NCBI GenBank assembly: GCA_015061815.1 | Contig: SUVW01000003.1 | Location: 1-64,000, forward strand | Direction: 5' to 3' | DNA: 64,000 nt | Source of the DNA: Lentisphaerota bacterium | Lineage (GTDB): Bacteria > Verrucomicrobiota > Lentisphaeria > Victivallales > Victivallaceae | Shown: in pieces, positions 1 through 64,000 of the stretch | Layout: each line of letters begins with the position of its first letter | Numbering within the stretch: position 1 is the stretch's first letter | Notes under the pieces: generated by a model | What the model saw: only the letters and a program-made list of their open reading frames with translations | The model's database searches: none | Told to the model about the DNA's origin: nothing | Translations under genes and position numbers: made by a program

Positions 1-2
1 CT

Positions 3-1235
3 TTTGCAGAAATTTTTCTTGCATCCGGAATCACAACAGGAATTGTTCTTGCGGGATATATCGTTTATACTTTATTGCAGACAAAATATCAGCTGATCTA
101 CTGGATCCAGGTTTTGGAACTGATCGCGTTTCACTGGGATATCGGTTGGTTTTATCAGGGAAAAGAAGATTTCAAGAGTCTGCTTTACCGTAATTTTCTG
201 GTAAAAATGCTTTATATTATTTTAATCTTTTCCTTTATCAGATCTCCGGAAGATCTGCCTCTTTATGTACTCTTCCGGGTCGGAACATTTCTTGTGGGCG
301 GAGCGACTCTGCTTTGTCCGGTGTTTTTCCAGTGCTGGAAAGAGAAGATCCGAGTCAGTTTTTCTGCAGTGCCGTATCATATCAAAAAAATGATTCCGCT
401 TTTCATTCCGCAAATCGCCATTCAGGTTTACACCGTATTGGATAAAACCATGATCGGAGTTATCACGCAATCGCCCTATCAGAATGGCTGTTATGAAGAA
501 GCGATGAAAGTGATCCGGGTATTGATGAACTTTGTCGGTGCGGCGGCGGGGGTTCTGATGCCCCGGATCGCTTCACTCCATGCAGCGGGAAATACGGAGG
601 AGATCAGAAAAAAACTCTCTATGGGAATCCGTTTTGTCTGTCTGATCACTCTGCCGATGATTGCCGGAGTTATTATAGTAGCCCCGATATTTATGCCGTG
701 GTTTCTGGGTCCCGGTTTTGATGACACTGTAATATTGCTGCAAACATTGGGAGTTCTGTTTTTAGTAATTGGAATCGGAAGAGTTACAGGAAGCTGCTTA
801 CTGGCGGTCAAAAAAGAGAATCTTTATACACGAAATGTCTGTATCGGAGCGGTGATGAATTTTCTTTTGAACTTATGGCTGATAAACCGTTATCAAGCAC
901 AAGGAGCGGCGATTGCTTCGGTTATAGCCGAAGTGATTGTTACCGCCCTGATGTTCTATGAATGCCGTCACTATCTGAATGCAGGAAAAACAGTCAAAAT
1001 GTTCTCTTTATACTTATTATGTGCGGCAGCTATGACGGGATTTCTTATGGCAATAATCAACTGTATCACTCTCAACGCATTCTGGAAGTTAAGTATATTA
1101 TCAATCTCCGGAGCTGTAATGTATGGCGCTGTTTTATTGGTGATAAAAGATGATCTTATATACAGTGTAATAAAAACACTGTTCCGGAAATTCACGGACA
1201 GTTTCCGGAAAAACATTAAAGAGGATTGTAAATGA
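3..1235 (+). CDS. Polysaccharide biosynthesis flippase (Wzx/MATE-like), 5' truncated by window edge
   Basis: Frame stays open from base 3 through the listed ORF (75..1235); many hydrophobic TM segments; 'MIPLFIPQIAIQVYTVLDKTMIG...YEEAMKVIRV' typical of oligosaccharide flippases; EPS gene context. Confidence 0.85.
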   Translation, partial: FAEIFLASGITTGIVLAGYIVYTLLQTKYQLIYWIQVLELIAFHWDIGWFYQGKEDFKSLLYRNFLVKMLYIILIFSFIRSPEDLPLYVLFRVGTFLVGGATLLCPVFFQCWKEKIRVSFSAVPYHIKKMIPLFIPQIAIQVYTVLDKTMIGVITQSPYQNGCYEEAMKVIRVLMNFVGAAAGVLMPRIASLHAAGNTEEIRKKLSMGIRFVCLITLPMIAGVIIVAPIFMPWFLGPGFDDTVILLQTLGVLFLVIGIGRVTGSCLLAVKKENLYTRNVCIGAVMNFLLNLWLINRYQAQGAAIASVIAEVIVTALMFYECRHYLNAGKTVKMFSLYLLCAAAMTGFLMAIINCITLNAFWKLSILSISGAVMYGAVLLVIKDDLIYSVIKTLFRKFTDSFRKNIKEDCK

Positions 1236-1375
1236 GCGTAAAAATATCCGTCTGCATCCCGGTTTACGGGGTGGAAAAATACATCGAAAGATGCGCCCGC
1301 AGTTTGTTTGAGCAAACTATGCGGGCCGGGATGCATTTTTTATTTGGCGTGTATCAACTTTTCTCTGGCAAGTAA
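1232..1375 (+). pseudogene. Truncated GT2 glycosyltransferase N-terminus (47 aa: MSVKISVCIPVYGVEKYIERCARSLFEQTMRAGMHFLFGVYQLFSGK*)
   Basis: ATG overlaps flippase stop (ATGA); near-identical to the start of the full GT2 at 3242, with 73 bp identical (1253-1325 = 3263-3335). Confidence 0.85.
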
Positions 1376-1405
1376 AATATACAGAAAAATTAAAGGTATA
1401 AAATA

Positions 1406-2452
1406 ATGAAGATAACTCATCCGATAGATTTTGTCATTCCCTGGGTTGATGGCAATGATCCGGCATGGCAGGCTGAACGGGCAAAGTACAGCGATGATTC
1501 CGGAGACTCAAGAATTGTTCGTTTCCGCGATTGGGGGCTTTTGCCTTATTGGTTCAGGGGGGTGGAAAAATTTGCCCCCTGGGTAAATAAAGTCCACTTC
1601 ATCACCTGGGGCCATGTGCCAAAATGGCTGAATATAGAGCATCCGAAACTGCATATTGTCAATCACAAAGACTATATTCCTGAAAAATATCTTCCGACAT
1701 TCAGTGCCAATCCGATTGAGTTGAATATACACAGGATCGATGGCTTGGCAGAACATTTTGTCTACTTCAATGACGATATATTTTTAACCAAACCGGTGAA
1801 AGAAACAGATTTTTTCCGGAATAGTCTGCCGTGTGATACAGCGGTTTTAGGACCTGCGAATCTTTTTCTTCCAGATAACGGCATACCCCTTCCGGAAAAT
1901 GTTTTTTCCATGGGGTTCAATGATATTATGGTCATAAATCACCGCTTCAACAAAAAAGAAGTCTTAAAAAAGTATTGGTACAAATTTTTTTCACCGAAAT
2001 ACGGAAAAACAGGGATCAGTTCATTCTTGCAATTACCTTACCGGCAGATTTATGGATTTTATGTTCACCATCTGCCATCGGCTTTCAGAAAATCGATGCT
2101 CGGCCTGGTTTGGCAGGAAAATCCTGAAATAATGGACCACACCTGTCAAAATAAATTCCGTAAATTTACAGATGTCAATCAGTGGCTGGTGCAATATTAT
2201 CAATTTTGTACCGGAAACTTTGTGCCGGTTTCTCCAGGTCGCGGAAAGTGCTTTGATATTTTCAAGGAAGGGATGGAGGCTTTCAGGGCAATCAAGAAAC
2301 AAAAGTATAAGATGATCTGCTGCAATGATTCGGCAGATGCAGATTTTGAACTTGCATCCAAGCAGTTACACGATGCTTTCAGCAGTATATTGCCGGATAA
2401 ATGTTCTTTTGAGATAACGGACAAGACGGACAAGAACGGACAGAACGGTTAA
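1406..2452 (+). CDS. Stealth family capsular polysaccharide phosphotransferase
   Basis: 'IDFVIPWVDGNDPAWQAERAKYS' (CR1-like) and 'EHFVYFNDDIFLTKPV' (CR2-like) match the Stealth signature. Confidence 0.9.
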   Translation: MKITHPIDFVIPWVDGNDPAWQAERAKYSDDSGDSRIVRFRDWGLLPYWFRGVEKFAPWVNKVHFITWGHVPKWLNIEHPKLHIVNHKDYIPEKYLPTFSANPIELNIHRIDGLAEHFVYFNDDIFLTKPVKETDFFRNSLPCDTAVLGPANLFLPDNGIPLPENVFSMGFNDIMVINHRFNKKEVLKKYWYKFFSPKYGKTGISSFLQLPYRQIYGFYVHHLPSAFRKSMLGLVWQENPEIMDHTCQNKFRKFTDVNQWLVQYYQFCTGNFVPVSPGRGKCFDIFKEGMEAFRAIKKQKYKMICCNDSADADFELASKQLHDAFSSILPDKCSFEITDKTDKNGQNG

Positions 2453-2480
2453 TGTCAGCATCTGTAATATCTGTTTAATC
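2417..2480 (+). repeat. Short degenerate repeats (acggacaag units followed by agcatctgtaatatctgtttaat)
   Basis: acggacaag 2417-2425, 2426-2434; aacggacag 2435-2443; then agcatctgtaatatctgtttaat, resembling agcgtctgtaatgtctgttaat at 3120-3141. Confidence 0.75.
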
Positions 2481-2511
2481 AGCTTAAAAAACAGTCGGGA
2501 GAAATAAAAAA

Positions 2512-3102
2512 ATGAGCGACGATCGATCTTCTTTGCTCCAGCCATCCGGCGGTTACCGCAAATTGCGGGCATTCACCCTGGCGCAGCTGTGCTATGATAT
2601 AACTGTCCGTTTTGTGGAATTATATATCCCGAAAAATTCCCGAACCACCGATCAAATGGTGCAAGCTGCCCGCAGTGGAGTACAAAATATTGCAGAAGGA
2701 TCCTGTGCTTCCGCGACCAGTTCGCGCACAGAATTGAAATTGACCGGTGTCGCCCGTGCTTCACTGGAAGAGTTGCGTTTGGATTATGAAGATTTTTTAC
2801 GGCAGCATGAAGCTGTACAATGGACAAAAGATCACCCTCTTTATCAGGAGTGTGTAAAATGTAAAATTTCCACGATGGAACAATTCCGGGAGTTTATTCT
2901 CTGGGCGTTGAGCCAAAATACTGATCATGGGAAATGTGCTGCCCAGGCGGCAATCGTCGCGAATGGGGCCTTAATGTTGATAAATATAACCAATTATCTG
3001 TTGGATAAACTATTAAGAAAGCAAGCGGAAAATTTTGAACAAAACGGCGGATTTTCTGAACGCATGATGCAAGTGCGGTTAAAAAAGCGCAGGAAAGAGT
3101 AA
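2512..3102 (+). CDS. Four-helix bundle protein (S23 / 23S rRNA intervening-sequence protein family)
   Basis: 'RTTDQMVQAARSGVQNIAEGSCASATSSRTELKLTGVARASLEELRLDYEDFLR' is the S23/four-helix-bundle signature. Confidence 0.88.
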   Translation: MSDDRSSLLQPSGGYRKLRAFTLAQLCYDITVRFVELYIPKNSRTTDQMVQAARSGVQNIAEGSCASATSSRTELKLTGVARASLEELRLDYEDFLRQHEAVQWTKDHPLYQECVKCKISTMEQFREFILWALSQNTDHGKCAAQAAIVANGALMLINITNYLLDKLLRKQAENFEQNGGFSERMMQVRLKKRRKE

Positions 3103-3111
3103 CGATCAGTC

Positions 3112-3230
3112 ATGTCCGTAGCGTCTGTAATGTCTGTTAATGTCTGTTAATGTCTGTTAATGTCTGTTAATGTCTGTTAATGTCTGTTAATGTCTGTTAA
3201 TGTCTGTTAATGTCTGTTAATGTCCGTTCA
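3112..3230 (+). repeat. Tandem 10-bp repeat TGTCTGTTAA, 9 perfect copies (3131-3220) with degenerate flanking units
   Basis: Read directly: tgtctgttaa x9 at 3131-3220; gcgtctgtaa before, tgtccgttca after. Confidence 0.98.
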
Positions 3231-3241
3231 AAGGAGTTTTT

Positions 3242-4258
3242 ATGAGTGTAAAAGTTTCAGTATGCATCCCGGTTTACGGGGTGGAAAAATACATCGAAAG
3301 ATGCGCCCGCAGTTTGTTTGAGCAAACTATGCGGGAAGACATTGAATTTGTCTTTGTCAATGACTGTACCCCGGATAGAAGCATTGAGATTTTAGAGCAA
3401 ATCCTGTCGGAGTATCCTCACCGTAAAGAGCAGACAAAAATCATCCACCATGAACAAAACAAAGGGTTGGTTGCCGCCAGAAAAACCGGACTGGCATATG
3501 CTTCCGGGGAATACATCATTCACTGTGATTCTGATGATTGGGTTGAGCTGGATATGTATGAAAAGATGTATAATGCTGCGAAAGAAAATGATGCAGATAT
3601 GGTTTATTGTGATTATTTTGAAAACATCTCTTCCGGAAAGCAAAAAATAATTACAATCCCGCAATACAACTGTTGTGATACTCTATTAAAAAATATTCTT
3701 TCCGGAAAAGTTCATTGCTCTTTGTGTAACAAACTTTTCAAAAAAGATATCGTTTTGGCGGATGATATTTATGCTCCGGATGATATTTGTCTTTCTGAAG
3801 ACTTTCTAAGAGTTTCGCAGATGTTATTAAAATGTAAGAAAGTTGCCTGGTATTCAGAATCTTTTTACCATTACTTCAGGGAAAGAGAAAATTCTTATAC
3901 TTTTCCTGCGGCTTATAAAATAGAATATTTTAATGGAACTTGCCAAGTTGTGGACTTTTTGAAAGGTATATTGCCGCTGCATCAACAAAGAAATTTGGCA
4001 AACTTTCAGGCATTGTCTATGTTTAAGGCGATAAAACATAAATTATTGACAACAGAAGATTTTAAAAATCTGTGGTCTGCTGATCGCAGAAGAATATTGT
4101 TTGCTCCGAATCTCCATATCATCAAAAGACTTGTGATTTTAAGTGCCTTTGTATCATATCCTTTGACCACTGAAATTATAATGCAAATACAAAAATCATG
4201 CTTTTGTAATATTTTACTTAAAATCAGAAACTCATTAAAATTATTGTATTACAGGTGA
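3242..4258 (+). CDS. Family 2 glycosyltransferase
   Basis: 'VSVCIPVYGVEKYIERCARSLFEQT...EFVFVNDCTPDRS...HCDSDDWVE' GT2 motifs; SD-like AAAGGAG upstream. Confidence 0.95.
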   Translation: MSVKVSVCIPVYGVEKYIERCARSLFEQTMREDIEFVFVNDCTPDRSIEILEQILSEYPHRKEQTKIIHHEQNKGLVAARKTGLAYASGEYIIHCDSDDWVELDMYEKMYNAAKENDADMVYCDYFENISSGKQKIITIPQYNCCDTLLKNILSGKVHCSLCNKLFKKDIVLADDIYAPDDICLSEDFLRVSQMLLKCKKVAWYSESFYHYFRERENSYTFPAAYKIEYFNGTCQVVDFLKGILPLHQQRNLANFQALSMFKAIKHKLLTTEDFKNLWSADRRRILFAPNLHIIKRLVILSAFVSYPLTTEIIMQIQKSCFCNILLKIRNSLKLLYYR

Positions 4259-4416
4259 AAATAGTGAGAACAGCAATAGTTATAGCAGATATATCTTTGC
4301 GGGCAGGGACAGAAAGAGCTGTCAGTAATTTAGCAAACATTCTGGCTTCGAAACATAAAGTGACAATCATCAGCATTTGCAGCAAACCGGGAGTTTCAGA
4401 AGGTTACAACCAATAA
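4255..4416 (+). pseudogene. N-terminal remnant of a GT4-type glycosyltransferase (53 aa)
   Basis: Translation VKIVRTAIVIADISLRAGTERAVSNLANILASKHKVTIISICSKPGVSEGYNQ* resembles the GT4 N-terminus (GGxERxxxxLAxxL) then stops; GTG overlaps the GT2 stop. Confidence 0.7.
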
Positions 4417-4429
4417 GGATAAATAAACG

Positions 4430-5545
4430 ATGAAATATGATTATCTTCTCGTCGGGGCCGGACTTTTCAATGCGACTTTCGCAGCTCTCGCCCGCGAAGC
4501 CGGAAAAAGTTGTCTGGCCGTCGAAAAACGCAACCATATCGCCGGAAATATCTATACCGAAAATGTCGATGGCATCAATATACATCAATATGGCGCGCAC
4601 ATCTTTCATACCGATGATAAAGAGTGCTGGGATTTCGTCAACCGGTTTGCCGAATTCAACCGCTATACCAACAGTCCGGTGGCTCTCATCAATGGCAAAT
4701 TATTCAATCTGCCATTCAATATGAATACCTTTCACGCCATCTGGCCCGATGTCATCACCCCGGAACAGGCCCGAAAACGCATCGCAGAACAGGCCGGAGA
4801 AGTCAAAACACCACAAAACCTTGAAGAACAAGCCATTTCACTCGTCGGCAGAGATATTTACGAATTGCTCATCAAAGGCTACACCGAAAAGCAGTGGGGC
4901 AGAGCATGCACCGAACTTGCCGCCGATATCATCAAACGGCTGCCATTGCGTTTCACTTATGACAACAACTACTTCAATGACCGTTTTCAAGGCATCCCCA
5001 TCGGCGGATACACCGGAATGATCCGGAAAATGTTCGGTGATACCGAAATCCGCCTTTCCTGCGACTTCCTTGCCAATAAAAATGAATTGCCTCAACTGGC
5101 AGAAAAGGTAATTTATACCGGCACCATCGATTCTTATTTTGATTATTGTTTCGGCGAACTGGAATACCGTTCTTTGCGCTTTGAAACCGATAAATATCCC
5201 TGTCAGAATCAACAGGGCGTGGCGGTGATCAACCATACTTCAGCCTCGGTGCCGTACACCAGAACCATTGAACACAAACACTTTGAAGTTGAAAATAAAG
5301 ACGGATTCAATGCTCCTTACACCTTTGTCACCCGGGAATATCCGGCCGACTGGAAACGGGGAGATGAACCGTATTATCCGGTAAATAATATTCGCAATTC
5401 GGAAATTTATCAAAAATATTCCGATCAGGCGGCAAAAGAAAAAAATGTCATTTTCGGCGGCCGCCTCGGCATGTACCGTTACTTTGATATGGATGATACC
5501 GTCATCGCCGCCATAAATTGTTTCAAACAGCAGGTAAAACCATGA
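4430..5545 (+). CDS. glf: UDP-galactopyranose mutase
   Basis: 'YDYLLVGAGLFNATFAALAREAGKSCLAVEKRNHIAGNIYTE...HQYGAHIFHTDDKECWDFVNRF...NGKLFNLPFNMNTF' diagnostic of Glf. Confidence 0.97.
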   Translation: MKYDYLLVGAGLFNATFAALAREAGKSCLAVEKRNHIAGNIYTENVDGINIHQYGAHIFHTDDKECWDFVNRFAEFNRYTNSPVALINGKLFNLPFNMNTFHAIWPDVITPEQARKRIAEQAGEVKTPQNLEEQAISLVGRDIYELLIKGYTEKQWGRACTELAADIIKRLPLRFTYDNNYFNDRFQGIPIGGYTGMIRKMFGDTEIRLSCDFLANKNELPQLAEKVIYTGTIDSYFDYCFGELEYRSLRFETDKYPCQNQQGVAVINHTSASVPYTRTIEHKHFEVENKDGFNAPYTFVTREYPADWKRGDEPYYPVNNIRNSEIYQKYSDQAAKEKNVIFGGRLGMYRYFDMDDTVIAAINCFKQQVKP

Positions 5546-6312
5546 ATATCAAAATCATAGTTGCAGCTCACAAACCATATTTCATGCCGGATGATCCGGC
5601 ATATTTCCCGCTGCAGGCCGGAGCGGATATCAACCCTCCTCTTGCCTGGCAGGGAGATAACAGCGGTGAAAATATCAGTGCCAAAAACCGCAATTTCTGT
5701 GAATTGACCTGTCTTTACTGGGCATGGAAAAATCTTGATGCCGACTATCTCGGATTGGTTCACTACCGCCGCCATTTTTCCGGGAAATCCGCCTTTGATC
5801 CCAAAAAGCGGATCATAACTTCCCAAAAACTGGAAAAGCTTTTCAGTGATTGTGACATCATTATGCCAAAAAAACGCAATTACTTTATTGAAAGCAATTT
5901 TCAGCAATATATCCATGCCCATCATCCGGAAGACCTCGAGGTAACCGAAGCGGTCATAACGGAAAAATATCCCGATTATCTGCCGGCTTATAATGCAGTC
6001 ATGAAACGCTCCAGCGGCTACCGTTTCAATATGTGCATCATGCGCCGGGAACTCCTGAATGATTACTGCAAATGGCTCTTTGACATTCTCTTTGAAGTGG
6101 AAAAACGTCTGGATATTTCCAATTATTCAGCCTACGATGCCCGGGTTTTCGGCTTTATCAGCGAAAGATTGCTCGATATCTGGATCGAAAAAAACAACTT
6201 TAAGGTCACCGCGTTGCCACTGGTCAATCTTGAAAGCCAGCATTGGGGGAAAAAGATTTGCAACTTCCTGCTGCGCAAAATTTCCGGCGGCAAATGGGGC
6301 AGAACACACTGA
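5542..6312 (+). CDS. DUF4422 domain protein, putative polysaccharide glycosyltransferase
   Basis: 'KIIVAAHKPYFMPDDPAYFPLQAGAD...CELTCLYWAWKNLDADYLGLVHYRRHF'; start moved to ATG 5542. Confidence 0.9.
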   Translation: MNIKIIVAAHKPYFMPDDPAYFPLQAGADINPPLAWQGDNSGENISAKNRNFCELTCLYWAWKNLDADYLGLVHYRRHFSGKSAFDPKKRIITSQKLEKLFSDCDIIMPKKRNYFIESNFQQYIHAHHPEDLEVTEAVITEKYPDYLPAYNAVMKRSSGYRFNMCIMRRELLNDYCKWLFDILFEVEKRLDISNYSAYDARVFGFISERLLDIWIEKNNFKVTALPLVNLESQHWGKKICNFLLRKISGGKWGRTH

Positions 6313-6324
6313 CGGTGTCTGCCC
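6297..6324 (+). terminator. Hairpin at the end of the EPS gene cluster
   Basis: gggcaga...tctgccc inverted repeat around the DUF4422 stop; no strong U-tract. Confidence 0.4.
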
Positions 6325-6357
6325 ACCGCTGCTTTTACGCAGTATCCCTCCCTGCCG

Positions 6358-9309
6358 TCAGCATTCGATCAATTCACCGCCGGGAACAACTTGCGTGCGC
6401 ACCTTCCCGCCATCGTGAATTTCCAGTTTTCCGTCGCTTTTGTCCCACCAGTTGATATTCAGAGCATAAAGTTTACGCGTACCATCCGGCTGCTCATAAA
6501 CCGCGAAGTTGACATCTTCACTGCCCTGCGCCCACACTTTGCTTTTTTCCGGAGCAACGGCTCTTTTCACCGCCGCTTTCATTGCCGCAGTATAATCATC
6601 GGCGATCGCTGCCGGATAGCAGTCTCCGGCAAAGAACACCACCTGCCCCTGACCGACACGGCGGGTGTGACAACCGGAAACGTGCTGCCAATCACCCAAC
6701 AACTCCTTCAATGCCGGATCATCAGCGTAAATTCCCGGCCCGTTGTGAACAAGGGAAGATGACAAATGGCGCTTGGTCAACAGCAATTCACCGCCGTTTT
6801 TCACGTATTCCAGCATTTTCACGCCATCCCCGGGCTGATAGGTGTGCCAGCCGAGGAAAATGATCGTCCGGTAACTGCTCCAATCACCCTCAAAAGGCAG
6901 CAGATCCACCGGGCCGTAAGGCGTACCGGTATACCATCCCTGCGGAGCTTTCGGGCATGGACAACGGTATATCCACTCATTCAGACTGCGCGGATAGAAG
7001 AGTTTCAACAAATCGAAACTCTTTTCCGCATCACCGAATTGCCACATTTCCCCTTCACGGCACCAGGCGGGAAGTTTTCTTGCACACCAGGCATCAAATC
7101 TGCCTTGAATACATGCCGCCGGTACCACCAGTTTGCCTGAACGCGGATGATTTTCCATGAATTCCCGGAACTTCCGGTGCGCCTGTCGGTGGATCAAACT
7201 GTTGTGACTGAAGCGGTTGTAATCGACATACCCTTTTTCCATCCGCCACAATCCTTCTTCCGTATTGATCTGGGTGACCCCCTGCATATAGCAGGTGGCC
7301 AGAGCGAGGAAATATCTGTCGGCATGTTCCTGTGTATCATGCGGCGTGGAACTCCACTGGGTAGCCAAATGCGCACCAAAACCTTGAGCATTATAGGTTT
7401 GTGAAGCAGCGCGCAGCGAGGCCAAAGTCAATTCCTCCGGTCCGTACATCTGTTCGGAAACCAGAAAATCATATCCGGCCTGAAAAAAGTAGCGGAAGAG
7501 TGTTGACGGCCCGGAGTGACGGTTGGATTCCCCGCGACTGGTCGCCAGATTGTGAACAAAATCTTCTGCCGCCTGACACATATTTTCCGCATTGGTCGGA
7601 TCAAAGAACCACCACGCCCGATTGCCGCTGCGTTTGGGACGGGTATGCGGCTGGATACCGCCGTAATCGACCCGTTTGGCCAGCAGATCTGCGTAAGGTT
7701 CGGGAAGCGGTTCCGGTTTCCACAGCTGATTTTTCCAGTAGTAAAAAGCTCCGTCATTTTCATGAGCCTGCCGTCCGAGATAATATTTGCCGCGCATCAA
7801 CTCTTCCGGAGGGTTGGCATTGCAGCCGGGCAATTCGCGGCCGTCAATCATCAGGGAGTAATACATACCATACTCTTCGAGCAACGCAAGGATTTTCTGC
7901 CACATTTCAGTATTGACATAACGGCTTCCGCCCCAGCGGTAGGATTGCCGGAAACAGATGGAATTGCCGATATTTTCGGCACAATACCACTGGATAAAAC
8001 GTTCCATCTCATCGATCTCTCTGGGGATGAATACGGAATCTCCGGTGGAAAGATACATTCTCTGCCCTTCCGGCACGGCAGCAACTTTCTTTACGGTGAA
8101 AGTGTCGGAAAAGTCTCCGCATGAAAGCGTAAACTGCGCTTCCGCTTCAACAGCCTCCGGCAATCTGATCACATGCAGTCCGGCTTCGGCAAAAGTATAA
8201 CTTTTTCCTGCACTCCGGATGGTGACATTATCACGGCCGGTACGGATCATCACCGGACAAAAGTGCATATCCTCCGGAATATTTTCCCGTACTGCCACGA
8301 TTTCAAAATCATGGTTGCCGTACTCCAGCAATTCCAGCTGCTGAAGCACAAAACCGATCGCATTTTCATAATCATTTTTAAATGTGAATTTCACCGTATG
8401 CTTTCCCGGAGCCAACACTCCGGCCGGCAGTTCATGATCCATTCTCCGGAGGATGGATGTGTACTTGCTGCCGTCAAAAATCACCTTCCCGTCAATTTCG
8501 CAGGAAAATTCCAGATGATCCCGCCGGGAAAAGTTGTCCGCCACGTAATTGTATTTGTTCTCCCGATTCTGGATCAGAGCAAAAGGCGGGATGATATTAT
8601 CCTGATTTTCCGGAGTCAGCCGGGGGGAACCGAAACGGATTTTTCCGGTAACTTCCCTGCCGATGTGGATATTCACGATTATCGCACAGGCATCGGCCGG
8701 AATGATGTACTCCTTTGCAAGTTCACTCCAGCCGGCAGTACCGGGAGCGACATTCAACGTAACAGTTTCATCCGGTTGATCAAATGTATCATTTTCATGA
8801 CGGCCGGATTTGGCCCGGTAAATTTCCATAACAGCGGCAACTTTGCTGCCTTCGGGGACAGACAAATCAGAGGTTTTCACCGGGATGGAAAAAACACAAC
8901 GGTTGACTGCAGTGGAAGAAACGGTTTTATCTTCCGGCAAAACAGCTTTTTCCCCCTCATCGGTTATCAGCGGAGCATCGGGAGTAAAATCTTCACGGTA
9001 AAGTTTTATCCAGGCATTGCGTTCATACTTTTCGCCATGACAATCCACCGCCAGAGCAAAAGTTTCCCGGAAGGTATCTTTCCGGGTCAAAGCATCATCA
9101 ATGCTCATACTGATACTGTAAGGACTGCCCATTTCACACCGCCACTTCCAGAAGTAGTCCGGTTCACCGGCCAGCAGCAATGCATGCGCGACCGGGAAAT
9201 CCCGTTCCGGCACTTCAAATGTATATTCAAAACTGCCGGTCGCCGGAATATAACCGGTACGGTCACCGCTGGCATAACTCAACAATATCTGACGGTTGAA
9301 AAACTGCAT
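6358..9309 (-). CDS. Large uncharacterised protein, putative carbohydrate-active enzyme, no obvious signal peptide
   Basis: 983-aa ORF; beta-rich N-terminal half; C-terminal 'YRTIIFLGWHTYQPGDGVKMLEYVKNGGELLLT' resembles amidotransferase-like/trimerisation domains of beta-galactosidases. Confidence 0.65.
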   Translation of the reverse strand: MQFFNRQILLSYASGDRTGYIPATGSFEYTFEVPERDFPVAHALLLAGEPDYFWKWRCEMGSPYSISMSIDDALTRKDTFRETFALAVDCHGEKYERNAWIKLYREDFTPDAPLITDEGEKAVLPEDKTVSSTAVNRCVFSIPVKTSDLSVPEGSKVAAVMEIYRAKSGRHENDTFDQPDETVTLNVAPGTAGWSELAKEYIIPADACAIIVNIHIGREVTGKIRFGSPRLTPENQDNIIPPFALIQNRENKYNYVADNFSRRDHLEFSCEIDGKVIFDGSKYTSILRRMDHELPAGVLAPGKHTVKFTFKNDYENAIGFVLQQLELLEYGNHDFEIVAVRENIPEDMHFCPVMIRTGRDNVTIRSAGKSYTFAEAGLHVIRLPEAVEAEAQFTLSCGDFSDTFTVKKVAAVPEGQRMYLSTGDSVFIPREIDEMERFIQWYCAENIGNSICFRQSYRWGGSRYVNTEMWQKILALLEEYGMYYSLMIDGRELPGCNANPPEELMRGKYYLGRQAHENDGAFYYWKNQLWKPEPLPEPYADLLAKRVDYGGIQPHTRPKRSGNRAWWFFDPTNAENMCQAAEDFVHNLATSRGESNRHSGPSTLFRYFFQAGYDFLVSEQMYGPEELTLASLRAASQTYNAQGFGAHLATQWSSTPHDTQEHADRYFLALATCYMQGVTQINTEEGLWRMEKGYVDYNRFSHNSLIHRQAHRKFREFMENHPRSGKLVVPAACIQGRFDAWCARKLPAWCREGEMWQFGDAEKSFDLLKLFYPRSLNEWIYRCPCPKAPQGWYTGTPYGPVDLLPFEGDWSSYRTIIFLGWHTYQPGDGVKMLEYVKNGGELLLTKRHLSSSLVHNGPGIYADDPALKELLGDWQHVSGCHTRRVGQGQVVFFAGDCYPAAIADDYTAAMKAAVKRAVAPEKSKVWAQGSEDVNFAVYEQPDGTRKLYALNINWWDKSDGKLEIHDGGKVRTQVVPGGELIEC

Positions 9310-9431
9310 AGATCACTCCTTGTTTTGGACAAAGTAAATTTCGTTTTGCTCTTAAAATAACATCATAAATATTTTTTACAACCACAAGAATACAAAATTG
9401 CATGATTTTATGCAAATTCTCACAAATCATT

Positions 9432-10502
9432 TCAATCGAAAGGAATTTTCAGCTGCTCAAAAGCTATCTCTCCGGCAGGAGACAATTGGGAAATACCGAC
9501 TCCCACCAGACGCACCGGACGGCTTCCGGCGGCGGTTTTTGCCAGAAGTTTGACCGCCATATTACCGATCAGAAGGCCGTCGGAAGCCGGAGTTGTCAAT
9601 GGCATTGACCGGGTGACGGTTTGGAAATCAGAGTATTTCAATTTGATAAACACGGATGAACCGGCCAGATCTTTAGCGGCGGCCCGTCGGCCGACTTTGC
9701 GCCCGAGCATCCGCAGCAGCACCCGGATTTCCCGCAGATCCCGGCAATCATTGGGTAACGTCAATTCCCGGCTGATGGATTTGGGATCACCCTCCAATTC
9801 AACCGGCCGGTCATCCACCCCCCGGACGATACCATAGTAAAAGATCCCGGCTTTACCGAAGAGTGACTTCAATATTTCCGGAGAAAGTTTTTTCAAATCC
9901 CGTCCGCTCCGGACATTGATCGCATGCAATTTTTCCACACCGACCTTACCGATGCCGTAGAATTTCTCGATCGGCAGCTGATCAAGAAACCCCGGAGCAT
10001 CCGCCGGAGTGATCAGGGTCAATCCGGCAGGTTTGCGGAAATCTGAAGCGGTCTTGGCCAGAAATTTATTGTAAGATACTCCCGCCGAAGCGGTCAATCC
10101 GACGGCATTGAAAATATCCCGCTGCAGTTTTTCAGCTGTCTGACGGGCAGTATCCAGATCCGGGCATAAGTCCGTTACATCCAGATACGCTTCATCTATC
10201 GACATTGGCTCCACCAGCGGTGTCAAACGGAAAAATTCCTGCCGTATAATTTTGGATATCCGCTGATAGCGGCGGTGATCCGGTTCAATAAAAACCGCCT
10301 GCGGGCACAGACGCAGGGCGGTGGAACTGGGCATCGCTGAATGCACTCCGAATTTACGGGCCTCATAAGAACAGGTCGATACCACGCCCCGCCGCTGCGG
10401 TGCGCCGCCGACAATCACCGGTTTGCCCCGCAATTCCGGACGTTCCAATTGTTCAACGGAAGCAAAAAAAGCATCCATATCGACGTGTATTATTTTCCGC
10501 AT
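9432..10502 (-). CDS. dinB: DNA polymerase IV (Y-family)
   Basis: 'IIHVDMDAFFASVEQLERPELRGKPVIVGG...STCSYEARKFGVHSAMPSSTALRLCP...SIDEAYLDVT'. Confidence 0.97.
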   Translation of the reverse strand: MRKIIHVDMDAFFASVEQLERPELRGKPVIVGGAPQRRGVVSTCSYEARKFGVHSAMPSSTALRLCPQAVFIEPDHRRYQRISKIIRQEFFRLTPLVEPMSIDEAYLDVTDLCPDLDTARQTAEKLQRDIFNAVGLTASAGVSYNKFLAKTASDFRKPAGLTLITPADAPGFLDQLPIEKFYGIGKVGVEKLHAINVRSGRDLKKLSPEILKSLFGKAGIFYYGIVRGVDDRPVELEGDPKSISRELTLPNDCRDLREIRVLLRMLGRKVGRRAAAKDLAGSSVFIKLKYSDFQTVTRSMPLTTPASDGLLIGNMAVKLLAKTAAGSRPVRLVGVGISQLSPAGEIAFEQLKIPFD

Positions 10503-11848
10503 AACAACTTATCCAAAAACTCCAAAGCCTGACTTTGCGTGGTGAATTCTCCGGCCAGTTGAGCTTCAAAACAACTGTTGAGGATATCTTTGAATCCCGG
10601 TCCCGGCGGCAAACCGCGTGCGACCAGATGCCGCCCCATCACCAATGGTTCCGGGGCGCGGTCGGCGATTGCCAGCTGCCGGCAGCGGTCACGGAAAATA
10701 TCCACCTTTTCCAAACGGGAAATGCGTTCAGTTTCACTCATTGCTATGCCGCGCACATCCGCTTCAGCCAGATCGGCCAGCAGATCCGGACGTTTGACCT
10801 GCATAGCCAATTTCCGGTATGCCCGGTCCGAAGCGTTGCCATCCGCCAGCTGCCAGGGATGCATGTGGTGGGCGATCAACGGTATCACCCCGGCAATCAG
10901 AGCCGGACTCTGCCAGATGGAGGAAATAAATCTTTCTGCCGGAACAGTAAGAGTATCATGCCCGCGACTGGTGATCCTGCCGTCAGCTTCTTTCACCGTG
11001 CAGAGAGCTTTGCCGAAGTCGTGACAGAGAGCTGCCAGCATGAATGTCAGGGCATCCGGCTGTTTTCCTCTCATCGCTGCTGCCGCTTGAGTTACCAGCA
11101 AAGTGTGATCCCAGACATCGCCTTCCGGATGCCAGAGCGGATTTTGCGGACAACCGATCAATGCTGCAAGTTCCGGATAAAAATCCACCCAGCGGCACTC
11201 CCGCAGGAAATTCAATGCTGCAACCATATATCTGCCATACAGCAGAAGCTTTTCCCACTCCTGTGCTATACGTTCCCTGGCCAATTCGTGCTGGGACAGA
11301 CCGGTACACAATCCGACAGTACTTTTATCCGGCACCAAACCGAAGCGGCCGATAAACTGCATTCCGCGCAAAACCCGCAGCGGATCTTCGGCAAAAGCCG
11401 CCGAAACATGGCGCAAACGTTTTTCCTGCAGATCCTTGCGGCCGTTATGCGGGTCGATGATCTCTCCGGTAAGAGCATCCTGCATGATCGCGTTGACCGT
11501 GAAATCCCTCCGGGCAGAGGCGGAAAAAAAATCCATCTGCGGATCAAATTCGACCATGAACCCCTTATGCCCGCTGCCGGTTTTGTTCTCCCGCCGGGGA
11601 AAAGCGATGTCGATGTCAAAGTGCCGCACTTTCAACACTCCGAAACTCATTCCTACCGCATCGACATCACAAACCGGAGCCAATGCCCGGAGCAGCCGGT
11701 CATGATCCAATCCGTAAACTTCCAGATCGTAATCTTTTACCGGAATTCCGAGCAGACCGTCCCTGACGCACCCGCCGGCCAGCATGGCACGTCCACCGGC
11801 CCGGCGTATCGCCAGAGCGATTTCTGTAACTTTGACTTTGTTTTCCAT
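10490..11848 (-). CDS. cca: CCA tRNA nucleotidyltransferase / polyA polymerase family with HD domain
   Basis: 'AMLAGGCVRDGLLGIPVKDYDLEVYGL' and HD region 'LAALCHDFGKALCT'; start ATG chosen at 11848. Confidence 0.9.
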   Translation of the reverse strand: MENKVKVTEIALAIRRAGGRAMLAGGCVRDGLLGIPVKDYDLEVYGLDHDRLLRALAPVCDVDAVGMSFGVLKVRHFDIDIAFPRRENKTGSGHKGFMVEFDPQMDFFSASARRDFTVNAIMQDALTGEIIDPHNGRKDLQEKRLRHVSAAFAEDPLRVLRGMQFIGRFGLVPDKSTVGLCTGLSQHELARERIAQEWEKLLLYGRYMVAALNFLRECRWVDFYPELAALIGCPQNPLWHPEGDVWDHTLLVTQAAAAMRGKQPDALTFMLAALCHDFGKALCTVKEADGRITSRGHDTLTVPAERFISSIWQSPALIAGVIPLIAHHMHPWQLADGNASDRAYRKLAMQVKRPDLLADLAEADVRGIAMSETERISRLEKVDIFRDRCRQLAIADRAPEPLVMGRHLVARGLPPGPGFKDILNSCFEAQLAGEFTTQSQALEFLDKLLCGK

Positions 11849-12085
11849 ACAGATAATATAACCGCTTCCGGCAATTTTTGCAAAAGTCATTCAATAAAGA
11901 GAACCGGATTTTTACACGGTTTTATCAGCCGCGCCGCCGAATAATATGAGTGATTGCCCTTTGAAACATTTGCATTGTTGCCCATAAGGTGATATTGTAT
12001 ATCTGAAGCAATTTCAAAAGTTTTCAAAAACTACTGAAATTATTTCCATGATCGTGTCACATTTTTACCGGGAAGGATTTGCTTT

Positions 12086-12688
12086 ATGAATAAATTTTGC
12101 TGGATGCTCACTCTTTTTTGCGCCATCTTCCATGTCGGGATATCCGCCGCCGGGACCCCGCCGGCGGCAGCCGTATCAAATGCCGAACATCAGGCGGCAA
12201 TAACCAAAGTGCTGATCGAACACCGGAGTGCAGTAATGACTCTGAATCTGAAAAAAATGCTCACCGTATGTTCCAAAGATTACCGCGAAACCGCATGGAA
12301 CGGGAAAATACAAACTTATGATGATTTTCTGAAAATCGCCAAAGCCTTTGACGCTATCCGCAACAGTGACGATCTGGAAACAGTTGTTGAAAATGCCATG
12401 ATCATCCAGAATGAAGTTATCAGCGACCGGCAGAGAGAACATGCCGCCTCCCTGAAAAAAACAGCAAAAGCCAGAGAAATCATCGACACAGTGCGTAAAA
12501 ATCTTGATACTATGATCACCGCCGGTTCAGCTTCGGCACGATATATCAGGATCCGGGATATCCGCATCGACGGGGAAAAAGCTTCGGCAGTATGCGAATT
12601 GCAGATGCCGGATGGCTCTGCAGGTTACCGGCGCGATTGTTCTCTGATCCTGCATCGCGGTCAATGGCTGGTGCAGCAAGTCAGATAA
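12086..12688 (+). CDS. Secreted hypothetical protein, NTF2/SnoaL-like
   Basis: Signal peptide MNKFCWMLTLFCAIFHVGISAAG; pattern 'ITKVLIEHRSAVMTLNLKKMLTVCSKDY'. Confidence 0.65.
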   Translation: MNKFCWMLTLFCAIFHVGISAAGTPPAAAVSNAEHQAAITKVLIEHRSAVMTLNLKKMLTVCSKDYRETAWNGKIQTYDDFLKIAKAFDAIRNSDDLETVVENAMIIQNEVISDRQREHAASLKKTAKAREIIDTVRKNLDTMITAGSASARYIRIRDIRIDGEKASAVCELQMPDGSAGYRRDCSLILHRGQWLVQQVR

Positions 12689-12726
12689 ACGGAGGAAATT
12701 TCAAAACCACTCAACCGTTTTTCAAG

Positions 12727-12755
12727 TTGTAAAACCGCAAGTTTTGTGGTATATT
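12727..12755 (+). promoter_or_regulatory. Candidate sigma70-type promoter TTGTAA-17-TATATT
   Basis: ttgtaa 12727-12732, tatatt 12750-12755, upstream of the lipoprotein gene. Confidence 0.4.
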
Positions 12756-12796
12756 ATATGTGATGATGCGAAATTGGATATTTGGTGGAGAGAACA

Positions 12797-13837
12797 ATGA
12801 AATTTTCCTGGTTTATCTGTCTGGCGATTTTATTCATATCCGGTTGCGGTCACACTCCGGTACGTCATGTTTATCCGGCTGCACTGCCGCCGGAAACCGC
12901 TGAACCGGCAGTATCTGCCGCACGGGCCGAAGCTTTCAAAAAAGTTCTCGCTCCGGCCGCTGTCCGGGGGGTGGTTCTTTATCCTTCTGCTTTCGGAGAG
13001 CGTTTTGATGACCGCACGATCCTGCAGACGGTCAGCCGTCTCGGTTTCAACCGCATCTATTGCCACTTGACCAGTGAACAGCAGCTTGATGACAGACTTA
13101 CCGGATTTCTGACCGCTGCCGGGAAGTATGATATCCCGGTGGAAATCGTGTTTTCCCAGGCAGACTTTTACCGGCGGTACCGGGGCAACCGGCTGATACG
13201 CAACTGCCTGATCCAATATCCGGATATTACCGGAGCAGTAGAGGAACTTATTGAATATCAGCAGGAACTGCCGGAAAATGTCAAAATTTCCGGAGTGACT
13301 GTAATTCTCACTCCGCACCTTTTCAATGGCGACAATGTCGAACGTATTCAGGGAAAGATCTACAGCTGGAGCGACGACCGGTACGGTATCGGCCGGGATA
13401 ATGACATGCTTATGCAGGAGAGCTTGACACTGGCCGGAAAGATCGCCGCCCTGCCAGGGATAATGCCGCTGACCATCGCCATTGCCGACTTTTACCACGA
13501 TCGTGCCGCCGCCGGAGAATTATCCTGCGGCAAAGTGACAGATTTCTTTGCACCGGCAAAAAAAGTTGCCGTGATCTCTTCCGGCAATCTGCCCAGCAAG
13601 CTGCCGGGCAATGTCAGTGATGAATTGGCCGCCGCTCCGGCCGGAAAAAAAATCCTGATATTCGTACCGCTGGCCGAACATACTTCTGTGGATAACGGGA
13701 AATTACGGCGGCGCAACTGGAATGATTTTCAAAGATCAATAAATAACCTTATCCGCAAATCTGCCGCCAGTCCGGCATTTGGCGGAGTAATAATTTCCCC
13801 ACTGTCTGTGGTTGAATTTTTGCGTCAGGAGAAGTAA
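12797..13837 (+). CDS. Lipoprotein with putative TIM-barrel-like fold
   Basis: MKFSWFICLAILFISGCGHTP has a lipobox; body reads as an alpha/beta barrel-like protein. Confidence 0.65.
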   Translation: MKFSWFICLAILFISGCGHTPVRHVYPAALPPETAEPAVSAARAEAFKKVLAPAAVRGVVLYPSAFGERFDDRTILQTVSRLGFNRIYCHLTSEQQLDDRLTGFLTAAGKYDIPVEIVFSQADFYRRYRGNRLIRNCLIQYPDITGAVEELIEYQQELPENVKISGVTVILTPHLFNGDNVERIQGKIYSWSDDRYGIGRDNDMLMQESLTLAGKIAALPGIMPLTIAIADFYHDRAAAGELSCGKVTDFFAPAKKVAVISSGNLPSKLPGNVSDELAAAPAGKKILIFVPLAEHTSVDNGKLRRRNWNDFQRSINNLIRKSAASPAFGGVIISPLSVVEFLRQEK

Positions 13838-13839
13838 TT

Positions 13840-14289
13840 ATGCGCTGTCCGAAGTGCGGATGCAGTGATGATAAAGTGATCGATTCACGAAGTGTAAAAG
13901 ATGGTTTCGGTGTCCGTCGCCGACGGGAATGCATCCAATGCAATTACCGTTTCACCACGCTGGAAAGTGTCAGTCCGGAAGAGTTGAAAGTCATCAAAAA
14001 GGATGGTACCCGCGAAGAATTCGATATCGCCAAATTGCGCCGGGGCATCGACCATGCCTGTTACAAACGCAATGTATCATCGGCAGAGATCGACCGGATG
14101 GCCGGAGAAATCGCCTCCTCAATACAGCAGGACTTCGACAAAGAAGTGCCCAGTGCCGAGATCGGCAACCGGGTAATGACAGTTTTGCGGCAGGTCGATG
14201 AAGTGGCCTTTGTCCGTTTTGCCTCGGTATACCGGAAATTCACTGACGCGGCAGACTTCATCGAAGAGATCAGGGAGCTGAAAAAGTGA
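13840..14289 (+). CDS. nrdR: Transcriptional repressor NrdR
   Basis: 'MRCPKCGCSDDKVIDSRSVKDGFGVRRRRECIQCNYRFTTLE' zinc ribbon and ATP-cone. Confidence 0.97.
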   Translation: MRCPKCGCSDDKVIDSRSVKDGFGVRRRRECIQCNYRFTTLESVSPEELKVIKKDGTREEFDIAKLRRGIDHACYKRNVSSAEIDRMAGEIASSIQQDFDKEVPSAEIGNRVMTVLRQVDEVAFVRFASVYRKFTDAADFIEEIRELKK

Positions 14290-15470
14290 CCCGGATACAT
14301 CTGCTCCCGGGACGGGAAAAAGCACTTCTCCGCCACCATCCCTGGATTTTCGAAGGGGCACTGAAAGAGAAAAATGCTTCCATTCCCGCCGGAGAAACAG
14401 TGCTTGTCTGCAACCACCGGGATGAACCGCTGGCAGTCGGCGCATGGTCACCGGCATCCCAACTGCGCATCCGGGTCTGGAGCTTTGATCCGGATCGAGC
14501 CATCGACCGGGAATTTTTCCGTGACAGAATATCTCAAGCGATCTCTTTGCGCCGTAAACTCGGAGTTCTGCAGCCGGATGGCGGCTGCCGGCTGATCTAT
14601 TCTGAAAGCGACCGCCTGCCAGGTGTGATCGTTGACCTCTATGCCGGATTCGCGGCGGTGCAATTTTTGAGTGCCGGTGCGGAATTTCACCGGGACACCA
14701 TCACGCAGCTCCTGCTGGAACAACCCTGTATTTGCGGAGTTTTTGAGCGTTCTGATGCCGCCATCCGCAAAAAAGAATCTCTTGCCAGCCGCACCGGTCA
14801 TCTCGGTGGAAGTGCTTTGCCGGACTCTCTGCGGATCGTGGAAGACGGCTTGATCTTTGAAACTGATCTGCGCGAAGGACAGAAGACCGGATTTTATTTT
14901 GATCTGCGCTCCGCACGGCAGAAAATACGGCAGACAGCCAATGGCAAAAAAGTGCTGAATATGTTCTCATATACCGGCGGATTCGCCTGTGCCGCCCTGG
15001 CCGGAGGAGCAAAAAGCGTCCTGAATGCCGATTCTTCGGCCCCGGCATTGGAACAGTGCCGTAAAAATCTGGAACTTAACGGCTTTACGGAAAATTATGA
15101 AAATATTTGCGCTGATGTTTTTCAGCTGCTCCGGCAATTTGAACGCGACGGCAGAACTTTTGACCTGATCATCCTCGATCCCCCGAAGCTTATCCCGAAT
15201 AAATCTGCCGTAATGCGCGGCTGCCGGGCATATCAGGATTTGGCCAGGATCGGCTTCAAACTGCTCAATCCCGGCGGGATGCTCGCCAATTTCTCCTGTT
15301 CCGGTGCGATGGATATGCCGCTTTTTCAGAAAATCACCGCCGATGGCGCACTGCAGGCCGGAAGGAATGCCAGAATAATCCACCGTTTTGAACAATCTCC
15401 GGATCATCCGACACTGCTCACCGTGCCGGAAACTTTTTATCTCAAAGGGCTGCTCTCAATTGTCGATTGA
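14286..15470 (+). CDS. rlmI: Class I SAM-dependent rRNA methyltransferase (RlmI-like)
   Basis: PUA-like N-terminus 'LLPGREKALLRHHPWIFEGAL', 'VLNMFSYTGGFACAALAGGAKSV', 'DLIILDPPKLIP'. Confidence 0.88.
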   Translation: MTRIHLLPGREKALLRHHPWIFEGALKEKNASIPAGETVLVCNHRDEPLAVGAWSPASQLRIRVWSFDPDRAIDREFFRDRISQAISLRRKLGVLQPDGGCRLIYSESDRLPGVIVDLYAGFAAVQFLSAGAEFHRDTITQLLLEQPCICGVFERSDAAIRKKESLASRTGHLGGSALPDSLRIVEDGLIFETDLREGQKTGFYFDLRSARQKIRQTANGKKVLNMFSYTGGFACAALAGGAKSVLNADSSAPALEQCRKNLELNGFTENYENICADVFQLLRQFERDGRTFDLIILDPPKLIPNKSAVMRGCRAYQDLARIGFKLLNPGGMLANFSCSGAMDMPLFQKITADGALQAGRNARIIHRFEQSPDHPTLLTVPETFYLKGLLSIVD

Positions 15471-15477
15471 ATCCCGG

Positions 15478-16419
15478 TCAGAATGAACCGCCGGAATCCA
15501 TGATGTGCAGTTGCCGCAATTCACGATTTGAAATGCACTCAAGCAATTCCCGGGCATACGGTTCCAGATAATCTCCATGAAACCGGGTCAGATCCTGCCG
15601 CACCAATTCATTGATACACACCGATGCGATCCGGTCGACAGCTTCACACTTTTTTTCTCCGTCAGAAGAGCTGCATAAAAGTTCAGCCAGCATGACAGAA
15701 AGTTCCGGCAGCACCGGCAACTGTTTCATCGCCCGGAACATCCACTTGTAGTAGGGCGCAAAGGTGTGATTCAAAATAAAAACCAACGCTCCGGCATGCC
15801 GGACAAATTCTGCCAGAGCCAATCCCGCCGCACCATATTCACCATGTTTAAGACAACGGGAATAATTATATTGGCCGCTTTGCGCCATCATAATGGCATG
15901 ATAGGAGAGTTTTTTCAGCCTGATATCTTCCGGCATCCCGTATTTTATACCATTGCGGATCGCCGAAAATATCCCGGCATCATCCCGGAAAACTTCCCCG
16001 TTGACCGCTTCAGCGAAGGCATATTCCGGAATCATCAGCCACTGCTGCCAATTTTCCGGGACTCCGGCTATTCCCAGATGGCGGCGGTAAAATTCCCCGA
16101 TCTGCATCACACCGTCACTGATCCGGCCGCCGTCAGAATGTCCGGTTTCCGGCAGTTCTGACTTCAACTTCCGGAAAAGCTGCTGACACTTACGCCTCAA
16201 TTCCAAACCGGATTCCCGGTCATCTTCCGCTGTTATCCACAGTGAAAAACCGGTCCCGTAATCATGGTCGGTGGAAATCTCATCATCAAAGCCGAAACAC
16301 TCTGAACCGCTTCCGGCGATCCCGACAGCGATCCGGCCGACCGCATGACCGAACTCTCCGGCCAGCATATCCCTGCCATATATATCATACCAGAAGCGCG
16401 CCCGTTCAATGCCGTTCAT
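15478..16419 (-). CDS. DUF4037 domain protein, nucleotidyltransferase-like
   Basis: 'AVGRIAVGIAGSGSECFGFDDEISTDHDYGTGFSLWI'. Confidence 0.85.
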   Translation of the reverse strand: MNGIERARFWYDIYGRDMLAGEFGHAVGRIAVGIAGSGSECFGFDDEISTDHDYGTGFSLWITAEDDRESGLELRRKCQQLFRKLKSELPETGHSDGGRISDGVMQIGEFYRRHLGIAGVPENWQQWLMIPEYAFAEAVNGEVFRDDAGIFSAIRNGIKYGMPEDIRLKKLSYHAIMMAQSGQYNYSRCLKHGEYGAAGLALAEFVRHAGALVFILNHTFAPYYKWMFRAMKQLPVLPELSVMLAELLCSSSDGEKKCEAVDRIASVCINELVRQDLTRFHGDYLEPYARELLECISNRELRQLHIMDSGGSF

Positions 16420-17149
16420 AAATGCACTCCGCCCGCCGGGTCAATTCCGATGCATTTCCCGTCTGTTCCATCTCCCGGAATGCCGGAGCGCACTTCAAAC
16501 AACTGTGGGCATAATAACCGTCACGGGCAACTGCCGGATCATCAAAACAGAGCATCGCGCAATCCAGCATCCCGTCGGCAATATCCCGGTCACCTTTGCT
16601 CCAATACAACTGCGCCAGATTGACAAATGTCACCGCACTGTCCATCTTATTTCCGCACTGCTGCAGAATATCCAGTGATTTCAGGTACAATCTTTCAGCT
16701 TCTGCGAAATCTTTTCCGGCCATATAAACCGAAGCCATATTGTTGAATAATCCGGCAAAAAGGCGGTCGTTTTCCGGCAGATGCCGCCGGTAACATGCCA
16801 ATGCCTTTTGGCAGGCTGCCATCGCTTCCCGGTTTTTTCCGGCGAATTGCAATGCGGTAGCACCATTGAGATAAAGCGTCCCGGCGGCAATACTCCCGGT
16901 TTCACCATGCTTCTGCATCAACGCAAAACCATCAGTCACAGCCTCAACTGCCCGTACCGGATCATTCATCATCCGGTAATGGCCCATCAGCTCTCCGAGC
17001 AAGCTCAATTCACTGCGCCAGTCACCGCAAACCTCCGCTTCACTGCGCCAGTAACGCAGAAGATCTCCGGCGGCACTCAAGTTTCCGGAATTGAAAAACT
17101 CATCACATTCAGCGATTATCTGCTTCAAAGATACCGGTATTTCAGCCAT
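16406..17149 (-). CDS. Tetratricopeptide repeat protein
   Basis: TPR-like repeats 'AGLFNNMASVYMAGKDFAEAERLYLKSLDIL', 'VTFVNLAQLYWSKGDRDIADGML'. Confidence 0.85.
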   Translation of the reverse strand: MAEIPVSLKQIIAECDEFFNSGNLSAAGDLLRYWRSEAEVCGDWRSELSLLGELMGHYRMMNDPVRAVEAVTDGFALMQKHGETGSIAAGTLYLNGATALQFAGKNREAMAACQKALACYRRHLPENDRLFAGLFNNMASVYMAGKDFAEAERLYLKSLDILQQCGNKMDSAVTFVNLAQLYWSKGDRDIADGMLDCAMLCFDDPAVARDGYYAHSCLKCAPAFREMEQTGNASELTRRAECIYERH

Positions 17150-17190
17150 TTACCGCCTCGCAGTCTGATCACATCCGGAAAAATATACGA

Positions 17191-18195
17191 TCACTTTTTA
17201 ACATCAGGACCTTTTACCGGAACAAATTTGATCTGCACCGGAGTGCCTCCGGTGGAAGACAGTGTCATAAAGCTGCATCCCAAATATTTATGCCAGCTGA
17301 ATTTCTGCACACAATCCCGGTTGTCGCTCTGAAATGTAACCTCATGGAAAAAACTGCGTATCGGCGTCCGCACATCAACTTTGCCGTTTCCGGCATATTT
17401 GAATGAATCCGGCGTGATATCCAGAAAACAGGTGATGCCATTTTCAGCGGCCTCATCCGAAACTGTAAAAACATAATTGCAAATCTTGTAGATCCCGGCC
17501 TGACGGATGACAAAATCAAACTTTTCCGGTGACTGCGGTTGATTTTCTTCAATCGTCTTGACCAGTGCTTCCGCAATTATACGGTGACCGTCGTTGTTGG
17601 GATGCAAACGGTCAGGATAACAGTTGTTGCGATCATTCATTACCAGAGAAACCGGGGCCAGAAGTGTCGACTCTTTGGCAGCGACCTCCTGAATGATCGC
17701 ATTGGCCTGTTCCTGCCACTGCAAACTTGCTCCGGAACGGATCCCCGGTGACAGGGTCATACAGACGATGACAGTACCGGGCAGCTGCTCTTTGACCGTC
17801 CGGACAAAATGACGGTAACTCCATCCGAAATCCCCCAGTGAGGAACCGGTTGTAACATCATTGACCCCATGCTGCAATACCAGGATATCCGGTTTGGCTT
17901 TCAGAACATCCTGCAAACGGTAAGGATAACCGGAAGTTCTCTTTCCCGGCCACATGCTCTCACACAAATTTGACCCGGATATGGCAATATTATGTTCGAC
18001 ATAAGCCGTTTTGCCGGCATGCTCATTGAGCAATTTCACCGCAACAGTGGAAAAACGGTTCTCCCTCGGTTTGGCTCCCACGCCCAGTGCGATGCTGTCA
18101 CCGACAAACATCACCTTTTTTACCGCTTCTCCCCCGGCGCACACAAAAAAAGCGCACAACAACAACACTGAACCGATTTTTTTCATAATAATCAC
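17191..18195 (-). CDS. Secreted SGNH/GDSL hydrolase
   Basis: Signal peptide; 'VMFVGDSIALGVGA', 'LVLQHGVNDVT', 'DRLHPNNDGHRI'. Confidence 0.92.
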   Translation of the reverse strand: MIIMKKIGSVLLLCAFFVCAGGEAVKKVMFVGDSIALGVGAKPRENRFSTVAVKLLNEHAGKTAYVEHNIAISGSNLCESMWPGKRTSGYPYRLQDVLKAKPDILVLQHGVNDVTTGSSLGDFGWSYRHFVRTVKEQLPGTVIVCMTLSPGIRSGASLQWQEQANAIIQEVAAKESTLLAPVSLVMNDRNNCYPDRLHPNNDGHRIIAEALVKTIEENQPQSPEKFDFVIRQAGIYKICNYVFTVSDEAAENGITCFLDITPDSFKYAGNGKVDVRTPIRSFFHEVTFQSDNRDCVQKFSWHKYLGCSFMTLSSTGGTPVQIKFVPVKGPDVKK

Positions 18196-18209
18196 CCCTG
18201 CATTTATTT

Positions 18210-19679
18210 TTATTTCAAAGACAGTATCAGCTGCAAAAGTTCATCCAGTTTTTCCGGACTTTGCAACGGGTTGAGCAAAGTAAACTTCAAACAGACATTA
18301 CCTTTGCAGACCGTTTGACCGATAACCACTCCCCGGTGATGGAGCAATTCCCGGCGGATACGTTTATTGAGCGTATCGGCATCTTCCCCGCTTCCGGGTG
18401 ACGGCAGCAGCCGGAACACCACTGAACTTATTTCCGGGGCCGTGATCACTTCCACTTCCGGAGTCCGGCGCAAACAATCATAGAAGTATGCCGCATTGTC
18501 GATACAGCGGGTTATCATATCCGACCAGCCTTTCCGGCCGCGCATAAGAAATGATATCCACACTTTCAAAGCATCAAATCTCCGGGTGGTCTGCATGGAT
18601 TTGTTGACCAGATTGATGTAACCATCCTCCTCATCCTCTTCCCGGTTCAAATAATCGGCGTGCAGAGTCAACGCTTCAAAATACCGCTTGTCCCGGATCA
18701 ATGAAGCACTGCAGCTGATCGGCAGCAGGAACATCTTGTGGAAATCCACTGTAATAGAGTCGCATCCGGATAATCCGGCAACTTTACCGGCATATTTTTC
18801 CGACAGGATAACACCGCTGCCGTAAGCGGCATCCGCATGCAGCCAGAGGCCGAATTCATCGCAGATCTTCCGCGCCTCATCCAACGGATCGATGCTTCCA
18901 AAATCGGTCGTCCCCACCGTTGCCGCCACACAGAACGGCAGATTACCAGCTGCAATATCCGCTGCAATAAGTTCACGCAGCTTGCCGCAATCCATCTGCA
19001 TGGCACTGTTCACCGGGACTTTTACCACTGCATCGTACCCCATGCCCATAAGATGCGAACTTTTTTCCATCGAAAAGTGGGATACTTCCGAACAATAAAT
19101 CCGGAATTTCCGGAAATTTTCCGGCAAACCGTATTTTTTTACATCCCAGTGGAGCTTTTCATTGCAATACCAATCCCGCGCCAACAGCAAACCGGACAAA
19201 TTGGATTGGGAACCACCGGAAGTAAACACCCCGTCAGCATTTTCCCCATAACCATACAACCGGCAGAGAAAATTTATCACCCCGACTTCGATCTCGGTCG
19301 CCGCCGGAGCCTGATCCCAGGAATCCATCGATTGATTAAATGTAGCAATAACTATTTCAGCAGCAATAGATTCCAGCAGTGCCGGGCTGTGCAGATGCGC
19401 CATGTAACCGGTAGACATCGGCCGGACCAGATTGGGCAGAACTTTTTCTGAAAGTTCCTGCAAGACCGCTTCAAAACCCATTCCGTTTTCCGGAAGCAGA
19501 TCTTTACAAGCCAACAACTTCCGCAATTCATACGGCGGCATTCCCGCATAAGCCTGGGGATGATTCATGGAATCAGCCACCGCTTGGGCGGTGGCTGTCA
19601 TCATCTGCAGATAAGTATTTCTGCCGGCGGCATCATCGGTCAGAAAAAACTTATCGGGTAAATTCATCATTGACCTCAA
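18210..19679 (-). CDS. ddc: PLP-dependent decarboxylase, likely L-2,4-diaminobutyrate decarboxylase
   Basis: Group II decarboxylase motifs 'TSGGSQSNLSGLLLARD', 'LHADAAYGSG', 'DSITVDFHKMFLLP'; overlaps the aminotransferase gene. Confidence 0.8.
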   Translation of the reverse strand: MRSMMNLPDKFFLTDDAAGRNTYLQMMTATAQAVADSMNHPQAYAGMPPYELRKLLACKDLLPENGMGFEAVLQELSEKVLPNLVRPMSTGYMAHLHSPALLESIAAEIVIATFNQSMDSWDQAPAATEIEVGVINFLCRLYGYGENADGVFTSGGSQSNLSGLLLARDWYCNEKLHWDVKKYGLPENFRKFRIYCSEVSHFSMEKSSHLMGMGYDAVVKVPVNSAMQMDCGKLRELIAADIAAGNLPFCVAATVGTTDFGSIDPLDEARKICDEFGLWLHADAAYGSGVILSEKYAGKVAGLSGCDSITVDFHKMFLLPISCSASLIRDKRYFEALTLHADYLNREEDEEDGYINLVNKSMQTTRRFDALKVWISFLMRGRKGWSDMITRCIDNAAYFYDCLRRTPEVEVITAPEISSVVFRLLPSPGSGEDADTLNKRIRRELLHHRGVVIGQTVCKGNVCLKFTLLNPLQSPEKLDELLQLILSLK

Positions 19680-21048
19680 TGACCACTTTTTCGTAAATCG
19701 CGATCATGGTCTCCAACTCTTCCCAAGAGACATTCAACGCGCACAAACAACGCATAACCGAACCGTGACGGCCGCCTTTTTCCATGATGAGTTTATTTTC
19801 AAAACATTTTTTCTGAACTTTGGCCGCGATATCGCCACTGGCGGGAAGTGAACCGAGTGAATCCGGTTGACCTTTGGGATCGACAAATTCACATCCTGAC
19901 ATCAGGCCTTTACCGCGAATATCGCCGATAATGGAAACTTTTTTCTTCAACTCCATCATCTTTTCGCGCAGATAATCACCCTTTTCCCGCACTTCAGCCA
20001 GAAATTCCGGCTGTGAAACCCGGTTCATAACTACAGTTCCGGCACGCATGGCCAGCTGGTTGCCCCGGAAAGTTCCGGCATGCGCTCCCGGCTGCCACTT
20101 ATCCAGAGCTTTATTGTAAACTACCACCGACATGGGCTGGGTGCCGCCGACAGCCTTGGAAACCAGTATCACATCCGGCACAATATCCGCATATTCAAAA
20201 GCGAAAAATTTACCGGAACGACCCACGCCGCACTGGATCTCATCGACGATCATCGGGATATCCAGCTCTCTGGTCACCCGGCGGACAGTCTGCAAAAACT
20301 CCACCGGAGCCGGGATCACTCCGCCCTCGCCCTGGATCGGTTCAAGGATCACTGCGGCCGGTTTGGTAATACCGCTTTCCGGATCTTTCAAAGTGCGTTC
20401 AAAATATTCGCAGCATGCTTTTACTCCGGCTTCCCCTCCCAGGCCGAAAGGACAACGGTAACTGTAGGGATAGGGGAAAAAGTGAACTTCCGGCATGAGC
20501 GCGTGGACTTTGGCTTTTGCACCGATATTACCGGTCAGAGAGAGAGCACCGTGTCCCATGCCGTGATAACCGCCGGAAAAGGCGATCACCGAACTTCTGC
20601 CGGTAGCGGTCTTGCACAACTTGATCGCGGCATCGGTGGCATCTGTCCCCGAAGGACTGCAGAACTGCAATTTGACATTGCCCTGCATCTCCTGCGGAAG
20701 AAGTGAAATAAGCGTATGAACAAACCGGTCTTTGGTCGGAGTGGTCAAATCCAGAGTATGCAAAGGAGCTTCGCTGGAAATCAGGTCGATCATCGCCTGA
20801 TTGACCTCCGGATCATTATGTCCCAGTGCGAGGGTCCCGGCCCCGCAAAGGAAGTCCAGATAACGGTTTCCTTCCACATCCTCGACCCACGAACCCCGGG
20901 CTTTTACCAGTGAACAGGGAAATTTTCTGGGGTAACTTCTGGCATTCGATTCCGTCTCTTCCTGACGGCTCATATAATCGGCGTTAGTTACCGGGGTTGC
21001 GCTGCAGCAGCAGCCTGCCTGAAGATCATTTTTAAGTGCCATTGCCAA
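19651..21048 (-). CDS. dat: Diaminobutyrate--2-oxoglutarate aminotransferase-like class III aminotransferase
   Basis: 'RKFPCSLVKARGSWVEDVEGNRYLDFLCGAGTLALGHNDPEVNQA', 'MIVDEIQCGVGRSGKFFAFEYADIVPDVILVSKAVGG'. Confidence 0.82.
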   Translation of the reverse strand: MAMALKNDLQAGCCCSATPVTNADYMSRQEETESNARSYPRKFPCSLVKARGSWVEDVEGNRYLDFLCGAGTLALGHNDPEVNQAMIDLISSEAPLHTLDLTTPTKDRFVHTLISLLPQEMQGNVKLQFCSPSGTDATDAAIKLCKTATGRSSVIAFSGGYHGMGHGALSLTGNIGAKAKVHALMPEVHFFPYPYSYRCPFGLGGEAGVKACCEYFERTLKDPESGITKPAAVILEPIQGEGGVIPAPVEFLQTVRRVTRELDIPMIVDEIQCGVGRSGKFFAFEYADIVPDVILVSKAVGGTQPMSVVVYNKALDKWQPGAHAGTFRGNQLAMRAGTVVMNRVSQPEFLAEVREKGDYLREKMMELKKKVSIIGDIRGKGLMSGCEFVDPKGQPDSLGSLPASGDIAAKVQKKCFENKLIMEKGGRHGSVMRCLCALNVSWEELETMIAIYEKVVIEVNDEFTR

Positions 21049-21253
21049 GGGCCCTTCATTTGTTGCCGGAATTGAACCTCGCTTCCGTTTTTTTGTTGAT
21101 AATATTTGCTCGATCCATGCGCCGTTCCCACAAAAACTCTGCGGCGCGAAAACCTAAAATAGCATAAAGGGGGGATTATTGCAAGCCGCAACTGTATAAA
21201 AATCCGGAAAATATCCCTAAAAAACCGCTTTTCGCCGTTTTTGCCGGATAAAT

Positions 21254-22588
21254 TCATCTGCCATGCAGCAACAGTGCCAGCAAAAATATTGTAAATCCCG
21301 CAGCCGTTCCGGATATCAGTGAACCGACCGTCTGCAGCTTCAACCCCTGCCGGACACTCATCCCGGAAAATTTCGTCACCACCCAGAAAAAGCTGTCATT
21401 GGTGTGCGAAACGATCATCCCGCCGCAGCAGACCGCACAACAACTCAAAGCCCGCATCACCGGAGTATCCAACCCCAGCACATCCAGCAGAGGCAGAGTG
21501 ATGCCGGCGGCCGTCAATATCGCCAGCGTGGATGAGCCTTGAGAAATTTTCAGCACAGCGGCAAAAAAAAGCGGGATGAATATGGCAAACACCCCCGGCG
21601 AACCGGTTTCTCCCGGCAAAAGCACATGCGGATCGACCTTCTGCAGTACCGCGCCGAATGCTCCTCCGGCACCGGTGATGATCAGAATATTGGCCGCATC
21701 AAATACCGCTTTACCCATCAATCCGTCAGCGGATAATTCCGCAAGTTTGCATCTGCCGATGAAAAAAACCGCGATCACCGCGCCGATGGTAAGAGCCGGA
21801 ACCGGACTTCCTGCAACGACTATTGTTTTTACCACTGCCGGCGGCAGATGATCCCCGAAAAAAGGTACTGCTGAAGCGGACCCGATCAAAATCAATGGTA
21901 TCAGCAATGGCAGAAAAGCCATGCTCCAATGAACAGAAAACTTCTCCTTTTCCGCAACTTCAGTTACCGCATCTTCCCAATGCAGAACCTCTTTTTTTCC
22001 AGCCGCCATCCCGTAAAAGTATCCGGCCGCCGTTGCCGCCAGTGCAGCCAATGAACCGAAAAGCAGTACCAGAGAAAAATCCGCCTGCAATATCGATATC
22101 GCCGCCAGCGGCCCCGGTGTCGGCGGAATAAAGCAGTGGGAAGCAAATAACCCCATACTCAAAGCCACCACCCCTACCGCCGGAGGCAGTCTGGTCATCG
22201 CCGCCATCTTGCGCCACACACCGACCAGGATGATAAAAGCTGAATCACAGAAAATACATATCGAAACAATAAATCCGATGATGCTCATTGCCAATGGAGT
22301 TCGCTTCTTCCCGGTCATTGCGATGATCCGGCGGCCGATCACCGTCAATGCTCCGCGCTTTTCCATAAACACGCCGATGACCGTACCGGTGATGATCACG
22401 ATCCCGATGCTTTTTACCGTGTTGCCGAAACCGCCGGAAATAAGTCCGATCGTTTCCGTCACTCCATATTTCTGACTCACCCCGAAAACAAATGCTCCGG
22501 CAAGCAGCACCGGCAGCGGATGGATCTTCCATACCGCCGTCAACAGAATGATCGCCGCAATCACCGCAAACAGAATAATGACCGTCAT
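21254..22588 (-). CDS. GntP family gluconate:H+ symporter-like permease
   Basis: 'KIHPLPVLLAGAFVFGVS', 'GGFGNTVKSIGIVIITGTVIGVFMEKRGA', 'HTNDSFFWVVTKFSGMS'; start placed at ATG 22588. Confidence 0.9.
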   Translation of the reverse strand: MTVIILFAVIAAIILLTAVWKIHPLPVLLAGAFVFGVSQKYGVTETIGLISGGFGNTVKSIGIVIITGTVIGVFMEKRGALTVIGRRIIAMTGKKRTPLAMSIIGFIVSICIFCDSAFIILVGVWRKMAAMTRLPPAVGVVALSMGLFASHCFIPPTPGPLAAISILQADFSLVLLFGSLAALAATAAGYFYGMAAGKKEVLHWEDAVTEVAEKEKFSVHWSMAFLPLLIPLILIGSASAVPFFGDHLPPAVVKTIVVAGSPVPALTIGAVIAVFFIGRCKLAELSADGLMGKAVFDAANILIITGAGGAFGAVLQKVDPHVLLPGETGSPGVFAIFIPLFFAAVLKISQGSSTLAILTAAGITLPLLDVLGLDTPVMRALSCCAVCCGGMIVSHTNDSFFWVVTKFSGMSVRQGLKLQTVGSLISGTAAGFTIFLLALLLHGR

Positions 22589-22708
22589 ACCGTCAGCTCC
22601 TCCTTTTTCCCTCAGCAAACTGCTGCTGATATCCAATATAAGGAGAAAATCTGCCGGCACAAGTGCCGTTGCAGTTTTATCCGGCAAAAAACAGGTTTTT
22701 TCTGCCGT

Positions 22709-23887
22709 TCAGCACCCGGTTATTCCGGACACATCCAGCGTATACATCTGGCGCGAACCCTCGTGGATCGAATCTATGCAAACCGTTCTGCCGTCCCGCG
22801 ACCAGTTGGGATGCAAATCGCACCGGGTCGGGATCGGATAGGACATGTCGGAGAAAAATGAACCTATTTCCAAAGTCCGCCCGGAAGATAATTCATGGAG
22901 AAAAAGTTTACGGCAGCTGTCCTCGCAGGGATAACTGTCCGTCAGCATCCATTTGCCGTCCGGAGAATAGGAACAGTGACCGTCCCCGGGAAATACATCC
23001 TTGCCGATGATCCGGCATTCATGGCTCCGGTCGGTGTAAAGATAATATTGCCATTTGTGACTGTAACGGTTGGAAAAGTTGATAATGTGATCAGCATCCG
23101 TCCAGGTGTAATGACTGCTCATCAATTCCAGATTCAACGGCCAGATATCACTGCCGTCAATATTGGCCGTAAACATGTGGGTCAAATGCCAGCCGGGAGA
23201 ACCATCCTCTTTTTTCAGCCGCCAGCGGTGAAAAAAGGCGATCCGCCGGCTGTCCGGAGAAAAGAGCATATGGTTGAACCATCCGGGGGTATCCTCCATA
23301 TCCGACCGGTAAAACATATCGGTGATTTGAGCAATGGAGATGATAAGTCGACAGGTATTGTTTTTCAAATCCATCAGCCAGATGCCCTCATCATCGGGGA
23401 TCTTCACCAATTCATTTTTATCATATGCTCCCGGATAACCATAGCCGGGCCGTTCCCGGTCAAGCCGGGAAAAATTCAGACTCAACGCCCATTTGCCATC
23501 CGGCGACAGGCAGTAGACCGGACGGCAGAGAGTACGGCTTCTGCCGCTGCGGACATCCAGGATCCGGGAAACGAAATGGTCGCCCTCACGGTCATTGTAG
23601 ATCACTTCCGTTTCAGCATCATTCAGCCATTGAAACATACAACCCTGCTGCCAGCACCAGGCGTCGCTTTCCGCCAGCGGGATAAAGCGGTTATTCTCCT
23701 GCAGATCGATCATGCCGAGCTGAGCTTTTTCTCCGGGTTCCGGCTGACGGGCGGTGAACTCCAGTTCCTGAGCCAGCAAATAGCGGCCGCTTTTATCCCA
23801 GGGAAACTTGTCAAAATATCCAAAAAAATGGTGTTTCGGCCCTTCGGTCACCCGCGTGACCGGCAGATGGAATTTTTCAATACTCAT
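22709..23887 (-). CDS. Beta-propeller (TolB/PD40-like) protein
   Basis: Repeated 'LSPDGKWALSL', 'FSPDSRRIAFF', 'YSPDGKWMLTD' motifs; start ATG 23887. Confidence 0.75.
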   Translation of the reverse strand: MSIEKFHLPVTRVTEGPKHHFFGYFDKFPWDKSGRYLLAQELEFTARQPEPGEKAQLGMIDLQENNRFIPLAESDAWCWQQGCMFQWLNDAETEVIYNDREGDHFVSRILDVRSGRSRTLCRPVYCLSPDGKWALSLNFSRLDRERPGYGYPGAYDKNELVKIPDDEGIWLMDLKNNTCRLIISIAQITDMFYRSDMEDTPGWFNHMLFSPDSRRIAFFHRWRLKKEDGSPGWHLTHMFTANIDGSDIWPLNLELMSSHYTWTDADHIINFSNRYSHKWQYYLYTDRSHECRIIGKDVFPGDGHCSYSPDGKWMLTDSYPCEDSCRKLFLHELSSGRTLEIGSFFSDMSYPIPTRCDLHPNWSRDGRTVCIDSIHEGSRQMYTLDVSGITGC

Positions 23888-24127
23888 GGTATTTTCTCCG
23901 GACAAAATGTTATCTTTAATTTTCCTGATTTCCCTATCTAAAATAGCATCCGGAAGGTGTTATTTCAAGTTTTTCTGAAAGATCAAGTCATATTTCCCTG
24001 CGGTACGGCTTATAAGTGCAGCCCGTCTGCCATGCAAAACTGCCGGCATATCACCGTCAAAAAGCGCAGAAACTCCTGCCGGGGAAAACGGAAATACTTT
24101 CACCAGGTGAAATCTCTGTTCCCGGGA

Positions 24128-24156
24128 TTGAAAATACAGCTTTCCGGGATTATATT
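24128..24156 (+). promoter_or_regulatory. Candidate promoter TTGAAA-17-TATATT upstream of glnS
   Basis: ttgaaa 24128-24133, tatatt 24151-24156. Confidence 0.35.
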
Positions 24157-24200
24157 ATATGGATTTATAATATTTTGTCTGCAGTGAAAGGATTTTGACT

Positions 24201-25877
24201 ATGGCAGAGATCGTTGAAAAAAATGAACCGATGGATTTTATCCGGGAAATTATCGCCAATGATGTAAAAAACGGCAAACACGGCGGACAGATCGTTACCC
24301 GATTCCCGCCGGAGCCCAACGGTTACATCCATATCGGACACGCCAAAGCTCTCTGTCTGGATTTCGGAGTGGCACAGGAATTCGGCGGAAAATGCAATTT
24401 GCGCATGGATGACACCAATCCGACCAAAGAAAACACCGAATATGTCGAATCGATCATCAACGATGTCCGCTGGCTGGGCTTTGAACCGGCGGCCGTTCTC
24501 TACGCCAGTGATTACTTTGACCGGATGTACGATTGCGCGGTCGAATTGATCAAACGGGGCAAAGCCTATATCTGCACCCTGACCAATGAGGAGTGGGAAG
24601 AGTACAAGGGCAATTTGCAGACTCCCGGCAAAGATTCCCCCGGCCGCAGCCGTTCCGTCGAAGAAAACCTCGACCTTTTTGCCCGGATGAAAGCCGGCGA
24701 ATTTGAAGACGGAGCAATGGTTCTGCGGGCGAAAATCGATATGGCTTCACCCAATATCAATATGCGCGACCCGGTCATTTACCGTATCCGCCGCATCCAT
24801 CACTTCCGGCACGGGGACAAATACTGCATCTACCCGATGTATGACTTCGCCCACCCGCTGGAAGATGCCTTTGAGGGCATCACTCACTCGCTTTGCACTC
24901 TGGAATTTGAGATCCACCGTCCGCTTTATGACTGGGTACTGGAAAATCTCGACTTCCCCGATCCCCCCCATCAGTACGAATTTTCCCGCCTCAATCTCAC
25001 CTACACGGTGATGAGCAAACGCAAACTGCTGCAGCTGGTCAAGGAAAATTATGTGGATAACTGGGATGACCCGCGCATGCCGACCATCTGCGGTATGCGG
25101 CGGCGGGGAGTTCCGGCTGCGGCCATCCGGAAAATGTGCAAGATCGTCGGTGTCACCAAATTTGACGGCACCACCGATGCCGCTGTACTGGAACACTGCA
25201 TACGCGAAGAACTCAATGCATCAGCCTCCCGTTATATGGCGGTGCTTGACCCGTTGAAAGTCACCATCACCAACTTCCCCGCCGGAGGCGTTGAACCGCT
25301 GGATGCAGTGAACAACCCGGAAGATCCGGAAGCCGGAAGCCGCAAACTGAACTTTTCCGACACCCTCTACATCGACCGGGCAGACTTCATGCTTGAGCCG
25401 CCCAAAGGTTATTTCCGGCTGGCTCCCGGAGCAGAAGTCCGGCTGCGCTACGGCTACTTCATCCGCTGTACCGATGTGGTGAAAGATGAAAACGGTGAAG
25501 TCATCGAAGTAAAATGCACTTTCGATCCGGCCACCCGGGGCGGGAATTCACCTGACGGCAGAAAGGTCAAAGGAACCATCCACTGGGTCTCTGCCGCCGA
25601 TGCAGTAAAAGCGGAATTCCGGCTTTATGACCGGCTTTTCAGCGTGGAAAATCCCGGGGCTGACGGAGAAGATTTCCTCACGCAGCTCAATCCGGATTCC
25701 AAAAAAGTGGTCACCGGCTTTCTTGAACCGGCGGCGGCGGTGCTTCCGGCAGGAACTGCCGTCCAGTTTGAAAGAGTCGGCTACTTCGCAGCTGATCCGG
25801 ATACCGCTGCCGATGCACCGGTATTCAACCGGACAGTGACTCTGAAAGATTCCTGGAGCAAACAGCTGAAAAAATAA
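24201..25877 (+). CDS. glnS: Glutaminyl-tRNA synthetase
   Basis: '[24 protein letters not shown]', '[33 protein letters not shown]'. Confidence 0.97.
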
Positions 25878-25910
25878 TTCTGTATACTGCGATTACGCGT
25901 ATACAGAATT
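25876..25910 (+). terminator. Hairpin after glnS (12-bp perfect arms)
   Basis: aattctgtatac (25876-25887) / gtatacagaatt (25899-25910). Confidence 0.6.
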
Positions 25911-25958
25911 ATCTTGTGCCGGTTAAAATACCGGTATCGTCAATGGATACGGCATATA

Positions 25959-26735
25959 TCAAATATTACCGTCATGCCATAAAAATACGTTGCCGATAGC
26001 AGTGGTTGCTGTTGCAGAACCGAATGGGCCGGTCACCATCACCCGTTGCGGACCGATCACCCATTTGTCGCTGCTCCATTCCAGCGTCCCCAACTCTTCC
26101 AATTCTCCTTTGCTGCCGGTCTGCACATGCCCATCGGCCAGCAGCACATTTCCCATGCCGTTGTGCCGCAAATAGAGTTGTGCAAAATTCTCATCATTGC
26201 CGATCCGGTTGATACGGAAGTGCGAATGTCCCTTTTTCCCCTCTTTCCACATCCCGGAATCGACGATCATCATCAACCGGCTCTGCCCGAATTTATTGAC
26301 CAGCCGCATCTTGAAATTGATGGCATACCCTCTATCCGCATCCGGAGCGAAATAAGTGGTCGCACCATAACCGGCAGAATACTCCGCTTCCTGACGCCCG
26401 ACAGAAGCCGGACACATGAATAATTCCGGTTCCTCCCCGCCCAGATACTTCAGGCGGCCGAGATTTTCACTCCACATGTATTTCCCGACCGAAGCATCCG
26501 TACCGTTGTGACTGACCAGATAATCATTGAAGTCACTGCGGTACTGCATTATCCCTTTGCCCACACTGTTGAGCTGGGCCACACAACTGATCCCGATACC
26601 GCGCTCACGGGCCGAATTCAGTGCCGGAAGCAAAATCGCAGCAAGTATTGCGATTATCGCGATTACAACAAGAAGCTCTATGAGAGTAAAGCATTCACGC
26701 TTTACTCCAACCGGTTGAAGTAATTCTCTTTTCAT
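25959..26735 (-). CDS. Type II secretion/type IV pilin-like pseudopilin, DUF1559-like
   Basis: '[32 protein letters not shown]' prepilin leader; C-terminal 'VLLADGHVQTG'. Confidence 0.9.
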   Translation of the reverse strand: MKRELLQPVGVKRECFTLIELLVVIAIIAILAAILLPALNSARERGIGISCVAQLNSVGKGIMQYRSDFNDYLVSHNGTDASVGKYMWSENLGRLKYLGGEEPELFMCPASVGRQEAEYSAGYGATTYFAPDADRGYAINFKMRLVNKFGQSRLMMIVDSGMWKEGKKGHSHFRINRIGNDENFAQLYLRHNGMGNVLLADGHVQTGSKGELEELGTLEWSSDKWVIGPQRVMVTGPFGSATATTAIGNVFLWHDGNI

Positions 26736-26755
26736 AACTTTTTCCTCCTTTAAAG

Positions 26756-27820
26756 TCAGTTTTTCAAATACCAGCGGCAATATCTCAATACCGCCTTTTC
26801 ATCTGTCAACTCATACCACAAAGTAAAAAATGTACCATCGGCCATCCGGGCCGTCGCCGGATACCCCAGATCGGCACTCCGGCCGTCCTTATAGATATCA
26901 ATGTCCCTGCTCCAGCTTCTCCCGCAATCGCCGGATATTCTGGCCACCACTCCATACGCCCCATTGCGCCGGCCGCAGGTCATCAACAAACGCCTGCCGT
27001 CATCAATCCGCAGAAAATGCACCGGATAATCTGTTCCGGACTCAACCGGTTCCGACCATGTCCGGCCGCTGTCATCGGAAACAGTCAACCATGTCCGGAT
27101 ATCCGGATAATCATTCTGATCACGCAAAGAAGCGATGATCCGGCCATCGGCCATCTCAATGGCGTGCGGTTCAAAACAACGTTCCGGAGTGTGTCCCGGG
27201 GCGACCGGCAGAGTGGAAATCACCTTCCAACTCCGTCCGTTATCCCATGATTTAGCCGCTGCTATTTCGCTGCCCATCCGGCTGCCTTCGTATTGATATG
27301 CCGCCGATGATGATAATTTGCGTCCGACCAGCAGCAGCGTTCCATCGCTCATAACCGTCGGCCCGTGCGGATTATTCACCGGGATGGAATACTTTTCCGA
27401 CCAGGTTTTCCCGTTATCCGCCGAACGTTTCATCCAGAAGCCGTGTTCCTGATTCAATTTGGCCAATGAAATACTTTCCGCGACAGACTTCCAATTTTCA
27501 GGCAGAGTTTCCCACTGTCCGCAAAGAGCGAGGATATTGGTGAAATAGTTGACAAGCAGTGTTCCATCCGGAGCCATGCAAATCCCGGCATCCCGGTCAT
27601 CCAGCGGCCCCTGCGAAAGCTGTTTTACGTCACTCCAGGTGCGGCCGCCATCCTGCGAACGGATCAACATTATCCTGCCGAAAGGACATACGTGTTTCTC
27701 CCGGCCGCCGGAAAACACCGCCAGCAACTCTTTCCCATCCGGAGAAATCACTGTCGGCCAACCGCAATACCCGGGCAATCCGGCAACTGTACCGGTATAC
27801 ATTTTAACAATATCTGACAT
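26756..27820 (-). CDS. Sialidase-like BNR-repeat protein, no signal peptide
   Basis: Asp-box repeats 'SQDGGRTWSDV', 'SADNGKTWSEK', 'SWDNGRSWKVI', 'SDDSGRTWSEP', 'SGDCGRSWSRD'. Confidence 0.88.
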   Translation of the reverse strand: MSDIVKMYTGTVAGLPGYCGWPTVISPDGKELLAVFSGGREKHVCPFGRIMLIRSQDGGRTWSDVKQLSQGPLDDRDAGICMAPDGTLLVNYFTNILALCGQWETLPENWKSVAESISLAKLNQEHGFWMKRSADNGKTWSEKYSIPVNNPHGPTVMSDGTLLLVGRKLSSSAAYQYEGSRMGSEIAAAKSWDNGRSWKVISTLPVAPGHTPERCFEPHAIEMADGRIIASLRDQNDYPDIRTWLTVSDDSGRTWSEPVESGTDYPVHFLRIDDGRRLLMTCGRRNGAYGVVARISGDCGRSWSRDIDIYKDGRSADLGYPATARMADGTFFTLWYELTDEKAVLRYCRWYLKN

Positions 27821-27821
27821 C

Positions 27822-30752
27822 TTATTTCCCAAGTTTTATTATCGCCTCTGCCAGCATATCACGTGCCCGGTCATAATCTTCCAAAGTCCATTTGTTGGGC
27901 AGATTATATCTGCCGGATGCATATCTTCTGCCGTCATTTTCATACTTCTTATCCCAAACAGAGGAAATATATACTGATTTTTTGGCGAACTCTGCTTTAT
28001 CAAAACTTCCGGCCAGAGAATCCAGCACTTTCTGTGCCTCATCTGCAGCCGCTTTTTTACCGGACTGCCGCGCTTTGACAATGGCTTTTTCCAGCTTCTG
28101 TATATACCGCAAATCATCTCCCCCCTCCCGGAATGCTTCATAGTCAATAGCATAACCGCCGCGACGGCCGGCGAAATCCGGATACACATACTGCCAGTCA
28201 CAGCAATTGCCATCCAAATCTGTATAAGGTGAACCTTTGGAAGAGTTGTATGTCCAGATGATATGCCCGCGTGTCCGGTTCCCGAAAGAACGGAAAAACC
28301 ACCCGGAAGCGAAACGCATCCCCGCCGGTTGAGCAAAGGTTATCGCATTATTGGAATTGTATGCATAAACCTTGCGCCCTCTGGCGGCGGCCTCATTCTG
28401 TATCTGATCCCAGGTGTCAGCATAAAAATTGTTGCGGGTATTGTAACGCAGAATAAAAGTATCGATATACTGCGACGCTTCAGCAACCTCTCTGGCCAGC
28501 GGCCGCAAAGTCCTGAACCAGACATGATCGGCATAAACCGGCACATTGCACTCTTTCAACGCTTTCAAGTTGGCAATAAATGCCGGGAACAGCTCCGGAT
28601 GTGAAGGTACTTCATCATAGATCGTCCAGAGGATCGGCGGCCAATCATGTTTTCTGGCATAATTTTCGGTATCTTTGACCAGCCGTTTGAGATTTTCCGT
28701 TCCATACATCGCCAGTTGATCGCTGGAAAGCAGAATATTCCCGGTCATATTGTGCCTTTTAAAAGCCCCGGCGATCTTTGTCAACATGGAATTTTCAAAA
28801 TCTATCACCACTTTATCCGGCTCATTCCCGCTGATCGTGAATACACCGTTGACTGCCATCGAAGTCATATTATGAGCGGCCATTGTTTTGATCATGGTAT
28901 TGATTTCCGCTTCAGATTCCGCACTGGTGGCGACCCAGAAGCCGATATCGTAATCCCGGATCGCATCCAGAACAAAAGGTCTTATTTCCAAAGTCAGAAA
29001 GATCGTTTCACTTTTTCCGTCAGCGGTCAGCAGCAATTCTCCGGTCCGGATTCCGGGCCGGGCATTTTTGCCGGCATGCAGTGTGATCCAGAATTGCCGG
29101 GTCTCTCCGGCTTTCATCGCCAGCTTTTCGTGAGGCATCAGATAATTCGGCCCCCGCATGAATTCCGACCTGCCGACAAAACTGGTCGTCCGCTTGTCCA
29201 GAAACTCCACCTGATCTATCGTCACACTCACATCGTCGCCCAAACCTTTGGATAACCGCAAAGAAACATTGTCAAGCTTTTTCAGAGCCTTTATACCCAA
29301 AGTCACCGGTTCATACTCATTTGCAGCCGCTTTGGCACGCAATGTCACCTGCCCGGGATCGGAATCCGGCACCGAATTATCAAAGAGCAGATCCATCCAA
29401 AGCCGGGGAAAAAGCACAAATCCGCGCCCCGCAGATTCAACAGATACCGGCGGAGCAGTTTTCTCATCGGCATAACATCTTTCCTTGAGCATTCCGGACT
29501 TAATATTTTCAGCTATCTCCTGTTTCAGAGCTGCATTGAATTTCGCATAGGTAAAACGTTCCTCCCGGGTCACGCTCCCGGCCGGGTCCTGCGGAAAATC
29601 CGCACCGACCTTACCGGACGGGATGAATTTGAAACAATTGATAAATGCCATATCACCGCTGGAAGCCACTTCCAGCACCTGGTCATCCATTTCCACATCC
29701 CGGGCCAGACAGAGATCCATGTTGCGGTGGATATTTCCCATAGTTGCCACCCGGACGGTGAAGTAATCGCTCATCTTGCTCAAACGGGTCTGGAACGAAG
29801 TCGTCCGGTGAATCGCCCGCACATTGACATAAACATCATATCTGCCGCGCAACCCCGGAGCATAACGCAGCACCGGAGCATCAATATTCAGCGGCGGATA
29901 AAGGGTGTAAGTATTATGCGGCGTAAATGCCCGTGTCCGGCAGATCCAGGTATTGAGCTGTTCACTGTGCATGGGAGCTTTTTTCACTGCCGATGCCGGT
30001 TGAAAAAGGGTGAAATCCTTGAAAATCACCGTCCCGGCAGGATGAGGAAGCGGCACCGGACGGAAACTTTCCAGCGCGGATTTCTCAATTATCTTTTTTT
30101 TTACACCGGGAGGGGAATATGGTTCTATTTTGAAGTTATGGATCACGCCGGAAAACGCATAAGCTCCCGGATTGCCGAGAAACAGCGGTTTATTGTTGCC
30201 GGTATAATTCAAGCTGCCGGTGTAAGCATAAGAAGCTTTTTCATTGCCGTCAACAAATATCTGTACTTTGCCGTTGCCGACATAAATATCCAGTTGATGC
30301 TCTTTGTTGCTTTCCAGACCGACTCTGACCAATTTGTATTCCGGTTTCAAGCCGCGTAAATTCAGCATCAACACCCCGTTTTTCTGAATCATCACAGAGT
30401 ATCCCTGCTGAAAATTCAATCCTTTGGTAAAGAGATTCTGAAAATTTGTCCGGCCGGTCCTGCTCAAGTCACAGGAAAAATAGAGCGACGCATGAAAACC
30501 ATCTTTGAAATTCAAATCTTCATGATGCGGTATCTGCACCACTGCTCCGGCTGGAAGGGCCAGCGACCATTTGCGGTCATCTTCCCAACTCCACAATGCC
30601 TGCGTTTTACCGGTGATCTTCCCGTTGAGTTCCGTCCGGCTGTTTTCCCGGACAGTCAGAGAATTTTCCCCGTCCTCAAACTTCCACTCAAATGCAGATG
30701 CCGCCAGTACTCCGGTCACCGCGATTGAACAAAAGAACCATTTGCAACTCAT
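27822..30752 (-). CDS. Secreted DUF4091-like glycoside hydrolase with N-terminal LamG/concanavalin-like domain
   Basis: Signal peptide; LamG-like N-terminus 'FASLYFSCDL...VQIFVDGNEKASYAYTGSL'; C-terminal 'YEAFREGGDDLRYIQKLEKAI'. Confidence 0.78.
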   Translation of the reverse strand: MSCKWFFCSIAVTGVLAASAFEWKFEDGENSLTVRENSRTELNGKITGKTQALWSWEDDRKWSLALPAGAVVQIPHHEDLNFKDGFHASLYFSCDLSRTGRTNFQNLFTKGLNFQQGYSVMIQKNGVLMLNLRGLKPEYKLVRVGLESNKEHQLDIYVGNGKVQIFVDGNEKASYAYTGSLNYTGNNKPLFLGNPGAYAFSGVIHNFKIEPYSPPGVKKKIIEKSALESFRPVPLPHPAGTVIFKDFTLFQPASAVKKAPMHSEQLNTWICRTRAFTPHNTYTLYPPLNIDAPVLRYAPGLRGRYDVYVNVRAIHRTTSFQTRLSKMSDYFTVRVATMGNIHRNMDLCLARDVEMDDQVLEVASSGDMAFINCFKFIPSGKVGADFPQDPAGSVTREERFTYAKFNAALKQEIAENIKSGMLKERCYADEKTAPPVSVESAGRGFVLFPRLWMDLLFDNSVPDSDPGQVTLRAKAAANEYEPVTLGIKALKKLDNVSLRLSKGLGDDVSVTIDQVEFLDKRTTSFVGRSEFMRGPNYLMPHEKLAMKAGETRQFWITLHAGKNARPGIRTGELLLTADGKSETIFLTLEIRPFVLDAIRDYDIGFWVATSAESEAEINTMIKTMAAHNMTSMAVNGVFTISGNEPDKVVIDFENSMLTKIAGAFKRHNMTGNILLSSDQLAMYGTENLKRLVKDTENYARKHDWPPILWTIYDEVPSHPELFPAFIANLKALKECNVPVYADHVWFRTLRPLAREVAEASQYIDTFILRYNTRNNFYADTWDQIQNEAAARGRKVYAYNSNNAITFAQPAGMRFASGWFFRSFGNRTRGHIIWTYNSSKGSPYTDLDGNCCDWQYVYPDFAGRRGGYAIDYEAFREGGDDLRYIQKLEKAIVKARQSGKKAAADEAQKVLDSLAGSFDKAEFAKKSVYISSVWDKKYENDGRRYASGRYNLPNKWTLEDYDRARDMLAEAIIKLGK

Positions 30753-30921
30753 CTGTACACACTCCTTTCCATTCGGCTTGACTTCTGTGCATTCATGCCT
30801 TATATTATTGTATAAGCAGGAAGTTACTGAATATAATGTAACCGGAGATGTGATTTTTTACAATAGTAATAAAATTACATTTATAGTACAAATGTGAACA
30901 TTCGTTTTTTGAAAGGATATC

Positions 30922-31782
30922 ATGGAATTTTCGCAACAGAAAATCATCAGGATACTGGAAAAGATCCTTGACGAATCCGCTTTCGGCGAGGTGGATTTCG
31001 CGGAAAATTTCACCGGCAGATCAGCAAGAAAAACCGGCTATTCCTCCCGGAACAACCGGTTGACTTTTGTCCGCCGGGGGGTGTTGCAGCTGTACACCGG
31101 CAGCGGCAAAGAGGTGAATCTGCGGGAAATCCCCGCCGGAACCACACTGGTCATGAAGCCATTCTGCACCACCGGGGGAGTCTGGGAAAAGTGCCATGAA
31201 ACCGTCGCGCTGGTTTGCCATCCGGAATATTTGCGGATAATCCATGCCATCCACGACCGTCCCGGAGTGCCGCTGCTGGAACCGACCTATTTCTACCACC
31301 TGAAAGATTCCCTGCGCGGATGTACCAATGATGCCATAAACACATTGTGCGCTTTATCCGCCGGCAAAGAAGCCGATCAGCTGGCACCGCACATGCTGAA
31401 AGTCATATTTACCCTGCTGCTCAAAGATGTGAAAAATTCCCGGCTGCACGAATACGGCAAAGCTTATGCGTTGTGGCACAATATAACAGAATATATCAGC
31501 AGTTCACTGGAAACCGGACTTTCCCGGAGCCTGATTGCGGAAAAATTCAACATTACCGAAACTTATGTTTCCCGGCTTTTTGCCCACTTTTCCCACGATA
31601 CATTCACCAATTATCTGCGCAACGAAAGATTGAAAGCCAGTTTGAAATTTCTCGAACAGACAGATATGACCATTGAGGAGATCGCATGGAACACCGGATT
31701 TCAGTCGGCGTCATACTTCATCCGGTGTTTCCGGGCGGCCTACCATGTTTCTCCCGGATTCAGGCGGCGGTTGAAAAAATAG
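30922..31782 (+). CDS. AraC family transcriptional regulator
   Basis: C-terminal HTH 'LSRSLIAEKFNITETYVSRLFAHFSHDTFTNYLRNERLKASLKFLEQTDMTIEEIAWNTGFQSASYFIRCFRAAYHVSPGFRR'. Confidence 0.93.
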   Translation: MEFSQQKIIRILEKILDESAFGEVDFAENFTGRSARKTGYSSRNNRLTFVRRGVLQLYTGSGKEVNLREIPAGTTLVMKPFCTTGGVWEKCHETVALVCHPEYLRIIHAIHDRPGVPLLEPTYFYHLKDSLRGCTNDAINTLCALSAGKEADQLAPHMLKVIFTLLLKDVKNSRLHEYGKAYALWHNITEYISSSLETGLSRSLIAEKFNITETYVSRLFAHFSHDTFTNYLRNERLKASLKFLEQTDMTIEEIAWNTGFQSASYFIRCFRAAYHVSPGFRRRLKK

Positions 31783-31784
31783 TT

Positions 31785-33377
31785 TCAGCAGCTTTGGCTG
31801 ATACCGTTTTTATCAATTACCTTATCCGGCGGCAGATCATGTACAATATCCCGGATGCCGCGATATTCCAGATATTTACCGGAACAGTTGATAAAATCAT
31901 TGCCGGAAATTTTTATCCCGGAATGCACATGACCGTCAATCCTGTTTTCCGGACGGATGGCAATCACGGAATTACTGCAGGATTCAAAGGTATTGCCGCT
32001 GATCAATACATCGGTGACTCCGCCGGACTCGAACCAACTGCCCGCATCCCCGGCGATCAGAATCCCCGCCGAGGGCGAAGTATGCCGGAAACAGTTGTTT
32101 TTCACCACACACTTTCCGGCAGATGAGAGCAGCAGTCCCCGCGTGGGGTAACATTCAAAAATATTATCCGCCACCAGCACATCCGGATATGCGGAAAGAT
32201 TTTCGATAACGGCAATGTTTTCCGGATATACACCGGTCAGCGGTTCATCGATTTCCAACTCGATATTCAGCAGATCGCGCTGTATTGCGCCGGTGACCTT
32301 GCGCCTTTCACCTCTTTCCAGAGAATCAACCGCCGTCACGGCGATTTCATCACCGGGAACAAACGGCAGCCACCCCCAGGTTTCCTGATGGCCGAAACGT
32401 AATTGCAGACGCTTACCGGAGGCGGAGATCAACTTCAGATAAGTACCGTGAATATTGATCGGATCATCCTGCGCACCGGAGAAAAAACCGCCGGTGATAT
32501 TCACCTGTCCCCGACAGGAAGATATCTGGATGCAGTCGGCAAAAGCACTGCACACCAGTCCGCTTCCGGTTCCCGGTGCGTGAGTGTGGCGGCAAATGTC
32601 AATATTTTCACACATCTGTGCCACGATCCCCAGCCCCGGAGTGAATTTCAAATGCATTTTATCCAGTACCGTATTGCGGCACTGATTGAGAAAAATACCC
32701 ACTTCGTTACGGGTCGGATCACGGAATTGCCACACGCTGCCGACTTCGGCGGCCAATGGTTCCGGGTAGGTGAATTCGACCGTACCGGCCGCGATTTCCC
32801 GGCAGGAAAGTGCCTCCCGGATGGGGTTGACAAAGGTACGCAGGTTGCGAATATTACCGGGAGCAGCACACTGAACGACCTGAAAACTCTCCCGGTCTTC
32901 CAAATGTCCATCCGGATTTACCCAGTTGAGATAATCTTCAGTGATCCGGTACGGACAATCCGGATGTACCGAAAAAACCGCCCGGCAGCCGTCGATACTC
33001 TGCAAAGTCATCTCCGACACCCGCCGCCGGACAAAGTCGATGGAGAAATCTTCCAGGCGGATATTGCTGCAGCCGGAGATGATAACCGGAGTCAGATCGC
33101 CATTGAATACCAACTGCGCGCCGTTGCCGCAGACGGTCAGATCATGCAGAGAATCAAACCATATCCCGGCGTGACGGCAATGCTCAATGCCGTCATAAAC
33201 CAGCGTATTGCTCACCTGCTGGCATACTTCGCGGCAATCACTCTTGTCAAAATGGTAAACCGCCCGGTCAAAAATGATTTTCACCGGACAGTCCGCTTGA
33301 CGGCACTCCGCCAGCAATGCGGCAAATTCTCTGCCGCAGGATGCTGACGGATGGAAATTTATAACTTTTTCACTCAT
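31785..33377 (-). CDS. Right-handed parallel beta-helix repeat protein
   Basis: Repeated 'VSGN/IRLEDFSIDFV', 'VVKNNCFRHTSPSAGILI', 'VLISGNTFESCSNSVIAI' patterns; no signal peptide. Confidence 0.8.
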   Translation of the reverse strand: MSEKVINFHPSASCGREFAALLAECRQADCPVKIIFDRAVYHFDKSDCREVCQQVSNTLVYDGIEHCRHAGIWFDSLHDLTVCGNGAQLVFNGDLTPVIISGCSNIRLEDFSIDFVRRRVSEMTLQSIDGCRAVFSVHPDCPYRITEDYLNWVNPDGHLEDRESFQVVQCAAPGNIRNLRTFVNPIREALSCREIAAGTVEFTYPEPLAAEVGSVWQFRDPTRNEVGIFLNQCRNTVLDKMHLKFTPGLGIVAQMCENIDICRHTHAPGTGSGLVCSAFADCIQISSCRGQVNITGGFFSGAQDDPINIHGTYLKLISASGKRLQLRFGHQETWGWLPFVPGDEIAVTAVDSLERGERRKVTGAIQRDLLNIELEIDEPLTGVYPENIAVIENLSAYPDVLVADNIFECYPTRGLLLSSAGKCVVKNNCFRHTSPSAGILIAGDAGSWFESGGVTDVLISGNTFESCSNSVIAIRPENRIDGHVHSGIKISGNDFINCSGKYLEYRGIRDIVHDLPPDKVIDKNGISQSC

Positions 33378-33945
33378 TGACTTTGATCTTGATCATTCCG
33401 TCGCTGCCGGAAGTCAAACGGAGATTATTGAAGCGCAGCTGCAGTTTCGTTCCATCGGCCATGTGTTTTTCATAAATGACAAACTGCAGACTGTTTACTT
33501 TTTTAAGTGATGCATCATTCAAACGGGTGAAAGCTTTCATCGGGATGATGATCCTGTAACTTTTTCCCGGCTCAAATTTATTGGATATGCAAATTTCCCC
33601 CTTGTTTCCGTCAGCGCAAGCCAAACCGAAGTAGAGCTGGAACAAACTGCCGGCAGCTTCGCTGTTGACCGTAACATCAAATTCGACCTGATTATATTTG
33701 ACCATATCCACTCCGATACGGCCGTTGGGAATATTCTGCAGCCGGATCCAGCCATTTGCCGGAGTGCTTTTGCTGCCGGCTTTCTGCTGATCGACGGTTA
33801 CCGTATAGAGGAAACTGTTGCCCTGCGCTTCAGAAATCACGCCTTCACTGTCAACGGCGTTCCAAACTGTCAGCGGATAGTCTGCCGCATATACCGCACT
33901 GCTCAAAACAACTGCTCCGAGAGCCAACATCATTTTCTTAAACAT
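33370..33945 (-). CDS. Secreted stand-alone beta-sandwich (CBM-like) module
   Basis: Signal peptide; aligns by eye with the internal module of the adjacent 33970..36612 protein. Confidence 0.7.
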   Translation of the reverse strand: MFKKMMLALGAVVLSSAVYAADYPLTVWNAVDSEGVISEAQGNSFLYTVTVDQQKAGSKSTPANGWIRLQNIPNGRIGVDMVKYNQVEFDVTVNSEAAGSLFQLYFGLACADGNKGEICISNKFEPGKSYRIIIPMKAFTRLNDASLKKVNSLQFVIYEKHMADGTKLQLRFNNLRLTSGSDGMIKIKVNE

Positions 33946-33969
33946 TTTTTCTTTTTTCCTTTCTCTGAT

Positions 33970-36612
33970 TTATTTTGCACCCGGACCGTCGATAACCTCA
34001 ATATTTCCGGATACTTCGGAAACGACTTTGCCGTCACAAACTATTTTTAATATACTTTTATACACACCTTTTTTCAAATTTTTTCCGGAGAAACCGCACG
34101 CGGCGAATCCGTCTTTGACTTTGCCGCTTACTGTATCGGCGATTTTGCCGTCAGCATCGCGCAATTCACCGGTGAAAGTGCATGTTTTACCTTTATAGCC
34201 GACCAACTCCACCGGGATGGAAAATCCATTGCAGGGGAGTTCCACGACCGCCGGAATGCTGACCTTGTTGACAGTCGGTGATTTATATCCGACAAAACGG
34301 ATATTTTCGAACTTCATTTTCAACGTTGCACCATGCGGGTAGTTTGCTTCGCTGATATAGAACTGCATGTGGGCGGCATTCCGGAATCCCCGCTTCGGCT
34401 GCGGCAAAATACCGTTGAGCGGAATGATCATCCGGTGTTTCACATCCGGTTCAAGCACATGGCTGACACGGAAATTTCCGCTGGTGTTCCAATCATAATT
34501 GCGCAACTCCATCGCAATGGGCCAGCGGTAATCGCTCTCCACATCCCGGTCACTGGAAACGGTCAGATCAAATTCCAGATGGTTGTATTTGCTCAAATCA
34601 ACTCCCGGACGGCCCATGCCGAAGTCTGTATAAAGTCGCGGCCAGCCGACCGGATATTTGGAATGGGAGCCGGAACCGGCATTATGGTCAACTTTGACTG
34701 TATAAGTAAGACTGTTTCCCTGCTGGTTGGATATGGTCCCCTCTTTATCCAGAGATCTCCACTTGGTCAGCGGCAGAGTCATAACATTATCTGACTGCGG
34801 CATCACTCCCGGATTTACCCACTTGCCATCGGGATCAACGATGACCGACGGAGCGGCGGCATTACTGTTGCATTCAGGGATCTGGCGCACTTTCATTATC
34901 TCATTGGCGACCAGAGCGCGGTAAGCATTCAATTCAGCGTGAGGCAGGAGATTTTCCCGCAGATAAGCTCCCTGCGGGCAGGTCGCGTTCCAGATCCGCT
35001 GCAAAAGAGCTTTGGCATCGGCCAGAATTTTTTGCGCTCCGGGAACTTTGCTGCCCTCGCGCTTGACAATATCATCCTGCAAAGTGTAGATGTAACGCAA
35101 ATCATCTTCACCCTGCCGGAAGCACTCCCAGTACATCGTCATAAGCAAAGTGCCGTCTTCCCAGGTGAGATTGCCGCCGGCATAACAGATCCGGTTGGGG
35201 CGGCCCTCCCGCCAGAGGTAGGGCAGAATGCTGGTGAATCCGCTTTTCCAGAAGCCCAGACCGTAAGTCATCCGGCCGCCGTGACACATCACATTGGGAT
35301 CTTTGATCTGGTAAGCATTGTCATTGGGGTAGCACCAGTACTCTTTGTCCTTATCTGCGATAACTGCTTTATACGGCACGTAAAATTTACCGTAATTATA
35401 AATATCGATCACATCGGATATCTGCTTGTAACTCTCCGGCGGGGAGGTGAGCATAGTGGTAAGTCCCCGTTTTTTGAATATCTCATACACCCGTTTGACC
35501 AGCATCCGGGCGTTGGGATCAGGTTCATCTATCGGGTTGTAGAAAAACGGCGGATAATCATTCTCTTTGGCGTGGGCCAGGAACTTATCCAGCGCATTGC
35601 CGATATCGGTAAAAATCGCTTCCGGCAGGTTGTCCACGACATTATCGGAGTGCTTGCCCAAATCCTTGCCGGTGTGCTTTTTGAAAAAGTAATGCACCGA
35701 TGCTCCGGTGAGCAGAATCCCCTGATTGATATCAAATCCGGCCTCTTTCAGCGCCGGGATATGAATATCATAATCCGGGATATAAAAACGGTCTTTGCTG
35801 AAAGTCAGCCGCATGTGCGGCGGCCGGGTGAAGCCGTATTCCCGCATCCGCTTGTACTCTTCGACCAGTTTTTCATAAACAAGTTTTTTATTGCCCCGGT
35901 TGCGGACGAAGAAGTCATCTTTTTCGCCGATGAGCGACCAGTGATAAGCGAAGTAGTGTTTTTTGGGGTCGCGTTTCAACTCAAAAGGCAGAATTTTCAC
36001 CGAATACGGCAAACGGACAGCTTCTTTCATGCCCGCATGTTTGATCACCACATTTCCCTCAAGTTTTTCCGTACCGTCAGCGGGAAGCTCAAAGGTCAGC
36101 ACAAAACGCTGCGGCTCATTGGCGGTGACACTTGCCATACCGTTGCAGGCGGCGAGAAACTCCGGCATCCGGCGGTACTGCTTGTCTTTTGGATTGCTGG
36201 AAAACGAGTGGTAAAAGGGATAGATGATTTTCCAGTAACGCACTACGCGCACTTCCGGTTTGACGGAATTGCTCTCTATTTCAATGGAAAGGTCTTTCAA
36301 TTCACTCAAAGGATAGAGCGCGAAGTTGAGCGAAACGAACTGCTTTCTTGCTCCCCAGCCGGTCAATTCACCGACTCTTTCATACGCCTGCGGGCGGGTT
36401 TCGGCCCAGACCGGATCGGTCAGCGGCCGGGAAAAGAGGACGAACTGGCGGGAAGTTTCCTGCTTATCAGGAGTAAGCAAAAAAGCCTTTTCCACATAAG
36501 GATTCTCCCTCACATCGGCGGGAACTTTTTCTTTCTGCACCGGCAGAGGAATGAACTCCGCCGCCAGCGGCAAAGACAAAAGAGCCGCCAGAGATAAAAT
36601 ACTATTTTTCAT
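33970..36612 (-). CDS. Secreted DUF4091-like glycoside hydrolase with C-terminal CBM-like module
   Basis: Signal peptide; 'ECFRQGEDDLRYIYTLQDDIV' shared with the 27822 protein; internal module homologous to the 33370 product. Confidence 0.78.
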   Translation of the reverse strand: MKNSILSLAALLSLPLAAEFIPLPVQKEKVPADVRENPYVEKAFLLTPDKQETSRQFVLFSRPLTDPVWAETRPQAYERVGELTGWGARKQFVSLNFALYPLSELKDLSIEIESNSVKPEVRVVRYWKIIYPFYHSFSSNPKDKQYRRMPEFLAACNGMASVTANEPQRFVLTFELPADGTEKLEGNVVIKHAGMKEAVRLPYSVKILPFELKRDPKKHYFAYHWSLIGEKDDFFVRNRGNKKLVYEKLVEEYKRMREYGFTRPPHMRLTFSKDRFYIPDYDIHIPALKEAGFDINQGILLTGASVHYFFKKHTGKDLGKHSDNVVDNLPEAIFTDIGNALDKFLAHAKENDYPPFFYNPIDEPDPNARMLVKRVYEIFKKRGLTTMLTSPPESYKQISDVIDIYNYGKFYVPYKAVIADKDKEYWCYPNDNAYQIKDPNVMCHGGRMTYGLGFWKSGFTSILPYLWREGRPNRICYAGGNLTWEDGTLLMTMYWECFRQGEDDLRYIYTLQDDIVKREGSKVPGAQKILADAKALLQRIWNATCPQGAYLRENLLPHAELNAYRALVANEIMKVRQIPECNSNAAAPSVIVDPDGKWVNPGVMPQSDNVMTLPLTKWRSLDKEGTISNQQGNSLTYTVKVDHNAGSGSHSKYPVGWPRLYTDFGMGRPGVDLSKYNHLEFDLTVSSDRDVESDYRWPIAMELRNYDWNTSGNFRVSHVLEPDVKHRMIIPLNGILPQPKRGFRNAAHMQFYISEANYPHGATLKMKFENIRFVGYKSPTVNKVSIPAVVELPCNGFSIPVELVGYKGKTCTFTGELRDADGKIADTVSGKVKDGFAACGFSGKNLKKGVYKSILKIVCDGKVVSEVSGNIEVIDGPGAK

Positions 36613-36643
36613 TTACAGTTGCCTTTATCACATAAATATATTG

Positions 36644-37414
36644 TTATTTTGAAATCTGGGTTTCGCCGTCAGCATCCCATACGCTCCATGAGCTGAAGCG
36701 TTTTGTTCCATCCACTTCATACTGCAGTTTGGAATACAGAGTATCAGCATCGTCCATTGTTGCATGACCATCGGCCCACATACTGCCGCCCTGGCCCCGG
36801 TGGATCATGATCATCGAACCGGCACTGGCCCATTCAGTATTATACCACTGGGCATCCTGATCTTTTCTGTAAGTATCACCCAGAAGCCAAAATGCAGAGG
36901 CGGACTTCAACTTAAATGGTATCACTTTCAATCCGCCGCCGGAAACTTCTGAAGAGAGAATGTTGTATTGAGCTTTTTGATTATCAGTCAAGACAGGATC
37001 ACTGGAACTGCCGGGAAGAGAACCGGCAGAATATGCTGTTCCATAAGAGAAAGTAGCCGCGCTGGTTTCGACAATTTTGTTTGACGGACAGGTAACCGCA
37101 TCTGCCGGCAGATAATCACCGCCAAGTTTTTCAAAACCACTGCTCATATCCCGGATTTCTTTACACAACATCGTGGACCATATAGTTGTGCCGCCGTAAC
37201 GCAGTGGAATTACCCCGTTATTATCATCGGCATACATGGCAAGACCGTTGCCGACCTGTTTGAGATTGTTGATACAGCTGGCCGCCATGCCGCGTTCATT
37301 AGCCGCATTGAGGGCGGGCAGCAGAATGGCCGCCAGAATGGCGATGATGGCCACGACCACGAGCAATTCGATCAAAGTGAAGACTTTTTTAACAGATTTA
37401 TGGTTGTTTTTCAT
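36644..37414 (-). CDS. Pseudopilin, DUF1559-like
   Basis: '[32 protein letters not shown]', '[24 protein letters not shown]'. Confidence 0.9.
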
Positions 37415-37428
37415 GATTCACTCCTCTC

Positions 37429-38223
37429 TCACAGTGCCGTCTGGGTGTTTTTGTCGGCATTCCAGACTTTCCAACCGGACCAGTGTTTACCGTCATAGGA
37501 AAATTTACTTGACAGACTGGAAGCATCTTCCATCGTGGCATGACCATCTGCCCACAGACAGCCGCCCTGGCCCCGGTGGATCATGATCATCGAAGTTTCT
37601 GCATTCCAGCTGATACTGTAGGTCTGCTCATTATAAGAGGTTCCATCTCCGCCGGTACCTTTGCGGTGACTGTCACCAACTATCCAGAATGATGAAGCAG
37701 ATTTAAGTTTGCGCGGTGAGATTTTTACGCCGGGATCACTTGAGCCGAATTCAGTGATAGTACACTTTTTCTGCATATGTTCAGTCATTTTATCACTGGA
37801 ACTGCCGGGTAATCCTTTGGCACTGTAAGCTGTACCATAAGCATACGTCCCCGGGTCCCCCGGTTTTATCGTGTTTGACGGACAACCAAAAGCATCGGCA
37901 TCCGGCAGATAATCCCCGCCGAAAGTTTGTGTGCTGCTCATATCCCGGATCTCTTTGCACAACATGCTGGCGTAGGTGTAAGTACTTTTGTACCGCAGGG
38001 GAATGACACCGTCATTGTCGGCGGTGTACATGGCAATACCGCTGCCGACCTGCTTGAGATTGTTGATACAGCTGGCAGCGCGGCCGCGCTCACGCGCAGA
38101 ATTGAGCGCGGGAAGCAATATCGCCGCCAATATCGCGATGATCGCGATAACCACGAGCAGTTCTATTAAAGTGAAGCGTGACCGCTTCACTTCAACCGGT
38201 TGAAGTGAATTGATTTTTGCCAT
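37429..38223 (-). CDS. Pseudopilin, DUF1559-like, tandem paralog of 36644..37414
   Basis: '[63 protein letters not shown]', '[22 protein letters not shown]'; start ATG 38223. Confidence 0.9.
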
Positions 38224-38279
38224 AAATTTTCCTCCTTTTTTACGTTGATTTAATGGCTTGCAAACCACTGACGATTAAC

Positions 38280-38297
38280 AACTATTTCGAAATAGTT
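38280..38297. promoter_or_regulatory. Perfect 18-bp palindrome AACTATTTCGAAATAGTT, candidate LacI-family operator
   Basis: Exact palindrome in the divergent region between the pseudopilin/GH operon and the LacI-type gene; half-site ACTATTTCGA recurs at 38386-38395. Confidence 0.65.
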
Positions 38298-38602
38298 ATT
38301 TGCTCTTAAAAATGCGGAAAATCCGGCTTTTGCAAATTTTCCGCTACCGCATCGAATAAGTCCAGTAAACGGAATATCCGCTTTTACTATTTCGATTCAA
38401 TAACTGAATATATCACTGTTTTTATACGATGTCAAGAGATGACTTTAAAATTCTTGAATTTTTCCGGCCCGCTTGATCGTAAACAGACCAAATATTGCAT
38501 TCCCATGTTGAAAAAAAGCCGGATGCAGTGTATATTTACAAAAATCGCGGCGTCAGGGGAAGCGCCGGAATACAACCATTCATTGTGATCACCGGGAAAA
38601 AT

Positions 38603-39643
38603 ATGGCAGCAATTCAACAAATCACTCTCGAAGATGTCGCCGCCGCCTGCGGACTTTCCAAGGCGACAGTGACCCAGATACTTTCCGGGAAAAGCAAATA
38701 CAAGTTCCGGGAAGAGACCAAACGCAAAGTCATTGAAACTGCAGAAAAGCTCAATTACCATCCAAATCTCTTTGCCTCCTCCCTGCGTAAGCAGGAGAAT
38801 AATATTATTCTCTGCATTGTCGGCGATGCTTTCCGTTATGCGGAGATCATGCAGTTCAAAAAGCTCGAACAGGAGTTCGGTTCCCGGGGATACAATCTGC
38901 TGCTGCAATTTCTGGTCGATCTTTCCGATGAGCAGAAAATTGAATTCATCCGCAATTTTCTCTACTTCCCCGCCGGTATTCTTATCCACTCTCTCGGATT
39001 CAAAAATCCGGACAGTTATTTCAAATTGCTGCCGTTATTCAAATCAGCTCCACCGATACTGTCCCTTAATGATGAAATCAAAGACGGATGTACCGATTAT
39101 ATCAAAATCAACTGGGGCATCAACAGTATACCGTTGATACTAAAGTGTTTCCGCGATAAAAAATGCAAAAATATCGCCTGCTGTATCGATGGCAATGACG
39201 ACCTTGACGATCATTATTCCCGGCAGTTCACAGAATCTGCCGTTCAAGCCGGTTTTAATGCAAAAACCTATATTTCTCCGGTCAGCTGTGAAAAATATGA
39301 TTACTACACCGCCGGGAAATATATCGCCGGATTGATTGCTGCAGACGCCGATTGGCCCGATGGTATCCGGATAGGTTCAGATGAAATGCTCTTTGCCATC
39401 AATGAAGAGCTGCGGTACAAACACCATATTGACCTGTTGGAGCGTTACTACGTCATCAGCGGCGGTGATTCGGAATTTTCCCGGAAATATGCCAATCCGC
39501 CGGATATTATCATTCACGACCATCAGGTCGCTGCCCGGATGGCGGCAGAGTATATTATTGATCTGCTTGAAAGCGGCAAAAAGTCCACAGTTCCGCACTG
39601 CATAGGCTCGATCGACACAACGATGATCCCCGGGAAAAAATGA
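38603..39643 (+). CDS. LacI family transcriptional regulator
   Basis: 'ITLEDVAAACGLSKATVTQILSGKSKYKFREETKRKVIETAEKLNYHPNLFASSLR'; start ATG 38603. Confidence 0.93.
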   Translation: MAAIQQITLEDVAAACGLSKATVTQILSGKSKYKFREETKRKVIETAEKLNYHPNLFASSLRKQENNIILCIVGDAFRYAEIMQFKKLEQEFGSRGYNLLLQFLVDLSDEQKIEFIRNFLYFPAGILIHSLGFKNPDSYFKLLPLFKSAPPILSLNDEIKDGCTDYIKINWGINSIPLILKCFRDKKCKNIACCIDGNDDLDDHYSRQFTESAVQAGFNAKTYISPVSCEKYDYYTAGKYIAGLIAADADWPDGIRIGSDEMLFAINEELRYKHHIDLLERYYVISGGDSEFSRKYANPPDIIIHDHQVAARMAAEYIIDLLESGKKSTVPHCIGSIDTTMIPGKK

Positions 39644-39748
39644 TTTTTATTACCAGTAAAAAAACGGTCAAAATCTGCCGGCTTGTCCCGGCGCAGTGAA
39701 ACAAAGACGGATGGATGCAGAGAACGTTTTGATACAACCGGTGGACAA

Positions 39749-40261
39749 CTATTTAAAACTCATATATCTCTCAAAAATCAACCGGTAACGGGTGATCGGT
39801 TCTTCATAACGCCGGTAAAATCTCACCCCCCAGTAAACAATCGAAGCCATCGCCAGCAGCAGCAGAAAACATCCGACTTTATGCCCCCGGTATTTCCGTC
39901 TTTTCCGGATTTTTCCGGGCAGCGGCGGCGGAAGATAAGCCGCTTTCTTTTCTGCCGGCAGATGTGGTTTTAATTTTATTTCGACCGTATCTTCCTGAAT
40001 GACTTGCAAATGGGATGAATGGCGCACTCCAGGGATACTTTGGCTTTTTCCCGGAGCGGCGGCAAGTTTTATCTCCACTTCCGGCAGATCTGTATCCGGC
40101 TTTTCCGTTTGCGTTTCGACCTTTATTTCCGGCAGCACCGGAGAAGACAGGAGTATTTCAAACTCTTCCGGAGAGTCGTCAGCGTTTTCCTCCATCACGG
40201 CTTCCGCTTTTTCCGGCTTGCCATGACCCAAAACGGTCAAAATGATTTCTTCGTCAGCCAT
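39749..40261 (-). CDS. Hypothetical protein with one C-terminal TM segment
   Basis: ORF follows phoH-like gene; 'KVGCFLLLLAMASIVYWGVRFY'. Confidence 0.6.
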   Translation of the reverse strand: MADEEIILTVLGHGKPEKAEAVMEENADDSPEEFEILLSSPVLPEIKVETQTEKPDTDLPEVEIKLAAAPGKSQSIPGVRHSSHLQVIQEDTVEIKLKPHLPAEKKAAYLPPPLPGKIRKRRKYRGHKVGCFLLLLAMASIVYWGVRFYRRYEEPITRYRLIFERYMSFK

Positions 40262-40268
40262 TATCCGG

Positions 40269-41657
40269 TCACAACTTTTTTGCCGCCAGCGCCGCCAAAT
40301 CACTGCGCTCACTTTTCCGCAACGTCACATGACCGAAGACACTTTCGCCTTTCAGCCGGTCAACACAGTAACTCAAACCATTTCCGGAAGCATCCAGATA
40401 AGGATTGTCGATCTGTCCCGGATCACCGGTCAACACCATTTTGGAATCATCCCCGCACCGGCTGATTATGGTTTTAACCTCATGCGGGGTGAGGTTTTGC
40501 GCCTCATCGATGATGATGAATTGCCGGGGGATGCTCCGCCCCCGGATATAGGTGAGAGCTTCCAACTCCAATTTCCGGGAATTCATCAGACTTTCAGCGG
40601 AAAAGCGCGAAGAACTTTTCGGCTTGCGCTCCGATTCACCGCCCAGAAGAAATTCCAGATTATCAAAGATCGGCTGCATCCAGCTGGTAAGTTTGGATTC
40701 TTTGCTTCCCGGCAGAAATCCGATATCATTGCCCAGCGGAATGATCGGGCGGGAAACCAGTATTTTTTCATAGAGATTCTCATTTAACGTCAGATGCAGT
40801 GCCGCCGCCAGAGCCAGCAAAGTTTTCCCGGTTCCGGCACCGCCGACCAGAGAGACCAGTTTGACCTCGGGATCAAGCAGCAGATCCAGAGCCATACGCT
40901 GTTCTTTATTGCGCGGCGAAAGATTCCAAACCTTGTCTGCCCGGTTGGCCAGAGTGGTAAAAATGCCGGAATTCCTCTTCCGCAGCAGGATACGTTTGCG
41001 TTCATCCCGACCGGAAGTAAGCCGGATAAAGCCGTTGGTCATGACTTCCGGGAATTTATCGCCGGATAATTCATGCTTCTGATATGCTTCATCGATCATC
41101 TGCGGTTCAACCGTATATTCGGAAAATCCGGTGTACCGGTCATAGTCTTTTACCTTCTGCCGTTCAAAATCCATCACCGGCAGCCCCAGAGCATCGGCTT
41201 TCAAACGCAAATTGATATCTTTGCTGATAAAAATTACCCGCCGTCCCAAATCACGCAGAAAACAGGCCACCCGCAAAATGCGGTTGTCAGGAGAATCCAG
41301 CAGCAGATCATTGTCAAAAACCCTGTCCGCCTCATTCTCTTTTCCGTTGTCGATCGCTCCGGCACTGAAAATGAAGAGCTTGCCGCTGGTACTGGCATTG
41401 ATGGAATTCAACGGCAATCCCCGTTCCGGATCACCGGCACATCCCGGGAACTCTTCGCGCAAACGGTCAAGATGCCGTATCACCCGGCGGGCATTACGCC
41501 CCAATTCATCGGAATTCTTTTTGAATTTATCCAATTCCTCAATGACCGCCATCGGAATAACTACATCATTATCCTTGAAACACTCAATGCTCGCTGAACT
41601 GTGCAGCAGAACATTGGTGTCCAGAACAAACGTTTTGACTTGTCCGCTCTGCGCCAC
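40269..41657 (-). CDS. PhoH family protein with N-terminal PIN domain
   Basis: 'TFVLDTNVLLHS' PIN; 'VSLVGGAGTGKTLLALAAAL' Walker A; 'FIIIDEAQNLTPHEVKTIISRCGDDSKMVLTGDPGQID'. Confidence 0.95.
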   Translation of the reverse strand: MAQSGQVKTFVLDTNVLLHSSASIECFKDNDVVIPMAVIEELDKFKKNSDELGRNARRVIRHLDRLREEFPGCAGDPERGLPLNSINASTSGKLFIFSAGAIDNGKENEADRVFDNDLLLDSPDNRILRVACFLRDLGRRVIFISKDINLRLKADALGLPVMDFERQKVKDYDRYTGFSEYTVEPQMIDEAYQKHELSGDKFPEVMTNGFIRLTSGRDERKRILLRKRNSGIFTTLANRADKVWNLSPRNKEQRMALDLLLDPEVKLVSLVGGAGTGKTLLALAAALHLTLNENLYEKILVSRPIIPLGNDIGFLPGSKESKLTSWMQPIFDNLEFLLGGESERKPKSSSRFSAESLMNSRKLELEALTYIRGRSIPRQFIIIDEAQNLTPHEVKTIISRCGDDSKMVLTGDPGQIDNPYLDASGNGLSYCVDRLKGESVFGHVTLRKSERSDLAALAAKKL

Positions 41658-41665
41658 TTTTTCAC

Positions 41666-42100
41666 CTACGGCTGATTGTCGTAATCACTGGCGGCACGGT
41701 CGATCGCCGCACTGCGGGTGCGCACCCCGGTACCGGAAGCTTGAATGGTCCGTTTGGAAAGCATAAAGGGCATTACGAAAGTTTCAGTGGTATTCACCTG
41801 CACATTGACCACCCGCGCCGCCTGCCGGGATTTGGCCTCTTTGGTCAGCAGATGGATAACATTGGCAGTCGTCAGATTGTAACGGAATAAACTCCATTCG
41901 CCGTCGCCTTTCGGGCTGCCGGTCACGATCGGAAGACCGAAAAAGAAGTAACCCGGAATTTCCACAAAGGTCTGGCACACCGCTTTTTCATTGGGCGTCC
42001 CCAACCCCATCCGGTTGAATACCTGTGTCGACTCCACTGTTGTGCAGCCGCTGAAAATCACCGCAGCTGCCGCTGTCGCCGCCAAAAACATTTTTTTCAT
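41666..42100 (-). CDS. Small lipoprotein
   Basis: MKKMFLAATAAAAVIFSGCTT lipobox. Confidence 0.7.
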   Translation of the reverse strand: MKKMFLAATAAAAVIFSGCTTVESTQVFNRMGLGTPNEKAVCQTFVEIPGYFFFGLPIVTGSPKGDGEWSLFRYNLTTANVIHLLTKEAKSRQAARVVNVQVNTTETFVMPFMLSKRTIQASGTGVRTRSAAIDRAASDYDNQP

Positions 42101-42183
42101 AAAATTTATTCTCCTGTGATTGTTAGGGTGTGTTTATTATAATATAACCAACGACGGTCAAAAATCAAGTGACGTATGGTAAT

Positions 42184-43548
42184 TCAATTGATGATATATT
42201 TCCTTGTTCTCCACCTGCCAGTCAGAAAATAGATGCCGCCGATAACAAAAGGCGTAAAACCGGCGATAGCATGCCCGTACCAGAAACCGAATATCCCGAA
42301 ACCGCAATAAAGTCCCAGCACCATCGACAATCCGATCCGGATCAATACTCCGTCAAGTATGCCGACCGCGAAATTCAGCTTGAAGTTGCCCACACCGTTG
42401 ATCAACGCTCCCAGCGGCGGACGCAACGCACTGCCGCCCAACAGCAGCAATGCCACCGGAATATAACTTATCGCCATATCCAGTACATCCTTATCCGCAG
42501 TAAATATTCCGAAAACCAATCCCGGAGCAGCCAGCAGTATCACGGTCATAAACAGCGAAATCGCGGTATTTATCGCCAGAGAAACCCCCACGATCCGGGG
42601 AACACGGGAATACAATTGCGCACCGATCGCCTGCCCGATCATCGGAGAAGCGGCGGCGGCAAAGGAGAAGTTGATGATATTTACGATCATTCCCAGTTTA
42701 TTGCCGATACCATTCATTGCAGCGGCCACTTCACCGTAACTGTTGATATAACGGTTGACATAAAGCATGGAAAAACTTATTGCCGCACTCTGAAGCAGCA
42801 TCGGGAATCCCAGTTTCAGCAACGGTGCCAAAGCTTCACGGTCAACTTTGAAACTGGATAATTTGAAATCAAATCCGAAATCGTCCCGGTGACGATAGAG
42901 AAAAATGATCGACAGAATAAAACTTATCCCCTGACTCAAAATCGTCGCCAGTGCCACTCCGAAAACCGCCCACTTGAAAACCACTACAAAAAGCAGATCA
43001 AGTATGATATTCAACACTGCCGCCACCGCGATGAAAATAAACGGATGACGCGAATCACCCATCCCCCGCAAAACAGCAGACACGATATTGTATCCGTAAA
43101 TAAAAAGCATACCGCTCATACATACCGCAACGTAACTTACTGCATAGTCCCAGGTCTGCCCCTCCGGAGCATTCACCCAGCGCAGCACCGGTTCGCGGTA
43201 GATGTAAGTCAATATCCCCAGAATCACCGCTGTACTCAAAAGAAAGGTAAAAAGCGTTCCGATCACCTTGCCTGCCCGGTCACGCATCCCCGCACCGAGG
43301 AACTGGGATATTATCACCTGTCCGGCATTGGCAAAACCCATCGCGGCAAAAGCCAGGAAATGCAGTACATCACCGCCGACAGACACCGCCGCCAAACCGG
43401 TACGCCCCACAAAATGGCCGACGATTATCATATCCGCTGTATTGTACAACATCTGGATCAAACCGGAAAACAGCATCGGCAGGGCGAAAAGAATCATCGT
43501 TTTCGTCACACTGCCCTGATTTAAATCTTTGACTATCTTATTTGTCAT
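42184..43548 (-). CDS. MATE family efflux transporter
   Basis: 'ILFALPMLFSGLIQMLYNTADMIIVGHFVGRTGLAAVSVGG'. Confidence 0.95.
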   Translation of the reverse strand: MTNKIVKDLNQGSVTKTMILFALPMLFSGLIQMLYNTADMIIVGHFVGRTGLAAVSVGGDVLHFLAFAAMGFANAGQVIISQFLGAGMRDRAGKVIGTLFTFLLSTAVILGILTYIYREPVLRWVNAPEGQTWDYAVSYVAVCMSGMLFIYGYNIVSAVLRGMGDSRHPFIFIAVAAVLNIILDLLFVVVFKWAVFGVALATILSQGISFILSIIFLYRHRDDFGFDFKLSSFKVDREALAPLLKLGFPMLLQSAAISFSMLYVNRYINSYGEVAAAMNGIGNKLGMIVNIINFSFAAAASPMIGQAIGAQLYSRVPRIVGVSLAINTAISLFMTVILLAAPGLVFGIFTADKDVLDMAISYIPVALLLLGGSALRPPLGALINGVGNFKLNFAVGILDGVLIRIGLSMVLGLYCGFGIFGFWYGHAIAGFTPFVIGGIYFLTGRWRTRKYIIN

Positions 43549-43554
43549 CGCCGG

Positions 43555-44307
43555 TCACTTTCTTTTCCCATTCAACGGCAGCAGATGGTGACGCAAATAC
43601 CGGCACTCCGGACACATGAACCCGGCGAGATTGCAAATTTGAGCTTTTTCATCTGTCTGCCGGAATATTACCTTTTCCCCTTCATGCACTTCAAACTTTT
43701 CCGGATCATTATCCGCCATCACCACTCCGGTGCCCCGCAATATCTCAACCGCGACCACACTCTTTTCCGGCAGCACCAGATGATCGACGACTTCAGTGGA
43801 ATTGCTGAATGCCACTCCGACTCCGGTACGGAAAATCCCCCGGGTGATGCTCCGGTAATAAGCACTGCTGCCATGCACACCGGCAAAACATAAACCGTCA
43901 CCGACGACCTCCTGTGCATACAATTCGCCGTCGATAAATACCCGGTAGCGCAGAGCAGTGGTATATTCCCGGGTGTGAAGCACCAGATCGTTGATCCCCC
44001 ACAGCTCCCGGCCATTCCCTGCTGCACATAATTTCGGCAGCTGTACCGTCACAAGCGAACCGGCGATGAATTCCCGGATCATTTTTTCTGCTTCATGTTC
44101 CGCACAGGTAGGAGCTGTTTCCGCATCACGCAGAGGCAGTTTTAAAATTCCGGGGAACTCCCGTTCCGCCCCCAGCAATGCCCCGTCGCCACCGTAGGTG
44201 ACGACCACATCCGGAACTGCCGTACCGCAATCTTCCAGACCATACCGGTCCAGTATCTCCCGGATCTTTTCCAGATTTTTACCAAGCAATTTTATCTTTA
44301 TGCTCAT
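43555..44307 (-). CDS. NAD(+)/NADH kinase-like protein
   Basis: 'DVVVTYGGDGALLGAEREFPG' (GGDG motif), 'NDLVLH', 'VVGDGLCFAGVHGSSAYYRS'; start ATG 44307. Confidence 0.8.
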   Translation of the reverse strand: MSIKIKLLGKNLEKIREILDRYGLEDCGTAVPDVVVTYGGDGALLGAEREFPGILKLPLRDAETAPTCAEHEAEKMIREFIAGSLVTVQLPKLCAAGNGRELWGINDLVLHTREYTTALRYRVFIDGELYAQEVVGDGLCFAGVHGSSAYYRSITRGIFRTGVGVAFSNSTEVVDHLVLPEKSVVAVEILRGTGVVMADNDPEKFEVHEGEKVIFRQTDEKAQICNLAGFMCPECRYLRHHLLPLNGKRK

Positions 44308-44777
44308 ATTTTCAATTTCCCGTGCCGTTTGGCATCTATTGCATAACATATTGCCGCAGCAGCATTGCCAACATTTATTGATGCTTTACTGCCCCGCATT
44401 GGCAGCGAAACAGTACCGTCACACAGTGCCAACGCTTCACTGTCGACTCCCAGAGCTTCATTTCCGAAAACGACCGCCAGCGGACAGGCATAATCAGCTT
44501 CCCATGCCTCACAGCCTCCGGGTTCAGCGGCCAGCACCGTATAACCCTGCCGCTGAAAATGCTCCACCGCCTCTTTGCTGCTGTCAAAGTGAAGCCACTC
44601 AACCGTTTTATCCGTCCCCATTGCCGTTTTTTCCAATTTCGGATGCGGCGGACACGGAGTATAACCGCATGCAGCGATCCCCGCGCCCAGAGCTTCAGCT
44701 ATCCGGAAGATGTTTCCAGTATTGTGCGCACTGCGCAAACGATCAAGTATCAGTACCAATTCCGGCATTTTATTCAT
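44304..44777 (-). CDS. TrmH/SpoU family RNA methyltransferase
   Basis: 'LVLILDRLRSAHNTGNIFRIAEALGA', 'LAVVFGNEALGVDSEAL', 'LPMRGSKASINVGNAAAAICYA'. Confidence 0.93.
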   Translation of the reverse strand: MNKMPELVLILDRLRSAHNTGNIFRIAEALGAGIAACGYTPCPPHPKLEKTAMGTDKTVEWLHFDSSKEAVEHFQRQGYTVLAAEPGGCEAWEADYACPLAVVFGNEALGVDSEALALCDGTVSLPMRGSKASINVGNAAAAICYAIDAKRHGKLKI

Positions 44778-44936
44778 CCATATTCCAAGGCAGTATTCGT
44801 GCCTGATTATCCGTAAACTTTATTAAATATAGCGTTTCATTGCACTTTTTACAAGTTTTTCTCTTGCCGTAATGCAGTTTTGATTGTATATTAATGGCAG
44901 TAGCGGTTAATTTTTAATATAAGGAGCATATTGATT

Positions 44937-45740
44937 ATGGCGAAAATACATCCTACCGCAGTCGTTGAAGACGGTGCAATCCTCGCAGACGGAGTCGAAA
45001 TCGGTCCGCTTTGTTATGTCGGTCCTCATGTCAAAATCGGCGAAGGCACCCGTCTGATCGCCCATTGCAATGTTGACGGTTACACAACTTTGGGTAAAAA
45101 CAACACCCTCCACCCCTTTGCCGCCCTCGGCCAGCCGGCGCAGGATCACTCGGTCGTACCGGGTGCCGCAACCTATCTCAATGTCGGTGACAACAATATT
45201 TTCCGTGAAGGGACTGCCATCCACACCGGTACTGCTCCGGAATCGGCCACCAATATCGGCAACAACAATATGTTTATGAATGGCAGCCATGTCGCTCACA
45301 ACTGTCAGATCGGCAACGACGTCCACTTCATCAGCATGGCAGTTGTCGGCGGTTACGGTGAAGTTCATGACCGGGCCATCCTTTCCGGGCTGGTGGCGAT
45401 ACATCAATTCTGCCGGGTCGGAAAACTTGCGATCATTTCCGGATGTTCGGCATTCTCCAAAGATGTGCCGCCATTCATGATGGCCGAAGGCAGAAACGGA
45501 GGAGTGAAAATGATCAACAAAGTCGGTCTTCAGCGGGCCGGATACACTGCCGAACAGATCAATATTGTCAAGCAGATATTCCGGATTTACTACCGCAGCG
45601 GCCTGATCCCCTCCATTGCGCTGGAAAAGATCCGCACCGAATTGCCGCAGACTGCAGAGGTCAAAGAGTTCCTCGACTTCTGCGCCAACAGCAAAAAAGG
45701 CGTGATCCCCGGTAACGCCAATTCCGGCCACCGCGATTGA
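44937..45740 (+). CDS. lpxA: Acyl-ACP--UDP-N-acetylglucosamine O-acyltransferase
   Basis: 'IHPTAVVEDGAILADGVEIGPLCYVGPHVKIGEGTRL', 'NNNMFMNGSHVAHNCQIGN', 'INKVGLQRAGYTAEQI'. Confidence 0.95.
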   Translation: MAKIHPTAVVEDGAILADGVEIGPLCYVGPHVKIGEGTRLIAHCNVDGYTTLGKNNTLHPFAALGQPAQDHSVVPGAATYLNVGDNNIFREGTAIHTGTAPESATNIGNNNMFMNGSHVAHNCQIGNDVHFISMAVVGGYGEVHDRAILSGLVAIHQFCRVGKLAIISGCSAFSKDVPPFMMAEGRNGGVKMINKVGLQRAGYTAEQINIVKQIFRIYYRSGLIPSIALEKIRTELPQTAEVKEFLDFCANSKKGVIPGNANSGHRD

Positions 45741-45794
45741 GCAATAACTTTTACCGCTTTTCAGAAAATACCGCTTATACAGGAGAATTTTATT

Positions 45795-47450
45795 ATGGTC
45801 AAACCTCTGGAAAAAAATCCGTCATTCAATCCGCGCCGGGGACCGGTCGTCCTCGCGATCCTCGATGGAGTCGGATTTGGAAAATACGCTGACGGCGATG
45901 CCGTCAAACTTGCCAACACCCCGGTTCTGGATTCGCTTATGGCCCAGTGCCCGTGCACCAGACTGAAAGCTCACGGTACTGCCGTCGGCATGCCTTCAGA
46001 TGCCGACATGGGCAACAGTGAAGTCGGTCACAATGCCATCGGTTCCGGACGGGTCTTCTCACAGGGAGCGAAACTGGTCGGTGAAGCAGTGGCTTCAGGC
46101 AAACTTTTTGAGGGAGAAGTCTGGAAAAAAGTCGTGGCCAATGTATTGACCAATAATTCCGCGCTCCATCTGATCGGTCTGGTTTCCGACGGCAATGTCC
46201 ACAGCCATATCGACCACCTCTATGCCATGATCGATTCAGCTTATGCTGCCGGAGTGAAAACTCTGCGGGTGCATGCTTTGCTTGACGGCCGTGATGTACC
46301 GGAAACCAGTGCGCTGGAATATGTCAGGCCCCTGGAAGAAAAACTGGCCGCACTGAGCAATGATGGTGTCGATTATATGATCGCTTCCGGCGGCGGCCGC
46401 ATGGTGATCACAATGGATCGTTACGGGGCGAACTGGGATATGGTCAGACGCGGCTGGGAAACTCACGTGCAGGGCAAAGGAGAGTTGTTCCCCTCTGCAG
46501 TCAATGCCATCGAAACCCTCCGGGAACGCACCGGGGCGATCGATCAGGATCTCGGAGCATTCGTCATCAGCAAAGATGGCAAAACTCCTGCCGGCGCCAT
46601 GCATGACGGAGATTCAGTGGTGCTTTTCAACTTCCGGGGCGACCGGGCACTGGAAATAACTGCCGCCTTTGAAGAGGGAGAATCCTTTGACAAGTTTGAC
46701 CGGGGCCGTGTTCCGCAGGTGCTTTTCGCCGGAATGATGGAATACGACGGCGATCTGCATGCGCCGGTCAATTATCTGGTGAATCCGCCGGAAATCGACA
46801 ACACGATGGATGAATATCTTTGCGCATCAAAAGTCCGTCAGCTGGCAATCAGTGAAACCCAGAAATATGGCCATGTCACCTACTTTTTCAACGGCAACCG
46901 TTCCGGAAAATTTGATGAAGAGTACGATGATTATCTGGAAATCCCCTCTGACGTGGTTCCTTTTGAACAGCGTCCCTGGATGAAGTGCGCGGAAATCACC
47001 GATGCGGTGGTCGCCGCTATCGCCGATAATAAATACCGGATGATCCGCTTGAATTTCCCCAATGGCGACATGGTCGGCCACACCGGCAGCATGGAAGCGG
47101 TGCTGGTTTCAATGGGAGCTTTGGATCTCTGTCTGGGCCGTATCCGCGATGCGGTCAAAGCCGCCGGCGGGGTGCTGGTGATTTCCGCTGATCACGGCAA
47201 TGCCGATGATATGCTTGAACATGACAAACAGGGAAATGCCAAAAAAGACAAGCAGGGCAATCTTGCGCGTAAAACCAGCCATTCACTCAATCCGGTTCCC
47301 TGTATCATCTATGATCCGGAATCCAAAGGCGAATATGCTCCGGAACTCCGGGAGGGACTGGGGATCAGTTCGCTGGGAGCCACCTGCATCGAATTGCTCG
47401 GTTTCAAAGCTCCGGAAGAATATGACCGGAGCGTTCTGAATTTCAAATAA
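45795..47450 (+). CDS. gpmI: 2,3-bisphosphoglycerate-independent phosphoglycerate mutase
   Basis: 'MPSDADMGNSEVGHNAIGSGRVFSQGAKLV', 'LHLIGLVSDGNVHSHIDHLYAM', 'VISADHGNADDM'. Confidence 0.96.
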   Translation: MVKPLEKNPSFNPRRGPVVLAILDGVGFGKYADGDAVKLANTPVLDSLMAQCPCTRLKAHGTAVGMPSDADMGNSEVGHNAIGSGRVFSQGAKLVGEAVASGKLFEGEVWKKVVANVLTNNSALHLIGLVSDGNVHSHIDHLYAMIDSAYAAGVKTLRVHALLDGRDVPETSALEYVRPLEEKLAALSNDGVDYMIASGGGRMVITMDRYGANWDMVRRGWETHVQGKGELFPSAVNAIETLRERTGAIDQDLGAFVISKDGKTPAGAMHDGDSVVLFNFRGDRALEITAAFEEGESFDKFDRGRVPQVLFAGMMEYDGDLHAPVNYLVNPPEIDNTMDEYLCASKVRQLAISETQKYGHVTYFFNGNRSGKFDEEYDDYLEIPSDVVPFEQRPWMKCAEITDAVVAAIADNKYRMIRLNFPNGDMVGHTGSMEAVLVSMGALDLCLGRIRDAVKAAGGVLVISADHGNADDMLEHDKQGNAKKDKQGNLARKTSHSLNPVPCIIYDPESKGEYAPELREGLGISSLGATCIELLGFKAPEEYDRSVLNFK

Positions 47451-47504
47451 CCGGCCACTCTCCCGGTCCGTTTTGCAAAAAACGGGAGATTTCATCAAAA
47501 AGTA

Positions 47505-47543
47505 AAACCGTCTGCCGATCTTAAAAGGTTCGGCAGACGGTTT
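47505..47543 (+). terminator. Strong bidirectional hairpin terminator between gpmI and a convergent aminotransferase
   Basis: aaaccgtctgccga / tcggcagacggttt, followed by attt. Confidence 0.85.
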
Positions 47544-47618
47544 ATTTCAACCTGATACCCGTCAGTATAAATTCACTTCAGAAAAAATGCTGTTCCGGGA
47601 TTCACCGGCAGCGGGGGA

Positions 47619-48809
47619 TCATCCGGCACACACTTTCACCGCTTTACGGAATGATTCAGCACTGTTGGCGATGGTCCTTTCCGACACACAGAATGCCAGC
47701 CGGAAATAACCGGGCAGACCGAATCCGCGTCCGGGAACCGCCAGAATCCGTTCTTTGAGCAGAGCATCTATAAAGATCCTCTCATCGGCGACGGGAGATT
47801 TCGGGAAGAAATAAAATGCGCCTTTGGGCATGACAAATTCTATTTTCGCCTCTGTAAGTATCTCTGCCATCAAATTGCGGCGGCGGCGGTAAACATCCAG
47901 ATCGATTCTGGCCTGCGGACAGCGGGCGATCAGTTTCTGGGCGACCACCGGAGCGTTGACAAAACCGAGAGTCCGGTTGGTCAGAGTCACTCCGCCGAGC
48001 AATTCGGCGGCATTTTCCAGAGCCGGATTGACAGCGATATAACCGATCCGTTCTCCGGGCAGTGAAAGTGTTTTGGAAAATGAACCGATCACCACCGTAC
48101 CGTCATAGAGGTCAAAGAGGGGTGGCACTTCACAATTTTCATAATTGAGAAAACGGTACGGTTCATCTGAAACGATGTAGATCATCCGCCCGTATTTCTT
48201 CCGGGCCTCCCGCAGCAGACCGGCTACAGCGGCAAGTTCCTCCTTGCCGTAGATCACGCCGGTGGGGTTGTTGGGAGAATTGAGAATGATGGCCCGGGTT
48301 TTCGGGGTGATCGCTTCAGCGATACGGCTGATATTCAAAGAGAAATCCTCATTGGCCATGACCGGCTTCAAGATTCCCCCGAAGTTTCCGGCATAGAATC
48401 CGTATTCCACAAAATAAGGAGCTATGCACAAAATTTCATCCCCGGAAGCAACAGTTGCCCGGAAAAAAGCGTTTATTCCCCCGGCGGCACCACAGGTGAC
48501 AATGATATTTTCCGGCGGCACCGTACACTTCTGCTCCCCGGAAACCAGCTCTGCCAGAGCGTTGCGGGCCGAACTCTCTCCCGCATTGGGCATGTAGCCG
48601 AATGCAAAAGGCCGGTCACTCTCCCCGGCGATCTCCATCATCGCCTCTTTGATCTCCGGCGGCGGCGGCAGGTCGGGATTGCCCAAACTGAAATCATAAA
48701 CATTATCTTCGCCGTAAGTACGTTTCAACTCGATACCGGCCTCAAACATCCGCCGGATCATGGAAGAATTGCCCAGAAAACCCTTTACTTCATCTGATAA
48801 AAGCTGCAT
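47619..48809 (-). CDS. PLP-dependent aminotransferase (aspartate aminotransferase-like, class I)
   Basis: 'DFSLGNPDLPPPPEIKEAM', 'ILNSPNNPTGVIYGKEEL', 'VIGSFSKTLSLPGERIGYI'. Confidence 0.93.
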   Translation of the reverse strand: MQLLSDEVKGFLGNSSMIRRMFEAGIELKRTYGEDNVYDFSLGNPDLPPPPEIKEAMMEIAGESDRPFAFGYMPNAGESSARNALAELVSGEQKCTVPPENIIVTCGAAGGINAFFRATVASGDEILCIAPYFVEYGFYAGNFGGILKPVMANEDFSLNISRIAEAITPKTRAIILNSPNNPTGVIYGKEELAAVAGLLREARKKYGRMIYIVSDEPYRFLNYENCEVPPLFDLYDGTVVIGSFSKTLSLPGERIGYIAVNPALENAAELLGGVTLTNRTLGFVNAPVVAQKLIARCPQARIDLDVYRRRRNLMAEILTEAKIEFVMPKGAFYFFPKSPVADERIFIDALLKERILAVPGRGFGLPGYFRLAFCVSERTIANSAESFRKAVKVCAG

Positions 48810-48975
48810 TTGCCGAATTCCTGTATATTTTTATTTACAACTTTTGAGGAGTATTGAAATTGCCCCCCTCTTCTATAAAATATAGCCCCGGAAAACTGAT
48901 TTGTCAATAATAAAAATCTCTGATTTCTCCATTGCCGGGGCCGATTTATCCTCCGGATGATTGCAAAAAAACAAG

Positions 48976-49002
48976 CGCACACTCCTTTCAAGGCAGTGTG
49001 CG
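48976..49002 (-). terminator. Hairpin with U-tract on minus strand, ending the amidohydrolase operon
   Basis: cgcacact/agtgtgcg arms; on minus strand followed by cttgttttttt. Confidence 0.7.
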
Positions 49003-49080
49003 TTTACTTTAACATGATTGAAATATGCGGATATATTGTGTCCATACTGTCACTGACAACCGCTGTCCGCCCGGAATGTT

Positions 49081-49917
49081 TCAGTTGAAAAAATCTTCAT
49101 CCCGGAATCTTACGGCATTGTTGTACAGACAGTCATCACCATGTTTTCCCCATTGATAAGTCTGTCCCACCCGGCGGTAAAATTCCCGCATAAAATTCAC
49201 ATTGCGGTAGATATATTCCGGCTTGATCAAACCGTAATAAGTATCGGTCGCCCACATGACTTTCTGATGATAAGGCACATCAGCTTCACTGCGGCGGTCG
49301 AGATTTTCGATCAGCCACTTCCAGTCGATCAACCCGTTGACACTGCAGTAGATATTCGGGTAATACCAAAGCGACTCAAACAACTCATTGCACCAGGGAA
49401 CTCCCATGTGTCCCTGAATTATTTTCAACTGCGGGAAAAGCGCGGCAATGGTATCGAGCATACTCGGCCGCATCCGGATCGGACCGGGAGAATATTGTAT
49501 ATCGGTCAGAAATTCTCCTGTCCGTTTGGCAATTATCCCCACATGGAACAATATCGGCATGTGCAATTTTTCCGCCTGTTCATAGATGGGATAATAGCTC
49601 TCATCATCGTAATTTTTTATGGGGCGGATAGCTTTCAAGCCGTAAAAACCGGCCTCTTTCAACTGTTCGACCTGTTCCGGACCATTGTGCCAGTTGAGAT
49701 AGCCGAAAGGCAGGATGAAGCCCGGATATCTGCGAGCCGTTTCCAATACTTCGGCGCAGTTGGCACTGCGGTAATTTTCCGTGACCTTGTGGCATTCATG
49801 GGTCTGTATCCACACCTGTTTGATGATACCATCTTCCGCGATCTGGTCCAGATATTTGAAATTCGGTTCTTTCCACAAATGGGCATGGGTATCTATTGCC
49901 TGGAAATTCTCATTCAT
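49081..49917 (-). CDS. Amidohydrolase family metal-dependent hydrolase
   Basis: 'FQAIDTHAHLWKEP', 'ILFHVGIIAKR', 'LKIIQGHMGVPWCNELF'. Confidence 0.88.
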   Translation of the reverse strand: MNENFQAIDTHAHLWKEPNFKYLDQIAEDGIIKQVWIQTHECHKVTENYRSANCAEVLETARRYPGFILPFGYLNWHNGPEQVEQLKEAGFYGLKAIRPIKNYDDESYYPIYEQAEKLHMPILFHVGIIAKRTGEFLTDIQYSPGPIRMRPSMLDTIAALFPQLKIIQGHMGVPWCNELFESLWYYPNIYCSVNGLIDWKWLIENLDRRSEADVPYHQKVMWATDTYYGLIKPEYIYRNVNFMREFYRRVGQTYQWGKHGDDCLYNNAVRFRDEDFFN

Positions 49918-51538
49918 TTTTCATTCCTTCCATTTTTTCCACCAGTTCACGGTGTTTTTTCATTACGACCAGCAGTGGTTCAGGATTGCGCATCCGGTCG
50001 ATATTCAAACCGAAGTGCCGCAAGACCTCAAACCCGATGAGGATGTTGCCTTGCTCATTGACATGCATGGCGTTGAGCATATATTTGTAACGGAAAGTAT
50101 TTTCATCCAGCTGATCAAAAAGTTTGTACTGATCTATCAGCGGCCAGTTGTTTTTTGCCGCCTCTTCACGCACGATATCCATATTTTTCAGGAAGCCTTT
50201 TGCCCGGTCAGGTTCCATTGCGGGAATATCCATTTTGTAATAGGTCTGGAACACCGGCAAAGCTCCGCACTCTTCAACCCGTCTGGCGATTTCCCGCAGA
50301 TTTGCCCGGTACTCTGCTTCCGGAACGAATTTGCCGGGGGTGGTGTCACAATCATTGCCGCCCAGCGTGATGATCACCACATCCGGCGAAAATGATTTCA
50401 CATCCCGGTCAAAACGGGCAAGTGCTTCGCGGGTGTTGTTGCCGACCGCACCGGAATTGATGACCCATACCGGTTTGAAATAGGTATAACGCAATCCCAG
50501 ATGCAGGACATCGCCCCAGTGGGTGCCTGCCATATAGCGGTCGGTATTGGATGATCCGAAAAGGACTATCCGCAAAGTATCCCGCTTATCCAGTCTTTCA
50601 CGGACAGCCGAAAAGTCATTCATCTTTTTTACTCCTTTATTTTTCATATCCGATGGACTTTTTTGTTCAGAAACCGGTTGTTTTTTCATCAACTTTGCCG
50701 CATGAGCGCGAATCAGCTCCAGAATATACGGATTGCATGCTTTGTTTTGCTTCTCCGCCTGACTGCACAATGTTTCATATTCCGGAATGGAGATCAAATA
50801 TTCCGGTTCATGCCAGCGGTTGTAAAGAGGAATCATTGACGGTATCTGCTGCCAATGGGCGGTGGCAGCAGATAATTTTTCCTTATCCATGCCGAATGCC
50901 TGCAATACGGTTGCAGCCATCAGCTGATTGCCGTAGCCATTCATATGCAAGCCATCGACCGTAAGTTTCAGCTTTTCTTTGCGGGTACAACTTTTTAATG
51001 CAGTTTCAAATGCCTTTGCGGTATCAGCAAGAACCAGTTTTCTGGCAGCGGCTTCCTCCCGGAGAAATTTGATATATCCGGCAAGTTTCTGATTATTTTT
51101 ATTTCCCAGATCTTCTCCGATGACCGTCGGGGTAAGAACCATCACTTTGATACCGGCATTTTGCGCCATATCAAAAATGTCACGCATATTTTTCTGATAT
51201 TCCGGTAATTCAACCCGTTTGGTGCTGTGAGCGACATCGTTGACGCCGCAATTGACCAGAAGCCAGTCGGGCTTCTGGGCGATCAACCGTCGGAAACGGG
51301 AGAGCATCTGGGTGGATTTATTTCCGCTGACTCCGGCGGGAATGACTTCGATACGGCATCCGGCGGTTTTCAGAGCACTTTCCACCAACCGCACATAGCC
51401 GTATGGATTATTACCGTATTGGGTGATGGAATCTCCGAGGAAGAGAACCTTTTCTCCGGATTTCACCAGTAATTCAGCCGACAGCTGAAAAGCGCAGAAC
51501 AAGGCAAGACAGCTGAAAAGAAATTTTTTGATTTTCAT
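49910..51538 (-). CDS. Secreted protein with two SGNH/GDSL hydrolase domains
   Basis: Signal peptide; 'VLFLGDSITQYG'+'LLVNCGVNDVA' and 'RIVLFGSSNTDRYM'+'VVIITLGGNDCD' give two SGNH units. Confidence 0.9.
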   Translation of the reverse strand: MKIKKFLFSCLALFCAFQLSAELLVKSGEKVLFLGDSITQYGNNPYGYVRLVESALKTAGCRIEVIPAGVSGNKSTQMLSRFRRLIAQKPDWLLVNCGVNDVAHSTKRVELPEYQKNMRDIFDMAQNAGIKVMVLTPTVIGEDLGNKNNQKLAGYIKFLREEAAARKLVLADTAKAFETALKSCTRKEKLKLTVDGLHMNGYGNQLMAATVLQAFGMDKEKLSAATAHWQQIPSMIPLYNRWHEPEYLISIPEYETLCSQAEKQNKACNPYILELIRAHAAKLMKKQPVSEQKSPSDMKNKGVKKMNDFSAVRERLDKRDTLRIVLFGSSNTDRYMAGTHWGDVLHLGLRYTYFKPVWVINSGAVGNNTREALARFDRDVKSFSPDVVIITLGGNDCDTTPGKFVPEAEYRANLREIARRVEECGALPVFQTYYKMDIPAMEPDRAKGFLKNMDIVREEAAKNNWPLIDQYKLFDQLDENTFRYKYMLNAMHVNEQGNILIGFEVLRHFGLNIDRMRNPEPLLVVMKKHRELVEKMEGMKNE

Positions 51539-53235
51539 TTATTGTTCTCCAGAATAAAGTTGACGGTTTCGGCCGGATCTTCCAGACCGTGCGGATGATG
51601 ACCGCACTTTTCTTTGGTGATGATTTTGATTTTGCCGCCGAGTTTACGCCAGCGTTCCGCAAGGATATAAGTATTTTCCGCCGGCGGGACGACTTTGTCA
51701 TCCAAACCGATGACGTGGATGATGGCAATTTTTTCCGGATCGAGCCGGTCAAGGATATCTACCGGATTGCCGGGATATTTTTTCGCTTCTTCATCAGATT
51801 TGAAGCCGTAAAGTTTTTTCAGCAATCTCCAATCGCCTTTGCTGCCGCCGTATTTGCCGAATGGTCCGGGCCAGGAACGGAAATCACACACCGGCGCATC
51901 GCCATATATAACCGAAACGGTATCCGGATTTTCGGAAGCGAAACGGTAAGCATAAAGTCCGCCGCGACTGATACCGATAAGAACACCTTTTTCTTTCAGT
52001 TTCAAGCGTTGAAGCAGGTCATAAAACATCCGGAAACTTTTCTGTGCTTCCGGGGCACCGAATGTATTGCCGACCTTGATGTTGGCGTGATGATAACCGT
52101 TGTCCAGAAGCTGAAATGCGGCACAACGTTCTACAAACGCCGTTGGGAACTCCATGCACCAGCTCCAGGGATTGCCGGCAGCGGCTTTTTTCGGCAGAAC
52201 CACCCACGCCTTTTTCCCGTTGACCATGAAATTCCGGCGGACATATCCATACCAGAGGTCGGTGGAAACATATTCGGGGACATCAGGAATATCCTGCACC
52301 GCAAATTCCTGCTGCAGCCGGGCGATAACCTGGTCACCGTCAAGGATCTCCATGATATTGAATGGCTTGGAAGTCTTTACTTCGACCACGCTTCCGGCGG
52401 CAGCGGCGGTGAATTTGCCGGATTCAGCGATTTTGCCGTCGGTTTCCAGCGTTCTGAAACTCCACTGTCCCGGTACGGCGGCAAATATTCCGGCACCTCC
52501 GGGTTTCAATTCGCCGACGATATCTTTTCCGGCACCGGAAACTTTTTTCAAGCCCCGGAAAGGAATGACGGTGAATTTTTCCACATGGGATGCTCCGGGG
52601 GCGAGCACTTTTACCGGCTGCCGCCACTCTACTGTCGGGGGATTGCGCTTGCTCAACCACATATAGAAACACTGCGGTTTTTCCTCAAGCAGCCAAACTG
52701 CGCCTTCACCGGAACTGCTGCTGACCGCACACCAGCGGTCTGCCGGATGATAAAGCCAGAAATCCAATTCCTTAAAGGGGCGTTTGAGAGAATATATACC
52801 GTCATCATGGGGAAAAAACCATACCGATTCCCCGTCTTTTTCACCGGAAAAGTTCTGAATGGTGAACCCGGTTTTCTTATCTTTGCCGGTACGGTTGGTA
52901 AAGGTGTACTGCACCTCCAGCGCGGCCCGTCCGGCAGGAGCATCGAACCGGGCGGCAAGCTCCAATCCGGCAAGGATATCTTCCTGCCCGGCGGTTATGA
53001 AACCGTTATCTGCCGGTTGGGCGGAAATCTTTTTCAATGAATCGACCGCCCGGGTGTTGTAGACACGGGCATAGCCGAACTTCCCGGCAGGGAAACCTCC
53101 GGGGAGGATGACTTTGCTCAAATGTCCCCCCTCTGCCAGACTTACTTCGGCACGGAAAAATTCATTGCCGATCTCCGCCGAAGTAAGGGAAAAGGCAGTC
53201 AAAAAACAGAAAATAAAACAAACATGCCTGAACAT
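51535..53235 (-). CDS. Secreted alpha/beta hydrolase (esterase) with N-terminal beta-rich domain
   Basis: Signal peptide; 'GVLIGISRGGLYAYRFASENPD' nucleophile elbow (GISRGG), C-terminal 'IIHVIGLDDKVVPPAEN'. Confidence 0.82.
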   Translation of the reverse strand: MFRHVCFIFCFLTAFSLTSAEIGNEFFRAEVSLAEGGHLSKVILPGGFPAGKFGYARVYNTRAVDSLKKISAQPADNGFITAGQEDILAGLELAARFDAPAGRAALEVQYTFTNRTGKDKKTGFTIQNFSGEKDGESVWFFPHDDGIYSLKRPFKELDFWLYHPADRWCAVSSSSGEGAVWLLEEKPQCFYMWLSKRNPPTVEWRQPVKVLAPGASHVEKFTVIPFRGLKKVSGAGKDIVGELKPGGAGIFAAVPGQWSFRTLETDGKIAESGKFTAAAAGSVVEVKTSKPFNIMEILDGDQVIARLQQEFAVQDIPDVPEYVSTDLWYGYVRRNFMVNGKKAWVVLPKKAAAGNPWSWCMEFPTAFVERCAAFQLLDNGYHHANIKVGNTFGAPEAQKSFRMFYDLLQRLKLKEKGVLIGISRGGLYAYRFASENPDTVSVIYGDAPVCDFRSWPGPFGKYGGSKGDWRLLKKLYGFKSDEEAKKYPGNPVDILDRLDPEKIAIIHVIGLDDKVVPPAENTYILAERWRKLGGKIKIITKEKCGHHPHGLEDPAETVNFILENNK

Positions 53236-53251
53236 TACAGTATTTCCTGAA

Positions 53252-54058
53252 TCACTCTTCCGTATCGGCGGAGAGATTTTTGACTGTCACATCTTTGAAT
53301 TGGATGGTCTGTTTGGAACCGATCAGGATGAATACTTTTGCCCGTCCGGTTTGGGGCCACCATTTGTTGTTGGTATACTGTCTGCCGGTCAGGTTGATCC
53401 CTTTGATCTTACCGGAAAAAGTTGTCCACTCTTTACCGGCCTTTTTGCCCGAAGTGCCGCTCCACAATTCGCCGCGACTGTGCAGCCGCACCGCAGTTCC
53501 GGAAGCGTAATCTTTTTTCAGCGGAGCTTTGAGCGTAACTTTATGTTCCGCGCCGTCCGGAGAAATTTTCGCCGCATGAACGACCTCGTTATTAGGCAGG
53601 TCGGAATAATCCGCTTTGGCGTTGAATGCCAGATAATTCACCCCCGGACGCAATTTATCCACCCCTTTAAGGCGCAATTCACTGTCCCCGGCTTTGGCAT
53701 CGGCGGCCAGCGAACACAGCGGAGCGTTGGCGTTCAGTACCGCATAAGCTGGAATTTCCACGCCGTCTTCATCCAGAGGGATAAAACCGAATTCCACGCG
53801 GGTGAGATCTTTCTGACTGCCGGGAGTGCGGAATTGCCCGGTGATCTCATATTCCACATCGGGATCGACCTCAAAACTCCGTTTGCTGGAAATGCGCACA
53901 TGGCCGGAAATTTCCAGAAATTCATCCATCTGGGAGAATTTTCGCCAATGCGGCAGTTCCCATGCCGCATTGTTCCATGCGGCAAGAACCTCTTCTGCGG
54001 TCAGAAGTGCAGCAGACCCCATCACCAGTGCCAGCATAATTTTTTTCATACTCTTCAT
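53252..54058 (-). CDS. Secreted hypothetical beta-rich protein
   Basis: Signal peptide MKSMKKIMLALVMGSAALLTAEE; 'DPDVEYEITGQFRTPGSQKDLTRVEFGF' CBM-like. Confidence 0.65.
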   Translation of the reverse strand: MKSMKKIMLALVMGSAALLTAEEVLAAWNNAAWELPHWRKFSQMDEFLEISGHVRISSKRSFEVDPDVEYEITGQFRTPGSQKDLTRVEFGFIPLDEDGVEIPAYAVLNANAPLCSLAADAKAGDSELRLKGVDKLRPGVNYLAFNAKADYSDLPNNEVVHAAKISPDGAEHKVTLKAPLKKDYASGTAVRLHSRGELWSGTSGKKAGKEWTTFSGKIKGINLTGRQYTNNKWWPQTGRAKVFILIGSKQTIQFKDVTVKNLSADTEE

Positions 54059-54075
54059 AATATTATCCTTTCAAA

Positions 54076-57000
54076 TTATTTGAGGGCATCAGCCCGGTTG
54101 ATTTTTGCTTCAATGACTTTTCCGGAAATAACTTCGCGGATCTTCACCGTCCAGATACCGGCGGCATCGGAAAGAGCAAAGGGGACAGTAAAACCGGCTC
54201 TACCGTCTTTCACGGTCACATTGGCAGAATATTCGCCGACTTCTCTGCCGTCGGGGGCGATCACGGTACAGCGCACCACTGTATCGGTGATATTTTTCAG
54301 TTTGATTTGGATGCTGTTCCCGGAAACTTTGACCGGCGCGAACTCCGGTTGAGCTTTGAGAACGGCCAACGCCTGCGGCAGTCCCTGATCGAATGCGATT
54401 TGGAATTCTTTGCCTTTGCCCAGATACCTGCCGCTGACCAGATCGTAAACGTGACCGGATTCCGGCAACACCAGATGCGCCTGTTTGCGGACTTCAACCG
54501 CAGAGGTGATACCGGCCAGAAGCGAACCATCCGGGAAACGGCGGAGGAAGTATTCCGCTTCGATAAGCGGAGATTTATCCTGATTGAAAAGTTTCACCGG
54601 CCGGGGTGTGATACCGGCTTTTTTCAATATCGCCGCGAACTGATTCTGTTCGAATACCAGCTGTTTACGGTTGAGTTTGGAATCCGGTGCAGCGGAAAGC
54701 AGCACATAAGAGGGGTCCGGCTCATCACTTACTTTGGAACGGCCTTTGGAACGGCGGAAAATATCTTTCAACGCCGGAGTTTCCCGTTTGCGGCAGTCGG
54801 CATAGCGTTTGGCCGGGACACCTTCAGCAAGCACACAGCCGCCATTGGTGAAAAATCTGCGGACTGCGGCGACCTCTTCATCAGACATTGCGGTAGTATC
54901 CGGCATGACCAACAATTTGAATGAGGAGTTGTCCAGAACTCCTTTTGCCACCTCTTCATAGGAAACAAAACGGAAAGGCACACCCATATTGCGGCAGAGC
55001 AGAACATATTTGGTCCACATATCCCGATGATCCGGCATGCGCCGTTCGATAAATGCAGCACGCAAAGATGCCTGCGAATAGTAAACGGCCACCTGCGGAG
55101 CCGGTTCTTTACAGACATTCATCAGCAGTCTGCCCACACCGTTGCGCAAAGTAAGCAGTGACGGCAAAGCATCACGCAGAGGCTTCTGAAAGGTCAGATC
55201 CGGGAAAAGAACCGTTGACTGGATACACCACAGCGACATACCGTGATTACCCATCAGTGAAGAACGCCATATTTTCCAGATCTGCTCTTTGCCGAGGTGA
55301 TTATAACCGATGTACCAGGGGATGGAACGGTAACTTGCTTTGCCGAAAGAACGGTGTATCTCATCATAGTGTTTGCCGGAATAGTTCTGCAGCACATCAA
55401 ATGCCTGCATCTGTTTCCACCAGTCTATACCGCCGTAAGCGTTAGGGTTCTGGGTCCCGGAGTTGGACAATCTGGCACCGGGGTCATATTTCCGCAGACC
55501 GGCTTTGACCTCCTGCAGATGGTTTGCCACCACATCATCCATGAATTCCCGGTGGTCTGACCAGCCGGCGATATGTTTGCCTTTGGTACTCCAGACCTCC
55601 TCTTTGGTAAAGGGCACGACCTTTTCCCAGCCGGTAAATTTGCTTTCCCACCGGGCATTGAGATTTTCCAGAGTGCCGTACCGTTTTTTCAGGAACTCTC
55701 TGAAGTTGTGCAGACAGTAGGTGGAGAAACAGAAATCCACCGGGGCTCCGCTGCGGGAAAGTGCCAATTCATCACCGGAATCATAAAATGATGCACCGAT
55801 ATCGAAACCGTGCTGTCCATTCGTTTTCCATCCTTCACGCCATTTTTTCTGCAGTTCCGGATCGGAAATACATTTTTTCCGGGCGAGAAGCTGTTTATTG
55901 CCGGTTTTAAGATATTCATTGGATGCAAAATTCTGACTGCCGATACCGTTGGGAGCCATCGAACGCACTTCGAAATTCCCCAGAAGCGGATGGGGATCGC
56001 CCCAGCAATTCATCAGGATGTCCAGACCGAATTTCCGGTAGATTTGAGCATTGCGTTTCATCCGGTAATAGGCATCGGCATCATGCCAGTAGATGATGGA
56101 ATTGACTTTGAATTCATCCCATGCCAGCAATTTTTCCGCAGGACGGGTGATAAAGTAACAGCCGGACATATCAATTTCTCTGCCGTCGGCATCAAAGAGA
56201 TAAACCCGGATGCGGGAATAACGTGACGGCAATTCATTTTTCAGAACAAATGAACCTTTGCCGATCTCCGAAGCTTTACCGGTTTTACGGGCAAGCAGAC
56301 GGTCATAGGAATCCACCAGATCGATCCGCAGCTGCGGGTCGCCGCCGGAAACGGCAGCTTCATAGTTTATCGTATCGCCATCCCGGTAATTTTTACGGTC
56401 GGTGACCACTGATTTTATAACAGAGGCCGGTTCATTTTTCACGCTCCAGCTGCCCCAGTTGAGTACTTCACCTTTATCATTGCGGATGACCATAGTGATG
56501 TACTGATCACCGGCGTATCTGCCGACCGGCAGATCAAGAGCAAGAACATTTTTTCCGGAAGTCAGAACATCCTCTTTGCTTCCGGAAGATTGCAATTCAT
56601 TGAGCCGGTTGAAAATCCGGTATTCCACTTTTGCTTTGCCGGAGTATGCCGACGTGGTATTCAAAGTGATCTGCGCCCGGTCATTATTGATTTTGACGTC
56701 AAATTTGCCCAGTTCCAGCGGTATGGCTCTGCCGGAAGCGCAGATGATCCCCTTGGCGAGCATGGAAAAGTAAAGATCGACCGGAGTCGGATGATCGTAC
56801 ACATAGTACGGTTCCGGCGGATCATGCGGAATCAGCACCGAAAAGTACATTTTCGGAGAAAAGGTATAAGCAACTACTTTGCCTTTGCCCCAGTTATTTA
56901 CCGTTATATAAGGAGTTTTACCGACCGTTGCAACGGCATTGGGATTTTCCTTGAACGGGAAAACATCTGATGCCGGGAACAATTCAAAAGGTATGCCGGA

Positions 57001-58626
57001 GGTGAGGAAGTTATCTTTGACCGCAACGGGAACACCTTTGATCTTACTGCCGCGCAACATTGTCCCCAGAGAAGTCATGTCGACCCTGTCATGTACTGCG
57101 GTGTAGATCAAACCGGTACCGGCTTTGACTTTTTTGCTGATGGTATTGCGGATATCATTGGGGAATTCAGAGTAGAGAATACCGCCGATAAGGATCACAT
57201 CGTAATCTTTGGCAAGAGCTTTGCGCATATTGTTGAAAACGGCTTCTTTGCTGCCGTTGCCGTAATCTTCAGCGAATTTATATACGCCGGCCATCAATTT
57301 GCCGTTGTTCTGATAGACCCATGACATGCCGTAAGTGATGTCGAGCCGGTCGGAAAGGTCACCGATTTGCGGGATATGGGGAGTCAGAGCGAGAACTTTG
57401 ATTTTGCCTCCGGCAAGCGGTTTGGCAAAGGGAAACGCTTCCGGATCAGACTCATGGTGTGTCCAACTGGTGTAATCATAAGCTTTGATCACGGGTTCCA
57501 GCTGTTTTTGCAGATGATCGATCTTCCAGGAATCTGCAGCATTGCCGGTGATCACCCGTGAATTAAGACGGGCAAGCTCGTTATTTCCGGATTTGATGAC
57601 CGCTTCCAATTCAGTGCATCCGGCACTTTGACACCGGATGGAAGCGGAGAAATTTTTCACAGTATCACGCCGGTCAAAGACGAGTTCGGTACTTTTCACC
57701 TTTTCCCATGCCGCATTGTTGCTGTCGCGCTTGAATAATTCGACTGAAACTTTGCCTTTATTGCTGTTGAATATCCGGATATCCAACGGAATACCGGCAT
57801 TGACGGCAGCTTTCTCCTCATGGATGATCGCTCCGGCGATCCCGTTCCCGGCACCGGAAACTTTGGGCAACGCGGTAAAGGGTATGATTTGGAAAGAGGT
57901 TTTCCATGATTTCCCGTTGACGATCTCCATCGGCCGGAAGGAAAATTCCATAGTTTTTTTCTCAAAGAGCAGATAATTCTGCAATTCCGGGAAGCTGGTG
58001 GTGACCGCGAAACCATTGCCGGAAGGGGCATTGACCGCCAGCCAGGGACGGCTGGGAGAGTGTTCCCAGTCATCGCCGCCTCTGCTGTCACGGATACCTT
58101 TATCCGAGGGGATAAAGTATTTCGGGGAACCTTCTTTGAAAAGCAGCAGTCCGGTATGGATGCGGAATGCGTAAATACTTTTGCCCATTGCCGCATCCTG
58201 GTGGAAAAAGTCGTAATCCACTTTGATCGCGGCACTGCCTTTGGTAAAGGTATACCGCTTGGTCACTTCCAGAAAGTCGATTCCGCCGCCCATGTGATGC
58301 CCCCGGCATTCAACGACAAAGTTTTCTCCCCTCTGCTCACCGTAGAGAGAGAATGGACGTTTGTAAAGATAATCTCTGGAAATATCTTTTTTCCAGTCAA
58401 ATTCCGTAAAAACTCCCCGGTAATCCGTGTTGACAAACTCCTGTTTGGCCGGTTTGTGATAAATCCGGTCGATCCTGCCGCCGACCCGGTTGAAGTAAAC
58501 GATAAGTTTGTCACTTTCCACAACATAGTAACTGTTTTTTTCAATGGAAATATTGCTGACTTTGAAGTCCGCCGCTGACACAGCCAGTACCGTCAGCGAT
58601 AATATGGATAATAAAAATCTCTTCAT
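54076..58626 (-). CDS. Very large secreted multidomain protein with GH42-like beta-galactosidase-type region
   Basis: 1516 aa; signal peptide; 'YCLHNFREFLKKRYGTLENLNARWESKFTGWEKV' characteristic of GH42-like enzymes; 'VMPDTTAMSDEEVAAVRRFFTNGGCVLAEG' trimerisation-like domain. Confidence 0.8.
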   Translation of the reverse strand: MKRFLLSILSLTVLAVSAADFKVSNISIEKNSYYVVESDKLIVYFNRVGGRIDRIYHKPAKQEFVNTDYRGVFTEFDWKKDISRDYLYKRPFSLYGEQRGENFVVECRGHHMGGGIDFLEVTKRYTFTKGSAAIKVDYDFFHQDAAMGKSIYAFRIHTGLLLFKEGSPKYFIPSDKGIRDSRGGDDWEHSPSRPWLAVNAPSGNGFAVTTSFPELQNYLLFEKKTMEFSFRPMEIVNGKSWKTSFQIIPFTALPKVSGAGNGIAGAIIHEEKAAVNAGIPLDIRIFNSNKGKVSVELFKRDSNNAAWEKVKSTELVFDRRDTVKNFSASIRCQSAGCTELEAVIKSGNNELARLNSRVITGNAADSWKIDHLQKQLEPVIKAYDYTSWTHHESDPEAFPFAKPLAGGKIKVLALTPHIPQIGDLSDRLDITYGMSWVYQNNGKLMAGVYKFAEDYGNGSKEAVFNNMRKALAKDYDVILIGGILYSEFPNDIRNTISKKVKAGTGLIYTAVHDRVDMTSLGTMLRGSKIKGVPVAVKDNFLTSGIPFELFPASDVFPFKENPNAVATVGKTPYITVNNWGKGKVVAYTFSPKMYFSVLIPHDPPEPYYVYDHPTPVDLYFSMLAKGIICASGRAIPLELGKFDVKINNDRAQITLNTTSAYSGKAKVEYRIFNRLNELQSSGSKEDVLTSGKNVLALDLPVGRYAGDQYITMVIRNDKGEVLNWGSWSVKNEPASVIKSVVTDRKNYRDGDTINYEAAVSGGDPQLRIDLVDSYDRLLARKTGKASEIGKGSFVLKNELPSRYSRIRVYLFDADGREIDMSGCYFITRPAEKLLAWDEFKVNSIIYWHDADAYYRMKRNAQIYRKFGLDILMNCWGDPHPLLGNFEVRSMAPNGIGSQNFASNEYLKTGNKQLLARKKCISDPELQKKWREGWKTNGQHGFDIGASFYDSGDELALSRSGAPVDFCFSTYCLHNFREFLKKRYGTLENLNARWESKFTGWEKVVPFTKEEVWSTKGKHIAGWSDHREFMDDVVANHLQEVKAGLRKYDPGARLSNSGTQNPNAYGGIDWWKQMQAFDVLQNYSGKHYDEIHRSFGKASYRSIPWYIGYNHLGKEQIWKIWRSSLMGNHGMSLWCIQSTVLFPDLTFQKPLRDALPSLLTLRNGVGRLLMNVCKEPAPQVAVYYSQASLRAAFIERRMPDHRDMWTKYVLLCRNMGVPFRFVSYEEVAKGVLDNSSFKLLVMPDTTAMSDEEVAAVRRFFTNGGCVLAEGVPAKRYADCRKRETPALKDIFRRSKGRSKVSDEPDPSYVLLSAAPDSKLNRKQLVFEQNQFAAILKKAGITPRPVKLFNQDKSPLIEAEYFLRRFPDGSLLAGITSAVEVRKQAHLVLPESGHVYDLVSGRYLGKGKEFQIAFDQGLPQALAVLKAQPEFAPVKVSGNSIQIKLKNITDTVVRCTVIAPDGREVGEYSANVTVKDGRAGFTVPFALSDAAGIWTVKIREVISGKVIEAKINRADALK

Positions 58627-58727
58627 TTTGCTCTTTCTTTAATAACTACAGTGATTTTTGAATAACTTTAACGAACAAGTAAAACCATGAACCGCAAATG
58701 TTGATGATAAAAAATTATTTTCCCTGT

Positions 58728-59783
58728 TCAGAATGTCTTTGCCTGTCCGTTTTTATCATAGCATCTGATATTACCGTTTGTTTTTACAGTCACACCATCG
58801 GCTACAGAGTTGAACGTTTTGCGGATCTCCTCTCCGGAGAGAGCCCCGGCATGACCGTCAATGAACCATATTTGAGCCCGGTCACTGTGCCGCAGATGAA
58901 AATTCCCACGATTGTTTTCCACCGTATAGTATTTTAAAAACAAACGGAAATCAGTTGTGTTACTGGAAGTAGCGCGTGAGTCAGTCAACCAGAAAATACT
59001 GGAAGTTGATGAACTGAAAAGTTTTTCAGTAACCGGAACCGGGGTGGACAAATCTCTTAACCCGGCAATACCATAGGCTTGAGAGTTCCCTTTTGACGGC
59101 ATACTCGGGCAGGAATGTACTCCGGTATCCCAGATCCTGGTATCATCAGCGCGTTTCTGGATCGCGGGCAGATACCCTTTATTGCCCAACATGATAAACC
59201 AGTAATAGGAATCGGCATCGCCCGGCGGCACCGTGCTGCTGATGTAATATCCGGTGTCATCGGCGTAACTTTGCACTCCCATGCCGCACTGTTTGAGGTT
59301 GTTGATACAACTGGCGGCGCGGCCGCGTTCCCGGGCGGAATTAAGAGCAGGCAGCAAAATCGCCGCCAGAATCGCGATGATCGCGATAACAACCAGCAGT
59401 TCTATTAAAGTAAATGAGTGTGCGGGGGACAAGGAAAACTTTTTTTCACGGGAAAAAAAGTTTTCCCTTTCCCCCGCGCCCCCTTTCTCTTTCAAAAAAA
59501 GCGGGATACTTTGCGATGATATATCCGAGCCCCAGCGAAGCGAAGGGCGAGTTTTTTCGCAACCCGCCGAGCGGGCGGGAAAAGAGGTTTTTCCCCTCTC
59601 CCCAAACCCCACTCCTCTTTGATAGAATTGCGGTATTCTTTGTTTAGTTTCAATCGCAGTTTTTGGTGTCAAAAAATGCAATGATGAGATAACTGTGCTT
59701 ACGAGAAGTTCTATTGGAGTAAAGCATGTTGCTTTACTCTCTTGGCCAAGAGAGTAAAATTGTTTTTGCTGTGATTTCTTCAT
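58728..59783 (-). CDS. Chimeric pseudopilin carrying two prepilin-leader motifs separated by a palindrome-rich insert
   Basis: '[16 protein letters not shown]' near the N-terminus and '[32 protein letters not shown]' about 110 aa later. Confidence 0.75.
59422..59477. repeat. Long inverted repeat (hairpin) inside the chimeric pseudopilin ORF
   Basis: ggaaaacttttttt-cacggg-aaaaaaagttttcc perfect 14-bp arms, flanked by gcggggga.../...tcccccgc. Confidence 0.85.
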
Positions 59784-60147
59784 TTCCGATCTCCTTTTGG
59801 TTTAGATTACTTTCGATCACAACTTTAACGTACAAGTAGAAACAACAAAATTACTATACTCCATAAAAATATTTTTGTCAAGAGATAATTGCAAAAAATA
59901 ATTCAAAAAGAAATTGTTGTCGATTGTAAAAGTAAACGCACCACCCCAAAATGGCAGTGGTGCATTCAGTCTTACGATCGTCATATAATAAATTTTACGG
60001 AAAATCATCATCCGATTCAAGATTACGGATTTGTCTATTGAAGTTTTACATACTATATTATATCGGAAACACTGCTGACGGGAAAAACAGAGCGTTCCCG
60101 GCGGCGGATTTTTAATAAAAGTGTGTTTTCGGGAGAAAAAACCAACT

Positions 60148-61347
60148 ATGTACAACTGCATTATATGCCGCTATCACGAAATTGCCACCAAAGGCAACAA
60201 CCGCAATATGTTTGAAAAGTGTCTGGTCGATAATATCCGCCATATCCTGCGGGAAACCGCCCCGGAGTGCCGGGTCCGCCGGATTCGCGGACGGGTTTGG
60301 ATCGAACCCGGCGAAAGCGGCACCTTTTCCCGGGAAACTCTGAATATGATCATCCGGGAGCTGCCGGATGTTTTCGGTCTGGAATCATTCTCCCCGGCGA
60401 TCCTGCTGCCGGTGGATATGGATATCATCCGGCAGACGGTCGTCGGCCTGGCCCCGGATATTTTCGCTTCCCATCCGGCGGCTCATCCCCGGTTCCGCGT
60501 CCGGGCGCGGCGGAGCAACAAACGTTTTCCGCTGACTTCACAGCAAATTGAAATCGATCTGGTCACAGCCATCGCGGAAAAAGTCGGTTACGACAAATTC
60601 GATATCGATTTGAAAAATGCTGACATCACTCTCGGTTGTGAGATCCGCGATGAATTTTCTGCTCTTTACTTCGACATTTACCGGGCCGCCGGAGGTCTGC
60701 CGGTCGGCAGCAACCCCCGGGTATTGACTCTGCTTTCCGGCGGGATCGATTCTCCGGCCGCTGCGTGGCAGATCATGAAACGCGGTTCGCCCACCGACTT
60801 CATCACCTTTCACAGCTTCCCGTACACTCCGGTGGAAACAGTGGATAAGGTCCGTTCCATCGCCGCTGTTCTCAATAAATTTCAGCGTCACGGCAGATTA
60901 TTCATCGTCAATCTGGCAGAATTTCAGAAAAGCGTGCGTGACAACTGTTCTCCGCGCATGCGGACCGTTCTCTACCGCCGCGCCATGTTCCGGATCGCCG
61001 AAGCAGTAGCTCTCCGGGAAAAGTGCAAAGCTCTGGTCACCGGCGAAGCTCTCGGTCAGGTGGCCAGTCAAACCGTTGACAATATGGATACGATCAACCG
61101 TTCCATCGATATGCTCGTCCTCCGCCCGCTGGTGGGAGCAGACAAACTGGAAACGATCGCTCTGGCCGAAAAAATCGGTACGATGAAACTGTCAAGCATT
61201 CAGGTGCCGGACAGTTGCACCGTCTTTGCCCCGTCCAGTCCGGCAACCGCCGCAACTGTCGATCTGGCATTGGCAGAAGAGGCAAAAATACCGGATTATG
61301 CCGGAATACTTGAAAAAATTATCAATGATATTGAAATTGATGCTTGA
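60148..61347 (+). CDS. thiI: tRNA 4-thiouridine synthase ThiI
   Basis: 'CRYHEIATKGNNRNMFE', 'VLTLLSGGIDSPAAAWQIMKRG' PP-loop, 'ALVTGEALGQVASQTVDNM'. Confidence 0.96.
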   Translation: MYNCIICRYHEIATKGNNRNMFEKCLVDNIRHILRETAPECRVRRIRGRVWIEPGESGTFSRETLNMIIRELPDVFGLESFSPAILLPVDMDIIRQTVVGLAPDIFASHPAAHPRFRVRARRSNKRFPLTSQQIEIDLVTAIAEKVGYDKFDIDLKNADITLGCEIRDEFSALYFDIYRAAGGLPVGSNPRVLTLLSGGIDSPAAAWQIMKRGSPTDFITFHSFPYTPVETVDKVRSIAAVLNKFQRHGRLFIVNLAEFQKSVRDNCSPRMRTVLYRRAMFRIAEAVALREKCKALVTGEALGQVASQTVDNMDTINRSIDMLVLRPLVGADKLETIALAEKIGTMKLSSIQVPDSCTVFAPSSPATAATVDLALAEEAKIPDYAGILEKIINDIEIDA

Positions 61348-61372
61348 CAAAAGCGACTATTGGAGTTAATTT
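61344..61372 (+). promoter_or_regulatory. Candidate promoter TTGACA-17-TAATTT upstream of the first GspE/PilB gene
   Basis: ttgaca 61344-61349; taattt 61367-61372. Confidence 0.35.
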
Positions 61373-61506
61373 TTCTTTAGAGACAATTTTAAAGGTTCTC
61401 AAAAACTCTTGGCCCCCATTGATGCGCTGATTGTCACACAGCGTTTCCGGTGGTTGTTTGTTCATGGATATTGTGTATTGTTTTTGCTCGAAAGGGGAAG
61501 CAGAGA

Positions 61507-63210
61507 TTGATAAAGGATCAGGAATTCGCTCTTAAACTGCTCCGGGAAAACGGCATGGCAGAGCCGGCACAGATCGAAGCCGCCCGCAATGCCGCAATAG
61601 ATGCCGGCAGCAGCGATGTGGTCGCCGAATTGCTCAATCAGAAAATTGTGGACAGCAATGAATTGTTGAGCATGCTCGCACAGCAGTACGGTATGGAGGT
61701 GATCTCTCTGGATGACTATGATATCCCGGAAGAGGTCATCGGTGCTTTGCGCAATGATTATGCCCGCTACTATCAGGTGATACCGGTTTCCAATGATGGT
61801 TCATGGCTGACGGTGGCGATGGATGATCCGACCGATATGGAAAAACTTGACACGCTGCGCTATCTGCTGGGCAGCGATGTGGATGCCGTTATCGCTCCGG
61901 CCGATCAGATCAGCAAGGCACTGGAAAAGTATTACCCCGAAGAAACTGAAGCCACCGGCAGTTCCGAAAAAGAGGTCGATATCGACGCGGCGGAGATGAT
62001 CATTGAAGAAAATGAGGTCCGCCCCGGTGAAGAAGATGACGATGCCCCGATCATCCGGCTGGTTTCCAAAATCATCATCGATGCCTACAAAATGCGGGCA
62101 TCAGATATCCACCTCGAACCGATGGAAAAACGTTACCGCGTCCGTTACCGGATCGACGGCGCGCTCCGGGAGGTCGACGGGCCGCCGAAGTATCTGCAAT
62201 CCAACTTCACCAGCCGTATGAAGATCATGGCGCATCTGGATATTACCGAAAAGCGCATCCCGCAGGACGGACGTATCCAGTTGTCGGTCGGCGACAAAGA
62301 TATCGACTTGCGTGTGTCATCCATCCCGACTATTTTCGGCGAAAGTATCGTCATGCGTATTCTGGATAAGAGCAGTATCCAGCTCGACATTCCCCGGCTG
62401 GGTTTTTACGCGGATGACCTGGAACTGGTAACTAAAATCATCAACTATCCGGACGGCATCTTTCTGGTGACCGGCCCGACCGGTTCGGGAAAAACCACCT
62501 CTTTGTACGCGTTCCTGAATACGATCAACACCACTGCCAGAAAGCTTATCACCGTTGAGGACCCGATCGAGTATCAGCTGCCGGGTATCAATCAGGTGCA
62601 GGTCGACCGGCATGTGGATATGACCTTCGCCGCCGCCCTGCGAAGCATGCTGCGTCAGGCGCCGAATATCATCATGGTCGGTGAGATCCGTGACTTGGAA
62701 ACTGCCGAAATCGCTATCAACGCCGCTCTTACCGGTCACCTGGTCTTCAGTACTCTGCATACCAACGATGCTCCCGGTGCGGTGGCCCGTCTGGTGGATA
62801 TGGGAGTAAAACCGTTTCTGGTGGCAACGGCTCTGCGCGCGGCGATGGCCCAGCGTCTTTTGCGCCGGGTCTGCAAAGAGTGCGCCGAACCGTACAACCC
62901 CAGCGCAGCGGAAAAACGTATCCTCGGTCTTACCGATGAATATATCGCCAATCATAAATTCATCAAAGGCAAAGGCTGCCGCCACTGCGGATACACCGGT
63001 TACAAGGGCCGGGTGGGTATTTATGAGATATTCCTGATCACTGAAGATATCGCCCGGTTGATCTTTGCCAATGAAACCAGCGGTACTTTGCGATCCTTTG
63101 CCCGCCGTAACGGCATGAGAAGTTTGCGTGACGATGCCATCCGGAAGGCGGAAGCGGGCATTTCCACGCTGGAAGAGGTGATCTTTGTCACCATGCGCGA
63201 TGAAAACTAA
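61507..63210 (+). CDS. GspE/PilB family type II secretion/type IV pilus assembly ATPase
   Basis: 'ASDIHLEPMEKRYRVRYRIDGALREV', 'LVTGPTGSGKTTSLYAFLNT', 'MVGEIRDLETAEIAINAALTGHLVFSTLHTNDAPGA', CxxC motifs. Start uncertain (61450 or TTG 61507). Confidence 0.95.
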   Translation: MIKDQEFALKLLRENGMAEPAQIEAARNAAIDAGSSDVVAELLNQKIVDSNELLSMLAQQYGMEVISLDDYDIPEEVIGALRNDYARYYQVIPVSNDGSWLTVAMDDPTDMEKLDTLRYLLGSDVDAVIAPADQISKALEKYYPEETEATGSSEKEVDIDAAEMIIEENEVRPGEEDDDAPIIRLVSKIIIDAYKMRASDIHLEPMEKRYRVRYRIDGALREVDGPPKYLQSNFTSRMKIMAHLDITEKRIPQDGRIQLSVGDKDIDLRVSSIPTIFGESIVMRILDKSSIQLDIPRLGFYADDLELVTKIINYPDGIFLVTGPTGSGKTTSLYAFLNTINTTARKLITVEDPIEYQLPGINQVQVDRHVDMTFAAALRSMLRQAPNIIMVGEIRDLETAEIAINAALTGHLVFSTLHTNDAPGAVARLVDMGVKPFLVATALRAAMAQRLLRRVCKECAEPYNPSAAEKRILGLTDEYIANHKFIKGKGCRHCGYTGYKGRVGIYEIFLITEDIARLIFANETSGTLRSFARRNGMRSLRDDAIRKAEAGISTLEEVIFVTMRDEN

Positions 63211-63238
63211 CTGATCTTTGGAAAGAGGCTGTGACAAC

Positions 63239-64000
63239 ATGTTGGATATAGAAAGTTCGGCACTGATAGATTTACTGCGGGATTACCGTGCCGCCGGGAA
63301 TGAATCGCTGGCTTCCCATCTCAAAGAAATTGAGGAAGAGTGTGAAAATTCCGGCAAAAACGCCTTTGAAGTAATTGAAAACTTCGGTTTTTTCACCCGG
63401 CAGGAGATGCTTCAGGCGATGGCAGAGAATCTCGGTTCTTACATCTGGAACCCAAAAGCCAAAGATCTGGAGCGCGATCTGATAAAACTCATTGATGTGG
63501 ATACCGCCCGCACTTACGGAGTAATTCCGGTGGAAGATGACGGCGACAGTCTGCACATGGCCATGCGGCACCCGCTGGACTTCCAGCCGCAGGAGTCGCT
63601 TCGCTTCATTATCGGCAGAAACATCTTCCCGGTGATCTGCGATCCGGATCAGTTTGAAAGTGAACTTGACCGTTACTATCCGGAAAAAGAGGATACCGTC
63701 GATGACATTGTCGCCGAACTCGGCGAATTTGAGGTGGCAGAAGAGGATATCCCCGATGAAGATAAAGCCAACGAAATGCCGATCATCAAATTCGTGGATG
63801 TGATCATCCATCAGGCGATCAAGGATAAAGCTTCAGACATCCATTTTGAACCTTTTGAAAAGAATTTCCGTATCCGTTACCGCGTGGACGGAGCTCTTTA
63901 TGAGATGCCGGAACCTCCCCGCAGTCTGGCGACACCGGTCATCAGCCGTATAAAAATCATTTCCGGCTTGAATATTTCCGAACGCCGGCGCCCGCAGGAC
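63239..64000 (+). CDS. Second GspE/PilB family ATPase, 3' truncated by window edge
   Basis: Open from ATG 63239 to window end; MLDIESSALIDLLRDYRAAGNES...'DKASDIHFEPFEKNFRIRYRVDGALYEMPEPP...ISRIKIISGLNISERRRPQD'. Absent from the supplied ORF track. Confidence 0.93.
   Translation, partial: MLDIESSALIDLLRDYRAAGNESLASHLKEIEEECENSGKNAFEVIENFGFFTRQEMLQAMAENLGSYIWNPKAKDLERDLIKLIDVDTARTYGVIPVEDDGDSLHMAMRHPLDFQPQESLRFIIGRNIFPVICDPDQFESELDRYYPEKEDTVDDIVAELGEFEVAEEDIPDEDKANEMPIIKFVDVIIHQAIKDKASDIHFEPFEKNFRIRYRVDGALYEMPEPPRSLATPVISRIKIISGLNISERRRPQD

Follow-up and report, generated by a model that had tools for sequence, protein, structure and literature searches.

Free-standing S23 proteins are common, and we know of no function for them. 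Arrays of short tandem words, including the heptamer repeats of cyanobacteria (STRRs), likewise have no maker that is known to us, and STRRs have to our knowledge not previously been linked to S23 genes. In REPIN/RAYT systems, a single- or low-copy gene is flanked by a repeat that is particular to its lineage and also occurs in dispersed copies, which form hairpin doublets; the gene encodes an IS200-like Y1 HuH transposase and the repeat is a palindrome of about 20 bp (PMC3116915). Intervening sequences (IVSs) of 23S rRNA, which are regarded as selfish, have an S23 open reading frame (ORF) in the loop of a stem that their terminal inverted repeats form, and RNase III cuts them out (PMC4990558). 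The Avd protein of diversity-generating retroelements (DGRs) has a four-helix-bundle fold that is related to that of PF05635 (PMC10053308).

The window, which is the whole stretch of 64,000 nucleotides analysed here, carries an S23 gene with a word array on each side in a glycan locus (Table 1). The left array has four ACGGAC(A) words (AACGGACAAG) at a spacing of 9-10 bp (direct reading; TRF score 52). The order on the 3' side of the S23 ORF is TGTCCGT (3113), agcgtctgtaa, nine perfect TGTCTGTTAA units (3131-3220) and TGTCCGTT (3221-3228), and the array stops at the ribosome-binding site of the following gene. No other tandem array in the window comes near the strength of its part from 3123 to 3228 (TRF score 198), and the arrays of the window have a period of 10. 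ACGGACA, the upstream word, and TGTCCGT, the downstream one, which is of the TGTCYGT type, are reverse complements of each other. The S23 gene makes up one cassette with the AACGGACA array before it and the TGTCYGT array after it. Every repeat element that the preliminary description had listed around the S23 ORF is present by direct reading and TRF, including the tgtccgtt-type closing element and its relation to the upstream word. When the segment is folded, as the preliminary description had proposed, the left and right arrays pair in the minimum free energy structure, but taken in its entirety the fold is unremarkable (z -1.2). An Rfam search of positions 1000-4500 gave no match to a known RNA family.

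Table 1. Features of the S23 cassette and of its neighbours in the window
Feature	Position	Strand	Remarks
Polysaccharide flippase gene	75..1235	+	left neighbour of the ancestral site
Remnant that duplicates the 5' end of the GT2 gene farther downstream	1232..1346	+	from a separate glycan-gene insertion
Stealth-type phosphotransferase gene	1406..2452	+	neighbour, outside the cassette; in the relative L113 no Stealth gene separates the flippase and S23 genes
Left array, ACGGAC(A) words	2416..2448	+	direct reading, TRF
Degenerate words of opposite orientation (GTCAGCATCTGTAATATCTGTTTAAT; within it agcatctgtaatatctgtttaat at about 2458-2480)	2452..2480	+	resemble the start of the right array; by eye
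Gene of the cassette: S23-family four-helix-bundle protein with C-terminal TIGR04258 'suffix', 196 aa	2512..3102	+	
Right array: TGTCCGT, GTCTGTAA, nine TGTCTGTTAA units, TGTCCGTT	3113..3228	+	direct reading, TRF
GT2 glycosyltransferase gene	3242..4258	+	right neighbour of the site; orthologous sites empty or with a solo array in L344 and L343

The protein of the cassette scores 30.1 bits against TIGR02436, above the cut-off of 24, and 27.5 bits against PF05635, below the gathering score of 33.8. A stronger match than that to TIGR02436 is given by TIGR04258, the 'four helix bundle suffix' model (67.6 bits, cut-off 40), which no paper found in a check of the open-access literature mentions. The AlphaFold2 model has a pLDDT of 94.8, and the nearest PDB structures in a Foldseek search are the S23 proteins 2gsc, which is the best, and 2rld. 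The first of these is Xcc0516, which forms a homopentameric ring (PMC4990558). The fold is that of S23: Pfam and NCBIfam models reveal no HuH domain, and libraries of defence and phage proteins gave no match.

The left array lies within the 3' end of the Stealth ORF, and its units double as the C-terminal tail of the Stealth protein (ITDKTDKNGQNG), as had been noticed before; most simply, Stealth is a later neighbour with a reading frame that continues into the array, and this accounts for the odd tail. Stealth and the duplicated 5' end of GT2 were considered as parts of the cassette and rejected, since L113 has the S23 gene between the flippase and the GT2 remnant without Stealth. A glycan context that belongs to the unit is not supported either, and the Stealth insertion is accompanied by its own, separate GT2 5' duplication. 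Truncated copies of the first ~115-130 bp of GT2 lie ahead of inserted glycan genes both in the window (1232-1346, compare 3242-3357) and in L113 (4672-4800); the genes that follow the remnant are Stealth in the window and TagD-LicD in L113, which belongs to the genome SIG79. This suggests that genes have been inserted at the GT2 junction more than once and that the 5' end of GT2 was duplicated in the process.

Comparison of orthologous sites reveals that the S23 gene and both arrays insert as one unit. The Nostoc plasmids pC052_D (L424) and pNsp_c (L435) have a common backbone of 90-99% identity. An S23 cassette is found in pC052_D between the stop codon of one gene and the ATG of the following one, at a place which is empty in pNsp_c, while a different S23 cassette occupies another junction of pNsp_c that is empty in pC052_D; both inserts begin and end with or near their own arrays. 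The site of the window is found in three states: empty in G055 (L344), where the flippase gene is directly followed by GT2; with only a solo three-word TGTCYGT array in G035 (L343); and with the S23 gene and both arrays, between the flippase gene and the GT2 remnant, in SIG79 (L113). For a second genomic type of cassette, the site is the 3' end of a glyoxalase gene; its orthologues in G055, G034 and G054 are empty, the glyoxalase gene running straight into a RhuM gene. Insertions are mostly found between genes or at gene ends. The earlier suggestion that the ORF and its repeats travel together is borne out by the reciprocal plasmid sites, by the three states of the window's site and by the empty glyoxalase sites.

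Direct duplications of 20-100 bp of host sequence are found at about one in ten suffix-S23 cassettes (L002, L011, L090, L098, L151, L158, L180 and three others). Flanking target duplications were rejected as a general signature: 10 of 103 loci exceed all 171 controls, and none is seen in the Nostoc insertions. At a glyoxalase gene end (L006, G000:C16:14000-24000), two near-identical units of S23 and RhuM genes stand in tandem. The second RhuM gene is cut short by an array that by eye appears to be a CRISPR array of type II, and ORFs that resemble Cas9, Cas1 and Cas2 adjoin it.

Arrays are a widespread companion of S23 genes. The host genome has four further copies or fragments of suffix-S23 genes, the suffix domain occurs in 37 of the 79 genomes of the host's family, and a GTDB-wide scan gave 80 suffix-S23 loci in many phyla. 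A word array of exact period lies within 400 bp of 68 of 117 distinct suffix-S23 genes vs 12 of 792 control windows, so flanking arrays at S23 homologues elsewhere, which the preliminary description had expected, are far beyond chance. At least three identical 6-mers in regular spacing are found within 600 bp of 71 of the 117 full-length suffix-S23 genes vs 11 of 85 windows taken from elsewhere in the same suffix-S23 loci, and this spacing is nearly always 9 or 10 exactly. Arrays were also found at 32 of 80 plain S23 genes, which lack the suffix, compared with the same 12 of 792 control windows; this sample is composed of the control set of non-suffix S23 genes and of relatives on cyanobacterial plasmids. 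With detection by exact words and the use of metagenome-assembled genomes as caveats, no array was found at 49 of the 117 suffix-S23 genes and 48 of the 80 plain ones, including one whole plain subfamily. Arrays are almost absent from a Lentisphaeria group of plain S23 genes (L335, L366-L382, L391, L398-L413), which may have another function or may have lost them. The left array frequently abuts or overlaps the start codon (L113 and the C16 copies), and the right-hand array can be downstream, as in the window, or intragenic, in the linker that joins the helical domain to the suffix. Cyanobacterial cassettes have the same inverted layout: the one between nrdB and nrdA of Nostoc edaphicum reads AGTAGGG... 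- S23 - ...CCCTACT, and the one between cas6 and cas4 of Anabaena sp. 90 reads ACAGGTG... - S23 - ...CACCTGT.

The word and the period of the arrays follow the lineage of the protein. The period is 9 or 10 at 67 of 68 array-bearing suffix-S23 genes and 7 or 8 at 30 of 32 plain ones. Words of suffix-S23 genes include ACGGAC, TACGGA, GTGGAC, ATGGAC, AGGGAC, TGGGAC and GAATAC, among others; a single universal TGTCYGTT repeat is rejected, and TGTCYGTT/ACGGACA is the word of the window's lineage only, other S23 genes having other words. Left and right words that were found independently are reverse complementary in 15 of 27 loci (shuffles: mean 5.0, maximum 10), with kinship among these loci as a caveat. 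On the tree of suffix proteins, the period changes 3 times (shuffles: mean 20.9, minimum 16) and the word class 11 times (mean 34.3, minimum 28), so both are inherited with the protein, across phyla. On plasmids of Nostoc, Anabaena and Calothrix, the period-7 arrays at plain S23 genes look like classic heptanucleotide STRRs; they share with STRRs the tandem heptamer and the dispersed period-7 word arrays, whereas the period of 10 sets the window apart.

Arrays are also dispersed without the gene. Of the 79 family genomes, 64 have CGGAC-type arrays, with up to 149 hits per genome in pattern searches that count overlapping hits inside one array separately. The median number of hits is 12 in genomes with a suffix-S23 gene vs 1 in those without (p = 2e-6, phylogeny not controlled). 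Dozens of dispersed arrays can be present in a genome that has only 1-4 suffix-S23 genes. In genomes that were reached from S23 loci, the dispersed arrays mostly consist of the word of the resident S23 gene: ATGGAC in 97% of those of G080, TGGGAC/TAGGAC (TRGGAC) in 96% of those of G086, GTGGAC/ATGGAC (RTGGAC) in G079 and G081, and AGGGAC/GGGGAC in G085; the suffix-S23 genes of each of these genomes number 1-4. Several words are found within the single genomes G083 and G088. Repeats that are common without an S23 gene had been named in the preliminary description as evidence against a common unit; they are indeed common, yet they mostly carry the word of the resident gene, as non-autonomous copies would. 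Its interpretation is, overall, partly supported. Many dispersed arrays are inverted doublets, and the 15 of 15 that were found run from a GGAC array to a GTCC array at a distance of 2-103 bp; three of them, when folded, are far stabler than their shuffles (z -9 to -11). The number of words per array has a mode of 4-5 that depends on the genome and reaches 10-20. A strict rule of five words per pentamer was rejected: G080 (mode 5) fits it, with five words in 15 of 24 arrays, and G086 (mode 4) does not, with four words in 18 of 24. In the dispersed arrays of G080 (L273-L286), the first GGAC word usually follows a run that is rich in G or in purines. In G059, G054 and G027, which have many dispersed CGGAC arrays, no recognisable suffix-S23 gene was found; the gene may have been lost there, or the arrays may have other upkeep.

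These observations are best explained, with a probability of roughly 0.7, by a small mobile cassette in which an S23 master gene is flanked by inverted arrays of its lineage word, in a manner that resembles REPIN/RAYT. The single- or low-copy S23 gene would be the master and the arrays its non-autonomous followers, which would also spread on their own, either as single arrays or in inverted doublets able to form long hairpins. The master protein would be non-enzymatic and probably pentameric; its solved relative Xcc0516 is a homopentamer. A ring of S23 subunits would read the tandem words, one per subunit, on the folded ends, be they single-stranded DNA or RNA, bring these ends together and hand them to a trans-acting or host enzyme; an enzyme from elsewhere is proposed because S23 has no recognisable catalytic site. 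Against this reading count the three genomes with arrays in which no suffix-S23 gene was recognised, the suffix and plain S23 genes at which no array was found, the number of words per array, which differs between genomes, and the scarcity of long flanking duplications. Among the 80 suffix-S23 loci, no neighbour is widely shared except type I restriction genes.

A repeat-flanked gene together with dispersed inverted doublets of the same repeat, as in REPIN/RAYT, is found mainly in G079, G080, G081 and G086. The differences are that the gene encodes an S23 four-helix bundle instead of the transposase by which RAYTs are defined, that the repeat is a tandem word of 6-7 bp at a fixed period, and that the gene itself moves with its arrays. 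Like the IVS, the cassette encloses its S23 ORF in terminal inverted repeats with the capacity to pair into a stem, but it lies between protein-coding genes and not in an rRNA helix, its inverted repeats are word arrays, and it has a suffix domain and dispersed non-coding copies. By a check limited to open-access papers, the S23-array system is of a new kind, because the RAYT transposase is missing, the elements lie outside rRNA and no DGR is linked. A wider proposal, for and against which we see the odds as even, is a new class of minimal mobile elements in which a non-enzymatic S23 ring reads arrays of its lineage word by subunit register (period 7-8 without and 9-10 with the suffix) and spreads both its own cassette and gene-less arrays, including the cyanobacterial heptamer repeats. 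The tie of array period and word to the S23 lineage, together with cassette insertion, joins two puzzles, both of which can be tested directly. If true, it would be a REPIN/RAYT-like system built on an unrelated and apparently non-catalytic protein.

The inverted arrays could instead pair and so enclose the S23 ORF in a stem that is cut from host transcripts by RNase III, as in the 23S IVSs (PMC4990558), which would make the insertion harmless without the protein having to read the arrays. The extreme stability of the dispersed doublets and the pairing of the window's two arrays are consistent with this reading, but a stem needs no period that is locked to the architecture of the protein, many arrays are solo and the fold of the window segment is not unusual as a whole, which leaves the explanation possible and rather doubtful. 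Autoregulation, in which S23 would bind the array in its own mRNA leader, in a TRAP-like manner, to control its own translation, with the dispersed arrays as a regulon, agrees with the position of many left arrays at the start codon and with a word and period that track the protein. It leaves unexplained why an inverted array lies downstream or within the linker, why the gene and both arrays are inserted so precisely and why the doublets are consistently inverted, and it is an unlikely account; it could coexist with mobility, and both it and IVS-like excision could be parts of one life style with mobility.

A reading of the arrays as ordinary repeats made by slippage, or as hot spots for insertion, with S23 genes as passengers, is suggested by arrays which were clearly expanded by slippage, such as the nine perfect units of the window and the homogeneous runs in G085 and G088. 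Empty sites have no arrays, however, and the arrays come with the gene; with the inverted arrangement, the matching of words and the period rule also against it, this explanation is very improbable. The related folds of PF05635 and Avd (PMC10053308) would allow S23 to act as the Avd of a diversity-generating retroelement, but linkage was tested at the 80 suffix-S23 loci and no reverse transcriptase recurs as a neighbour, which makes such a role scarcely credible.

Returning to the mobile cassette, an obligatory partner gene was also rejected, as the one kind of neighbour that is seen again in different phyla, type I restriction genes, is present at about 9 of the 80 loci. In several phyla, HsdR- and HsdM-like genes of type I restriction-modification systems lie beside the suffix-S23 gene, namely in L132, L138, L143, L149, L156, L162, L171 and L173. 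Plain S23 genes are found inside CRISPR-cas operons of cyanobacterial plasmids (L427, L431, L432), where they occupy the gap between cas10 and cmr3 or that between cas6 and cas4.
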